Source: Strigamia acuminata
Lineage: Eukaryota; Arthropoda; Chilopoda; Geophilomorpha; Linotaeniidae
Assembly (NCBI GenBank): GCA_949358305.1
Contig: OX442318.1
Span: 3,086,501-3,150,500 of the forward strand
Direction of reading: 5' to 3'
DNA length: 64,000 nucleotides
In this document: positions 1 through 64,000 of the stretch, piece after piece
Numbering within the stretch: the first letter of the stretch is position 1
Layout of the letters: every line of letters begins with the position of its first letter
Translations under genes and position numbers: made by a program
Notes under the pieces: model-generated
What the model was told of the DNA's origin: nothing
Seen by the model: only the letters and a program-made list of their open reading frames with translations
The model's database searches: none

Positions 1-2799
1 TGCGTTCACCATTGTCAGCACCTTCTCCGAAAATTCCGTCAGGCCTCTGCGAAATTGACGATCAGCGGCAAAGTTGCAAACTTTGTTTGGAAGGTGAGTT
101 ATCAGTTCTTCCGTCCTGCGTAAGTACGACCGGAGGTCCTCACCTAGCATCTGTTGCAAATTGTCCCAGTGATCCACCAAAGTCGCATGTGACTCACCAT
201 ACTCTTTCATAAATTCGTGAACAAACGCATCCCATTGTGTGAACGCGTGTTCATAGAACCAGTTCGCGGCTCCCCCCGTCAACATCTTCGGAATTATTCT
301 CTTAAGCGTGTCGTAGGGGTCCGCTTCATGGCATCTCACTATCTGCATCACTTCATCTAGGAATTTCGTTCCTACTGACCAACTACCATCAAATGTGTCG
401 GGTGTTATGCGGTCCCATTTTATTTGGGATGCGTTAACAAAGACATGTGTCCAATTTGCTACGCAATATTTCCGGATTTGCTTTTGCAGTACCTCTTCCA
501 TCTCTTGTGATCTGGATGGAATCTTTGCCAAGCGCTTATCTATCTGCTGTTCAATGTACTCCTGCAATTTAATGGTGTTGTCTGTTGGACCGTACATATT
601 GGCAGCAGGTGGCGGTTCTCTATATTGAGAATTATCAGGTCTGCCCTGTCTATTTCCGGTTTGACCCGCGTAACTTGCGTCATTGTGGCGGAAGTGTTCA
701 GACTGCGAGTATTTCCTTTCTTGTCGACCAGTATAGTCTTCACTCCATCGTGAGTAATCGTCATGACGTTTTTCATCTCTACGACGTTGTTCGTCATTGC
801 GACGATACTCCTGTTCGTGGCGCGGGTCGTTACCATGGCGATATTCATCTTTTTGACGAGAATCGTCTCTCTGGTAACGGTCGTCACCTCGGTGAGTGCC
901 TTGCTGGCGAGCATCATCATTTCTTCGGCGTCGCTCTTCTTCGCGGTAAAATTCGTCGCGTCGGCGCTGCTCTTCATTTCGATAGTACTCATCTTTTCGA
1001 CGCTGTTCGTCTCTGCGACGTTGTTCTTCGTTGCGGCGATCTTCGTCTTGTTGACGTTGTTGGCCGCCGTAACGTTCTCCGTCGCCTGGGCGATATTCGT
1101 AACGGTTTTCGTTACTTTGCTGGCGCTCTCCGTCGGGGCGACCTTGGCCGCGTCCTTGACTGTCATTTCCTCGGCTAGTATTCTCGTAACTAGCACTTCC
1201 TGCGCCCAGGCTTTTCTGACCCGTTGATTCATATTCAGCTTGCTGTGCAGGATTACCTGACTGTGGGTTTTGTCTTGCAGAACGTGAATTATCTCTTGAG
1301 AATTCATGCGTTGGAACTTCTTGATCTTGCCAAGATGTGTGACGTTCACTCCTCTCTCTTTCAGCTCTGTCGCTGTTGCCAGTATCTTTATTGGCTGAGG
1401 AGTCTTGATATCTTTCAGATTTCCAATTCTCGATTTCATTTATCCAACGTTCTTGGAAATCAGCGACTTTTTTCAACTTATTATAATAATCAGTTGGCTC
1501 ACTTGGTGAATAAACTGAACGTCTATCCTCTCGTTTTGACGCAGGAATTGTGACACACTCGGTTTGGGACGTTTCACTTGGATGCAACGGTTCCGTCGGG
1601 CGTGATTTGCCATCTTTGTCTACCGTTCTTGGCAGATTTTTCCATTTTGGAATGTCCATCGGTCCCAGTGTGTTACTCTTTGGTTGGTCAAATCGATTGG
1701 CAGCTCCACGCTGTTGATTGCGTTGATCAATTACGTCAAATACTTTTCTGTTCTGCATGGGAGGTGACGATCGTTTTCTGTCGCCACGCTCATCCCCACC
1801 TTCTCTCCCCCTTTTCAGAGGGTTCGTTCCAGACTCTGAAACTAATACTACTTCTGGCGGGTCCCGATTCGCTGCGTCAGGCTGCGCAATCGGGTATTGC
1901 ACTCGCGCCAAATACTGTGCGTCTTCTAGCGCCATTTTTGCTCTATGAGCTTCTTCCTGCGCGCGTAACGCTTCCTGGCGAAGATGTGCGTTTTCTTGGT
2001 TCGCATTCGTTTCCACTTCGGTTAGTTTCGATGCCAACGCCAGGCGTTCCGCCTCTAAGCGGACTCTCGTAGCTTCGAGATGTTCTTTTTCCGCCTGCCG
2101 TTCCGATTGGAGGTGTGCCTCTGCTGCTGCAATTTGCTCTTTCTCGAGTCGTCGTTCCTCATCCAAAGTCTGTTTGAGAATTTCGTACTCATGTTTAGCT
2201 TGCTGGGCTTGAAGTTCCTCCAACCGAAGACGCTTCACTAACTGGAATTCCTCTTCCTGGGCTTCTGCTAACCGTCGGCTTCGGTCCGCCGATGCTGCGG
2301 CGATTGCGTCGACTTCATCGTCGGAAATTGGACCGCCTTGTTGATATCGAATGCGTTGCCGTTCTAGGCTGTCTTCAGCTTCTTGCAGAATGTCTTGCAT
2401 CTGTTGTCTAACTTCTTTTAATTTACGTCGAATTGGTGAATTCTCGCCCGATGACTGTGCGCTGTCCGCCGCTTTCTGGGCTGCTGCCGCCTGGTAACCG
2501 CGTAATAGACGACCCTGACGTGTAGCGACGGCTATAAGCTTGTCACGAGGTAGCAATGAAATGTCAATTTTCGAGCGCGGTGTTGACTTCACACTAGGTG
2601 GGGCGTTGTGTACCGGCGTAGATTTCTGCGACGTGGGACTGTCGGACTTGAGCCAAAAGTCTTGGCTAAATTGGCGCGTGGTGCCTTCTTCATGATCGGA
2701 AGGTGACAACGATCTCGCTCGTCTGTCATCACGTCCTCCTCGCGTCTTAATACGTCGCGGGCCGCCCTGTCCTCGCAGTTGCTCTCGTGGCCAAGGCAT
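1..2799 (-). CDS. Ty3/gypsy-like Gag polyprotein, 5' part only
   Basis: The frame is open from the ATG at 2799 down to the window edge, 933 codons without a stop, so the 3' part lies outside. The N-terminal third is Gln/Glu/Ala-rich and predicted coiled coil (about 2080-2430). A very charged Arg/Glu/Asp-rich stretch follows (about 750-1060). The last ~130 codons look like the retrotransposon Gag family: a PDTFDG motif, then GGAANWFYEHAFTQWDAF, then an LRSYLRRTEEL helix. Gag forms the particle that packages element RNA. No protease, integrase or RT is visible because the element leaves the window. The ~750-residue extension before the Gag core is longer than usual. I could not identify the LTR or primer-binding site to its right. 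The family call is firm; the clade is inferred. Confidence 0.75.
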   Translation of the reverse strand, partial: MPWPREQLRGQGGPRRIKTRGGRDDRRARSLSPSDHEEGTTRQFSQDFWLKSDSPTSQKSTPVHNAPPSVKSTPRSKIDISLLPRDKLIAVATRQGRLLRGYQAAAAQKAADSAQSSGENSPIRRKLKEVRQQMQDILQEAEDSLERQRIRYQQGGPISDDEVDAIAAASADRSRRLAEAQEEEFQLVKRLRLEELQAQQAKHEYEILKQTLDEERRLEKEQIAAAEAHLQSERQAEKEHLEATRVRLEAERLALASKLTEVETNANQENAHLRQEALRAQEEAHRAKMALEDAQYLARVQYPIAQPDAANRDPPEVVLVSESGTNPLKRGREGGDERGDRKRSSPPMQNRKVFDVIDQRNQQRGAANRFDQPKSNTLGPMDIPKWKNLPRTVDKDGKSRPTEPLHPSETSQTECVTIPASKREDRRSVYSPSEPTDYYNKLKKVADFQERWINEIENWKSERYQDSSANKDTGNSDRAERERSERHTSWQDQEVPTHEFSRDNSRSARQNPQSGNPAQQAEYESTGQKSLGAGSASYENTSRGNDSQGRGQGRPDGERQQSNENRYEYRPGDGERYGGQQRQQDEDRRNEEQRRRDEQRRKDEYYRNEEQRRRDEFYREEERRRRNDDARQQGTHRGDDRYQRDDSRQKDEYRHGNDPRHEQEYRRNDEQRRRDEKRHDDYSRWSEDYTGRQERKYSQSEHFRHNDASYAGQTGNRQGRPDNSQYREPPPAANMYGPTDNTIKLQEYIEQQIDKRLAKIPSRSQEMEEVLQKQIRKYCVANWTHVFVNASQIKWDRITPDTFDGSWSVGTKFLDEVMQIVRCHEADPYDTLKRIIPKMLTGGAANWFYEHAFTQWDAFVHEFMKEYGESHATLVDHWDNLQQMLGEDLRSYLRRTEELITHLPNKVCNFAADRQFRRGLTEFSEKVLTMVNA

Positions 2800-3440
2800 G
2801 GTTAATAAAAGACAAGGTAGAAAGAAACAGACCTAACTATTAAACAAGAACCCAAAGTTATGTCCCTCAACTAAATGACTAGCTGTTTAGGTTCAAATAC
2901 TATGGCCAGGCCCCCAAGTGTAGTAATCCCGGCCTATTCTTAATAAAACCTCACTCAAATTATCAAAAATAAGCTGTGGAAATTACTTAATGCCCCGACG
3001 GGTCTTATATTTTAAACTCAAATAAATAACTAAGGCTTCTAACTATTCTAACTCAACAATTGATTTATCCAATTTTACAATTGAACAAATCAACCGATTC
3101 AATAAACCAACTTCTGTCTTAAAAACACACTCTCTCATTTATTCTGGCTCTTTGAATAAAGTTATCTCTCTAATAAAAACGATTTACAATGATTAAACTA
3201 TTAAAATTATACATAATGACTAGAAATTAACGAATTATTAATGAAAATGGAAAATAGGAATAAAAATGGCGTCTCCGGCTCCGTTCGTCCCGTCGACGCG
3301 ACGTTTCCGTACTGCTTCGTCCGAATAACGTATTCTTCACTTACAGTTTTCCCGATTCTCGGCAGCAACAACTGATGATTCTCGTTGTGGCTGCTCAATC
3401 GCAGTTTCTTCAATCTCTGACCGATCAATTTCGGTTTCTT
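2800..3440. other. Non-coding stretch upstream of the Gag ORF
   Basis: AT-rich sequence with no convincing ORF. It is probably the untranslated leader or LTR part of the retroelement whose Gag starts at 2799 on the minus strand. I did not find a matching second LTR in the window, so the boundary is unknown. Confidence 0.35.
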
Positions 3441-3450
3441 CTACACGCTT

Positions 3451-3746
3451 GCTCGAATGGCGACCGAGTCGTAGTTCGAGCAGCGTTACTTCGGCACCGT
3501 GTTAACCCAAATGGCGGTAGAACCGTAGTTCGGATTAACTTTACTTCTTCTCCGGGTAGTTCGGATGGCGATGATATCGTAGTCCGAATGGCCCTCTCCT
3601 CACGAGTAGTTCCAATGGCGACTCTGTCGTAGTTGGAATGGCTCGCTCTATTCTTCCAAGTGGTTCCAATGGCGTCGGCGACGTAGTTGGAATGGCTTGG
3701 TTACGATCGTCGAGTGGTTCAAATGGCGTCCGCGACGTAGTTTGAA
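3451..3746. repeat. Tandem array of six hairpins, ~54-bp period
   Basis: Six units share the plan outer arm - TGG - inner arm - 3-nt loop - inner arm - TAG - outer arm. Inner 4-bp arms start at 3461, 3515, 3569, 3619, 3673 and 3727 (spacing 54, 54, 50, 54, 54). All six inner arms pair perfectly although their sequences differ: CGAC/GTCG, CGGT/ACCG, CGAT/ATCG, CGAC/GTCG, CGTC/GACG, CGTC/GACG. Outer arms also covary: GCTCGAA/TTCGAGC, TTCGGA/TCCGAA, TTCCAA/TTGGAA (twice) and TTCAAA/TTTGAA. The second unit has a mismatched outer arm closed by GTTAA/TTAAC. The pairing is read directly; any function is unknown. Confidence 0.85.
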
Positions 3747-3966
3747 TGGCTCGACTGTTGCATGAAATCCCTCCGTCAATGTCTTGACGGCAAGATGAAA
3801 TTCCCGTGACACAATGTGTTGTATCACAAGAATGAGTCCAATCCTCGGTTGAAGGCACAAATTAATCCGGTTTTGACAGTAGAAATCCAGGAGTAATTAT
3901 TTTCAGTGTTGTTCAGCAAAGGTTTTTGTATTAGACTGAAGAAATCTGTATTTTCTTCCTGGTTGA

Positions 3967-4022
3967 CAGGAAGCACTTCCTGCCAACCCCTCAGCTGTTT
4001 GTCTGGTTGCCCTGGCAACCAG
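3967..4022. promoter_or_regulatory. Two adjacent perfect palindromes (ETS-like and X-box-like)
   Basis: CAGGAAG-CA-CTTCCTG (3967-3982) is a perfect inverted pair of GGAA cores. CTGGTTGCC-CT-GGCAACCAG (4003-4022) contains GTTGCCNNGGCAAC, the palindromic RFX X-box form. They may be promoter elements of the upstream retroelement or of an unseen gene. Binding is inferred from motif shape only. Confidence 0.4.
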
Positions 4023-5300
4023 CCCTAGACAAGAACTTATTGTCTCAGTCTTCTAAAATAATAAAATGCTAAAATAATATTAACTTCAGATCAACTCTGT
4101 GAATGTTACTCCTGTTTTCCCCTGCCCTGGTGACCACAGGCCACCACATGGTATATTATGGTGACAGTTCATGGATGGCTTACACAAACACATAATCCAA
4201 ATTTCAAACTTTGTAAAATACCTGACAAATTTGTAGAATAAATGGATTTGGTATCAGTATAAACTTTGTTCCAATGCTGATCATTACAACCGGCGACCAC
4301 TGACGTCACAAAAATGAGAACCAATGAGAGCCTGGAACACCCAACTCGCCAAGTGGCCAAACCTAATTACGTCGTTCAACCTTGTAAATACCTCGAAATC
4401 CGAAAATAGGCTGCATTAGATCTAGATGTGCCAAGTAAGAGTATAAAGCGCCAATAAGACAATAGTGGTGACATTTTAAACCATTACGACTCAAATGCAA
4501 AATGTATATATTTTTAAAATAAATTTCGGTCTATTTCATCTTAATATAATCTTAAAACTTTTTAAATACCAAAACCGATAAATAAAATTAATATTTTAAT
4601 GAAATGACGTCTTTTGAAAACACGAAGCAGGCTGCATCGTCTAGTTCAACGTTGTACGACTCCATATTTGTTTCGGGCTAAGGAGTCGTTCAGAAACTAA
4701 TTCATTTTCAACGTTTTATTACTCTAATAAGCCATACAGTATTTTCCACCAATCCATAAACTTAAGATCCTAAATTATTATTTGTTTGTAAAAATTACTT
4801 TGCGTCATAGTAATCATATTCTACTATTTTAAAAAAACAAAAAAAACAATGGGGATTCGTCCTCCTTTTAGATAGAAAAAAAACAAGATGGCGTTTTTTG
4901 TTTTTAATCGTTATTATTTTTTGTTTTTTAAACTATACGATATGCGAGTGAATTTGGTGTAAATAACTTCAATACGTATCTTTTCCGTTACTTAACAAGA
5001 CATTTATACACGCGGATAGTTTTCGTCTCGTTAAATAATAATAAAAAAGGAAAAATTTAAATTCATATTTAAATTAAGGATAAAAATTCAACGCTGTTTC
5101 CTATCTTTCGAATTGGATCTGAAATAAAAAAAAATGGAAGATAATTTGTGATAAGAACAAGGCAATATTCAACATCTTTACAATTTTCACACATTTCCAT
5201 GCAATTTTAACCAATTTTTCACGCATTTTCATGCATTTTTTTTACGATTTTCTCGCATTGAACAATTTTGTAACGCGTTTTCTCGCATTTTTACGATTTT
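4023..5300. other. AT-rich intergenic stretch, no gene seen
   Basis: No ORF with recognisable similarity. A full CRE palindrome TGACGTCA lies at 4301-4308 with a CCAAT pentamer just downstream. The rest is low-complexity A/T sequence. Confidence 0.5.
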
Positions 5301-5306
5301 GCTCGC

Positions 5307-5505
5307 TATTGTACGATTTTTCTCATATTTGTACAATTTTTCTCGTATTTGTACAATTTTTCTCGTATTTGTACAATTTTTCTCGTATTTGTACAATTTT
5401 TCTCGTATTTGTACAATTTTTCTCGTATTTGTACAATTTTTCTCGTATTTGTACAATTTTTCTCGTATTTGTACAATTTTTCTCGTATTTGTACAATTTT
5501 TCACG
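5307..5505. repeat. 20-bp minisatellite, about nine units
   Basis: The unit TTTCTCGTATTTGTACAATT repeats almost without change, so all reading frames look open and give artificial repetitive ORFs on both strands. Confidence 0.95.
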
Positions 5506-6054
5506 AGTTATCACGATTTTTCACGCAATTTCACGAATTTTCTCGCATTTTCACGAATTTTCTCGCATTTTCACGATTTTTCACGCATTTTCACAAACGT
5601 TCACGTGTTTTCTCGTATTTTACGTGTTTTGTTCCATTTTTATGCGTTTTCAGGCATCTTTTCTCGCATTTCTACGAATTTTTCACGAATTTTCACGCTT
5701 TTATCACATTTTTACGCTTTTCATGCATTTTCACGGGTTTTTCACACATTTTCCCGAATTTTTTCACGCATTTTCACTAATACTTTCCCACATTTTCACC
5801 AACTTCAAAAAATTAACCTTTTCTCACCCATTTACTCAAATTTTCACCAACTTTGAAAAATTAACCTTTTCTCATACATTTACTCAAATTGCCACCCACT
5901 TCTACCAACCCCCATGCATTTTCCACGTCAATTCTCATCAAAATGTGCAAAAACCGTCAAATTCCACTCAAATTTATCTCAAATTTTAAAATCCAATCAA
6001 AATTCTCAAAAAAAAACATTTTTTTTTTTCTCTAAAAAAAAAAAAAAATCATTC
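5506..6054. repeat. Decayed TTTTCACG/TTTTCTCG-rich repeat
   Basis: Degenerate relatives of the neighbouring 20-bp unit continue downstream of the ZRANB2 stop and fade into A-rich sequence. No gene is seen. Confidence 0.6.
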
Positions 6055-8587
6055 TCATTTTTTTCTTTCGTCATTGCACCCAAACCTGGACCTATCCTGG
6101 GATGCAGAATTGGAGCGCGAACGTGATCGCGAGCGGTAACGCTTGCTACTGTATCCCGACCTCGAATCCGAAGAACTCGATCTGCACAAAACGAGAGAGA
6201 AAAGAGAAAAAAAAAGAAAAAAAGAAACAAATTATCAAATTAACCGTCAAAATCGTCGGGGGCGGGCAAAATACAACAACAAAAACAAAATATTTCAATA
6301 AATTATGTATAGAAAGGTGATATCGACCTTCGTGACCTCTTTTTACCCGGTTACCTTGACCGTGAACGCGAGTGACTTTCGCGTTTGCGTTTCCTGGGCG
6401 AGTTATCAGCCGGAGAACGACTGCGCGATCGACAAGACGAAGACGAGGACGAAGACGACGATCTTTCTTTGTCTTTCTCTTTGTTTGCGTCTTGCGTTTG
6501 TCCGTCGTTGCTGTCACCCCAGCCGCTCAAGTCGTATTTCGATAAGTCGCCGTCGTCATCGTCGTCCTCGTCGTCCTCCTCCTCCACCACCGCTGCCGCC
6601 GAAGCCGCCACCGCAACCGGAACTGCTTTTGGGGCCTGCGAAGAAAGAAGCAAACAATTCCGTTAAATTCACTTCGTGTTTTTAAAAATCCGATCCAATC
6701 CAAAAAATTTCGAATGGATAAAATCCTATCCGAATAAAAATAGTGGCCCATCCAATCCTATCCTCATTCAATTCAAACCGAGTGCGGATTGCGGATAGGA
6801 TTAAGTCCCAGACGTCTAAACGTCTCAAACTGATGAATTAAGTGCAAAAATGACCAAAAACTGATGAATTAAGTGCAAAAATAACCAAAAACTGATGAAT
6901 TAAGAGCAAAAATGACCAAAAAGTGATGAATTAAGTGCAAAAATGACCAAAAAGTGATGAATTAAGTGCAAAAATGACCAAAAAGTGATAAATTAAGTGC
7001 AAAAATGACCAAAAAGTGATGAATTAAGTGCAAAAATGACCAAAAAATGATGAACTAAGTGCAAAAATGACCAAAAATTGATGAATTAAGCGCGAAAATG
7101 ACCAAAAACCGATAAATTAAGCGCGAAAATGACAAAACGGTTTTATTTGTGAAATAAAATGGATTTTTAGATTTTTTAGGCACAAAACCAATAAGATATC
7201 GTTGTAAAATAAATTTAATACTCAAACTTTTTTTTTTGGTGTATTTTGTAATTTAAAAAATTTTAATGTAATTTTAAAAAATTACTATAATAAACGAATT
7301 TATTACTCAATTAATTTTAATAAAAAAATATTCAAGCCTTAAATCAATATAAAATCGCTATTAAACGAATTTGTTATTCAAATAAATTTAATTTATTGAA
7401 TTTTCAAGCTGTCAATCAATATAAAATCGCTATTTAACGAATTTATTACTTAAATAAATTTATTAAATTTATTAAACTGATAAATGCATAAAAAGCAGAA
7501 AAGATATCGCAAAACAACAATTTCCCATTAAAAAAAATTAAATATTTGCATTTTTAATTTCTTAAGCCTAAAACCCATAGGATATCACGAGAGAAAAAAT
7601 CTTCCCGTGTTATCCCACAGGATATCCCCAAAAATTCTTATAAACTCTATATACTTGTTCGGGTTTGCGCGGCTTTTCATCCGGGTCCTCAGACTCATCT
7701 CCAGCGCCGCGGAATTTCTTTTTCTTCCGTCCGAACTAAAAAAAAATTAAAAATAACAAATAAACCAAATAAATTAATTAATAAATTAAAAAAAAATAAA
7801 ATTACTTCATCGTATTCCCCATCCGACTCCTCTCTTTCAATGTATTCTACATTTTCCCTTTCGTTGTACCCGCCGCCATAACCTGCGAAATTGTTAAACA
7901 TTTTTATGCAATTTTGTCACTTTTCGTCGCTTTATACCGGTTCGTTCTTCGACTTCTCCGTATTTCGGTGCATTACACATGTTGCATTGCTGTCTTCGTG
8001 CCCAATTCACGTTCCCACACCTAAAAAAATGCGAAAAACGTAAATTTTTGTGTTTTTCAATCGAGTTTTGACGATTTTATTTCATTTTCTCGATTTTTCC
8101 TCACTTGCTGCACTGCCAGTCGTCGGCGCTGAACAATCCTCGGCTTTTTTCGGCTGCGACCTTCCCGATTTCAGTGCCTAGTTTTTTCTTATTGGAACAT
8201 TCAGTTTTTTCTGTTTATTTTTTTATTTTTGTGTCATTTTTTTTATATAAAAAAAAATGATTCCGTCCAAAACAACACAAATTATACCTTTTCCACATCG
8301 GTTGCACGAAGTCCTCCTCGCGAAATTCACGTTCCCGCACCTTCAAAAGCGACAAAAGCGACAAAAATGAGAAAAAAATCGCATTTTTTCCACAAACGTC
8401 GCGCGAAAATTTCATTTTCCGCCCCGAAAACCAACCCTAGATTTCTTTATTTACAACTTAAACCAAAGATTCGATATTCCCACACATTTTAAAAATAAAT
8501 TCGAGGTATTAATCGCCATTTTAACCCGACTTACTGAGCTTCTGCACAAACCCAGTCACCCTCGTTCATGCGAAAACGACCGGCCAT
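6055..8587 (-). CDS. ZRANB2: ZRANB2, Ran-binding zinc-finger splicing factor
   Basis: Eight exons: 8587-8535, 8340-8288, 8177-8105, 8020-7938, 7882-7806, 7735-7655, 6635-6355 and 6181-6055. They join in frame to 275 residues starting MAGRFRMNEGDWVCAEA. Two RanBP2-type zinc fingers are clear: the first has CGNVNFARRTSCNRC and the second DDWQCSKCGNVNWARRQQCNMC. The conserved GYGGGYNERENVEYIERE block, a lysine-rich FGRKKKK segment, an acidic stretch and a C-terminal Arg/Ser domain follow. In vertebrates this nuclear protein binds single-stranded RNA carrying GGU through its fingers and affects splice-site choice. The acidic and RS parts are shorter than in human. It starts 204 bp downstream of the CDC20 stop on the same strand. 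Confidence 0.95.
6829..7130. repeat. ~31-bp minisatellite in ZRANB2 intron 6
   Basis: About ten units close to GATGAATTAAGTGCAAAAA followed by a TGACCAAAAAGT tail. The array fills part of the 1-kb intron between exons 6 and 7. Confidence 0.9.
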
Positions 8588-8791
8588 TTTGTGTGATTTG
8601 TTGTTCTCGTCCAATCTCGTCGCTTCCGCGATAGACAACGAGATCGATCTTATTCAATCGTTATTTTAAGGTAAAAAAACGTTATTTAATTCATTTATTT
8701 CGTTAAAAAACACTAGAAAAATACATGATTGACTTGTTTTCGTCCTACATTACAAAATAAAAATTACTATGACGTCATTAAAATTCGTATT
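8588..8791. promoter_or_regulatory. CDC20-ZRANB2 spacer with CRE
   Basis: This 204-bp gap must hold the CDC20 3' end and the ZRANB2 promoter or trans-splice region. A TGACGTCA palindrome lies at 8770-8777, near the CDC20 stop. The assignment as the ZRANB2 promoter is inferred from position. Confidence 0.4.
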
Positions 8792-11700
8792 TTATCGAAT
8801 GCTTTGCTTGAATGCGCACTTGATTCGTGCTGTCGATTTCGAAGCGGATTTTTTCGTCGAATCCGCTGGAAAACAATGCCACAAACGCAGTGTTTCGTCG
8901 GCAGCTGCCGAAGCAACGAAGGCTCCGTCAGGGCTCATCGCCATGTGCAAAATTCGCGAACTATGACCTGGAAAATTGGAAATAAATTGAATAGTTTTCA
9001 TTTTTTTAGTTCGAAAAATCGCCACCAGACTCACCAGTCAATTCTGCAATTTGTTGCATCGTTGGGTATTTCCATATGATGAGTTGGTTGTTGGCGAAGC
9101 CGTGTCCGGTGATGATTTCCTTGTATTCGGTCGACCACAGGATGCCGCACACTTGCGACTTTGTGTCGACGGAGTTCAGACTAATGCCCGTGTTTGTGTT
9201 CCAGAATTTGATGCAGCGGTCGGAGGTCCCGCCACCGCTCGCTAGGACGCTGTTTTGCCACGGACACCAACTTAGAGCCTGCAAATAAAAATTAAAAAAT
9301 TCATTTTTGAGCAAATGGATCATTTTTTGCACGTAATAATGCGATTTCTCAACTAAAATGGTTGTTGTTGAACGTAAAAATGCAGTTATTCGATTAAAAT
9401 GGCCATTTTTGCAAACAAAAATGCAACTTTTTTTTTACTAAAATGAATTTTTAGTCCAAAATGAAGAATAATTGCACCTAAAAATGCATTTTTTCGACTA
9501 AAATGCCTTTTTCGTCTAAAATGTCGAATTATTGCACATGAAAATCGAGTTTTCGACTGAAATTGCTATTTTTGCACATAGAAATGCAGTTTTTCTACTA
9601 TAATGGCTATTATTGCACATAAAAATGGAGTTTTTCGACTATAATGGCTATTTTTGTGCATAAAAATGCAGTTATTCGACTATAATGGCTATTTTTGTGC
9701 ATAAAAATGCAGTTTTTCGACTAAAATGGCTATTTTTGTGCATAAAAATGCAGTTTTTCGACTAAAATGGCTATTTTTGTGCATAAAAATGCAGTTTTTC
9801 GACTAAAATGGCTATTTTTGCACATAAAAATGCAGTTTTCTTTTACTAAACTCCTTTTTTGGTCCAAAATAGCGAATTCGTGCACGTAAAAATGCACTTT
9901 TTCGACTAAAATAGCTATTTGTGCACGTAAAAATGCCAGTCTCAACTTCAACATCGAATTATTTAGCTTAAAACTCCATGTCTGTCTAAAATGCACCAAA
10001 CTGCACAAAAAAACATTTCACCCCGAAAAAAACCGTTCAAATCAACCACAAATGCACGAATACACCTAAAAACTGCATTTTCAGTCCAAAACCGATCATT
10101 TTTTCACAAAAATCCCCTTTTTCCTCAATAATTGCAGACACTTATTCGTACTTTAACGGCCGCTTGATGCTGCGTGAACGTGAACGTGGGTTTATCATCC
10201 GCGTAAACTCCCATCGACTGAACCGGCCAAACGTTGAGCAAATTATCGTTGCCACCGCTGGCTAAATAACGACCATCGGGGGACCAGCGAAGTCCGCACA
10301 CCTCCTGCGAGTGGTTATCCGAGCTGCCCACTTTGTGCTGCGGGACTCGGACGTCGTGGTGGTGGATTTGACCCGTTCGCGAACCACTGGACACGATGTA
10401 CGAGTTCCAGCTGAGTGATCCGACGCGCGATTGGTGGCCCGTCATGTTGCGGATCCGTCTCTGCTCGGTAACGTCCCAGATCTGAGAGAGAAATGTCGGA
10501 ATTGGTCAAAAATGATTTTTTTTTAGGGGTTTTTGGAGGTTTTTTTCACTTGGACTTCGCCGAGACTCGTTCCGATTGCTAAATGCGAGCCTTCGCGGAC
10601 CCAGGAGACTGAACTGATGTAGTCGTTTGAGTTGTCCATTGACATGAGGAGTTGGATTTCGCCGCTGCCAGCATTCCAGATGTAGACGGTGTCGGCTAAA
10701 CTTAGGGCTAAGTGGTTGTTTGTGCTCCAGTCGAGAAGGTTTAAATCTGGAAAATTGGAAAGTTTGAGTGGAATTGTCATAGTTTGTTCAGGGAAATTTC
10801 GAGTGTAAATGTGAAAATTTGCAGTGAAAATGTGAAATTTCAGGTGATAATGTGCAAATTTTGACTAAAACACGTGAAATTTCTTGTTAAAACGTGAAAT
10901 TTTCGAATAAAAACGTGAAAATTTCGAATAAAAACGTGAAAATTTCGAATAAAAACGTGAAAATTTCGAATAAAAACGTGAAAATTTCGAATAAAAACGT
11001 GAAAATTTCGAATAAAAACGTGAAAATTTCGAATAAAAACGTGAAAATTTCGAATAAAAACGTGAAAATTTCGAATAAAAACGTGAAAATTTCGAATAAA
11101 AACGTGGAAAATTTTCAATAAAAATCAGAAATTTTGAGTTTTATTGAAAATTTTCACGAAATCAGAAATTTTGAGTTAAAACAAGTGAAAATGTGCAAAT
11201 TTTGACCAAAAACTGTAAAATTTCTTGTAAAAACGTGAAAATTTCGAATAAAAACATGAAAATTCCGAATAAAAGCGTGAAATTTCGAATAAAAACGTAA
11301 AACTTTTCTATAAAAACTTGAAATTTTCGATAAAAACGAGAAATTTTTCAATAAAAATCAGAAATTTTGCGTTAAAATATGCAAATTCGTTATAAATATG
11401 AAACGTTGCATGAATTTGAAGATTTCAAGTAAAAATGTGGAAATTTTGATTAAAACTGTGAAACTTCTCGTAAAATCTGTGAAATTTCTTGTATAAACTG
11501 AAATTTCTTGTAAAAACTGTGAAATTTCTTGTAAAAACTGTGAAATTTCTTGTAAAATCTGTGAAATTTCTTGTAAAAACGGAAAATTTCGAATAAAAAC
11601 GTGAAATTTTTCAATAAAAACCAGAAATTTTGTGTTAAAATATGCAAATTCACTTACAAATATGAACCTTTAAATAAATATGCGAAAATTTCTTTTAAAA

Positions 11701-12769
11701 ACATGAAATTTTTGAATAAAAATTGAAAACTTCGTACAAAAACGTAAAATTTCGAAAAAAAACACATTCAAATTCGCTTCAAAATATGAAATCACAATAA
11801 AAACGTCAAAATCTCGACCAAAAAACACGAAACCTCCAATTAAAACCACAAAAACACCCCTAAGAAACCTCAAAACAAAACCCAACAAAACCACTCCCAA
11901 AATTACAATAATCATCCATAATCTCCGGCGCATCCAAAATCCTATCCGGCATCGTCGGAATATGTCTCATCTTCTTCCTCAACGAGGCCGGCGTCTTACT
12001 CTGACTATAAATCACCCGCAAATTATTCAAATAACCTAAAAATACCAAAAAAAATATATAAAAACCAACTATCAACACCAAAATCTCCAAAAACAACCTT
12101 CCGGTGCCAACGGCGGCTTATTAGCATTATAATGAATAATCCGCGCCTTATCCACATCGCAGCCGTTCAAATTCTCGCTCATCGCCCGCTGATACTCCAT
12201 TTTACTCGGCGTCAACGTCCCATTCTCTTTATCACTTTGCGTCAACTTAAAATAACCTAAATCGAACTGCATAGACGAACGAATCGGAATAAATCGATCG
12301 ACTGCGGCTCCGCACGGCGTTTTCGGTGTTTTCTTCTTCCCTCCCGACAAGGATTTTTTAATTTTATTGCTCGTTCCTAAAATTAAAAAAAAATTAATTT
12401 ATCGTTAAAATTGACCGAGATATGCTTACCAGGGGTTTTTGGGGTTTTTCTTTTGCCCCCTGACAACGATTTTTTGAGTTTTTCTGCGTTTCCTAAGGAA
12501 AAAATGGAAAAAATGTGGAAAAAATTAGAAAAAATTGGAAAAAAATTGGATTTTTTGGGTTTTTATGATTGTTTGTCTGTACCGGGGGTTTTGACGGGTG
12601 TTTTGCCGACATTTGATTTATTTAGTTGGCCGTTGGAGCCTTTGAAAGGTGTTTTGTTGTTTGTCGATTCGTTAGCTTTTCGCTCCCATCTTGGTTGTGG
12701 CCCGTTGACGATCGGCGCGTCGAAGGTGAGGACACGGTTAAGTTCGTTTTCGAGGTTAAACTGAGCCAT
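8792..12769 (-). CDS. CDC20: CDC20 (Fizzy), APC/C activator
   Basis: Eight exons: 12769-12583, 12492-12430, 12376-12098, 12035-11907, 10746-10550, 10481-10152, 9278-9035 and 8967-8792. They join to 534 residues. Exon 3 carries the C-box DRFIPIR and a KEN box (near residue 130). Exons 5-8 encode the seven-bladed WD40 propeller, with VCGLRWSPDGRYLASGGNDN and AAADETLRLW. The protein ends in Ile-Arg, the APC/C-docking tail. CDC20 recruits cyclin B and securin to the anaphase-promoting complex and is held by the spindle checkpoint. Exons 2 and 3 both encode KS-LSGGK-KTPKTP modules, an apparent exon duplication in the N-terminal tail. CDC20 is preferred over CDH1/FZR1 because of the KEN box just after the C-box and the NLNG motif. 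Confidence 0.96.
9340..9930. repeat. ~40-bp minisatellite in CDC20 intron 6
   Basis: Repeated units of the type CGACTAAAATGGCTATTTTT plus GTGCATAAAAATGCAGTTTTT occupy most of the intron between exons 6 and 7. Confidence 0.85.
10890..11110. repeat. 21-bp minisatellite in CDC20 intron 4
   Basis: About ten near-identical copies of AATAAAAACGTGAAAATTTCG. Decayed relatives continue to about 11750, so the whole 1.16-kb intron is built from this unit. Confidence 0.95.
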
Positions 12770-13105
12770 TTTTCACCTCTAATCTATCAAAAGAAGATAC
12801 AATCGTTGGTTTAAAACACTTATTTACGGAGATAACTGTGAGAAATTGTCGTTAAAAACGGTGGATACTTACTTGTTACCTTTTAAATTTCCAGCGATTA
12901 ATCTCATTGGACAGTCACCGTTAACTTCCGGTTGGAATGTAATTCTAATAAATGTTAAAATTAAAATTTTAATTGTACAAAATAAATTTTTGTTTTTCTC
13001 TATTTTATTGATTTTTACTAATTAAAGTTAAAATGTTTTCGATTTCGTTGTTTATTTCGAATTTTTGCTCCGCGATGACAAATTACTGCGGTCCGGTTTA
13101 TAAAA
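12770..13105. promoter_or_regulatory. Divergent promoter region, CDC20 / LRRC42
   Basis: 336 bp separate the two start codons, which point away from each other. An ETS/GABP-like ACTTCCGG (near 12925) and an ATTGG inverted CCAAT box (near 12906) lie inside. The LRRC42 start sits in AAAAATGGCGGAC, a YY1-like context. Confidence 0.5.
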
Positions 13106-15082
13106 ATGGCGGACATTGGAGTTGTTTACTACCGGGAAATAGGAAAACCATTAAAGATTGTAACATCACCAGTGCTGAGAAGAATTCGAAAAGAACAACG
13201 ATTAAAGAGCAGAAATGTATTTACTCAGTCTGGAATGGAAGAATATTGGTGCCAGTTTGTTGGGAATGAAAAAACCGATAAAGTGAAGTCGCTGTTTGCT
13301 ACGGCGCTCGATTTTGTCGCTGAAAATGCAGAATGCATTGAATCGTTGATCGGGATTCCGGAAATAATCGGCGAGCAATTATTCAGCAGATATTTGTCTC
13401 TGAGTTTTGCCAAACGTTTAATTCCCACTTGTGACACACTGAGAACATTCGCGGATGTTTATGGGGAGAATGTGTTGAGTTGTTTACAATTATCGAATAA
13501 TTCGTTGGTAATAAATGATTTTTTGCATTTATTTCTGCAATTTTTGCCTTGTTTGAGGGAATTGGACGTTAGTAAGTGTTTGTTGGGTGATAATCACGAG
13601 GTTATCGAGCAAATTCGTGAATTAAAATGGTAAAATCAAGAGAAATTTTTTTTTTTTGATTTATTCAATTTTTTTATTTTTCATTTTTTTTAGTTTGGAG
13701 TATTTGAATATTGGTGAGAATGCTTTGAGTGATAAGACATTGAGAAGACTGACGGTTGGGTATCCGGAGAGAAAGCTTGGATTGAAGTATCTGGATTTGT
13801 CGGGGAATAGGAAGATTACGAATGGCGGATTGGAAAAGTTGGCGTGTTTTGAAAAGCTGGAGATTTTGAATATTTCTGGATTAAATGCAGTTAGGTTTTA
13901 ATATTGGTTTTGTGAGGTTAGGAATTTACTCTTTGGGGTTGGAGATTGAATTTGTTGAATTTCTGAGGTAGAAAAATTGAATTTTTGAATTTCTGAGGTA
14001 AAAAAATTGAATTTTTTGAATTATTGAAGAAAAAAATTGAATTTTTTGAATTATTGAAGAAAAAATTGAATTTTTTGAATTATTGAAGTAAAAAAATTTA
14101 AATTTTTTGAATTATTGAAGTAAAAAAATTAATTTTTTGAATTTCTGAGGTAATTTTGTAATTTTTGATGTCAAAAATTAAATTTTTTGAATTATCGAAG
14201 AAAAAAAATTAAATTCTTGAATTTCTGAGGCAAAAAATTGAAATTTTTGAATTTCCGAAGTAAATAATTGAATTTTTGAATTTCTGAGGTAAAAAATTGA
14301 ATTTTTGAATTTCTGAGGTAAAGAAGTTGAATTTTTTTGAATTATTGAAGTAAAAAAATGAATTTTTTGAATATCTGAGGTAAAAAGTGACTTTTTTGCA
14401 ATTTTTGATGTCAAAAATTAAATTTTTTGAATTATTGAAGAAAAAAAATTAAATTTTTGAGGTAAAAAATTGGAATCTTTGAAGTTTTGAAGTAAAAAGT
14501 TGAAATTTTTGAATTTCTGAGATAAAAAATTGAAATTTTTTAAATTTCTGAAGTAAAAAAATGAATTTTTCGACATAACATCAAAAATTACGTTAATTTC
14601 TCCATCACCACCAAAAAAATCCATATTCCAAAATGCAATTACTAAAATTCTTTATCCGATCCACAGGACATTGATACGATTTCAAGAAAACTAAACATGG
14701 AAACAACAACCGACAACACGACTCATTCAGTCCTCACAAAAGGATGGTCCGCTCCTCTCGTTATGGGACTCATAAAAGCCGCAACAAACCACGACAAACT
14801 TCCAAAAGACGAAGGAATTATTCGATTTTGTACGTTTAACTCAACAAAAACCAACAATCCCCATCAAATTTCCACGTTAATTTCATTTCTCTCCTCTCTC
14901 AAGACGGAAATCGACCGAAAATTTGTCTCAATTTATTCAACGAAGTCAACCCGTTGACGGAAACGATCGTTTTAGTCCGAAAACCAGTTGAAACGTTAAA
15001 ACGGAAAGCCCTCGCAGTTAAAACGAAGCCAAAACGGCCGAAAATTGACGACGAACTCGACTTAATTTCGTTTTACCGATAA
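13106..15082 (+). CDS. LRRC42: LRRC42-like leucine-rich repeat protein
   Basis: Four exons: 13106-13629, 13694-13889, 14667-14829 and 14904-15082, giving 353 residues. The N-terminal block KSLFATALDFVAENAECIESLIG matches the LRRC42 pattern closely. Leucine-rich repeats follow, including KYLDLSGNRKITNGGLEKLA and LEILNISGL. A basic tail has the conserved RFYG motif, split across exons 3 and 4. The C-terminus ends DDELDLISFY, resembling the acidic end of vertebrate LRRC42. The last intron is only 74 bp (GT at 14830, AG at 14903); reading through it gives a different tail that does not fit the family. The role of LRRC42 is poorly known. The ATG at 13106 is preferred because the upstream ATG is in another frame. 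Confidence 0.9.
13950..14570. repeat. ~27-bp minisatellite in LRRC42 intron 2
   Basis: Imperfect units of TTGAATTTTTGAATTTCTGA plus GGTAAAAAA fill nearly the entire 777-bp intron. Simple ORFs in it are artefacts. Confidence 0.9.
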
Positions 15083-15174
15083 AAAACTAGAAAATTTATT
15101 TATTTTTGTAAATAAGTTTGTAAATACGATATAAAACGAGCTAAATTCATTGGTTTGTGTCCGCTGACCCCATT

Positions 15175-16508
15175 TCACAGCTCTTTTTTCGTCTTGTCAG
15201 GCACGAACGCTTCGGCGGCTTCCACGGCTGTTTTAACCGTTTCGAAAATCTCTTCGACCGGGGTTTGCGGACCCCACGCACCTAAAACTTTGCCCTGGTG
15301 ATCTACTAAGTATTTCCAGAAATTCCAATCTGGAGCTTGATTGGCTTGTTCTGGAAAAAACATCAAAAGATCGAATTAAAAATAAAAAAAATTCAGGAAA
15401 ATTAAAGAAATTCAATTAAAATCTAAAGAAATTCAAAATATCTACAAAAAAATTAACAAAAATCATAAAAACCCAACAAAAATCACAAAAAAATCAACAA
15501 AAAACAACAAAAACCCAAAAAACCAACAAAAATCAACAAAAACCCAACATAAATCAATAAAAATCAACAAAAATCAACAAAAACCCAACAAAAATCACAA
15601 AAACCCAACAAAAATCACAAAAAATCAACAAAAAACAACAAAAACCCAAAAAACCAACAAAAATCAACAAAAACCCAACATAAATCAATAAAAATCAACA
15701 AAAATCAACAAAAACCCAACAAAAATCAACAAAAACCCAATAAAAATCGACAAAAACCCAACAAAAATCAACAAAAATCAATAAAAACCAACAAAAATCA
15801 ACAAAAACCCAACAAAAATCAACAAAAACCCAACAAAAATCAACAAAAACCCAACAAAAATCAACAAAAATCAACAAAAATCATCAAAACCCAACAAAAA
15901 TCAACAAAAACCCAACAAAATCAATAAAAACCCAACAAAAATCAACAAAAATCAATAAAAATTAACAAAAATCAACAAAAATCATCAAAAAAACAACAAA
16001 AATCAACAAAAAAAACAACAAAAATCAACAAAAATAAAATAAAATCCTTGCTAACCTGATAAATGCTTAAAAACGATGCTTGCATTCGATCCAACCACAT
16101 CAACCTTCGAAAACATAGGAAACTCCACTTTATACTGCGTCCTGATGAACAATTCAATCTGATAATCCGTCGCCGGTTCCTGATTACCGAACTGATTGCA
16201 CGGAAACGCCAACACCGTGAACTTGTGATGCCGATTCAAAATACCGTGCAGCTTCACCAGCGCCTTATAATGCGAATCCGTATATCCACATTCGCTCGCC
16301 ACGTTCGTCACCAAAGTTACCTGCGGAGCAAAACTATCTAAGGATGCGGTTACCATAGCAACTCGTGTAAATAACTCACTTTTCCCCGATATTTACTCAA
16401 CGACACCTCATTCCCACGGATATCTACCGCTGAAAGCGAATAAAAGTCTTTATCGCACCTAAAACTATCGAAAACGAGTGTAAAAACTACAAAATATGCT
16501 ACAAACAT
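15175..16508 (-). CDS. Secretory-pathway glutathione peroxidase, GPX7/GPX8 type
   Basis: Three exons: 16508-16380, 16320-16056 and 15350-15175, giving 189 residues. It begins with a hydrophobic signal peptide (MFVAYFVVFTLVF). The catalytic site NVASECGYT uses an ordinary cysteine codon (TGT), not selenocysteine. The partner residues are present: FPCNQFG with Gln and DWNFWKYL with Trp. The C-terminus is KKEL, an ER-retrieval-like signal, as GPX7/8 have KEDL-type ends. GPX7/8 use peroxide in the ER and pass oxidation to protein disulfide isomerase. Choice between GPX7 and GPX8 is not possible; the protein may represent their common ancestor. It is divergent with LRRC45, only 94 bp between start codons. 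Confidence 0.92.
15430..16035. repeat. Minisatellite AAAAATCAACAAAAACCCAAC in GPX intron 2
   Basis: Units of 10-21 bp built from AAAAATCAAC and AAAAACCCAAC fill the 705-bp intron. A ~120-bp stretch is itself duplicated (near 15480-15600 and 15600-15720). Confidence 0.9.
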
Positions 16509-16602
16509 CTTCACAAGGCCACGAACACGAACGATTTAAAGAAATGTGACGTCATCACTTAAAGGATAGCGCCTGCATCGTACCCCGTCGTTTGTTTACA
16601 AG
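16509..16602. promoter_or_regulatory. 94-bp bidirectional promoter, GPX / LRRC45
   Basis: The two divergent start codons are 94 bp apart. A full CRE palindrome TGACGTCA lies at 16547-16554, in the middle. LRRC45 starts in ACAAGATGGCGGA, a YY1-like context. Shared control is inferred. Confidence 0.55.
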
Positions 16603-19459
16603 ATGGCGGATAATGTCGATGTTTTTCTAGCTAAACAATTGATAGAAAAATACAAAAAAATATGCAAAGATGACCGCACAGAGCCAAATGAAGCTGTTTT
16701 ACAGCAGTTAAGTAGGTAATGTATATTTTTAAACATGAAAAAGAATTTTTTTAATGATAAAAATTACTTTTTTGATTTTTAGATTCGATGGTGGAAATGG
16801 AGTTTGCAATTTGTCGACCGTAAATATGTGCGCAAAGACGTGTCGGAGCTTCGGGAAATTTTTGAGGACTGATAGGAACTTCACGGAACTGTTGCTGACC
16901 GATTGCCTGCTGCAAGAAGAAGCTTTGAGCATTTTATTGGGGAAAATCGCGCGGAATAATTCGCTTATTTCGCTCGATTTGAAGGGAAATAACATAAAAA
17001 TCGAAGTCGGACAGGCTCTAGGAGCTTTTTTAAAGTTGAATCGGTGTTTGAGGAACCTTGTCTTGGAGTGGAATAATGTTGGAGTGTATCCGGAAGTTGT
17101 TACTGCGATTTGTGAAGGATTAGCTGCGAATGTTTGTTTGCAGGTGGATAGAGATTATTTGAAATTTTTATTGTTTTTTAATTAAATTTTATTTTTTTAG
17201 GAGTTGGTGGTGAGGAATAATCAAATTTCACACGTTGGTGTCGAGCAGATTGCACTAGCTTTGAAGAAAAACTCAAATTTGAAGATTTTAGGCACGAAAA
17301 TTGAGTTTTAGGTCGAAAAAATTGATTTTATAAATATTTTTTTTTAGATTTACGATGGAATAATATTGGGTTAATAGGCGGGAGAGCGTTAGCCGAAGCG
17401 TTGAAAATAAATAGGAGTTTAGTTGAGTTGGATTTAAGTGGAAATAATGTTTCAATCGACACTTTAAATTCAATTGGTACGAGAAAATTATTTTTTAAAT
17501 TTTTTAATTTAAAAAAAAATAATTTAATTCTGTTTTGTGTTTAGAAAGAGCTTTGAAATACAATTGCGAGCATAAAGTCGCGACTGAAGAACAAAAAAGG
17601 AGAGAGGAGATTTTGAAAATGGGTTTACGGCGAGCGGAAGAAGAAGCAAATGGACAAATGAATCAATTAATGTCCAAATTGAGTCTCGAGCAACAGAAAA
17701 CTGAGCAAATTCATCGGTATTAAGTCAAAACAGACAATTTTCTGTAAAAAAAAATACGTTTTTAGACTTTTTTCTACTGTAAAAAATTTATATTTTGTTT
17801 TAATTGGTCAAATTATGTCTAAAAAGGTCGAATTTAGTCTAAACTGGTCAAATTTTGGCCTAAAAAGGTCAAATTTTGGCCTAAAAAGGTCAAATTTTTG
17901 TCTAAAAAGGACGAATTTAGCCAAAACAAGTTACAATTTGGCTAGAAAAGATTAGATTTAATCTAAAAAGGGGTCAAATTTAGTATAAAGAAGGAAAACT
18001 TTGACCTAAAAATGTCAGATTTAGTCTAAACAGGTCACATTTTGACCTAAAAAGGTCACATTTTGTCTAAAATATACTATTTTTTGGCTAAACGTGTGTA
18101 GTTTTGTGATCAAAAGGGGAAAATACACCAGTTTTAATTAGTTTTGTTATTTCAGGTATTCATCGAGTACGATCACAAATTTACAGAATTTATTAGACGA
18201 ACGTTTAACCGCAATCAAGTCGCAGGAGGCGAAAATTGAATCGATGGATAAATCCTTACACATCAAAGACAAACTAATTTCCGACCTGGAGGATCATTTA
18301 ACACATTCCAAGCAAGAAATCGGCGATTTCCGACTCCAACATGTCAACATTTTGAGACAAGAGCGAGACGTACGAACAAAACGAACAAAATTTAGAATTT
18401 TTTAAATAATTTTTAATTTTTAAATTTTTTTTTCTGGAATTTAAAGAACCACAGGGAAAGAGAGGAAGCGTTGTTAGCCGAAATTCGAAATCTACGTCAA
18501 GATAAACAAGATTTAGACGTCCAAGTAATGAAATCAAATCGATCAAACGAAATAATCCGACATTTTATTCCATCTAGATCAAAATGGCGACCGACAAATC
18601 GCAATTAGAACACGAAAAAACGACAAAAGTATGGGAAGATCTGTTAAATCGTAGCAAGGAAACGACGCTCCAACGCGAAGAAGATTTTAAAGGTTGGTGG
18701 AATCCCTAAAACGACGTTAAAACGCAAAAAATTGACTATTTTGATGAATTTCTAGTGCAAATGGCGAACGAAAAGGCCAAAATGTCGGAAAAATTGATGG
18801 CATGGGCGAGCAAGGAGCGCGAAATGGAAGATAAACGCCGAACGGGTCAAAACGAGTTGGAAAACTGCTGGGATAAGATGAAAACGATGGAGAACGAGCT
18901 GAAAACGGCGCGCGATCGACTCGACGAGGAGAAATCGCGATCCAAAATGGCGGAGCAAAATGGCGTCGAGCGGGAAATGAAGATTCAAATTAAATACGAA
19001 GAAATGCAGAAACGTTTCGCGTCGGTGTCGGAGAACTTGACGGATCTTCGGACGAAATACGAATCGAATCATCGCGAACTTGAAAGACGAAAAGAAGAAA
19101 CGGCGAATTTGCAAGCAAAAGTCGTTTTAAACGAAGAAAACGAGCGAATTTTAGCGCAACTACGCCAGGAATTGAGCGACGTCTACGCCCGGGAACGGGA
19201 ACGGGAACGAGAACGGGAGCGAGAACGAGAACGGATCATCAATGACGTCGTAACGACCAGGATGAAGCAGTTGGAACAGCAAATGGCGGATTTAGAGAAC
19301 AAGAAGAACAATGAAATCAGACACAAAGATGACGAATTATCAAATCTTAAAGAAACTTATAGAAAACGCGAAGAACAACGTAAAATCATGGCGGAAAAGG
19401 AGCAACAGCGCATCGACCTTTTACATTCAGCAATAACGGCGTATTTGAAATCGAGTTAA
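16603..19459 (+). CDS. LRRC45: LRRC45, centrosomal linker protein
   Basis: Nine exons: 16603-16715, 16783-17143, 17201-17291, 17348-17476, 17545-17716, 18156-18369, 18447-18524, 18578-18692 and 18756-19459. The product is 658 residues (human about 670). The N-terminal third has ribonuclease-inhibitor-type leucine-rich repeats ([45 protein letters not shown]). The rest is a long coiled coil with an Arg/Glu run near residue 570. The C-terminus [13 protein letters not shown] matches the LRRC45 end. In vertebrates it joins the rootletin fibre that holds centrioles together and sits at the cilium base. The intron after 17291 begins GC rather than GT: the only GT nearby would put a stop in frame. 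Confidence 0.93.
17780..18110. repeat. ~20-bp minisatellite in LRRC45 intron 5
   Basis: Units near GTCAAATTTTGGCCTAAAAAG repeat with many substitutions through most of the intron. Confidence 0.8.
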
Positions 19460-19512
19460 TATTTATTTACAATTTTACACTTTTACACTTTTACACTGTA
19501 CAGATATTTGTA

Positions 19513-22500
19513 TTAAAAATCATTATACAATGGCATACAACCATAAACTTTATTTGAACCGGTCGCGACCGGTTCGAGTACTCCGTGGGGTGCGCAAATC
19601 CACGGGTCCGACGTATTCAATTGCCACGAATGCAATTGGTGTTTCAAATAGGCAACTTCCTGCGCATGCGCTTTGTCATCGATTACATTTTTCAGCTCCT
19701 TCGGATCGTTTATTAAATCGAAGAGCTCCCACTCCTCCCGGAAGTAGTAATCCCTCAACGTTTTGTACCAATGTGTCGGTTGATCATGTCTGGTGCGATT
19801 CAAAATGTCCCGGAAAGTGGGCGACAAGTAGAAATCCTGATCGATCGGGAACGGGCTGCGATTGGCTAAATTATGGATGAGTTTATACTGCCTCGTTCTC
19901 ACGCTTCTCATTGGATAATACATGGTGACCTCATGCAGACTCTGACTAGCATACACCTCGTCCCAACCGGAAGTCGGCTCGGATTCGGTAATGGGCAAAA
20001 GCGTGCGCCCCGTGAGCGCCATCTTGCCGGAATACGTCACGTTAAACCAATCCAAAATGGTGGGCGCAATGTCCAATAAACTGACCATCGCGTCCGAATT
20101 TTGGTCCCAGCGACCCCTGTGGATGGGCGAGGAAATTAATAACGGTTCGGCCATTCCCGGATCGTACAAATTGGTTCTTCCGCTCGGAAACGGAATTCCG
20201 TTGTCGGAAGTGTAGATTATTAGCGTGTTGTCGTGGAAACCGGCATCTTTTAGCTCGGCTAGAATGAGACCGATACCTTGGTCCATGCGGCCAATCGTTG
20301 TGTATTGCGCGGCGATGTCGTGTCTGGCTGCAGGAGTGTCCGGGATGAAGTAGGGAACAATTACGTCGCTAGGGTTGTAGACGTCGGGCTTCCAGTCGGG
20401 AATGATTCCCATGTCCGGTTGGCCGTTGCCGAATTTCTCGCAGAAGATTCCGTATTTTGGGTTGGAGTGCAGACAGCGGTGGGGGTCGTGGAACGCGACG
20501 TAGAGGAAAAATGGCCGCGGATCATCTTGTTGGAGGAATTTCCGAACTTCGAGTTTGATCCGGGTTATGTTCCGGCCGACTTGGAGCACGGATGTTGTTT
20601 CTTCGGTTTTGGAGAAGTCGAAGGAGTAAACAGAGTCAGGGCCGACATGTTTTTTGCCGATTATTCCTAGAAATAAGAAGGGGAAAATTCCATCAAAAAT
20701 TGGAAAATTTAATTGTAAAATGGATATTAAGGAGATTCACCCTTGGAAACTTATTTTAACGTTTCCAACGGCGAACCTAGGAAAATGCGCCATTGGAAAC
20801 GCTTCTGGACTGCAAAAATGTTAAATGTGTTCTGAGTGTTCGGACGGACGCCACGTGGTCAGGGGAGGCCCACAGGGCGCTGGACGCAACAGACACGATG
20901 AATCAATCCACAAAATACACAAGAAACACAAGTTTAGGTTTTGGTTATTGCTTTATTGTTGTCTAGGGGTATGATGGTGTCGCAAGGTGTATTTTCCAAG
21001 TGTAATGGCTGCCTAGCAGCCATTTCTGATCGGACCATGTGTCACGGCGATCTTGGAATCGCCATGACACACGAGGTCGTTTGAATTCGGCCGCGTCATT
21101 GTAACGTTCTCAAGAACATACGACGAACACGACGTCTCGGACACTGAAGTCCCGGTGGGCGACAGAGTCGCCACGCCGATCGTTCGGGTCGCTCTTGCCA
21201 TTGATCGTGGAGAGACGGTGAGGATGCGACCATTCGTCACGCCAATTCAGAAACAACTCTCTGGGCCACTGCGGGGCCCACCCACTTCTGGAAGGGTCAC
21301 TTCCGGGGCCCGATTGGTCCTGCACCAAAGGGCCGCAGCTCCACCTGGTTGCGGGGTCCGCAACAGGCTGCGCGAGAAACAGAAGGCGTGAGAGCTGCAC
21401 TAAGTTGTGTTGCAGGTGAGTGCCTCAGCTGGTCACAGTGTGACATCATTCGCCATTGGAAACACATTTTTATGTTTCCAAGGGCAAAAATTTTTCACCT
21501 TGGCATTTCCAATAGCAAATTTGGTTTTTATTGTAAAATTCGCCATTGGAAACGTCATTGTGTTTCCAATGGCGACTATGTTTACGTTTGAATTTGCCAT
21601 GAGAAACACAACGGCAAATTTGTTAATGTTTCAAAGGCAAATTTGTTAATGTTTCAAAGGCAAATTTGTTAATGTTTCAAAGGCGAATTTGTTAATGTTT
21701 CAAAGGCTTTTGCACCTTGTTCTGAGGACGATTTCTTAAACATTTAAATCGTGTAGTGTAAGAAAATAAAATAACAATTTATTGGAAAATTCTAATAACA
21801 CTAATCACGCGGCCGCGGCAGAAGGGGCAGTGAGGTCTCCTATCCACACGCTCAACACCTGCCGCAGTGGCCATGTGCACATGTAAAAAAATGGCATTAT
21901 TTCATCCCTTTCACATTCTTTCATCCTTGGAAATGTGTGTTGCCTGCGTGACAATGGTGAATTTCTCCCAATTCGCCATTGGAAATGTTTCTTTCTTCTG
22001 CTGTAAAAATCATTTTAAAAATTTGGGATTGGCTCTATCTCTAATTAGGGCAAAAGTAATGTGGTGAAAAAATTACTAAGCTGAAGTTGGCACCACATTC
22101 ACATTCGCCCAAACTACAGTTAGAACAAATCCCAATTTTTTTTACCACGGATTTCAATGGTTTTTACACGAAAAGATAGAGGACTTTCTCCTAAACAAAC
22201 CGTGAACAGCACAAGTCTCTACTCCTCTTAGTTTTTGAGCAGCAAGCATTTGAATATGGCACAAAAAAGACTTGTACTAAATTTCCAAATCTGGCGCCAC
22301 AACTTCAAACCTCAATATCTCAACAACCTGACCACGGATTTTTTCATTTCAAAAACCAAACGATATAGAGGACCTTCTCCTCTACAAACTCTAAAAGGCA
22401 GAACACTCTACCCCTCTTTTCGAGCGGCAACCGTTTGAATTTGGCGCAACTGAAATTACAAAACCCAAATATTCCAAGTTTTAGCATTTTTGATTTCAGC

Positions 22501-25500
22501 GTTTTTGATTTCAGAGTTTTTGTTTTCCGCATTTTTGTAAGTCAGTGTTGTTGCATTTCAGAGTTTTTGAGATCCGTGCATGCTACACGAAGGATACACG
22601 AAGGATCCACGGAGGCTCCCCCGCAGTCTCCCCCGCGGGCTCCCCCGCGGGCTCCCCCGCGGGCTCCCCAGCGGGCTCCCCAGCGGGCTCCCCAGCGGGC
22701 TCCCCAGCGGGCTCCCCAGCGGGCTCCCCAGCGGGCTCCCCAGCGGGCTCCCCAGCGGGCTCCCCAGCGGGCTCCCCAGCGGGCTCCCCAGCGGGCTCCC
22801 CAGCGGGCTCCCCAGCGGGCTCCCCAGCGGGCTCCCCAGCGGGCTCCCCAGCGGGCTCCCCAGCGGGCTCCCCAGCGGGCTCCCCAGCGGGCTCCCCAGC
22901 GGGCTCCCCAGCGGGCTCCCCAGCGGGCTCCCCAGCGGGCTCCCCAGCGGGCTCCCCAGCGGGCTCCCCAGCGGGCTCCCCAGCGGGCTCCCCAGCGGGC
23001 TCCCCAGCGGGCTCCCCAGCGGGCTCCCCAGCGGGCTCCCCAGCGGGCTCCCCAGCGGGCTCCCCAGCGGGCTCCCCAGCGGGCTCCCCAGCGGGCTCCC
23101 CAGCGGGCTCCCCAGCGGGCTCCCCAGCGGGCTCCCCAGCGGGCTCCCCAGCGGGCTCCCCAGCGGGCTCCCCAGCGGGCTCCCCAGCGGGCTCCCCAGC
23201 GGGCTCCCCAGCGGGCTCCCCAGCGGGCTCCCCAGCGGGCTCCCCAGCGGGCTCCCCAGCGGGCTCCCCAGCGGGCTCCCCAGCGGGCTCCCCAGCGGGC
23301 TCCCCAGCGGGCTCCCCAGCGGGCTCCCCAGCGGGCTCCCCAGCGGGCTCCCCAGCGGGCTCCCCAGCGGGCTCCCCCGCGGGCTCCCCCGCGGGCTCCC
23401 CCGCGGGCTCCTCCGCGGGCTCTCTCGCAGGCTCCTCCGCAGGCTCCCCAGCAAGCACCTCAATGTTTAAGTGTCCACCGCTCGGGGTATAGTATTGTGC
23501 TTTTCATTGTTTGTAGAGAAGGTCCTCTATATCAGCGGTCGGCAACTGGCGGACCGCGGTCCGTTTCCAGACCGCGGAAGGTTGAAACTTGTGTTGGTCC
23601 TTGAAACCACTTCGGACGTTTATTTAACACTTTTTCGATGCGTAATGACGCTACCTGGACTTTTTCACATCATTGGTTATTATATTTATCTTTCCCCAAA
23701 TAATTTAGTGTTTATTTCCTACTTAACTGGTTGTTACCAGTTTATTTCCGTATATTTACTTTATGTTGTAAGGGAAATGCATGGTGCCTGCATTAACTGT
23801 GTCTTAACACACTGGGCATCATGCATCGCCTATCGGTTTATACCTGTGAGTCGCTCGCTTCTGTCACCAGAGCGCACTGCCTTTTATTCCAAGATGGCGA
23901 CGCACACTGCTAAGTGTGCTCCTGTGCATTTCAATCCTGTTTTCGTAAGTTTTAGGTTAATAAATCGTTTATTTTGTTTATAAATAATTTGTTTCTCGTG
24001 TCTGCACGTAGATAAGTGCAGACACCACGCAAATTCGACCAGAACCGGCTCGAATTCGCGTACACGACGCGCCGCACGTCTCGTGCGTGCTATATCGTGC
24101 GTGTTGGCTTATTTTTAAGCGTTTCCACTGCCTAGTCTGTGCTGTTTTTGCAGCATACCACCACAATTGGTAGCAGAGGCCTGGAAAGACACCAGGGCCT
24201 CGTTTTTTCCTTAATTTTCCACAATTTTCGCGATTTTTTCGCGAATTTTGCGGAAATTTTCTATATTTTCAGATTTTTCGCCGATTTACACCGATTTTCG
24301 ACATGCGACGACGTCTACACGACGTTATCACCGAGAAACGGGTGTAACCCGCTGTTTAGCACCCCGGTGTGCGACAGTATCGACGATTTTTGTTCATTTT
24401 TCGCGATTTTTCGTTTAAAATCGCACATATCCGTGTTTTTCACACGAGGATCGCGTGTTGCGACGTGCACCGCGACTGATTCGTCAATTTCGCCTTATTT
24501 TGTCTTTCAGAGTCGAATTACCTTTGTTAATTTTAAGTGGGGATTTTGGTGTGGGACAATTAGAATCCTCGGCGCCCTTCGTCCGAATCCGGGCAAGCGC
24601 CGTTGTATTTTTCGGTTGTGCTTGTCGTGGTACAAGTGAGGTTTCCCGCGGCTCCAGGTAGTCGAACGGACCCTCTCAGACTGGCAACCGAAAGCTATTT
24701 GATTCCTTCAGAAGGAATCGCCCATTCTTGGTTTCCGCTTTGACAGTGCTACGTAAAGTGCTTCGTGATTTGTGCTTCGTTTGTGCGTGAATTGTGCGTC
24801 GATTGTGCTTCAATTTCCCATTTCTACGCATTTTTCCTGCGTACAATCATGAAAAAGGCCACCGATCAGTCGTCAGGCCACGTGCCGATTCTCGTGACCG
24901 GCAATTACGAACACTGGCACCGTGCAATTAAAATGCTATTGATGTCCGACGGCGTATGGCACCACGTCACCGAAACGGAGGAACTAGTGAAAGCCAATGT
25001 CGATGAAGACGTTTGGCGAAAATGGCAACGTCGGAAAGCCCGAGCGCTGGGGACCATTTATTGCCACGTCTCGCAGGCCAAACAGTCGGCCCTCGACGGT
25101 TACACCACTCCGAAACAGGCGTGGGACATTTTGGCCAAAATTTACGCCCCCAGCTCTCTCGCCCGCCAAGCGGCGATGCGCCGTGAGTTCCTGCAGCTCA
25201 AGTTGGAGCCCGGCGAAGAAATGGCCGATTTCCTCAGCCGCGTTGACCTTATGGTCCGCCAACTTAAAGACGTCGGTGAAGACATCCTCCCTCGACATCA
25301 CGCGTACCAGTATTTAGACTTTCTTCCGGACGAATACGACCAGGCGACTTTTGCCATTTATCATTGGCCGCTGGCAGAGTTTACCCCGGCTAAAGTCTCC
25401 GAACAGTTGTTGTCGGAATATCTACGATTAAAGTCGCATTCGAACCGAAACTCCGGTAATTCCTCCGCTTATGCTACTGGGCGACAAGGACGTAACCAGT

Positions 25501-28500
25501 CGCGACCCCCGCGCCCGCTTGCGCAGGTGCGTTGCTTCAATTGCAACGAGCTTGGACACTACGCCAATAAGTGCCAGCATCCTCGCAAGCAAACAACTGG
25601 GCAACAGCCGGTAGCTACGTTTCAGACACGATCTCGCAGCAAGAGTCGACGCCGCAATAAAGGCTCGAATCCGAATGTGAACCCGAATCAACAGCAACAG
25701 GGACAGTTTCGCGAGTCTTCACGCCCGCGCCGAGATGCAGCATATCTCCTGTCCGCACCACCTGCGATCCAGGTTCCTACCGTTCATTTCGTCCAATCTC
25801 ACGAATGGATTGTTGACTGCGGCGCCACCGACCACGTTTCACACGTTAAATCGTGGTTCTTGGACTTTGTTGAGGTCGTCCCTTTTAATATCGAATTGGG
25901 ACAAGGAAGCTCCAAAGTTACCGGAAAAGGGAATGTTCCAGTCAAGTCACTCATCGATGGCTGTGAATGCACCGTACTTCTCCGCGATGTTTTGTACGCA
26001 CCTGATTTCGGCGCTAATTTAATTTCGGTTTCGCGAGTCGATAAATGTGGGCATCACATACACATTTACAATTCGGAGTTGCATACATATGGGACGGATA
26101 TCAAACAAAGTGTTCTTCGGGCGAAGCAAAAGTCAGGACTTTACTTCGTAGATGGACTAATTTCGCCATTTGCGTCGCCGACTGTTGTTTCGAGTACACC
26201 GCCCATCCCAATGTCACCTCCGACTACTGCGCCGATGACTCTCATCACGAAGGAGGAAGATTTTCCCGCGATGCCCTCAAAGAAGTCGAAGAAAATATCA
26301 AACGTTGAAATGACCGACTTCCGCTTACCTATCTCTCCCAACACCCTACTCGTGCCTTCTCCTTCCCCGATCATCCCCAATCCTGTTGCCGGATCTAAAC
26401 CACAACAGATCCGGATGTATTCCAACGTCCTATCATCTCCTCCTCCTCCCGTTGCCACGACTAAGGCAGTCCCACCTCCTACAAAGGTCGTAACGCCGGC
26501 TGCGAACGTTGCGGATGCCACGGGATTATGGCACGCCAGGTTGGGCCATCTCCACACCAAAGCCATGCGGACTTTGGCGAACAATTCCCAAGTTTATGGA
26601 CTCGATCCGGCTGCAGTTCGGCAAGAACTTTCCTGCAATTCATGTCGCATTGCCAAGTCTACGCGCGCCTCGCACAAGCCGATTTCCGCGCCTTCGACGA
26701 CCAAGCCGTTGGAGTTGTTACATATGGACGTTTGGGGCCCGTCAAGGCTGACTTCAATTGGCGGCGCTGACTACGCCTTTTCCATCGTTGACGATGCGAC
26801 CCGATATTCGTGGATTTTTCCGATTGCACGCAAATCCGACGTTTTTGCGACTTTCAAAGACTTTGTTTCTCGCGTTGAACGCATTACGGATTCCCGCGTC
26901 AAATCAATTCGCACGGATCGCGGCGGGGAATTTATTTCTAAGACTTTTGACCGTTACCTCGCTGACAAGGGCATTGTCGCACAACGGACCAATCCCGGAA
27001 GCCCACAAATGAACGGGGTCGCCGAACGCCTAAACCGGACGATGGGCGACTATCTTCGCTCCGTTACCTCCGAAACCGGTCTTCCGCACACGCTTTGGGC
27101 TGAACTCGCTGTGACATTTTCGTACGTTAAAAATCGCAGCCCGCATTCGAAGCTTACCGACGAAGTTCCATATGTGTTGTGGCGCCAGCGTGCCCTCTCC
27201 GTCAAACATTTCCGAAAAATTGGTTCTAAATGCTGGGTGCATTTCACCGCACCCGGGCGCAACAAAATGGATCCACGGGCGTGGGAAGGATTTCTCGTCG
27301 GTTACGCCTCCAACACTCGCGGTTATCGAGTTTGGAATCCGGCTACGAACACCGTCACGGAATCCGTTCACGTTCAAATCGATGAACGCCAGAATTTCAA
27401 ACGCTCGCCATTTTACGTTCCGGATCCCTACGAAAATGCTCCATTCATGGAGGAGCCTTCTGGCGTCACTACACCGTCCCGTGTCACTTTTGACGATGGT
27501 GCTTTTCCGTCCGTTCCCTGGTCACGTCGACGTCGTGATTCCGACGATGAATCGTCTAATGACGATGATGAATTCCGCCATCGGGCTCCGTCAAGCGCTT
27601 CATCGGTCGCTTCATATCGCTCCGTCCTCGAGGAGGTCGAAGAGGACATTGCTGATGAACTACCTCCTCCTATTCTGTTTGCGGACGATGTACCGGAGGA
27701 CATCGGTTTGGACGTCACGCCTGACCCACCACTTCCGCTTTACCGTCCTCGGAGGAGATTACGTCCCGATGCTTTGGCTCGTCGACCTCACACCCCTGAG
27801 GCCAGCGATAGTGAACTCGACATTGACCACGATATCGAACAATTTTTCGAACGCTATCCCGAGCGTGATTCCGAGCACGACCCCGAAGATGATCCACTTG
27901 ATAATCTCCTCGATGATCTCCTCGATAAGGCGGCCGCCTTACCAGCGGCCGCTGCAACGCCTGCAATGCCCCTCGCTCCGTTACGCGCTCATCACTGCCC
28001 CTATCGTTTTATTGGTGGAGATACGCCCTTCAGCGGATGGAGGAGGGAAGAGCATCTCCGGAAAGAACAGGCGCCTGGCAAAATCAAGGTCGACGTTTAT
28101 TACTATCCGGAGCACGGTGTCCGCTTAAGGTCGAGAGGGGACATCGAAAGATATTGCGTTGCTCACCAACTTCCGTATGAAGAGGACATTTTCTTTTTCG
28201 GCAACCTCGAACATCAATTGCAGGACGAGCAACCTGTTCATCGCGTTCTTATGTGTTTTCGAGAGCCGTCCACGTACGCCGAAGCAGTCAAGCTACCCGA
28301 GGCGCCGAAGTGGACCGAGGCAATCGATGAGGAGCTCACGACTTTCAAGGAACGCGAAGTTTATAAGGAAGTTCCACGACCCCCGGACAAGACAATTCTC
28401 GGGTGCAAGTGGATCTTCCGTTTGAAATCAGATGCCACCGGGAAAATTCACCGCTACCGTGCCCGACTTGTTGCGCAGGGTTTCCGCCAAACAATGGGCG

Positions 28501-31500
28501 TTGATTTCGATGAAGTTTTTAGTCCGGTGGTTAACTTCGTGCTCATCCGATTCTTTTTCTGCCTCCTAGTCGTTTTACTAGGATGGAGGGATCTCCACCT
28601 CGACGTCAAGTGTGCTTACCTTTACGGCGACCTCGACCACGAAATTTACATGCGGATTCCCGCCGGCGCCACATGCACCTCGCCCGACAATGTCTGGTTG
28701 TTAACCAAGTCACTTTACGGTCTTCACCAGTCGGGGCGCATGTGGTACCAGAAGCTCAACGAGACGTTAACCGACCTCGGATTCCAAAAATTTCCCGCTT
28801 GTAATGGCGTTTACGCATTTGGACATTCGGCTGTTATGTTAGTCTACGTGGACGATATCGTCGTATTTTACGCGTCGGAGAGTATCCGAGACCGTATTTT
28901 GGCCCTGATTTCCAGCAAATTCGACATCGTCAACCTCGGCCCAATAACCAAATTACTCGGGGTAGAATTCGTGCGTCGCGATGGGAAAGTTTTCATGTCC
29001 CAACGCTCCTACATCGACAAACTTCTTAAAAAGTTCAACGTTTCGTCAGATGCACTCATTAAAGTGCCTGTCACACCGGGGACCACGCTCGTCAAAGGCT
29101 CGTTGGATAATCTCCCGGACTTTCCGTACCGATCGCTCATCGGATCGTTATTATTCCTCGCTTCTCGCACTCGTCCCGACATATTATATTCGGTCATCGC
29201 TTTATCGCAGTATAATAACTGCTACGACCACCGCCACATCAAGTGTTTGCTCCAAGTTCTCAAATACGTGGCGAACACGAGCGATTTCTCGATCAAACTC
29301 TCGGGGTGTAATTCCAGTCAGCTGTGGGGATACACAGATGCGTCGTGGGCGAGCGACATTGCGACATCGAGAAGTTTCGGAGGATACATCGTTTATATCG
29401 GTTGTGTGCCAATCGGCTGGAGCTGCAAAAAGCAGACCAGCGTCGCCTGTTCCACCATGGAAGCCGAGTTTGTAGCACTAGTCGAAATCGTTAAAGAGTT
29501 ATACTGGTTGGACAGTATCTATCGAGTCTTTCCACCGTTAAACCGATTATCGAAACCGATTATTTTCTCCGATGCCCTCGCCTCGATCCAATTCACGAAC
29601 AACGACATCGAGAACTCGAAAACCAAACATATTCGAGTGAAGTTCCATTGGCTTCGAGAATGGCATATTGCCGGATGCTTCGAACTCCGCAAAATTCCGG
29701 GTGAAATAAATGTTTCAGATATTTTCACGAAATGGCTTAGTTCCGAACGCCTCCGAAATTTGTTGTCCCGGATCTTTATCTCGAAATAATTTCATCGAAC
29801 TGTTAATATCGACATTGCGCATCGAAGGAGGGAATTGTTGGTCCTTGAAACCACTTCGGACGTTTATTTAACACTTTTTCGATGCGTAATGACGCTACCT
29901 GGACTTTTTCACATCATTGGTTATTATATTTATCTTTCCCCAAATAATTTAGTGTTTATTTCCTACTTAACTGGTTGTTACCAGTTTATTTCCGTATATT
30001 TACTTTATGTTGTAAGGGAAATGCATGGTGCCTGCATTAACTGTGTCTTAACACACTGGGCATCATGCATCGCCTATCGGTTTATACCTGTGAGTCGCTC
30101 GCTTCTGTCACCAGAGCGCACTGCCTTTTATTCCAAGATGGCGACGCACACTGCTAAGTGTGCTCCTGTGCATTTCAATCCTGTTTTCGTAAGTTTTAGG
30201 TTAATAAATCGTTTATTTTGTTTATAAATAATTTGTTTCTCGTGTCTGCACGTAGATAAGTGCAGACACCACGCAAATTCGACCAGAACCGGCTCGAATT
30301 CGCGTACACGACGCGCCGCACGTCTCGTGCGTGCTATATCGTGCGTGTTGGCTTATTTTTAAGCGTTTCCACTGCCTAGTCTGTGCTGTTTTTGCAGCAT
30401 ACCACCACAACTTGGACCGCGGTGACATTTTAGCAACGTGTCGTCTTAGCGATGTTTTCCCTTCGGTTTCTTTGGTTTTTCAGTACCGGTAGCTGCATTC
30501 AAAAATTAAAATAACAATTTTAGTTTAGGTGTATTTTAAGTTTTAACATAGGGTTAAACAGGAAATGATGTCATTTTTGGTTTAAAATAAAATAAAACCA
30601 AAAATGACATCATTTCCTGTTTAACTACATGTTAAAACTTAAAATACACCTAAACTAAAATTGTTATTTTAATTTTTGAATGCAGCTAGTGTTTTTTTCT
30701 TGTTTTTCCTGTTTTCTTCCTGCTGGGGAGCCTTCGGGGATCCTTCATGTAGCATGCACGGAAATCAAAAACTCTGAAATGCATCAATGCTGAAAACATA
30801 AAACGCTGAATTACAAAAATGCGGAAAACAAAAACCCTGAAATCAAAAATGCTGAAATCAAAAATGCTAAAAACTTGGAATATTTGGGTTTTGTAAATTC
30901 AGTTGCGCCAAATTCAAACGGTTGCCGCTAGAAAACCAAGAGGGGTAGAGTGTTCTGCCTTTTATGGTTTGTAGAGGAGAAGGTCCTCTATTATCATTTG
31001 GTTTTTTAAATAAAAAAGGAATCATGTTGTTGAGATATTGGGGTTTTAAGTTGTGTCACCAGATTGGGAAATTTAGTACAAGTCTTTTTTGTGCCATATT
31101 CAAATGCTAACTGCTCGAAAACTAAGAGGAGTAGAGACTTGTGCTGTTCACGGTTTGTTTAGAAGAAAGTCCTCTATCTTTTCGTGTAAAAACCATTGAA
31201 ATCCGTGGTAAAAAAAAATTGGGATTTGTTCTATCTGTAGTTTGGGCGAATAATGTGGTTATCGTGGTGCCAACTTTAGCCTGCTGAAAAAATTGAAAAT
31301 TTACTGAAAAAACTAAAAAAAATTCATGAAGAAACAAAAATTATAATATAAAAAATTATAAATTCTTGGAAAGATTTTGCAAATTTCGTGAGAAAAAAAA
31401 TGACAAAAATGTCAAAAATCTTAAATATTAAAAAAAAAATCTATTCGATCAGTTCAATTTCCCCCAAAACCTGGTCAAAAAATGTTCTAAACCTGTTCTA

Positions 31501-31913
31501 ATGTTGTGCTTTCTCAGTATATTAGGAACCGAAACGACATCATCGAACGAATTAAAATGATGCACATCATTGTGCAGTCCATACATCCCATTCTGATGCT
31601 GCGGCAAACCCGTCAAAAGCGTCGAACGACTCGGCGAGCAACTACTCACCGAAGTGAACGCATTTCTAAAAACTACACTTCGTTTCGCCAAGCTATTCAA
31701 ATTTTCCGTCTTACAAACCGAGTTATTATAAACTTGCGACTCAAATCCACCATCGTCAGCTAAAAAGTCAAAAAATAATTCAAAATAATTAATTTTTTCC
31801 ATTTAAACTCAATCCACGAACTCACCAAAGATTAAAAGCACATTTTGTACACCCTTCGTCTGAATTGTAGTAAATATATTAAATAAAACAACGTGAAACA
31901 ACAAAAAATCCAT
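19513..31913 (-). CDS. SGSH: SGSH, lysosomal N-sulfoglucosamine sulfohydrolase
   Basis: Three exons: 31913-31826, 31759-31493 and 20666-19513, giving exactly 502 residues, the length of human SGSH. Exon 1 encodes a signal peptide. Exon 2 holds the metal-binding DDGG and the sulfatase signature CSPSR, whose cysteine is converted to formylglycine in the ER. Exon 3 carries KKHVGP, the VAFHDPHR block, [16 protein letters not shown] and the tail DPWICAPHG. The enzyme removes N-sulfate groups from heparan sulfate in lysosomes; loss in humans causes Sanfilippo A disease. The splice phases agree, so the gene looks intact. The second intron is 10.8 kb and full of mobile DNA, in contrast to the small introns around it. 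Confidence 0.96.
20743..21570. repeat. Series of CGCCATTGGAAA hairpins in SGSH intron 2
   Basis: Short inverted repeats recur. TTGGAAAC...GTTTCCAA is at 20743-20768. CGCCATTGGAAACA with TGTTTCCAAGGGC begins near 21451. CGCCATTGGAAAC with GTTTCCAATGGCG begins near 21541. Single arms occur near 20788 and 21972. Four direct copies of GCAAATTTGTTAATGTTTCAAAG follow at about 21618-21710. Confidence 0.75.
20830..21440. other. GC-rich island in SGSH intron 2, possible solo LTR or old element
   Basis: This ~600-bp block is much richer in G+C than its surroundings and has no protein similarity I can see. It holds two adjacent perfect hairpins: ATGGCTGC-CTA-GCAGCCAT (21006-21024) and TGTGTC...GACACA with an inner GGCGAT/ATCGCC stem (21038-21071). 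The base change at its edges suggests inserted DNA. No clear target duplication was found. Confidence 0.35.
22615..23450. repeat. 12-bp GC-rich satellite, ~69 units
   Basis: GCGGGCTCCCCA repeats perfectly for more than 50 units, with small variants (CCCCCGC, CCTCCGC) at both edges. Because 12 is a multiple of 3, all six frames are open, giving fake ORFs of about 300 residues. The equivalent place in the right inverted arm (near 30722) has only one GGGGAGCC unit, so the array grew from a single copy. Confidence 0.97.
23592..24165 (+). repeat. Copia 5' LTR
   Basis: 574 bp from TGTTGGTCC to CCACCACA. It should carry the promoter and polyadenylation signals of the element. It matches the 3' LTR without a difference noticed by eye. 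Confidence 0.95.
24168..24179 (+). promoter_or_regulatory. Copia primer-binding site
   Basis: TGGTAGCAGAGG lies two bases after the 5' LTR and is complementary to the 3' end of animal initiator tRNA-Met, the usual Copia primer. Confidence 0.85.
24849..29789 (+). CDS. Copia Gag-Pol polyprotein with an inserted MBD-like domain
   Basis: A single ORF of 1,646 residues (from ATG 24849; an in-frame ATG at 24765 is less likely). In order: UBN2-type Gag; zinc knuckle [14 protein letters not shown] (229-242); protease DCGAT (323); a LWHARLGH pre-integrase zinc region; integrase D627, D690 and E726 (DD35E); an acidic linker; a methyl-CpG-binding-like domain (about 1058-1118); reverse transcriptase with YVDD (1333-1336); and RNase H with YTDASWA and CSTMEAE. 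All catalytic residues are present and there is no stop, so it could be active. The MBD-like part has [17 protein letters not shown] and [11 protein letters not shown], including counterparts of the Asp, Tyr, Arg and Ser that contact methylated CpG in known MBDs. That domain is not a standard part of Copia. Confidence 0.95.
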   Translation: MKKATDQSSGHVPILVTGNYEHWHRAIKMLLMSDGVWHHVTETEELVKANVDEDVWRKWQRRKARALGTIYCHVSQAKQSALDGYTTPKQAWDILAKIYAPSSLARQAAMRREFLQLKLEPGEEMADFLSRVDLMVRQLKDVGEDILPRHHAYQYLDFLPDEYDQATFAIYHWPLAEFTPAKVSEQLLSEYLRLKSHSNRNSGNSSAYATGRQGRNQSRPPRPLAQVRCFNCNELGHYANKCQHPRKQTTGQQPVATFQTRSRSKSRRRNKGSNPNVNPNQQQQGQFRESSRPRRDAAYLLSAPPAIQVPTVHFVQSHEWIVDCGATDHVSHVKSWFLDFVEVVPFNIELGQGSSKVTGKGNVPVKSLIDGCECTVLLRDVLYAPDFGANLISVSRVDKCGHHIHIYNSELHTYGTDIKQSVLRAKQKSGLYFVDGLISPFASPTVVSSTPPIPMSPPTTAPMTLITKEEDFPAMPSKKSKKISNVEMTDFRLPISPNTLLVPSPSPIIPNPVAGSKPQQIRMYSNVLSSPPPPVATTKAVPPPTKVVTPAANVADATGLWHARLGHLHTKAMRTLANNSQVYGLDPAAVRQELSCNSCRIAKSTRASHKPISAPSTTKPLELLHMDVWGPSRLTSIGGADYAFSIVDDATRYSWIFPIARKSDVFATFKDFVSRVERITDSRVKSIRTDRGGEFISKTFDRYLADKGIVAQRTNPGSPQMNGVAERLNRTMGDYLRSVTSETGLPHTLWAELAVTFSYVKNRSPHSKLTDEVPYVLWRQRALSVKHFRKIGSKCWVHFTAPGRNKMDPRAWEGFLVGYASNTRGYRVWNPATNTVTESVHVQIDERQNFKRSPFYVPDPYENAPFMEEPSGVTTPSRVTFDDGAFPSVPWSRRRRDSDDESSNDDDEFRHRAPSSASSVASYRSVLEEVEEDIADELPPPILFADDVPEDIGLDVTPDPPLPLYRPRRRLRPDALARRPHTPEASDSELDIDHDIEQFFERYPERDSEHDPEDDPLDNLLDDLLDKAAALPAAAATPAMPLAPLRAHHCPYRFIGGDTPFSGWRREEHLRKEQAPGKIKVDVYYYPEHGVRLRSRGDIERYCVAHQLPYEEDIFFFGNLEHQLQDEQPVHRVLMCFREPSTYAEAVKLPEAPKWTEAIDEELTTFKEREVYKEVPRPPDKTILGCKWIFRLKSDATGKIHRYRARLVAQGFRQTMGVDFDEVFSPVVNFVLIRFFFCLLVVLLGWRDLHLDVKCAYLYGDLDHEIYMRIPAGATCTSPDNVWLLTKSLYGLHQSGRMWYQKLNETLTDLGFQKFPACNGVYAFGHSAVMLVYVDDIVVFYASESIRDRILALISSKFDIVNLGPITKLLGVEFVRRDGKVFMSQRSYIDKLLKKFNVSSDALIKVPVTPGTTLVKGSLDNLPDFPYRSLIGSLLFLASRTRPDILYSVIALSQYNNCYDHRHIKCLLQVLKYVANTSDFSIKLSGCNSSQLWGYTDASWASDIATSRSFGGYIVYIGCVPIGWSCKKQTSVACSTMEAEFVALVEIVKELYWLDSIYRVFPPLNRLSKPIIFSDALASIQFTNNDIENSKTKHIRVKFHWLREWHIAGCFELRKIPGEINVSDIFTKWLSSERLRNLLSRIFISK
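29824..29834 (+). promoter_or_regulatory. Copia polypurine tract
   Basis: GAAGGAGGGAA lies directly before the 3' LTR, where the RNase H-resistant primer for plus-strand synthesis is expected. Confidence 0.8.
29836..30409 (+). repeat. Copia 3' LTR
   Basis: 574 bp, the partner of the 5' LTR, followed by the ACTTG target duplication. Confidence 0.95.
30490..30688. mobile_element. 199-bp palindromic MITE with TA target duplication
   Basis: Nearly the whole element folds on itself: TA-GCTGCATTC at the left, GAATGCAGC-TA at the right, arms of about 95 bp with one short mismatch, and an AAAATAAAATA loop. The flanking TA suggests mobilisation by a Tc1/mariner-type transposase (inferred). Confidence 0.85.
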
Positions 31914-32240
31914 TTCTAATGGACTGTCACATGCTTTTATCTTTTCATCGACCACCTTCTTCATCCAAATTATTTATTATCGCTAAATAATAACGATAAT
32001 TTATCACGAGTTAATTATTATTCTTTAAATATTTTAAAAAAAAAATAGGTTATTGATGACATATAAAATACAGTTTCTTTCTTTTTTTAAATAAATATAA
32101 ATATAAATCACGTGAATTTGATGAATATCGGTTAGTTTTGACTGGTTTTCATAGTTCAGGCTTTCCGCACTACCGTATTTTTGGCGCTTTTGTATTATAT
32201 TTTGCTTGGATTTTTGTTTTTAATTGTTTTTATATTTATT
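31914..32240. promoter_or_regulatory. Divergent promoter region, SGSH / DDX11
   Basis: 327 bp of AT-rich DNA separate two start codons that point away from each other. No strong motif was seen. An upstream in-frame ATG (32181) would add a hydrophobic leader to DDX11 and is not preferred. Confidence 0.4.
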
Positions 32241-35200
32241 ATGAGTGTGGAAGACATGGAAAGATTTTCTTTCCCATTCCAACCTTATTCTATTCAAGCT
32301 GAATTCATGAAAAACTTGTACGGAGTCCTCGAAGATGGAAAAATAGGAATTTTTGAAAGCCCAACCGGAACGGTTAGTAAACAAAATATCCGCCAATTTG
32401 TCTGCTTTGTTAATTACAAATTTTAATAAATATATATTTTTTTCAATTTTATTTCAGGGGAAGAGTCTGAGTTTAATTTGCGGTGCGTTAACGTGGCTGA
32501 AAGATCACCGGGAAAAAACGTTGGCGGAATTGGAAAAACAACTGCAGTAAATTTGAAGAAGAAATTTTTATTTTGTTTGAATTAATTTAATATTATCTTT
32601 GCAGGTGTAAAAGTAAAGATAGTGATTCGAATTTTGATTGGTTCGAGCAGTTTTCGAAGCAAAAAGAAGAGGAAATTAATAAAAAGGACATTAAAGTATT
32701 GAGATGAATTTCTAAAAATGACAAAATCACTTTAGGGGAACTGTGCTTTACGTTTAAATGAACCCTGAACGTTTATTTAACGTATTTTGAACGTTTTAAA
32801 AGCAAAATATGCAGTTTTCACGTACAAAATGAATTTATTTAGTCGCAAAAATGATGTTTTAATTTAAAAAATTCATTTTTCGTCGTATAACTTGACTAAA
32901 TCATTACAAAAATGACAAAATCACTTAAAACGAACTGTTCTATTGTTATTTAACGTATTTTAAACGTTTTAAAAGCATTGTACCACAGCATTGTACCACA
33001 AAAATGCAGTTTTTAAGTACAAAATCAATTACTTTAGATGCAAAAATGACAAAATTGACGCATTAGATTAATTTTTCGAACTATAATTAACTTTTACTAT
33101 AATTTATTTCATTCTAGGAGAAATATGAGAAGTATAAAAAGTGGGAGCAGCGAATCAAACGCCTAAAAGAAGGAAAAATCGAGCCGAAAACGGCCGAAAT
33201 GGACATTGAATTCGACGAATTGTTCAAGAATGCGGAAGAAATCCGCTCATTGGTGAGAAACACGTTAAAAGAACCGGAAAACGACGAGGAATTGTTGCTG
33301 TCGGATTACGACAGCGACGACGAGACGAAAAAGGAGGAAGACGACGCAAACGAGGACGAAAGCGAGGATTTAATCGGCAGGATTTATTACTGCAGTCGAA
33401 CTCACTCGCAGTTGGTGCAGTTTGTGCGCGAAATTCAAAAAAGTTCGTTTTGTAAAGACGTGCGAGTCGCGTCGTTGGCGTCAAGACAAACGACGTGCAT
33501 CAACGAGTCCGTGACGAGATTGAAATCGCTATCGCTCATTAATGATCAGTGCTTGAATCTGCAGAAGAATGCCAAGGGAAAAAGTAGGCTTATATTGGTT
33601 GGTGATTTTTTTGTGCTTATTTTGTGTATTTTTTGTGATTTTTTTGTGATTTTTTGGGATTTTTGTGTGATTTTTGTGATTTTGTTTGTTTTTCAGGTAT
33701 TGTTTGTGGTTGTGATGATAAGAAGAGTGTTAAAAAGAGGAAGGTGTCGCAAGGATGTCGGTTTTTCAAGGCTGGTTTAGTCGATTTGGTCCAGAGAGAA
33801 ATTTTGGTATAATAGTTTGTTTTTATTTTTTTCTAGATGAAAATATTCGATTTTAGTCGTGAAAAAATTGATTTTTGATGCTATAAAATCAATTTTTGAC
33901 TAAATTAATCCAATTTTTGAAAATATACATTTGTTTTTTTACATGAATCAAATAATTTAACTTTTCTGACAAAAATTTCAATTTTTTCAATTTTTGGGCC
34001 AAAAAATCAAGACAAATTTATATTCGCCTGGCGAATGGATTCATATTCTGTTGGTTTATTTTGCAGACTCAAGTGCTTGATATCGAACAACTAGTTGAAA
34101 TAGGCAAGAAAAAACACGGGTGTCCTTTCTATGCATCTCGTCGAGCAGCAACAGATGCTGAAGTACAAATTACATTTTATTTTTTCAAATAATGAAAAAT
34201 TCTGAAATTTTAATTTCTTAGATTATAGTTTTACCGTACAGCACACTACTACACAAAAAAACGAGGGAAGCGAGTGCAGTTCGGTTGAAAAACAGCGTTA
34301 TTATCATCGACGAAGCGCACAATCTCACCGACGCCATTACCAACATCCACAGCGTAGAAATTACAGGAGCGCAAGTGTGATATTTTAAAAATCCACCGAT
34401 TCCAGTATAGTTGTGAATGTGACGTTACGGTGATGATGACAAATACCTCATTCACATCCATACTAGAATAAGAAATTTTTCAATTTTATTAAGGTTTTTC
34501 TTTTTTTCAGTTGCTTAAAGCTCACTCACAACTACAACAGTATCAGGAAAGGTATAAATTAAGACTAAAAGCGAAGAATATGTTGAATACGAGTCAACTT
34601 TTAGTCGTGCTAGTTAGGCTTATTAAACAACTCGGAGGTAATCGTTAATTTTCTTCGTTTAAGTTGTTTATTTATTTTTATTTTTCTTAGGTGAAGCTGG
34701 GGTGTTTGGAACTGCCAGTAGCGCAAAAACAGGCGCAAAAATTGCTATGTTGAATGATTTTTTAATGGCCGCTCAATTAGATAACGTGAATTTATTCAAA
34801 ATCATCGGATTTTGCGAAGCGAGCGGAATAGCGAAGAAACTTATCGGATTCGTTGGAAAGTATCACGTGGTTAATGATAAACCGTTGGAAATTAAAGAGG
34901 ATAAATGTGGCGTGTCGAAGTTCTTGGAAAAAATGTGCGAATCGCGTGGAAAATTGGTTGTGGAGAAGAACGAGGCGAGAGTTGAAGAAACGAAGGAGTT
35001 TATTGTGCCGAGTTCACCGTTGAATCAAATAATTTCCTTTTTTCAAGCTATTACGAATGAAAATAAAGATGGACGACTTGTTACTAACATCAAGGGTGAG
35101 TATTTGCATAAAAAAATTCAATTTTCATCCAGAAAAATTGAATTTTCATCCAAAAAAATTCAATTTTCATCCAAAAAAATTCAATTTTCATCCAAAAAAT

Positions 35201-37537
35201 TCAATTTTCACCAAAAAATTCAATTTTCATCCAAAAAAAATTCAATTTTCATCCAAAAAATTCAATTTTCACCAAAAAATTCAATTTCAATCCAAAAAAA
35301 TTCAATTTTTATCCAAAAAATTCAATTTTCATCCAAAAAATTCAATTTTCATCCAAAAAATTTAATTTTCATCCAAAAAATTCAATTTTTATCCAAAAAT
35401 GTAAAAAGAAAATCAATTTTTAATCAAAAAAATTCAATTTTTACCCTAAAAATTAAAAACAAAATGTATTTCAACAATTTTTATCACGTTCTAGACACCG
35501 TCAATGAATCCACACTCAAATACATGCTACTAAATCCTTCAACACACTTCAAAGAAATCGTTTCCGAAGCAAAAGCGATCATAGTAGCCGGCGGAACGAT
35601 GCAGCCAGTAACAAACAACCAAACCAAACCAAACCAACAAAACCACTCATTCAATTCCACATTTCCAGACATCCGAATTCACCGACCAATTATTTATCCC
35701 CGCCGGAGCAAAACGAGACAACATCCTCCATTTCTCCTACGGTCACGTGATCCCCGATGACCATTTGACCGCTATGGTGATGGGAAAAGGTCCCTCCGGA
35801 CTAGAACTCAATTTCTCCTTCCAAAACAGACAAACTCAGCCGCAGTTGATCGACGAATTAGGGCGACTCGTGTGCAACATCGCCAACGTCATCCCCGGCG
35901 GAATCGTCTGTTTTTTCCCTTCCTACAGTTACGTCACGTCCGTTTGCGAGCAATGGGCCAAAACAAACGTTTTGCAACGCATTTCCCTTAAGAAAAAGGT
36001 GCAGTTTGTCCCAATTTGATTGAAAGAATCGTTTGACTCGAATTATTATTTCTTTTTGCAGATTTTTAACGAACCGAAAGTAGCCGCCGATTGTCAGCGG
36101 GTTTTATTCGAATATTCAAAAGCAATACAAGTATAAAATAATTATTTGTGATGCATTATCAATTGGGCCCCAAAGTACGAGACCAGTAAACCACACCAGA
36201 AGAATTGAAGATTAGGCCTGAATAATTGATTACTGCATTTAAATGTGCATTTTTGCGTACCCACGGCCCTTGAAAATGGGATTTAGGGCTGTTAGGACCC
36301 AAAAAATTGCAATTTACTGCATTTAGGGCCACAAAAGTAGCATTTTGTGCATTTCAGGCACAAAAAGTTGCAATTTTGTGCATTTCAGGCACAAAAAGTT
36401 GCAATTTACTCCATTTAGGGCCATATAAATTGCATTTTTGTGCATTTCAGGCACAAAAATTTGGAATTTTGTGCATTTCAGGCACAAAAAGTTGCAATTT
36501 TGTGCATTTCAGGCACAATAAGTTGCAATTTACTCCATTTAGGGCCATATAAATTGCATTTTTGTGCATTTCAGGCACAAAAATTTGGAATTTTGTGCAT
36601 TTCAGGCACAAAAGGTTGCAATTTTGTGCATTTCAGGCACAAAAAGTTGCAATTTTGTGCATTTCAGGCACAACAAGTTGCAATTTACTCTATTTAGGGC
36701 CATAAAAATTGCATTTTTGTCCACTTGAGGCACAATTTAATTCATTTAGAACCTTAAAATTGCAATTTCATGCACCTAGGGGCACAAAAATTGCAATTTT
36801 TGTGCATTTAAAGCTCAAGAAGTTGCAATTTTATTCATTTACGGCCCAAAAAATTAAAATATAATGATTCTGGGGCCCCAAATTTGCATAATTCATCACT
36901 GAAAAAAATTCTCGACAATTAAGAATTGAATGAATTGATTTACCGGTATTCTTCTAGCAATGCAGAAGCGATTTGAGTGGAAAACAAACCGGGGCGATTC
37001 TGTTGAGTGTCGTCGGCGGGAAAATGAGCGAAGGGATAAACTTCAGCGACGATCTAGGCCGCTGCGTAGTCATGGTGGGCTTGCCCTACCCCAACGTCAA
37101 ATCTGCCGAACTTAAGGAAAAAATGGATTACTTAAGCAGAAGTTTGGTAAATACAATTAAATTAAATTCACAATTTATTTTCTACAATTTTTTTACACAA
37201 TTTTTCAGCCGAAATCAGCGGACGGTCAAACCGCCGGTCAAATTTATTACGAAAACATGTGTAGCAAAGCTGTCAATCAATCGATCGGACGTGCCATTAG
37301 ACATATAAACGACTACGCCGCCATTTTACTCGTCGATTCGCGTTATGCGCGACAAAATGTACAGAAAAATCTCCCGTCTTGGATTTCATCCAGACTCGCG
37401 GAAACCGATTCTTTCGGTCCGGCTTTCGCTAATATTAGAAATGTATGTTAGAAATTGCGTTTTGTTTTGATTATATTTGATTTTTGTTGTGTTTTTTGCA
37501 GTTTTTCAACGTGAAAAAGCTTCGGGATGCCAAATAG
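32241..37537 (+). CDS. DDX11: DDX11 / Chl1 iron-sulfur DNA helicase
   Basis: Fifteen exons: 32241-32372, 32458-32546, 32605-32695, 33118-33583, 33697-33806, 34067-34162, 34222-34374, 34511-34637, 34691-35095, 35495-35607, 35669-35998, 36062-36130, 36958-37146, 37209-37442 and 37502-37537. All phases agree; the product is 879 residues. Walker A SPTGTGKS is split by intron 1. Motif Ia is [10 protein letters not shown]. Iron-sulfur cysteines are near 231, 249, 280 and 315. The DEAH box is at 358-361, AGGTMQP follows, and the helicase end has [15 protein letters not shown] and [12 protein letters not shown]11 is a 5'-3' helicase that unwinds forks and G-quadruplexes and supports sister-chromatid cohesion. 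Its 3' end faces POLR1D-like, 64 bp away. Confidence 0.97.
35105..35440. repeat. 20-bp minisatellite in DDX11 intron 9
   Basis: Units near TTCAATTTTCATCCAAAAAA repeat about fifteen times. They keep the frame open for a while, so a naive ORF runs from exon 9 into exon 10; the flanking GT (35096) and AG (35494) mark it as an intron. Confidence 0.9.
36300..36720. repeat. ~31-bp minisatellite in DDX11 intron 12
   Basis: Units of TTGCAATTTTGTGCATTTCA plus GGCACAAAAAG alternate with an ACTCCATTTAGGGCC variant, forming a higher-order repeat of about 120 bp. Confidence 0.9.
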
Positions 37538-37601
37538 TAAATAGAAAATGTTGAATTAGAAGTGGAGAATTAATTTAGAATAAATTTTTGTATGTTTGAA
37601 G

Positions 37602-38046
37602 TCATTTTGGGGAATTTCTTCGGTTTTTTTTGTCGTCTTTCACGTTTTCTTCTTTGATTTTCTGCTTTTTCGACGTTTTTTGCTCGGCTTCGGGTCGATT
37701 TTTCGATGTTTTCCTTCTTTTCAAGTCTTTGGTCTCAGTACTTCGGTTTTTATTCGCACCGACGACATTGAAGAGGGTGTTTTGTAGGAAACGTTTGTTT
37801 GTTGGTGGCAATGGGCATTTTTCCCTGGAAAATAAAATTGGTTAAATTTTAATCGGAAAATCGTTTGGTTTTTGTGTGGAATTTACCAGCCTGTTGGTCC
37901 TATGGCGTCGGCTCGAGCTGCACCACGTTTAGCTTCTTTAAGGATTTCTTCCCTAGCTAATCTAGATAGAAAAAATAATTTAAAGTTACATAAAATAAGC
38001 GAAAAAGAACGAAAATAATTCACTTTTCCAAAGCAGCGTCGTCCAT
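37602..38046 (-). CDS. POLR1D isoform-2-like small protein
   Basis: Three exons: 38046-38024, 37961-37887 and 37824-37602, giving 106 residues. It begins MDDAALEKLAREEILKEAKR, then GPTGWEKCPLPPTNKRFLQN, and ends in a very basic Lys/Arg-rich tail. This matches the alternative vertebrate POLR1D product (isoform 2), which shares its first exon with RNA polymerase I/III subunit RPAC2 but has different later exons. Here no RPAC2 exons lie nearby: DDX11 converges immediately downstream. The gene therefore stands alone. Function is poorly known. The basic tail suggests nuclear or nucleolar location (inference). Confidence 0.85.
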
Positions 38047-38429
38047 GTTTATCAATCCCGCAGCGCATTGCCAGCGCATCGCTTCTATTATGGATCAATC
38101 TCATTCGTCTTAATCAACTAAAAACAAAAACAAAATAATAATATTTCAGCATAATTATTTTACCAATATTATTATTATTATTTTTAAATATTATTTCCAT
38201 TAAAACGAATTATTTCATAAAATAAAAACATCAATTTCTAGACCAATTTTTCGCAGCCCTGATTTCGCCATTAATCCACAACTGAACTGGAATCTGTGTA
38301 TCCGGTAATGGCGGCGCAATGTTGAACAACAAAACGGTCAAACACGGTAAACAGAGCCGAAAAATCGCGTTTTCCTCGAACAAAACAAACTAAAACCACT
38401 TTATTTCATCAAATCTAGCTAACACCAAG
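38047..38429. promoter_or_regulatory. Divergent promoter region, POLR1D-like / CDK2AP
   Basis: 383 bp between two diverging starts. It is AT-rich at the left and holds GGTAATGGCGGCGC, a YY1-like core, near 38300. Confidence 0.4.
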
Positions 38430-38762
38430 ATGGAAGATGATCTGCAAGCTGCAGATTCACCCAACGCCGTCACACAATTAAGTAATCCAGGAACACCGAG
38501 AAACGATGACATTTCCTTACTGCAAGTTGCTGCCGTAGCAAACCCGACTGGAATTCCGAATATCCCTGTGCTCGGACGTACGCAACAACCGCAGAGCAAA
38601 TACGCGCAGTTGTTGGCAGTTATCGAGGATCTGGGCAAGGATATACGGCCCACTTACGCCGGCAGTAAAAGTTCGGCAGAACGGCTGAAAAGAGGAATTG
38701 TTCACGCGAGGATTTTGGTCCGCGAATGTCTGATGGAAACAGAACGAAGTGCGAGAAATTGA
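38430..38762 (+). CDS. CDK2AP1/2 (DOC1) family protein
   Basis: A single exon of 110 residues. The C-terminal half is highly conserved: [20 protein letters not shown], then [15 protein letters not shown] and [14 protein letters not shown]. In vertebrates CDK2AP1 restrains CDK2 and is a stable subunit of the NuRD chromatin-remodelling complex. The N-terminal 55 residues are less conserved and probably disordered. CDK2AP1 and CDK2AP2 cannot be told apart here; a single invertebrate copy usually corresponds to both. A polyadenylation signal (AATAAA) follows near 38911. Confidence 0.92.
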
Positions 38763-39045
38763 AATTTTTTTAGCTTTTGGTTTTGATTTTTGGTAGATTT
38801 TACCTATGTTTCGCTTTTAATTGAATCAACAACTGTTGTGTTTTATACTGATTGTTAATCAACGGCGGATTTTGTACGAGTTTTTCAGTTTTTTGCTACC
38901 CAATTGTGGAATAAAATTTTTTTGTAGGAAAAAAATGCTTTAAACGAAAAGTAATTGAATAAAAGGTCCTAAAACACCTTTTTATTTATTAAAAAATAAT
39001 TAAGAAAGTATTTTATAAACAAAATACTTTTTTGAATGATTTTTA

Positions 39046-40657
39046 TTATGATTGATCGTCTGTCCATGACCATAATTTCAAACTACAATCATAAAACGAA
39101 CAGGACGTCAAAAGGAAATGATTTTCTTCCATTTTTTCGTGGCACCAATCAACACCGTACGCCATAGATTCGTGTTTTGTGAAACGGAAATGCCTGGTCG
39201 GATCTAAAACGGAGAAAAAAACAGGAAAAATTAATTTGAAAGTTTTTAAAAGATTTAATTTTACCTTTGAGAGAAACTATATGGACGCCGTTATGCATGG
39301 CGGCGATGGCAACGTGGTTGTTAGCGAAAGGACAATACTTAATCCTCCAGATACCGCCACCAACATTCAACCGTTGCAGGGGTTTAGTCAACGTTCTCGT
39401 GTCCCATTCTCTCAAATATTCGTCGTAACTAAACAAAAAAAATTCAAATTCAAAGAAAATTCAAATAAAAATCCACAAATTTAAATAAAAAACATCAAAA
39501 AATGAATGAAAAACACAAAACACTTAAAAATTAACAATACAAAATTATAATTAAAAAAAAAAACATCAAAAACCTAAACAAAAACATCAAAAACCCAAAC
39601 AAAAACATCAAAAATCCAAACAAAAACATTAAAGACAAACAAAAACATCAAATCCAAACAAAAACATCAAATATCCAAACAAAAACATCAAAAATCCAAA
39701 CAAAAACATCAAAAATCCAAACAAAAACACAAAAAAACATTAGATAATTACAATTTTATCACCTCCCAGTGCACAATCTATGCGTATTCATTGGATCAAC
39801 TGAAATATTCGTCACTCCCATACTATGCCTACAAACAAAAACAAAATAAATAAATAACACCTAAAAACCTAAAAACGAATCTTACTCTTTACTAACACAT
39901 CTCACGGCTTCATTAAGCCTCGTATCCCAAACTTTGAATTTGCAATCGTCGCCACCTAAAAATACATTTAAAAAAACTTAAAACTACAAAATGACCAATA
40001 TAAATACGAATAAATACCCGAATAAATGATATTCGCTTCGGTTTGGTCAAATGCGCACGTCCAAGCTTCGTATTCGTGCGCTTTCCAGCAATTTTTAAGT
40101 TTCATCTCATTCGCATCAATAAGTGCTAAATTGCCCAACGAAGTACACGTGATGACGTCATTTCTACCCTGCCCGCTCCAACAAATAGCTAAGCCCAGCC
40201 CGTCGTTTTCGATCGACAAGTCACCGATTTTCCGACACTTTGTACCGGATTTTTGCAACGAATAAAATTGCGCGGATCCACGTGCGTTTACCAGTCCAAA
40301 AATTGGCGATTCCGAGTGGTTCGTGGACCATTTTATGTCCAAAATACCCGCGGTTTCTAATTTTTCTTCGCTTTTCAATCGCGGTGGCGAGACGTCTTCC
40401 AATTGGTGAATTTCGAACTGGCCCGTTCTGCTGGGGGATTCGGTCTGTCGGTAGAAGGGCGCCATGTGATTAATACAATATTTCTTTGATATTTTAATAC
40501 TAACTTGATCAGACGATTCGTTCAGTTGATAAGTGCCTAGTAATGCGAAGCGATGGTAGTTTTGTATCGGACACCATTCGACCGCATCTGCGTTTAGTTT
40601 TGTGTCTATTTGTTGATGAAAAACAATCGATTCGGATGAGGCTGTAGCGGCGGCCAT
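39046..40657 (-). CDS. DPH7: DPH7, diphthine methylesterase (WD40)
   Basis: Five exons: 40657-40018, 39955-39886, 39828-39763, 39428-39265 and 39203-39046, giving 365 residues. WD-type repeats include GGDDCKFKVWDTR (the tryptophan-aspartate repeat across exons 1-2), SYDEYLREWDTR and a C-terminal LLTSCSFYDCSLKLWSW, all in the DPH7 pattern. The enzyme demethylates the diphthine intermediate on elongation factor 2, a step of diphthamide synthesis in the cytosol. It is shorter than human DPH7 (about 450). The start has an AAAAATGGCCGCC context. Its 3' end faces CDK2AP. Confidence 0.93.
39545..39735. repeat. ~20-bp minisatellite in DPH7 intron 3
   Basis: Repeats of ACATCAAAAATCCAAACAAAA, about nine copies. 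Confidence 0.85.
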
Positions 40658-40810
40658 TTTTAATTAGCTTTGATTTTCGCCACTTGGGGATTATTTTAAT
40701 GGCGGAGATATTAATGGCGCCGGTAATTAAATTCAAAATTGTTCAAATATATATTGTTTTATTGATTTAAAATAAAAAATTCGACGTAATAATGAAATTA
40801 TAATAAAATA

Positions 40811-40887
40811 TCGACAACTTCATGTAATTTTTTTAATTTTAATAAAATTTTATTTCCTGCAACAGCAGAAAAATATACAAAAGTATA
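40811..40887. repeat. Direct repeat, left copy (pair 45796-45876)
   Basis: TCGACAACTTCATGTA through AAATATACAAAAGTATA occurs here and again 5 kb away with only T-run length differences. It includes AATAAA on the minus strand, so it looks like a gene 3' end that was duplicated together with the block between. Confidence 0.85.
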
Positions 40888-41389
40888 GGAGCTGGTGAGG
40901 ATCCTCTTGTTGATGTTGCCAGTGCCGACTGGCGGCGGCGGCGGCCAGTTGGTCACACATTGTCGCCGCCAAATTATTGTTTATTTATCATTTATTCCTC
41001 TATTATTTCGTACCTAATTATTAGTTATTACATAAGTTTATTAATTTAAAATGTCGTTTTATTTAGTGTAAAGTTCCTATTAATTTATTCAAGAAATAGA
41101 ATAAATTCAAGTTTTATTTTTAAGAAAGTCAAGTTTGTTTATTAGATTTTCTTTACTTGAATTGTTTGATTTAATTGTATGATTAAATCAATCAATTTCG
41201 TTTAAGATTAGTTTAATTTTAGAGAATTTAGAATATATAAGTCCCGACGTGGCATTAGTGGTTTTGATTTGTTAATTTCAGTCAGTTTTAAGTATCAACA
41301 TTCAGGATTACTACACAGTATGTGAAGTTGTACCGACGATAGTCGAGAGAGGACAGCACTACACGCCAACCACCATCTTTGGTGGAGAA
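40888..41389. other. Non-coding stretch before the small-ORF cluster
   Basis: No ORF of note. It has a GC-rich patch (GGCGGCGGCGGCC near 40930) and low-complexity AT DNA. The last ~70 bp (from TGTGAAGTTGTACCGAC at 41320) recur before the ORF at 42794. Confidence 0.5.
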
Positions 41390-41520
41390 ATGGGGAATTG
41401 TTTTTCATTCGAAATTTTTTTTAATTCTGTCTTACACTACAAACGCTTGAACGATTTGTTCCCAAAAGAAGCGGTGGAAGGATTGGGTGTTTGAGAGATT
41501 TGTTTAGATTTTATTTCTCT
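41390..41520 (+). pseudogene. Frameshifted copy of the small membrane-protein family
   Basis: It starts ATGGGGAATTGTTTTTCATT like the intact copies at 42794 and 43045. It has one extra T in the run of Ts (eight instead of seven), which shifts the frame and ends it after 34 codons. Matching DNA continues past the stop. Confidence 0.7.
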
Positions 41521-41904
41521 AAAAAAGTGAGTTTTATTTATCAGTCATAACAAACAGATGTTTTCCAATTTCTGAATCACATGATCCTGGAGTGCCTTAG
41601 GATTCTGCACAGGATGTGCATCCTGTGCAATGATGCAATGAGCATCCTGGCAAATTCAGTTCAAGTCTCGTTTTCACCAGTTTCAGTCATGTCAATTTTG
41701 CTCCAGTTTTCAACAAAACCCAAATTTGATTGTGATTTATTCTTCGAAAGCATTTGTGCTCATTACTAGAGGTAATACAGGATTATCTTTGGATCTTATT
41801 CATGCAACTAGCATTTAGCTGTGTGATATCTTTTCTTGCTCAAGCAGCCAGCTTGAGAGATTTATTTGAATGAAGGAAGCCATTTTGGTTCAGCCATTTT
41901 GGAG

Positions 41905-42380
41905 TTTCAACCTTGTACTCCAATCAAAGTAGAGAGTTATATTGGTAAACCGTGTTTCACGGGAACCTCTAAATGATTCTAACGGTGTAGAAGAAGGACA
42001 AGACGCAAACCTTCAACGATTCGCTCACAACGTGTAAACGATTGAAGGATTGGGTGTTTGTACGATTTGCCTTTACAGTGAAAGCTGCGTAGCCCGGACA
42101 TAGGACGGGTCCTAGAAACTTGTCCGGACTTAAAGGCTGTCCGGATGGGAGAGGGGATTTAGTATTGCTGGGAATAGGTTGGGACCAAATCAGGACCTCC
42201 AAAATGTCCGGTCCACACAGCTGTCCGGTCGGTGCTATGTCCGGGCTACGCAGCTTTGACTGTATATTAAGTTATTTGGGAATATTCATTCTTGGGTTGA
42301 TTTGTTCGTCAAACGCATTCAAAACTTCTAGTAGCATTTTTTATTATGTTATTATTATATTATTATGAAATTATATTTGT
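41905..42380 (+). pseudogene. Decayed copy of the small-ORF unit, split by a MITE
   Basis: Shares CCTTGTACTCCAA, GATTCTAACGGT, CCTTCAACGATTCGCTCACAA and TTATTTGGGAATATTCATTC with the copy at 43560-43800. A 187-bp MITE interrupts it at 42076. No start codon or open frame remains. Confidence 0.7.
42076..42262. mobile_element. 187-bp pogo/Tc1-type MITE
   Basis: Terminal inverted repeats of about 27 bp start CAGTGAAAGCTGCGTAGCC and end in the inverse of CAGTCAAAGCTGCGTAGCC. TA flanks both sides. The paralogous copy near 43703 lacks it and shows the empty site. CAGT ends with TA duplication are typical of pogo/Tigger-like elements. Confidence 0.85.
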
Positions 42381-42404
42381 TAGGTTAGGTTAGGTTAGGT
42401 TAGG
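42380..42404. repeat. (TTAGG)5 telomere-type run
   Basis: Five units here; the duplicated unit at 44063-44077 has three. They are internal to a duplicated segment that also contains a polyadenylation signal (CAATAAAG), so this is not a chromosome end. Confidence 0.9.
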
Positions 42405-42577
42405 TCACTAGAAGAAGCAAAAGGAAGAGATGACCTGAAGATGAAAGAAAAAAGATCCTCAATAAAGTTTGACTTTCAGTCTACTCTGACTTTGACTTTG
42501 GTAAAAAGTTGGGTCACTAGTATGCTCTGGAAACCAGAGCATACTTATTCAATTTTTTTTTGTTTTAAATATAAATA

Positions 42578-42745
42578 ATGATGCAGAAGATAGATCCCCG
42601 GTGTACGGTAGTCGCTTGTTGCATTGGCTTTTTATTCTTAGTAGTAATATCAGTCTATTTACTTTACGGCGTCATTTCGAACGTTATTTTAAGCGAGCAT
42701 GGACTTCTTTCGAGATATTTTCATGTGAAGTTGTACCGACTATAG
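42578..42745 (+). CDS. 55-residue single-pass membrane ORF, unrecognised
   Basis: Begins MMQKIDPRCTVVACCIG, with a hydrophobic stretch of about 22 residues (residues 11-32) and a short polar tail ending KLYRL. Its last codons overlap the DNA that precedes the ORF at 42794. It could be an alternative first exon of that gene or a chance ORF. No homologue is recognised. Confidence 0.35.
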   Translation: MMQKIDPRCTVVACCIGFLFLVVISVYLLYGVISNVILSEHGLLSRYFHVKLYRL

Positions 42746-42793
42746 TCGAGAGAGGACAGCACCACACGCCATCCGCCATCTTTAGATGGAGAA

Positions 42794-43009
42794 ATGGGCA
42801 ATTCGTTCTCATTAGGAATTTTTGTAATTTTCACTCTCACAACCAATCCGTCAACGCTACGATCTCAAAAGAGCCGATTGAAGGAATGGTTTATTGAGCA
42901 TTTTGCTTTATTGATTAGTTACTTGGGCATAATCATCCTTTCTTTAGTGGTAGCGTGTGCTGTAAGACATCCATTTTATGAAAGAATCCAAAATTTAATA
43001 GAGCAGTAA
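42794..43009 (+). CDS. 71-residue small membrane protein, tandem family copy 1
   Basis: The ORF starts MGNSFSLGIFVIFTLTTN, a signal-peptide-like or N-myristoylation-like start. A basic amphipathic segment (SRLKEWFIEHF) follows, then a hydrophobic helix (LLISYLGIIILSLVVACAV) and a polar tail. The copy at 43045 has the same plan with about half the residues identical, so the frame has been kept while the sequence changed. I do not recognise the family. The coding call rests on conservation of the frame between copies, not on known homologues. Confidence 0.5.
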   Translation: MGNSFSLGIFVIFTLTTNPSTLRSQKSRLKEWFIEHFALLISYLGIIILSLVVACAVRHPFYERIQNLIEQ

Positions 43010-43044
43010 ATCTTCAAATTAACCAAAAACGCTCCCAATGCGAA

Positions 43045-43239
43045 ATGGAGAATTGTTTTTCATTCAAAATTTTTTTAATTCTGTCTTACACTACAAACGC
43101 TTCAACGATTCATTCCCAACATAAACGATTGAAGGATTGGGTGTTTGAGCGATTTGCCTTCATAATTAGTTATTTGGGTGTATTCATTCTTGGGTTGGTC
43201 GTCGTCTGTTGTGTGGTGGCCAGGTCGGTCACCATGTAA
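43045..43239 (+). CDS. 64-residue small membrane protein, tandem family copy 2
   Basis: The ORF starts MENCFSFKIFLILSYTTN, with a middle RLKDWVFERFAFIISYLGVF and a hydrophobic end LGLVVVCCVVARSVTM. It is the paralogue of the ORF at 42794. Position 2 is Glu, so the myristoylation-like glycine of copy 1 is not conserved, and a signal peptide plus one membrane helix is the better reading. The downstream DNA repeats again in decayed form at 43345-43530. Confidence 0.45.
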   Translation: MENCFSFKIFLILSYTTNASTIHSQHKRLKDWVFERFAFIISYLGVFILGLVVVCCVVARSVTM

Positions 43240-43344
43240 ATTAGAAAAGTTTTTATAAGTGTTTTTACGCAAAGAGTTTTGTATATTTAATGGCTAGCAA
43301 ATTGAGGAAAATATCAGAGTAAAGTTTTTAAAATATATGTAATA

Positions 43345-43530
43345 GCCTAGAATTTTTTAATTCTGTCTTACACTACAAACGATTCAACCTTTCGATCACA
43401 GAAGAAAAGAATACTAGATTGGTGTTTGAGGGATTCGCATTCATAATTAGTTATTTGGGCATATTATTCATCTTTTGGTTGGTCGTCGTCTGTTCTGTGG
43501 TGGCCAGGTCGGTCACCATGTAAATTAGAA
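43345..43530 (+). pseudogene. Decayed copy of the small membrane-protein unit
   Basis: Carries TTTTTTAATTCTGTCTTACA and the TTGGTCGTCGTCTGTTCTGT and GGCCAGGTCGGTCACCATG segments of copy 2, but the start codon is gone and several indels break the frame. Confidence 0.7.
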
Positions 43531-43559
43531 AAGTTTTTATAAGTGTTTTTACGCAAAGA

Positions 43560-43800
43560 GCCTTGTACTCCAACAAGAAGAGAGTTGTATTGGTAAACCA
43601 ATGATTCTAACGGTCTAAAAGAAGGGCGAGACGCGACCCTTCAACGATTCGCTCACAACGTAAATGATTGAAGGATTGGGTGTTTGAACGATTTGCCTTC
43701 ATATTAAGTTATTTGGGAATATTCATTCTTGGGTTGGTCGTCGTCTGTTCTGTGTGTGATCCTTTCGTCAAACGTCTACAAAACTTTTAGTAGCATTTTA
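43560..43800 (+). pseudogene. Decayed copy of the small-ORF unit, 3' part
   Basis: Partner of 41905-42380: CCTTGTACTCCAA, GATTCTAACGGT and CCTTCAACGATTCGCTCACAA recur, then TTGGTTGGTCGTCG-like sequence as in copy 2. It provides the empty site for the MITE at 42076. Confidence 0.65.
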
Positions 43801-43850
43801 AGTACATCGTCACCGTTCATTATATTTATTACATTATTATTACCGTATTC

Positions 43851-44040
43851 AAAACGAACACTTTGAGCCGCGGCTCCGGGGCGGCTCTTATTTCAAATAG
43901 TGGCCAATTTCAATGAACGTAACATAAGCCGCGGCTACTATTCGAAGGCGGCTCTTATTTCAAGTCGCCTCTCTTAGTCGCGGCTCTTATTCGAGGGCGG
44001 CTACAATTCGAGGGCAACTCTTATTCGATAAAATATGGTA
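43851..44040. mobile_element. ~190-bp MITE with GC-rich core
   Basis: Ends TACCGTATT and AATATGGTA form short inverted repeats. The core repeats GGCGGCTCTTAT and GCCGCGGCT motifs in both orientations. It lies in ATTATTAT, and the paralogous site near 42350 is empty, so it inserted after the duplication. Confidence 0.8.
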
Positions 44041-44062
44041 TATTATTATGAAATTATATTTG

Positions 44063-44077
44063 TTAGGTTAGGTTAGG
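44063..44077. repeat. (TTAGG)3 run in the duplicated segment
   Basis: Three units followed by the same GTCACTAGAAGAAGC flank as the five-unit run at 42380. The following ~110 bp are nearly identical between the two places. Confidence 0.85.
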
Positions 44078-44724
44078 TCAAGTCACTAGAAGAAGCAAAA
44101 GGAAGAGATGACCTGAAGATGAAAGAAAAAAGATCCTCAATAAAGTTTGACTTTCAGTCTACTCTGACTTTGACTTTGGTAAAAAGCTGGGTCTTTGGCT
44201 GGGCTTTTCATTACTTTCTCTATACTACAATACTGCAATATGTTTTCTAAGCTTATATTTCAAACAGGGATTTAAACTAGGATCATCGTAACCATGAAAG
44301 ATAACGTGCAACTAAAGGTTAGGCTGAGAAAATTAAATAAACCACAAGTGCATAAACTGGAAAAAACAGGATGCCAGGTTGAAGAAAAGCCAAAGAAGTG
44401 ATTTCAATTTCACTTAATCTTAATTCTTATTAGAATTCTCAGAGATATGATGTAAAAACTGTCTATCTTGTTCAGAGAAATCATTTCAGTTGAAATGTGA
44501 GCCCATGTAGCAGTATAAAGCACGAAAGATTAAGAACTACACCCAAATTTTTGCCTTAAAATATTCTTCATACTACTACTCAAGAAATAGAAAAATGGAA
44601 ATTTGTGTACAGAAATGAGAATCAAATACAAAAAAATGATGGAATGTCAGTACACCTGCAAAAGCCATCCGCATTTGCATTTCTCCATCTGTAATTACAT
44701 TTTTGCCATCTGAAATTATTTTTC

Positions 44725-45445
44725 TATTTGCTTGAAAATGTCATTTTTGAAGTTCATGACCATTCTCTGAGCCACTGATAACTTTGAAAATAAAAACCAG
44801 ATTTTAGAAATAAAATCCCAAACTTGATTACGAAAAATGACAAATGCCATCACCAATCATGACAAAACAAATTCAATTTCAAATGAAAAATTCAAACCAG
44901 ACTTTGAAAAACCACCAGAAACATCAAAAAGCTCCAAAAGGCGCATCAAATAATATTCTTGTCAAATAAATACTCAACGTCACACAACTGAAGAAATATA
45001 GAAGAAAATACATTTTGAACTAGGCCTACAGTAGGGTTAAAATGGCACCAAACATAGCAAAAGAACATATGTAAGAAACTAAATGGATCATTTTTCAAAG
45101 AAATGTTAATCCCGAGAATTAAAGTGAAACTTAATGACTCCATTTGACACACTTTTTTGCTTGAAAATGTCATTTTTGAAGTTTATGTTCATCCTCTGAG
45201 CCACTGATCGTTTTGAAAATAAAAACCTGGTTTCAGAAATCAAATCTCAAACTAAACACTTGATGTCACGAAAAATGGCATTCATTACCACAAGACAAAT
45301 TCAATTTCAAATGAAATTCAAACAAAACCACCAAAACGTTCCAAAAAAGACAGAGGAAAATACATTTCCAACTCGGCTTATAGTAGGCCTAAAATGGAGC
45401 CCAGCAAAAGAACATATGGAAGAAAATAAATAGATTATTTTTCAA
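44725..45445. repeat. ~420-bp tandem duplication
   Basis: TGCTTGAAAATGTCATTTTT, GAGCCACTGAT, AAAGAACATATG and TTTTTCAAAGAAAT occur in the same order twice (about 44725-45110 and 45158-45445). No coding potential is seen; a small ORF at 45495-45695 has no support. Confidence 0.7.
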
Positions 45446-45795
45446 AGAAATACGAATTCTAACTTGCTGAGATATTTTCGAAAATGCTAATCCCGTGTTT
45501 ATGAATGCAATCAACCTTTTGGAAATCAAACCCGAATTAAACAACGTGAAGAACGAACACGGCATATCGAACAGCAAAATCTTGCTGTTCACCTCGTCTC
45601 ATGCTGATCGAGACAATTACGTGACAGATTATTGTTTAGCATTTCGTATTGTTTATAACATCGTCATAAAACGAGCGAAACAATTTGATTTTTAGTTTTT
45701 CAATTTTTCAATTTTACTTTAAGTTTTCCAATTTGAATTTGAAAATTAAAAATTGAAACTTTGAATTCAAATTTCATTTTTCTTATAATAAATTA

Positions 45796-45876
45796 TCGAC
45801 AACTTCATGTATTTTTTTTTTTTAATTTTAATAAAATTTTATTTCCTGCAACAGCAGAAAAATATACAAAAGTATA
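45796..45876. repeat. Direct repeat, right copy (pair 40811-40887)
   Basis: Same sequence as the left copy apart from a longer T run. On the minus strand it offers AATAAA about 1.2 kb beyond the stop of the 47060-57676 gene, and may be that gene's original 3' end. Confidence 0.85.
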
Positions 45877-45885
45877 AGAAATGGC

Positions 45886-47059
45886 GAAGAAACAAAAAAT
45901 AAAAAAACAAAACAAAACAAATAATTAGAAAAGCAAAACATTAAAAATTAAAAATATCAATCAACAGAGGGCACATTTCTCTTCAAACAATTGCATAACT
46001 AATAAGGCAATTGAACAATATTTTTCAATTAAATTGACCTATCAAAGTGCATCATATCATATTACATGATTCATTTATTTCCATTTAAAAAAAAAAAAAC
46101 AAGAGAAAAACAATTAAAAATCAACACAGAGAAAAATAATTGGTCCTTTTACAATATACACAATTCCTTCATTTATTTATTTATTTATTTATTTTGTTGT
46201 TAATCTTGTTAATAGCAAAAAGAAAAATCGATTTTTTGTTTAAACATTCAAACATCCACCATGTATAGAAAAGTTATACACATTTTTTTTTTAATTATCT
46301 AAAAGTCTACCAGTTTTTTTTAATTTTTATTTATTTATAATTAATTTATAATTATAACAGACTGCTCAGAAAAGTTTCTAGTTATAAAACAAGCCCTGAG
46401 CGAGAAATTGCAATAGTCAAAGAATGAAATATGAAATTTCAATTAATCAATTCTACGGATTTTTTTGGGGATTATTTTGTAATCTAGAACAACACACGAA
46501 ACAAACTCACTCATTCTTCTGCTCTTCTTTTCCTCAAACATGAAAAATACCAAATTTTTTACTTAAAATTGACTAGTCTTAAAAATAAAACCAAAAAAAC
46601 CAAAAAAACACAAAATATATCAAGAAAAAACTAAAAAAATACAACAAAAACACGCAAAAAAACCCAAAAATCAACAAGAAAAACTAAAAAAAACCAAATT
46701 TTTATTTAAAAATAATTAAATTTCTTTATTGATCAATCTTGATATGTTTGGCAAAAACTATAGCTCGACTCCATTTTGGTATATAGTGAAAAACAGAACA
46801 AAAAATGAGCAAAAAACGCATTTCGCACGTAATGTGGCCTTTAATGATAAAAACAATCTACTCCTAGTCAATTTCATACCCTAACTATCATTATGTATAC
46901 AATAAAAACTTAAAAAACGTAAAAACAATTAAAAAAAACCAAAAAAACAAAAAAAAAACACAATTTTTCTTTGAAATAATCGAAATAAATTAAGTGCACT
47001 TTTCCAAATCTCCAAAAAAGAACAAAAAAATAAAAATTAAAAATTGCAAAATTGGCTCA
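45886..47059. other. AT-rich stretch, probable 3' UTR of the minus-strand gene
   Basis: No ORF of note, A/T runs only. Its position after the stop at 47060 suggests a 3' UTR, but no transcript evidence is available. Confidence 0.4.
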
Positions 47060-50000
47060 TCAGACGGTGGTGCTGTAGGAGCTGTGGCTGTAGGTGACCC
47101 GGTCAACATCGGCCTCGAGTGTGATGTCCTCGCTGGACGCCAGATTGACGTTGATGCTGGCGCTGCTGGAGCGCGACGGGTCGTCGACAGTGGCGGTGTC
47201 TAGGTCGGCGCTGATGGAGCGTCCGATGGTCGTGGCGTCGCCGCCCGCGCCCATCACGATCTGGCTGGCCAAGCTGCGGCTGTCGGGGGGCGTGAGGTCG
47301 ATGGAGACGTACTCGTGGCCCGTGCCGGCGCACGTCACTTCTTCGATGGCGCGCAGGATGGCTTGGCATTGCTCGCTCTCCATCTCGATCGCGTGTTCGC
47401 TGTCGCGGTTGTGGATGATGACGGCGATCAGACCAGGGTGGGGGATCGGGAGGGGGATCCACAGTTTTTCGGCGCTGTACGGCGTGTAGCGGCGTTTCCA
47501 CGGTTTTCGGCGTCTGCAAAACGGAAGAATAATAATAAAGGAATAATAAAATTAACATTTTGGCATCTAAGATGATTTTAGACATAAATAGAGACCGTCT
47601 TTAAAAAGGCATGTAAAAATAGATTTTAGATGCACAAATGGATTTTTAGACACAAAATTTAGACAAAATTTTTTAGGAACAAAAAATGGTCATTTTAATT
47701 GCAAAAATGGATTTTAGACGAAAAAAAAAGTTTTAGATGCAAAAATAGATTTTTACATGCAAAATTGATTATTTTAGGAGCAAAAATGGATTTTTCTATG
47801 CAAAATTGATCATTTTAGGAGCAAAAATGGATTTTAGTTGCAAAAAGCATTTTAGGTGTAGAAATTGTACATCTGAGGCATAAATCCTGCTTAAATAATG
47901 CATTTTTAAGCAAAAAATGAATTTTTTAGAAACAAAAATGGTCATTTTGCATACAAAAATAGATTTAGACGCCAAAAGATACATTTTAGATGCAAAAATA
48001 CACATTTTTGATGCAAAAATACACATTTTATGCATAAAAACAGATGTTTTCAGTACTTGAACGAATCTAGCATACTTTTTATCTGCGCTTTTGTTGCGTG
48101 TTGTTGACGTCTTCTTGCTAAGCGGGTTGAATGTACTGATGTCCAAAAATGGCGTGTGAACTTGAATATTCCCTAAAAATTGCAAAAAAATGAGATTAAA
48201 GTGACAAAATGTGCCGAGATAGTCGAAGTACCCTTTGGCGTGTGCACGGTGCTGACAACGTCCAAATCGTCGCGGTACTCGGCCGTGCGCAGCATCTCGG
48301 CGTAACGGAACAAATTCATGTGTTGAACGTGCAGGCGAAAACGCGTGTCCCCGTCCTCCAAAGGCGTGAGAAAGTCCTGCGAGAAGATCTCGGCTAAGGT
48401 GAGTCCGGCCAGACCTGGCCAGTCGCGGAAGCTCAACGTTTTGCTCTCCCAAAACTCCGCCTCGCTCACGGACAGTCGCGGCAAGATGTGCTGCGGATAG
48501 AATTTCTCCTGCATAATGGCCGCTTGCTTGATGGTCAGCTTTAAAACACAAATTAATCAGATATTAATAAAACAATCAGTGAGAAATCAGTGGAAAATAA
48601 AATAATATCAGTAAAAAATCAAGAATAATCGAGGACACTCGAGAAAATTGGTAAAAATCAGTGAAAATCAGTGCAAATCTTCAAAAACAATTTAAAAAAC
48701 GGTAAAAAACCTAAGAAAAACATCAAAATCGGTAAAAATCAGTGAAAAACAGTCGAAAATCAGTAAAAATCAATAAAAATCGTTCAAAATCAGTCGAAAA
48801 TCAGTAAACATCAATAAAAATCGTTCAAAATCAGTCGAAAATCAGTAAAAATCAATAAAAATCGTTCAAAATCAGTCGAAAATCAGTAAAAATCAATAAA
48901 AATCGTTCAAAATCAGTCGAAAATCAGTAAAAATCGTTCAAAATCAGTCGAAAATCAGTAAAAATCAATGAAAATCGTTCAAAATCAGTCGAAATTCAGT
49001 AAAAATCAATAAAAATCGTTCAAAATCAGTAAAAATCAAATTAAAATCTGTGAAAAGCAACGAAAATCAGTGAAAATCAACGGAAATCAGTGAAAATCAA
49101 CAAAAATCAGTGAAAATCAACGAAAATCAGTGAAAATCAACGAAAATCAGTAAAAATCAGCCTAAAACAGTTTAAAAACATTAAAAAAACAGAAAAAAAA
49201 TGCATTAAGTAATCAAAAATGATTAGAAAAAAATGAAAAATAAGTAAAAACAATCAAAAATCAAGAAAAATTGGTGAAAACTAAGGAAAAACAATTGAAA
49301 TTGTCACGGGTAAAAACTTACTTTCAATTCTCTTGGCATGAGTTTGATTTTGGAGCGGACCGAAATGTTGAGACCGGTCTGCAAACTGAGCTTGCGCCGA
49401 TCGACCTTCTCGCGCAACGCGTTGCTGATGTCGATGGCCTCCTTCTCGAGCTGCTTGTAGGCGCCTTCCTTGACGAGAGCTGCCGAGAACGGGTGGAACA
49501 CTTTGCCCACGAAGTTGCTGAACTCCAACTGCGGCCTTTGGATCAGACGTTCGACCTCGTCGCGGTACGCGTTCAATTCCTCCATTTCCAGTTTCGCTTC
49601 GAATGCTGCTAGGGCTTGTTCCGGAAGAATCTGACCAAAAACAATTACGACATCAGTCATAAATCATCAAAAAGTTTTAAAAAAATCAGTGGAAAATCAT
49701 CAAAATCTGTAAAAAATCATCAAAATCAGTTAAATAAACACAAATTTATTGAAAATATCATCAAAAAGAGTGAAAAATAATCAAAACACGTAAAAAATCA
49801 TTAAAAACCGGTGAAAAATCATTAAAAACCGTGAAAAATCATTAAAAATCGGTGAAAAATCATTAAAAACCGGTAAAAAATCATTAAAAACCGGTGAAAA
49901 ATCATCAAAATCAGTGAAAAATCATCAAAATCAATGAAAATCATCAAAATCAGTGAAAACTCATCAAAATCAGTGAAAACTCATCAAAATCAGTGAAAAA

Positions 50001-53000
50001 ATCATCGAAATCAGTGAAAAATTAACGAAATCAGTGAAAAATTATCAAAATTAGTGAAAATCATCAAAATCAGTAAAAAATCATCAAAATCAGTGAAAAT
50101 CATCAAAATCAGTGAAAAATCATCAAAATCAGTAAAAAAAATCATCGAAATAAGTGACAATCATCAAAATCAGTGAAAAATCATCAAAATCAGTAAAAAA
50201 AATCATTGAAATCAGTGAAAAATCATCGAAATCAGTGAAAAATCATCAAAATCAGTGAAAATCATCAAAATCAGTGAAAATCATCAAAATCAGTGAAAAA
50301 TCATCAAAATCAGTGAAAATCATCAAAATCAGTAAAAAAATCATCGAAATCAGTGAAAAATCATCAAACAAAACCAACAAAAACCCTTTAAAACAATGAA
50401 TAAAAATATTCAATTACTTGGAAGTAATATTTGGATTCGAGTCCTGGTCCTGCGATCCGCCGCGCAACAAAACTGTCGCTGGCAGGGACACGGCCTCGTT
50501 TCTTGATCACCGCGTGGAACATGAGCGCGTCCCACACATAACGACAGAAACGACGAACCACAGCGACTGAAAAAACAAACAAAATCAAAATCAAAATCAT
50601 CAATAAGTCAAGCGATCTGTCTCCTGCTTACCCATCAGAATGACGCAAGTGACGAGCGGACACACCAGGAATGCAATCGTCAACGCCACGATTGGCTGCA
50701 AGAACCCGAGGATCACGAACCTCCACACCACCGCTTCCACCACGTAGAACCATGGGTTCCGCGACGCATCTGTCAATCAAATCAAAATAAATTAATTGAT
50801 TTAAAAACTTACATTTTTTGGAATTTGTATGGATTTTTTTGCTATTTTTTTGGGATTTCTTTGAATTCAATTGAATTTTCATTGAATTTTCATTGATTTC
50901 ATTAATTTATTTTTAATCTTTTGAATTTTTTTTGAATTTCATTAAATTTCATTGAATTTTTTTATTTTCCTTTAAATTTCATTGAATTTTTTGGATTTTT
51001 CTTTGAATTTCATCAAATTTCATTAAAATGTTTGGATTTTCCTTTGAATTTCGTTGAATTTCAATGAAATTTTTGGATTTTCCTTTGAATTTCATCGAAT
51101 TTCATTGAAATTTTTTGATTTTCCTTTGAATTTCGTTGAATTTCAATGAAATTTTTGGATTTTCCTTTGAATTTCATCGAATTTCATTGAAATTTTTCGA
51201 TTTTCCTTTGAATTTCGTTGAATTTCAATGAAATTTTTGGATTTTCCTTTGAATTTCGTTGAATTTCAATGAAATTTTTGGATTTTCCTTTGAATTTTAT
51301 CGAATTTCATGAAATTTTTGGATTTTCCTTTGAATTTCGTTGAATTTCAATGAAATTTTTGGATTGTCCTTTGAATTTCTTTGAATATCATTGGATTTTA
51401 TCGAATTTTTACCCGGTGAGTCGAAATCGTAGACGAGAACGCAGATGAGGTGAAAGAGGAAGGTGACTACGGGCACCCACAAGGGGGCAGAGATGGCCAC
51501 GATCAAAGAAACGCAGGAAACGCCGATGCAGACGACGGGGAACACGAGTACCGTCGTAAGTGTGCCGCAGAGGCCTTTGAGCACGTAGTTCCACAGTCGA
51601 TTCAAGTGGCGAGTGAACCCCTTGCCGATGAAACCCGTGTCGGGACGCGTCTCGAATTCGGTGCGCGATTTGGAAATGTGCCGCCACAGTCGCGATAGGC
51701 GCGAGCACAGCGTTTGCGTCACTGACGACTTGCGCGGAACCAAAACACCCTAGCAACAAATCAACAAACACTTTTAGTAATACATTTCAACAATTTCACA
51801 ACTTGTAAAACGAAAATTCTATTTGAGGTTTTCAAAACAAAATCGTCAAATAACTTCGAATTTTAAACAAAATCATCAAAAAACTTCAAAATTTGAACAA
51901 AATCGTCAAAAAAACTTCAAAAAACTTCAAATTTTAAACAAAATCTTCAAAAAACTTCAAAATTGGAACAAAATCATCAAAAAACTACAAAATTTGAACA
52001 AAATCATCAAAAAACTTCAAAATTTAAACAAAATCATCGAAAAACTTCAAAATTTAAACAAAATCATCGAAAAACTTCAAAATTTAAACAAAATCATCAA
52101 AAATTTTAAAATGAAAACAAAATATTCAAATTTCCGACAATTTTATCAAATTTTCTCACAAAATCAACAAAACGTAAAAATTTCTGACAATTTGATCAAA
52201 AAACTTGAAAATTTCTGACAATTTGATCAAACTTTCTCAAAATTTGTATTTAACAAAAATATCATCCACCATTACCAAAACAATGCCCTTTCCTTCCTTC
52301 CTTTCACCCACCTTATCGTTCATCTCAAAATCAGGCATAAACGGCTCGATGCAGACCAACGCTCTCAAACTCACAGGACTGCACCACGGAATAACAATCT
52401 AAAAAACACCAAAAATTAAGCAACAAACCAAAACCAAACAAACCAAACAAACTGCAATACCCCAAACAAAAACATGAGGTTGCACAACCACGAAAAAGTC
52501 CGATAACAGTAATTGAACCACCTCCACAGTGGCCAGCAAGTGCTCGACGTACGCGTCGCTTGTTTCTCCACCAAATACCGCGGCTAATCAACACAAAACA
52601 ATTTTAAAATCTCACCCCAACTCTCCTCAGTTCGTCGCCAACGAAACAATGGTCAAAATTACCCAAAAAATAAAAATATGCCCAAAATCAAGGTGCTCAA
52701 ACCTTTTCGCCACATATTCAGTACCTATTCGGCACATTTTCGGCACCTATTCGGCACATTTCTGGTACCTATTCGGCACATTTTCAGCACCTATTCGGCA
52801 CATTTCTGGTACCTATTCGGCACATTTTCAGCACCTATTCGGCACATTTCTGGTACCTATTCGGCACATTTCTGGTACCTATTCGGCACATTTTCAGCAC
52901 CTATTCAGCACATGTTCGGCACCTATTCGACACATTTTCGGCACATTTTCAGCACCTATTCGGCACCTATTCAGTACCTATTCGGCACGTGTGCGGCACC

Positions 53001-56000
53001 TATTCGACATATTTTCGGCACCTATTCAGCACATTTTCAGTACCTATTCGACACCTATTCAGTACCTATTCGGCACATTTTCAGTACCTATTCAGTACCT
53101 ATTCGGCACATTTTCAGCACCTATTCAGTACCTACTCGGCACCTATTCAGTACCTATTCGGCACATTTTCGGCACCTATTCGACATATTTTCGGCACCTA
53201 TTCGGCACAATTTCGGCCCATGTTCGGCACCTATTCGGCACAATTTCGGCACATGTTCGGCATCTTTTTAAAACTTTTTGTTACGGTAATTCTGACCATT
53301 TTTTTCTTTGCGAGAATGCAAATGATCGTTTCTTTGGCCATTTTTAGGCGCCGAAATGCTGGGCGACGAACTGACGAGACACCGAGCGTCATGTAAAAAT
53401 ACTTCGTTCGGGTCGAATCTTGAGAAGGAGGCGGCCGAATTGCGGTTGATGACCGTCGGCACCACTTCCGACTCGCCCTGTTGCACTTTGGTGATGATCC
53501 AGTTGCGCGGGCACCAGATTTGAATCTGCCAATGAAAGACCCGCGTGGGGATCTTGACGCTGCTCAGTTCCTGGAGGAGGATCGGTTCGCGCTCCTGCAT
53601 GAAGGCTAGGTCTCGCTGGAGGAAGTAAATGTTTTGTTCGAGGTGCTGTTCTCTGCACAGCTCTAAGGCGGCTTCGTGCGCCGACCACACGTGCTCGACT
53701 ACGAATTTCTCCTCGGCGGCGCGCAGTTTCTCACGCAGCCATGTTTTGATGCGCGATAAAATGGCGCTTCTGCTTCTCAGTTCTTGTTCCAACTGTTGGT
53801 TTAATTTAAAAAATCGTTCAAACCGATTACAATTAATGGAATAAAAATATTTAAATCGATCGAATTTAATCAAATTTAATAAAAAAATCGATTATATCGA
53901 TCAAATTTTGTCAAATTTAATAAAAAATCGATTATATCGATCAAGTTTTGTCAAATTTAATGAAAAAATCGGTTAAATCGATCTAATTTAATCAAAAAAT
54001 TGGTTAAATCGATCTAATTTAATCAAAAAATTGGTTAAATCGATCTAATTTAATCAAAAAATTGGTTAAATCGATCTAATTTAATCAAAAAATTGGTTAA
54101 ATCGATCTAATTTAATCAAAAAATTGGTTAAATCGATCTAATTTAATCAAAAAATTGGTTAAATCGATCTAATTTAATCAAAAATCGATTATATCAATCA
54201 AATTTTGTCAAATTAATCAAAAAATCGATTATATCGATCAAATTTTGTCAAATTTAATCAAAAAATCGGTTAAATCGATCTAATTTAATCAAAAAATCGG
54301 TTAAATCGATCTAATTTAATGAAAAAAATCGGTTAAATCGATCTAATTTAATCAAAAAATCGGTTAAATCGATCTAATTTAACGAAATAATCAATCAAAT
54401 CAATTAATTGTAATGAAAAAATCGATTAAATCGATTAAATCTACTCAATTATCGTGCTATTTACATCGTTTTGAGATTGCCTAAGTTTACTTTGAACATT
54501 TTCTACGGCCCGGTGCATCAGAACAATCGATTGAGCGTGATCCACGACTAATTTACCTAAAATAAAAACAAAAATATAAATAAAACCAAAAAAAAAACAA
54601 ATAAAAATACATTTACCAACTCCATGGCCCAGATTTGAAATATCAGGATGCGACAACACCGCCGTATAAACCCTTTGCAAATACTCGTCCATCACAATTA
54701 TATTCGCTTGCTGAAACACCAAAACCAAAACCAAAAACTTAAAAAAAAACCCAAATAAATTCAATTAACCATCACAATTAATTACCCTCTCGATCTCCGA
54801 ATCGGTCAATTTCTTCACTGTTAAACAAACAAAAAATTAAAATTAATTTTTTCGTAAAATTCCAATGGACATGCGCACGTTTCAAATCGGCTATGGTCTT
54901 TTCGCGGAACTGGGGGAACCACCCCTTGGCCTCTCTCTCCAGAACGGCGCTCACGACCAACAGAACCTTCTTCATCGTCTCGCGATTAAACAGGCGTAAA
55001 TCGATCTCGATGCCTTTCGGTGTTTGGAACGAGTATGGGATGGGTGGCGGCCTTTCTTGGTCCTAGGAAAATCCGATTAAGTTTTTTTTTTTTTTTTTTA
55101 ATTTTAATTGTTTATTTCTTGTGTTTATTTTCTCACTATTCTGTATTTCTCCGTTTTTTGTTTCCGAATTTGATGTTTAATAAATTGGCATAAATTATCG
55201 AAATCGTCCTCCAGCGTCGGCTAAAAACGAACAAATTTCATCAAAAAATCGGTTAAATAAATCAAATTTCAGAAAAAATCGGTTAAATTAATCAAATTTC
55301 ATCAAAAAATCGGTTAAATCAATCAAATTTCATCAAAAAATCGGTTAAATCAATCAAATTTCATCAAAAAATCGGTTAAATTCAATCAAATTTCATCAGA
55401 AATTGGTGAAATCAATCAAATTTAATAAAAAAAATCGGTAAATCAATCAAAATTCATCAACTTTAAACAAACAATCGGTCAAAAAATCGATTAAATCAAT
55501 AAAATTTCGTCAAGAAATCGGTTAAATTCAATCAAATTTCATCAGAAATCGGTTAAATCGATCAAATTTAATAAAAAAATCGGTAAATCAATCAAAATTC
55601 ATCAACTTTAAACAAACAATCGGTCAAAAAATCGATTAAATCAATGAAATTTTATCAAGAAATCGGTTAAATCAATGAAACTTCATCAAGAAATCCGTTA
55701 AATCAATCAAATTTCATCAAAAATCGATTAAATCAATCAAATTTCATCAAAAAAATCAGTTAAATCAATCAAATTTCATCAAAAAAATCAGTTAAATCGA
55801 TCAAATTTCATCAAAAATCGATTAAATCAATCAAATAAACATTTAAATCCATCAAATTTAACCAAATGACCAACCAAACCGATCAAATTCAACCAAACAA
55901 CAAAATCCACAAAACTCACTCCAACAACCATCTCCGCAACGAGAAATTTACACCGCTCCTCTCTAATCTTCGCATCCAAATCCCGCGCGCACAACGACGG

Positions 56001-57676
56001 CATCCCAACAACCACATCTAAAAAAAAAACACAAAAACAAACAATAAACAAAAAACAACCAACCAAACCCTAAAACGCACCTAAACACTGCAAAATGCCA
56101 CGCACCCACGCCGACAACGACTGCGACAAGCTGAGAAAATGCGAACGGATCCGATTCCGCGCCGTAACGACGATAAACCGGACCGCAAGCGCCATATCCT
56201 ACCAAAAAAACGCATCAAACACCGTTCACTCGTCCCATCCCAACCCAAACAAACATTCAACATGGTTTCATGAGCCTTTCGCGTCCCCTTTTGCAGCAGC
56301 TGACTCAGCCGCCACCTGTGGACTTGTCCGGGAAAATTTATACTGTCCACATCGAATTCGCTAAAATGAAAGAATTTGAAATAAATAAATAAAAATTAAA
56401 TTAAATTAATTTTTTTTACCCTTCTTCTTCGACAGTCCTGAGCTGTTTGTCGGTCAGCTTTCGCGTTTGACCTTTGGTGTCCATGGCAACCGCGTCGAGC
56501 TCGTCGAAGGAGGGCGCGATAAACAAATCGCGCATGTTAATTGTTTTCTAATTGGATTGAATTGAATTAAATTGAATTATTGAGGTGGAATTGGATGGGA
56601 TTAAGCGGTTGACCCTGACCCGTCGTCCTGGGTTGTCTGCATCTTGGATTATTGCTATTGGTGGTGGGAGATTGATGGGGAAGGTTTTCCAGTGGTATAA
56701 AATCTTCTCGGCTGCCTGCAATTTGCAATTGGCAATTTAGTTTTTTGTTTTTTTTTGTTTTTTGTTTTTTTGTTTTACTTTTTTGATGTTTGTTACAAGT
56801 TCCGCTGTTTCTGGTGGATAGCCATCCAAGTTGACGTCAAAACGCAGCGGTTCACGCTTGAAAGAGAGAAAATTTGAGTTTATTTTAATTGTTTGATGGA
56901 TTTTAGGATGGGTTTTCATGGGTTTTAGAATGAATTTTGGCTTTTTTGATGAATTTTACGATAAATTTTGTCTTTTTTGATGAATTTTACGATAAATCTA
57001 ATTTTTTCTGATAAATTTTATGATAAATCTCATTTTTTCTGATGAATTTTGCGATAAATTTTGCCTTTTTTGATGAATTTTACGATAAATCTCATTTTTT
57101 CTGATGAATTTTGCGATAAATTTTGCCTTTTTTGATGAATTTTACGATAAATCTCATTTTTTCTGATGAATTTTGCGATAAATTTTGCCTTTTTTGATGA
57201 ATTTTACGATAAATCTCATTTTTTCTGATGAATTTTGCGATAAATTTCGCCTTTTTTGATGAATTTTACGATAAATCTCATTTTTTCTGATGAATTTTAC
57301 GATAAATCTCATTTTTTCTGATGAATTTTGCGATAAATTTTGCCTTTTTTGATGAATTTTACGATAAATCTCATTTTTTCTGATGAATTTTACGATAAAT
57401 ATCATTTTTGTGACAAATTTTAAAACAAATTTAACTTTTTTTCAATCAATTTCATGACAAATTTCATCTCATTTACCAAATCTTAAAACGGTTTTAATTT
57501 TTTTTAAATGAAATTCAACACAAATTTAATCTTATCTCAAATTAAATCCCAAAATAATAAATAAATATCACTTTTTCACGAATTTCAAGACAAATTTCAT
57601 TTCTTTCACCCCAAAAAAATTCAAAACCCCATTTTGTTTATACTTCTGGTTCGCTTTCTTCAATTTCTGCTCTCAT
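47060..57676 (-). CDS. Large multi-pass membrane protein, family not recognised
   Basis: 22 exons join in one frame to about 1,177 residues: 57676-57644, 56856-56779, 56715-56620, 56547-56420, 56360-56255, 56198-56081, 56017-55920, 55220-55137, 55062-54879, 54817-54786, 54710-54617, 54556-54465, 53792-53403, 52583-52461, 52398-52312, 51749-51413, 50769-50632, 50566-50418, 49630-49322, 48538-48232, 48172-48076 and 47513-47060. The first ~550 residues are soluble and mostly helical, starting MRAEIEESEPEREPLRFDV. A central hydrophobic part (exons 14-17) has about four to six membrane helices, e.g. TTVLVFPVVCIGVSCVSLIV. Soluble blocks with WESKTLSFRDWPGLAGLTLA and SAEKLWIPLPIPHPGLIAVI follow, then a Ser/Thr-rich end. 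Smooth phases and proline/tryptophan-rich blocks argue for a real conserved gene; no function is assigned. The exon 21 donor at 48075 was chosen to keep frame. Confidence 0.8.
48700..49150. repeat. ~30-bp minisatellite in intron 19
   Basis: AAAATCAGTAAAAATCAATA plus AAAATCGTTC units, then an AAAATCAGTGAAAATCAACG variant. Confidence 0.85.
49700..50370. repeat. ~18-bp minisatellite in intron 18
   Basis: CATCAAAATCAGTGAAAAAT repeats more than twenty times with a CATTAAAAACCGGTG variant at one end. It fills the whole intron. Confidence 0.9.
50880..51405. repeat. ~40-bp minisatellite in intron 16
   Basis: TTTGAATTTCGTTGAATTTC plus AATGAAATTTTTGGATTTTCC recur about ten times. Confidence 0.9.
51830..52230. 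repeat. ~27-bp minisatellite in intron 15
   Basis: CAAAATCATCAAAAAACTTC plus AAAATTTAAA units, about nine copies, decaying at the right end. Confidence 0.85.
52700..53265. repeat. CACCTATTCGGCACATTTTC minisatellite in intron 13
   Basis: About 25 units of 12-24 bp with swaps between CGGCAC, CAGCAC, CAGTAC and CGACAC. It opens all plus frames, so the 272-residue ORF there is an artefact. Confidence 0.92.
53880..54440. repeat. 31-bp minisatellite in intron 12
   Basis: AAATCGATCTAATTTAATCA plus AAAAATTGGTT, at least fifteen copies, with six in a row nearly identical. Confidence 0.92.
55230..55830. repeat. ~28-bp minisatellite in intron 7
   Basis: AATCAATCAAATTTCATCAA plus AAAATCGGTTA units. 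A ~180-bp stretch within it is itself duplicated. Confidence 0.88.
56935..57420. repeat. Minisatellite in intron 1 of the unnamed gene
   Basis: Alternating TTTTGATGAATTTTACGATA plus AATCTCA and TTTTCTGATGAATTTTGCGA units, about fourteen copies. Confidence 0.9.
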
Positions 57677-58484
57677 AATTCACCTCATTGCAACAAATTT
57701 CCATCTAAAAATCTCACAACTCTATTCGCAAATATCTGAAACGAAAAAAAAAACACGATAAAGTCCATCCAAACCATAAAAAAACCCAAAAAAACCCAAA
57801 AAAAACCCAAAAACTCCCAAATTCAAGTGGTTCGCCACGCCTTGACCCAACTCACATACCAATGTCATACAACGCTCCAAACACAATCTCCACACCTCGA
57901 ATTACAACCCAAAATCTCAAATTCCAAAAAACCAACCAAAAAAAAAAATTAAAAAACCCTAAAAACACCAAAAAACATTAAAAAAATTCACAATTTTTCA
58001 CATCCAAAAATCTAAATAAAAACTAATTTCATCTTTATCCTTCACTTTCCACCCGAAAACCGCCAACACGCCATTAAAATCCCGCAGAAATAACCACACA
58101 ACGTTTAAATCCACTCTTCCTTCAATTCCAATCCGATTTTCCACCGTTCGCAACTCACATCTTGCCCTGGAAATCTCTTAGGGAGAACCATCGACTTGGA
58201 CTATGTAAATAAACACACGGCCATGTTTTCATCCCGTTTAAATCCCGCATCACGCGCGACACTGCGAGACTATTCCAAACCGAGGAGACTTCCGGTTGTA
58301 TCGTAAACCACCGTTCGTACGAAGCAAGGTAAAGAATTTAAATCTATCTCCATCGGCAATAAAAAACCGTAAATATAAATAAAAAACTAAACTAACTAAA
58401 CATCGAACTCTATATTTTAATATTTTAACACAAATTGTGGCCATAATTAATCGAAAATGTTTGAATTTCGTTGTCAGTTTTCAG
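57677..58484. promoter_or_regulatory. Divergent promoter region and RPS2 5' UTR intron
   Basis: 808 bp between the unnamed gene and RPS2. An ETS-like ACTTCCGG lies near 58290. A donor AAG-GTAAAG near 58328 and the acceptor TTTTCAG ending at 58484 suggest a short 5' UTR exon, with an intron ending just before the RPS2 start codon, as is common for ribosomal protein genes. Confidence 0.5.
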
Positions 58485-58485
58485 C

Positions 58486-59980
<1,495 letters not shown>

Positions 59981-60283
59981 ATAAAAAAATAAAAATGTGA
60001 GAAATTGTAGTTGTTGTTGACGAATTAAAATTAAGAAGAAAAAAAAAGTTTTAAAATCAATTTTTACGCGTGAGATTTAATTGAAAATATTGAATTTTGA
60101 CCGATTTAGGCTAAATTTGATGACTGGAATGGATTTTTGAGGTTTATTTTAACCGAAAGTAAAATATATGTTTATTCCTATCACTTTTACACGTATACAA
60201 ATCATGGCCACAATTATTAGTGAAAACAATTCCCTAAACGCATTAGAAAATAACAAAACACGTGATTAGATGTGAAATTTCTT
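59981..60283. other. Convergent 3' ends of RPS2 and HSDL2
   Basis: 303 bp with AATAAA close after the RPS2 stop (near 59980) and AT-rich sequence; no gene. Confidence 0.5.
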
Positions 60284-62624
60284 TTAGAGCTTCGATTTCA
60301 TTTGACCGAGTAATTTCTCTAATTTCATCGCTCTGCCCATGTCGCCGCTCAATTTCAACTTCCCACTCATAAAGGCCGGTGCTGTTTTCAAGGTACCTTG
60401 AAAAAATGATGAAACAATGGTTAAAACAGTGAAAAATGATGAAATAAGAATGAAAACTGATGAAAAATGATGAAATAACAATGAAAACTGATGAAAAATG
60501 ATGAAATAACAATGAAAAACGATGAAAAATGATGAAATAACAATGAAAAACGATGAAATAAGAATGAAAACTGATGAAAAATAATGAAAAATAACGAAGA
60601 TGATTGAGAATTACGAAAAATTACGAAAAATGATTGAAAAATGATGAAAAATTACGAAAAATGACTAAAAAATGATGAAAAATTACGAAAAATGATGAAA
60701 AACTACGAAAAATGATTGAAAAATGATAAAAAAAACTACGAAAAATGATTAAAAAATGATGAAAAATTACGAAAAATGATTGAAAAATGATGAAAAATGC
60801 AAATAAAAATTTTAAAAATTTTATTTCTGTTACCAGAAAACATTTTATGAAAATCTCCACTGTCCATTGTGAACACTACGTCTGCTTTTCCATCCGGGTA
60901 TTCGCCTTTACCCGTCTTTCCATTGCCAGATTTCAAATCTATAAACCATTTTCCGCTCTCAGTTCCTAAAAAAAAATATCCCCACAATTTTTTTTACCTC
61001 AAAACACAAACATCAACTTCCAACATACCCGTCAAGTTGAACGTATACGACGAATCAACATTTTTAACCAAATCATCCGTCAAAAGGCCCTGAATCGCTT
61101 TGAAAACCGTCGCCACCTCTTTGCCACCAGATGGCGCCTCACTCTGTGTTGTATCCACATCCAGGAAGAAATCCGGCATCAACGTCGCTCCTAAACAAAC
61201 AAAAATTAATTTAAAAAATCAATAAAAACTTAATTTTTCTCAATTAATTCACCCGGTACAACTGCGTAACTCGTGAAATCATTCACGCCGACTTGTTTAA
61301 GCACATCTTCGTCGATGCAGAAATTTCCCGTGAAATTACGCGAATCTTTCGTTAAAATCACGTACGCCGCATCCGCCACTATTTCCGGCGTGCGACACTG
61401 CGATGCGATATCGCTTCCACCCAACATATCCATCGCCGCGGTATGAATCGCTAAAAAACCGAATAAAAATCAATAAAAACCAAACGATAATCAAAATCAA
61501 AGATGGCGCCCGCTACAGCGCCGTAGTGGCAAATTTGGGAACCTGTTTTCGGCCAGAGAGCATTGACGGCGATCCGATCTTCACGTAGTTCCTCAGCCAT
61601 TCCCAACACACACATGCTCATTCCATATTTGGCCATCGTGTAGGCCACGTGACCTTTGAACCAAAATGGATTCATGTTGAGCGGCGGACTGAGGTTCAAA
61701 ATGTGCGAGTTTTTGCCTTTTTTCAAATAAGGAATGCAATATTTAGACCTAAAGAGCAAAATAAGCCAAAATAAGTCAAAACAAACCAAAAAAAGAAGTT
61801 AAACGAATTTTTACGTCAAGAATGTTCCTCTAGTGTTGATGTTGTGCATCAAGTCGTAGCGCTTCATGTCCGTGTCCAAAGTGCCCGTCAGACTAATGGC
61901 GCTTGCGTTATTCACCAAAATGTCGATTCCGCCGAACTTTTTCACCGTTTCGTCGACGGCCTTTTGGATTTGTTCTTCGATCCGGATGTCGACAATGCAC
62001 GGCAGACATTTTCCTCCAGCTTCCTCGACTGGAAAACACAAAAAATTGTGACGTTACAATCGTGACGACCGTGACTGCGCCAAAAATCACAAAAATAAAT
62101 ATTTATTCTTGAGAAAACGCAAGAACAGAAAACACAATTTCATAGAGAATTAAATTGTCTACAAAATAGGACTGGTTTCAGAATTTCTAAAAGCATTTGT
62201 CACATCAAACGAAACAAATTTTAAGTTGAAGCGAGTAATCTGGCATCCATTTTAGTTCCAAGTTGCCGGCAGATGGTGCTAGCAACGGCGGAAGTTAAAC
62301 AAACGTCATATCAACAAAAAATAAAAAATATATATAAAATTATGATGGCCAAGACCTTCTTTAGCAGCCGTGTAAATCGTGCCGGGTAATTTCGGATGCG
62401 GTTGCGATGTTTTGGCAGCTATGACAACATTTGCCCCATCTTTGGCCGCTTTTAACGCGATGCTTTTTCCTATTCCTCGACTCGCGCCGGTGATAAAAAT
62501 CGTTTTTCCTGCTAATTTGCTATAAATAAAACAGAAAAAAATATTAGACATAAATATAGATAGTTTAAAAATAAAATTTTGCATATTTCGGGCGTCAAAC
62601 ACCAAAATATTACCCTTTGGTCAT
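60284..62624 (-). CDS. HSDL2: HSDL2, peroxisomal short-chain dehydrogenase with SCP2 domain
   Basis: Eight exons: 62624-62614, 62519-62356, 62028-61815, 61748-61543, 61450-61253, 61190-61029, 60965-60834 and 60396-60284, giving 399 residues. The Rossmann motif TGASRGIG, NNASA, LSPPLN and the catalytic YTMAKYG pair are in place. The insertion typical of HSDL2 (KTSQPHPKLPGTIYTAA) is conserved. The last ~110 residues form a sterol-carrier-protein-2 domain. The protein ends Ser-Lys-Leu, a canonical peroxisome import signal (human has Ala-Arg-Leu). HSDL2 is linked to fatty-acid and cholesterol handling; its exact substrate is unknown. Exon 1 contributes only eleven bases. Confidence 0.96.
60400..60800. 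repeat. Minisatellite in HSDL2 intron 7
   Basis: GAAAAATGATGAAATAACAAT units, then AATGATGAAAAATTACGAAA units, about twenty in all. Confidence 0.88.
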
Positions 62625-62973
62625 GATTTTATAAAAAAAATCAACGTAAACAAGTTCAAGGCCTAATTAGTTGAACAGACCTGACCGCACGTGACCCACC
62701 GAGCCGATAACGTTAAATATCAAGTGTTTGTATCGAAAAATAATTTCTGCTTATTACCCCGTGTTCAGCATGACGATATTTACTGCGTGGGTTGATAAAC
62801 CAGGTGTTTATTGTACATCAAGAGGAAAATTCTTGTGTTTGTTAACCGATGACGAGTAGCGGAGCCGAGGAGGTCGTGGTTTCAAAAAATGGCGTCGTGT
62901 GAAGCGCCAAATAAACCGTGTGGCAAGAATACGAACTACTTCGTAAATACAAGCCGCCATGTTTGTTTGAGTG
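62625..62973. promoter_or_regulatory. Divergent promoter region, HSDL2 / FANCB-like
   Basis: 349 bp separate two diverging starts. The FANCB-like start lies in GTGATGGCGATGG. A G+C-richer core (62690-62960) is consistent with a shared promoter. Confidence 0.45.
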
Positions 62974-64000
62974 ATGGCGATGGAGGACGAAAATTGCGAC
63001 GAGAATTTCTGCGTTTTATTGCATAATCAACGCGTTATTCAGTTCTGTAGCGTGGTAAAAGATGATTTGCTAATAACCAAAGCTCATTTGTTTTATTACA
63101 ATGCGCAGGAAGGACAATTTTGGCCGAATCGGACGGAAAAATGCGAAACGTTCGTCAAAAGCGGGAAATTTGAATATGAAAAAACTCAGTGCGCCGTCGT
63201 AAAAGATTTAAATTTGGGAATTCGGCTGCCGGTTGTGACCATAAACATTAATTCGAAGAAAAATAGTTATTTGTACGCGTTTGTATTGGATTATACCCGA
63301 AAAATAGGATCGCAGTTGCGAATTTGCGACCATTTTCCACTCCAGAGCGCCTTAGATGCGGATTTAATCATTCGTGATGGGCCGAGTTTTGTTTATTCGA
63401 AGGAAAATCGGTTGAATTTGGTTTATTTTTGCTCCACGGTGTATAAAATGAATCAAATTTTGCCTGTTTGTGTTGGAAATTTCGTTTTTTTGGACGGAAA
63501 CAACTCGAATTTGTATTTTATTGATGGAAATAATGGATTTTTGATGAGTTTTTGTGTGGAAAAAGAAGAATTAATCAACCACGGCGCTTTGGTCGATGAT
63601 TTTGGGCGTAAATACGCGGGGAAAGTGGACGGTGTGAACGTGGAATTGAATTTTGAGGATTTGAAGCAAAGTGTTGTTTATGTTTGTTGTCACTCGCAGT
63701 TGGATAAATTCCAAAATGGGCGATTGGTCAGAAATACTTTTTTCCCGTTAAGCGGTGAAATCGTTGACATTTGTTTGTTTAAACGGTTTGACTGCGATTT
63801 TTTGATGATTTTGTGCTCGGATGGAACGCTGTCCGCTGTTAACGACGAAAGTTTTGAGGTAAAAATTTGGGGTTTTAGTTTTTTGAGGGAAAAAAATCGA
63901 ATTTTTGAAATTGTGAAAATTTTGAAATAAAAATTCGAATTTTCGAAATTGTGAATTTTTTGAAATAAAAATTCGAATTTGTGATTTTTTTGAAGTATAA
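62974..64000 (+). CDS. FANCB-like protein, first exon only
   Basis: The first coding exon runs from ATG 62974 to 63858 (295 codons) and ends at a GT donor; the rest is beyond the window. After 63858 the sequence turns into an A/T repeat, as in other introns here. The segments GIRLPVVTIN, then NSKKNSYLYAFVLDY and DADLIIRDGPSFVY, follow the order and spacing of the N-terminal beta-propeller region of Fanconi anaemia protein FANCB. FANCB scaffolds the FANCL ubiquitin ligase in interstrand-crosslink repair. The similarity is recalled and weak, so the name is tentative. An unrelated propeller protein is possible. Confidence 0.5.

What the first reader, a model, noticed from the sequence alone, without database searches (positions are those of the whole stretch)
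28010..28210. Methyl-CpG-binding-like domain inside a Copia polyprotein
Between integrase and reverse transcriptase, residues ~1058-1118 read GWRRE-LRK...VDVYYYPEHG...RLRSRGDIERY...FFFG. This is the MBD fold pattern, and the counterparts of the MBD1 contact residues Asp32, Tyr34, Arg44 and Ser45 are all present. Copia elements normally have only a variable linker here. An element that reads methylated CpG could steer integration to, or silence/shield itself in, methylated chromatin, much as chromodomains steer some gypsy elements. The ORF is intact and the copy is recent, so the domain is under current use.
Basis: partly seen in the sequence, partly recalled or inferred. Interest (0 to 1): 0.88.

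Follow-up and report, generated by a model that had tools for sequence, protein, structure and literature searches.

The report
Methyl-CpG reader inside Copia jumping genes
A large family of Copia jumping genes in this unnamed, likely animal, genome carries the domain that animal proteins use to recognise methylated CpG, predicted to fold the same way, and because the copies examined sit mostly in CpG-dense DNA while the sampled Copia relatives without the domain do not, the domain likely steers where new copies insert.

Summary
The intact Copia polyprotein (24765-29789) holds a real MBD between integrase and reverse transcriptase: Pfam MBD above its cut-off, a profile of 25 relatives hitting MBD2 at 1.8e-14, and an AlphaFold model (pLDDT 79) whose Foldseek ranks 1-37 are all MBD/TAM chains. 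It is not a one-off: 1092 first-look candidates, of which 150 were scored and all passed. MBD-Copias form one clade on an RT tree (SH-aLRT 99) and occur elsewhere, including the centipede Strigamia. Both arginine fingers and the Asp/Ser contacts are kept; Tyr34 is kept in the window's lineage, lost in another. The linker beside the domain varies freely. Ten of ten sampled Copias of another clade in this genome have no MBD. The host encodes DNMT1- and DNMT3-like enzymes. New: 17 insertions lie in GC/CpG-dense DNA (upstream 108 CpG/kb against 26 for non-MBD Copia, p 3e-5), 10 of them in or beside tandem arrays or inside high-copy elements. Best reading: an integrase-end targeting module for CpG-dense repeats. 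Whether methylation is needed is untested; targets are not CpG-depleted.

The parts
23587..23591 (.). 5-bp target site duplication ACTTG, left
23592..24165 (+). 5' LTR, 574 bp, identical to the 3' LTR, begins TG and ends CA
24166..24183 (+). putative primer-binding site (TTGGTAGCAGAGGC...), by eye and recall
   Evidence: sequence shown; assignment recalled, not tested
24765..29789 (+). intact Copia Gag-Pol ORF, 1674 aa
   Evidence: Pfam domains
26700..27005 (+). integrase core rve (residues 646-747)
   Evidence: E 6e-11
27189..27398 (+). retroviral polymerase SH3-like domain (residues 809-878)
   Evidence: E 1.2e-23
27399..28031 (+). acidic variable linker before the MBD
   Evidence: its last 140 residues vary in sequence and length among subfamilies
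28032..28202 (+). MBD core (residues 1090-1146); Pfam match 1091-1138
28059..28061 (+). R1099, counterpart of MBD1 Arg22 finger
28092..28094 (+). D1110, counterpart of MBD1 Asp32
28098..28100 (+). Y1112, counterpart of MBD1 Tyr34
28128..28133 (+). R1122-S1123, counterparts of MBD1 Arg44 finger and Ser45
28356..29072 (+). reverse transcriptase RVT_2 (residues 1198-1436)
   Evidence: E 6.8e-57; YVDD at 28845
29836..30409 (+). 3' LTR, 574 bp
30410..30414 (.). 5-bp target site duplication ACTTG, right
22600..23452 (.). CpG-rich 12-bp minisatellite that ends about 139 bp left of the insertion (target context; left limit approximate)

Best explanation
A clade of Copia retrotransposons, of which the window's element is one intact copy, carries a methyl-CpG-binding domain (MBD; fold predicted) between integrase and reverse transcriptase, and this domain likely tethers the integration complex to CpG-dense repeat DNA, so that new copies would land in satellites and other repeated elements. 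Shown here: the domain by sequence, its place, its single-clade distribution on an RT tree, its conservation beside a freely varying linker, its near-complete set of DNA-contact residues, and that insertions of the window's family sit mostly in CpG-dense DNA while sampled non-MBD Copias of the same genome sit in AT-rich DNA. Inferred: that after cleavage the MBD stays on the integrase C-terminus (where Ty1, and by recall Ty5, carry their targeting domains), that it binds the target DNA, and that the binding causes the site bias. Open: whether the CpGs must be methylated. The host's DNMT1/DNMT3-like genes and a TpG-for-CpG footprint make methylation plausible, and the kept Tyr34 counterpart (role recalled) favours methyl-CpG reading in the window's lineage.
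Confidence: 0.6

Rival explanations
1. The MBD is a protein-protein or structural module (as in MBDs that have lost DNA binding), for example recruiting host chromatin proteins or helping polyprotein folding, and does not touch CpG itself.
For: Other MBD-fold domains (BAZ2 TAM, SETDB2) match the model too. Tyr34 varies in one lineage.
Against: The Arg22, Asp32, Arg44 and Ser45 counterparts are kept in 25, 25, 24 and 25 of 25 members, which a DNA-free module would not need.
Confidence: 0.15
2. The CpG-dense, repeat-rich distribution comes from selection and local duplication, not targeting: insertions elsewhere are purged, and repeats multiply the copies they hold.
For: A 5.1-kb-spaced cluster at C6:15.34-15.62 Mb looks duplicated (coordinates); places were merged at 200 kb for that reason.
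Against: Non-MBD Copias with long open frames in the same genome, presumably under the same purging, sit in AT-rich DNA. 16 of 17 elements have their own 5-bp duplication, all different, so they are separate insertions.
Confidence: 0.25
3. The domain reads methylated CpG specifically and treats host-silenced repeats as safe havens.
For: The window's copy keeps all five contact residues. The host has DNMT1- and DNMT3-like genes and a TpG-for-CpG footprint.
Against: Targets and elements are not CpG-depleted; one lineage has lost the Tyr34 counterpart.
Confidence: 0.4
4. Chance resemblance or a pseudo-domain in one copy.
For: Single-sequence E-values are moderate; the single-sequence AlphaFold model was poor (pLDDT 45).
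Against: Profile E 1.8e-14, good model with relatives, conservation in a clade found in more than one organism.
Confidence: 0.01

Closest known systems
Chromoviruses (Ty3/Gypsy with a chromodomain)
   Same: LTR retrotransposon clade with an added chromatin-mark reader; PMC2864245 (passages) says chromodomains target integration into heterochromatin
   Different: Different superfamily (Copia), a DNA reader of the MBD fold instead of a histone reader, and placed between integrase and RT within one polyprotein
Ty1 and Ty5 integrase targeting domains
   Same: Copia-type elements whose integrase carries the targeting determinant: Ty1's in the C-terminus binds AC40; Ty5's binds Sir4 and leads to heterochromatin (PMC9673352, passages; the C-terminal place of Ty5's is recalled)
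   Different: Those are short stretches that bind host proteins; here a folded DNA-reader domain
DNMT-bearing retrotransposons of dinoflagellates and charophytes
   Same: Retrotransposons that took up part of the cytosine-methylation machinery (PMC5890265: abstract start, passages)
   Different: The passages seen say Copia elements of Symbiodinium lack the DNMT
Cellular MBD proteins MBD1, MBD2, MBD3, MBD4, MeCP2
   Same: Predicted fold, core motif and CpG-contact residues
   Different: Here inside a mobile-element polyprotein; the window's lineage has one extra residue in the loop before the VDVYY strand

Membership tests
MBD domain (Pfam PF01429) | Profile score above curated cut-off | tested here: met
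   24.0 and 28.4 bits against 21; 23.3-46.9 bits in 7 of 7 other loci
MBD domain (Pfam PF01429) | MBD fold | tested here: met
MBD domain (Pfam PF01429) | CpG-contact residues Arg22, Asp32, Tyr34, Arg44, Ser45 (MBD1 numbering, recalled) | tested here: met
   All five in the window; 25, 25, 16, 24, 25 of 25 family members
Methyl-CpG-binding protein (function) | Binds methylated over unmethylated CpG | not testable with these tools
   Needs a binding assay
Ty1/Copia retrotransposon | Order gag - integrase - RT in one ORF with RVT_2, Copia-type gag, LTRs and 5-bp target duplication | tested here: met
   domains; LTR and duplication
One MBD-Copia clade | MBD-bearing RTs on one side of a branch | tested here: met
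   1 change, SH-aLRT 99, 89 rows, quick method without bootstrap; non-MBD Copias of the host itself were not in the tree
Chromovirus (considered) | Chromodomain and Gypsy-type order | tested here: not met
   No chromodomain among Pfam matches up to E 10, Copia order; works-like comparison only
Integration-targeting domain | Insertion sites differ from those of elements without the domain | tested here: met
   17 against 16; positions; correlation only, one subfamily for flanks
Integration-targeting domain | Changing the domain changes the sites | not testable with these tools
   Needs an experiment

The most novel reading that the evidence does not exclude
Copia elements captured a DNA-methylation reader once, kept it through deep divergence in more than one host lineage, and use it as an integrase-end guide that reads methylated, CpG-dense repeats as a safe-haven address: the host's own silencing mark becomes the element's landing map, the DNA-methylation counterpart of chromoviruses.
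Probability: 0.42. Interest if true: 0.92.

Novelty: new variant of a known kind. Interest (0 to 1): 0.8.

Why it matters
Retrotransposons that read histone marks (chromodomains) or write DNA methylation (DNMT capture) are known; one with a reader domain for CpG (methylation) did not turn up in the ten paper searches made here. It gives a direct test of whether DNA methylation, or CpG density, can guide transposon integration in an animal, and a natural experiment: MBD and non-MBD Copias with intact frames in one genome that has DNMT1/DNMT3-like genes, with visibly different insertion sites.

Tried and rejected
Single-sequence AlphaFold was too poor to use. An MBD-region protein search with another subfamily (L041) had 25 candidates and no hit. 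An SL1 RNA match that would have suggested a nematode was rejected as a repeat-like hit at 37.5 bits against a gathering score of 75. My early reading of 'no methylation in the host' from the window's CpG o/e of 1.41 was dropped after 20 samples from elsewhere ranged 0.30-1.56 with a strong inverse TpG/CpA relation. S. maritima itself as host was judged unlikely because its MBD-Copia protein P0001 matches at 64-66% in the best full rows and 71% in one partial row. BFVD gave no match under E 0.001; its first row, E 0.056, is an algal-virus protein named MBD domain-containing. Host identification by 18S failed: the search did not complete. L059 has an MBD-like exon that I read as BAZ2-like; it is not a Copia and was left out of all Copia counts except one search's raw 150.

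Full report
Observation. The ORF at 24765-29789 is an uninterrupted Copia polyprotein with Copia-type gag, integrase core, SH3-like domain and RVT_2 in Copia order. The element is complete: 574-bp LTRs at 23592-24165 and 29836-30409 are identical, with ACTTG duplicated on either side. Between the SH3-like domain and RT, Pfam finds MBD (PF01429) at 24.0 bits on the whole ORF and 28.4 bits on a 150-aa piece, cut-off 21. phmmer against PDB sequences gives MBD2 first, E 0.0014, and the first 13 of 21 rows are MBD proteins.

Is it more than chance? The same domain was sought in the window's own genome (237.5 Mb, unnamed). With the 106-aa piece, 150 of 1270 first-look candidates were scored and all matched, at 57-100% identity, 149 of them without a stop in the match. 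With the Pfam model, 150 of 1092 candidates were scored and all passed the cut-off; one of these, L059, is not a Copia. I held 70 loci (30 close copies and 40 chosen as diverse); the domain was re-found in 69, all but L059. With the window they hold 34 distinct domain sequences, of which 25 went into alignment A1. That profile reaches MBD2 at 1.8e-14 and 32 distinct MBD/TAM sequences at E 0.013 or better. P0001 as query showed yet more subfamilies (150 of 1058 candidates scored).

DNA-contact residues. MBD1 numbering and roles are recalled. In A1 the counterparts of Arg22, Asp32, Arg44 and Ser45 are kept in 25, 25, 24 and 25 of 25 rows; Tyr34 in 16 (V in 5, I in 2, W in 2). In A3 (window plus nine outside pieces, two of them short) they are kept in 10, 9, 8 and 9 of 10 rows, and Tyr34 in 10. 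So the two arginine fingers persist. The lineage whose domain begins DMTKW, DMTQW or DMTLW has lost the Tyr34 counterpart, which may weaken methyl-selectivity (recalled from MBD3; not tested).

Conservation against the linker. For 18 pairs of copies or subfamilies, the 58-residue MBD core had no gap columns in 13 pairs and at most 3, while the 140 residues before it had up to 67. In the 11 pairs where dN/dS could be computed for both, the MBD value is lower in all 11, though narrowly in two (for L001 and L034: 0.065 against 0.284; identity 48/58 against 41/116). In the other 7 pairs dS was saturated in one or both. RT is tighter still: the MBD value is above RT's in 6 of the 8 pairs where both could be computed. 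Pairs share copies and are not independent.

Who else has it. A search of 5.8 billion proteins with A1 gave 3 hits, and with a 960-aa piece of the window's ORF 106 hits among the 7993 candidates scored; a third search, by another subfamily, gave none. By the MBD profile, 9 of these 109 proteins carry the domain (P0001-P0005, P0067, P0076, P0077, P0084). The two best of the 106 hits (762 and 639 bits) are MBD-Copias, and the next (423 bits) is not. An RT tree of 89 rows (all 70 database proteins with enough RT, and 19 of the 30 host loci found by the same cut; the 11 left out are mostly near-copies, and L003-L030 were not entered) puts the 21 MBD rows on one side of a branch with SH-aLRT 99 and length 1.03 (quick method). 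Four MBD proteins without enough RT (P0067, P0076, P0077, P0084) and the three short ones are not in it. This fits one capture followed by long retention. Host Copias without MBD were not in this tree. They score 233-275 bits with RVT_2 (150 of 2633 candidates scored) against 172-195 for the six MBD-Copias with full RT, and 10 of 10 sampled have only an acidic linker there; the other 140 are taken as non-MBD by score.

Host. PF00145 gave 12 matches. I read four DNMT1-like genes (L071-L074, one checked against PDB: DNMT1, E 2e-62), one DNMT2-like (L076, my reading) and one DNMT3-like with an ADD domain (E 5e-19 to DNMT3A). Twenty 1.2-kb samples have CpG o/e 0.30-1.56, falling as TpG/CpA rises (Spearman -0.92; control GpT/ApC 0.02). 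I take this as a footprint of patchy germline CpG methylation. In 25 of 30 element copies compared, however, CpG transitions are not clearly raised (23/625 against 32/1051).

Where the copies sit. After merging places within 200 kb, MBD-Copias lie within 2 Mb of a contig end in 48 of 148 cases on the ten large contigs used, against 11 of 114 for non-MBD Copia (Fisher 1e-5), and on C13 or small contigs in 43 of 178 against 6 of 120. The places give 28 of 90, and another abundant repeat 9 of 105. Dense and sparse compartments do not differ in CpG o/e (p 0.85). The LTR search scored 40 of 116 candidates; 16 elements with both LTRs about 6.2 kb apart, plus the window, were used, leaving out two odd-spaced pairs and two single LTRs. 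Of these 17, 16 have a perfect 5-bp duplication, all different. Their 450-bp flanks have GC 0.596 upstream and 0.518 downstream and 108 and 89 CpG per kb; 13 of 17 upstream flanks exceed GC 0.5. Sixteen non-MBD Copias (3.85-4.3 kb upstream of RT, no similarity among them, so outside the element) have GC 0.338 and 26 CpG per kb; 20 random samples 0.385 and 42. Upstream MBD against non-MBD: p 1.8e-5 for GC and 3e-5 for CpG per kb; against random 8e-5 and 2e-4; the downstream side was not tested. CpG o/e itself does not differ significantly (p 0.09 and 0.66), so the preference is for CpG-dense, GC-rich DNA rather than CpG-depleted DNA. Six insertions lie in or beside tandem arrays: three in one 53-bp repeat on three contigs, two (window and C135) with a 12-bp repeat, one in a 9-bp repeat. 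Two lie in other Copia elements (one in integrase, one in gag, both nearest to MBD-Copias among the sequences held here), two in a high-copy repeat with 559 candidates, four in other long open frames of unknown kind, and three in none of these (the last two groups are my reading).

Mechanism. The MBD lies after the integrase domains, where Ty1 integrase carries its targeting domain; Ty5's targeting domain binds Sir4 and leads to heterochromatin (PMC9673352, passages; the C-terminal place of Ty5's is recalled), and chromodomains of Gypsy elements are reported to direct integration to heterochromatin (PMC2864245, passages). The most economical account is a guide that binds CpG-dense repeats. That the processed integrase keeps the MBD, that it binds DNA and that binding causes the bias are inferences. 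Differential survival is the main rival; the non-MBD Copias of the same genome speak against it but do not exclude it.

Literature. Ten searches of the held library (search listings) showed no paper whose title or listed abstract describes an MBD in a retrotransposon. PMC5890265 (passages) has no 'MBD'. PMC9289625 (passages) found 15 unusual domains in plant LTR elements, all in Gypsy and none in Copia. The library leaves out most subscription journals, so this is not proof of absence in print.

Noticed in passing
window 22131-22608 and 30727-31222: Long inverted-repeat arms (94% complementary over 201 nt, more pieces beside it) bracket both the minisatellite and the Copia: the target looks like a foldback-type element.
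   Followed up: no
window 30490-30688: Near-perfect 94-nt inverted repeat (97%, 11-nt loop) just right of the 3' LTR.
   Followed up: no
window 22482-23470: 12-bp CpG-rich minisatellite with long open frames in five listed reading frames; the same repeat holds another MBD-Copia insertion on contig C135.
   Followed up: partly
G000 C1:30.37 Mb, C3:32.74 Mb, C1:11.84 Mb, C3:35.92 Mb (L071-L074): Four DNMT1-like genes in one genome, as reported for Strigamia maritima.
   Followed up: partly
G000 C6:15.34-15.62 Mb: Cluster of MBD-Copias, several pairs exactly 5,088 bp apart, probably elements in a duplicated array.
   Followed up: no
P0072: A Copia-type protein from an unnamed JGI source with a chromodomain (PF00385) in its precomputed Pfam list.
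   Followed up: no
L041, L043, L047 and kin: MBD-Copia lineage that replaced the Tyr34 counterpart by V, I or W.
   Followed up: partly
L059 (G000 C3:20.31 Mb): Host exon with an MBD-like stretch that I read as a BAZ2-type TAM domain.
   Followed up: no
BFVD row 1: A Bathycoccus virus protein named MBD domain-containing is the top, non-significant viral match of the model.
   Followed up: no
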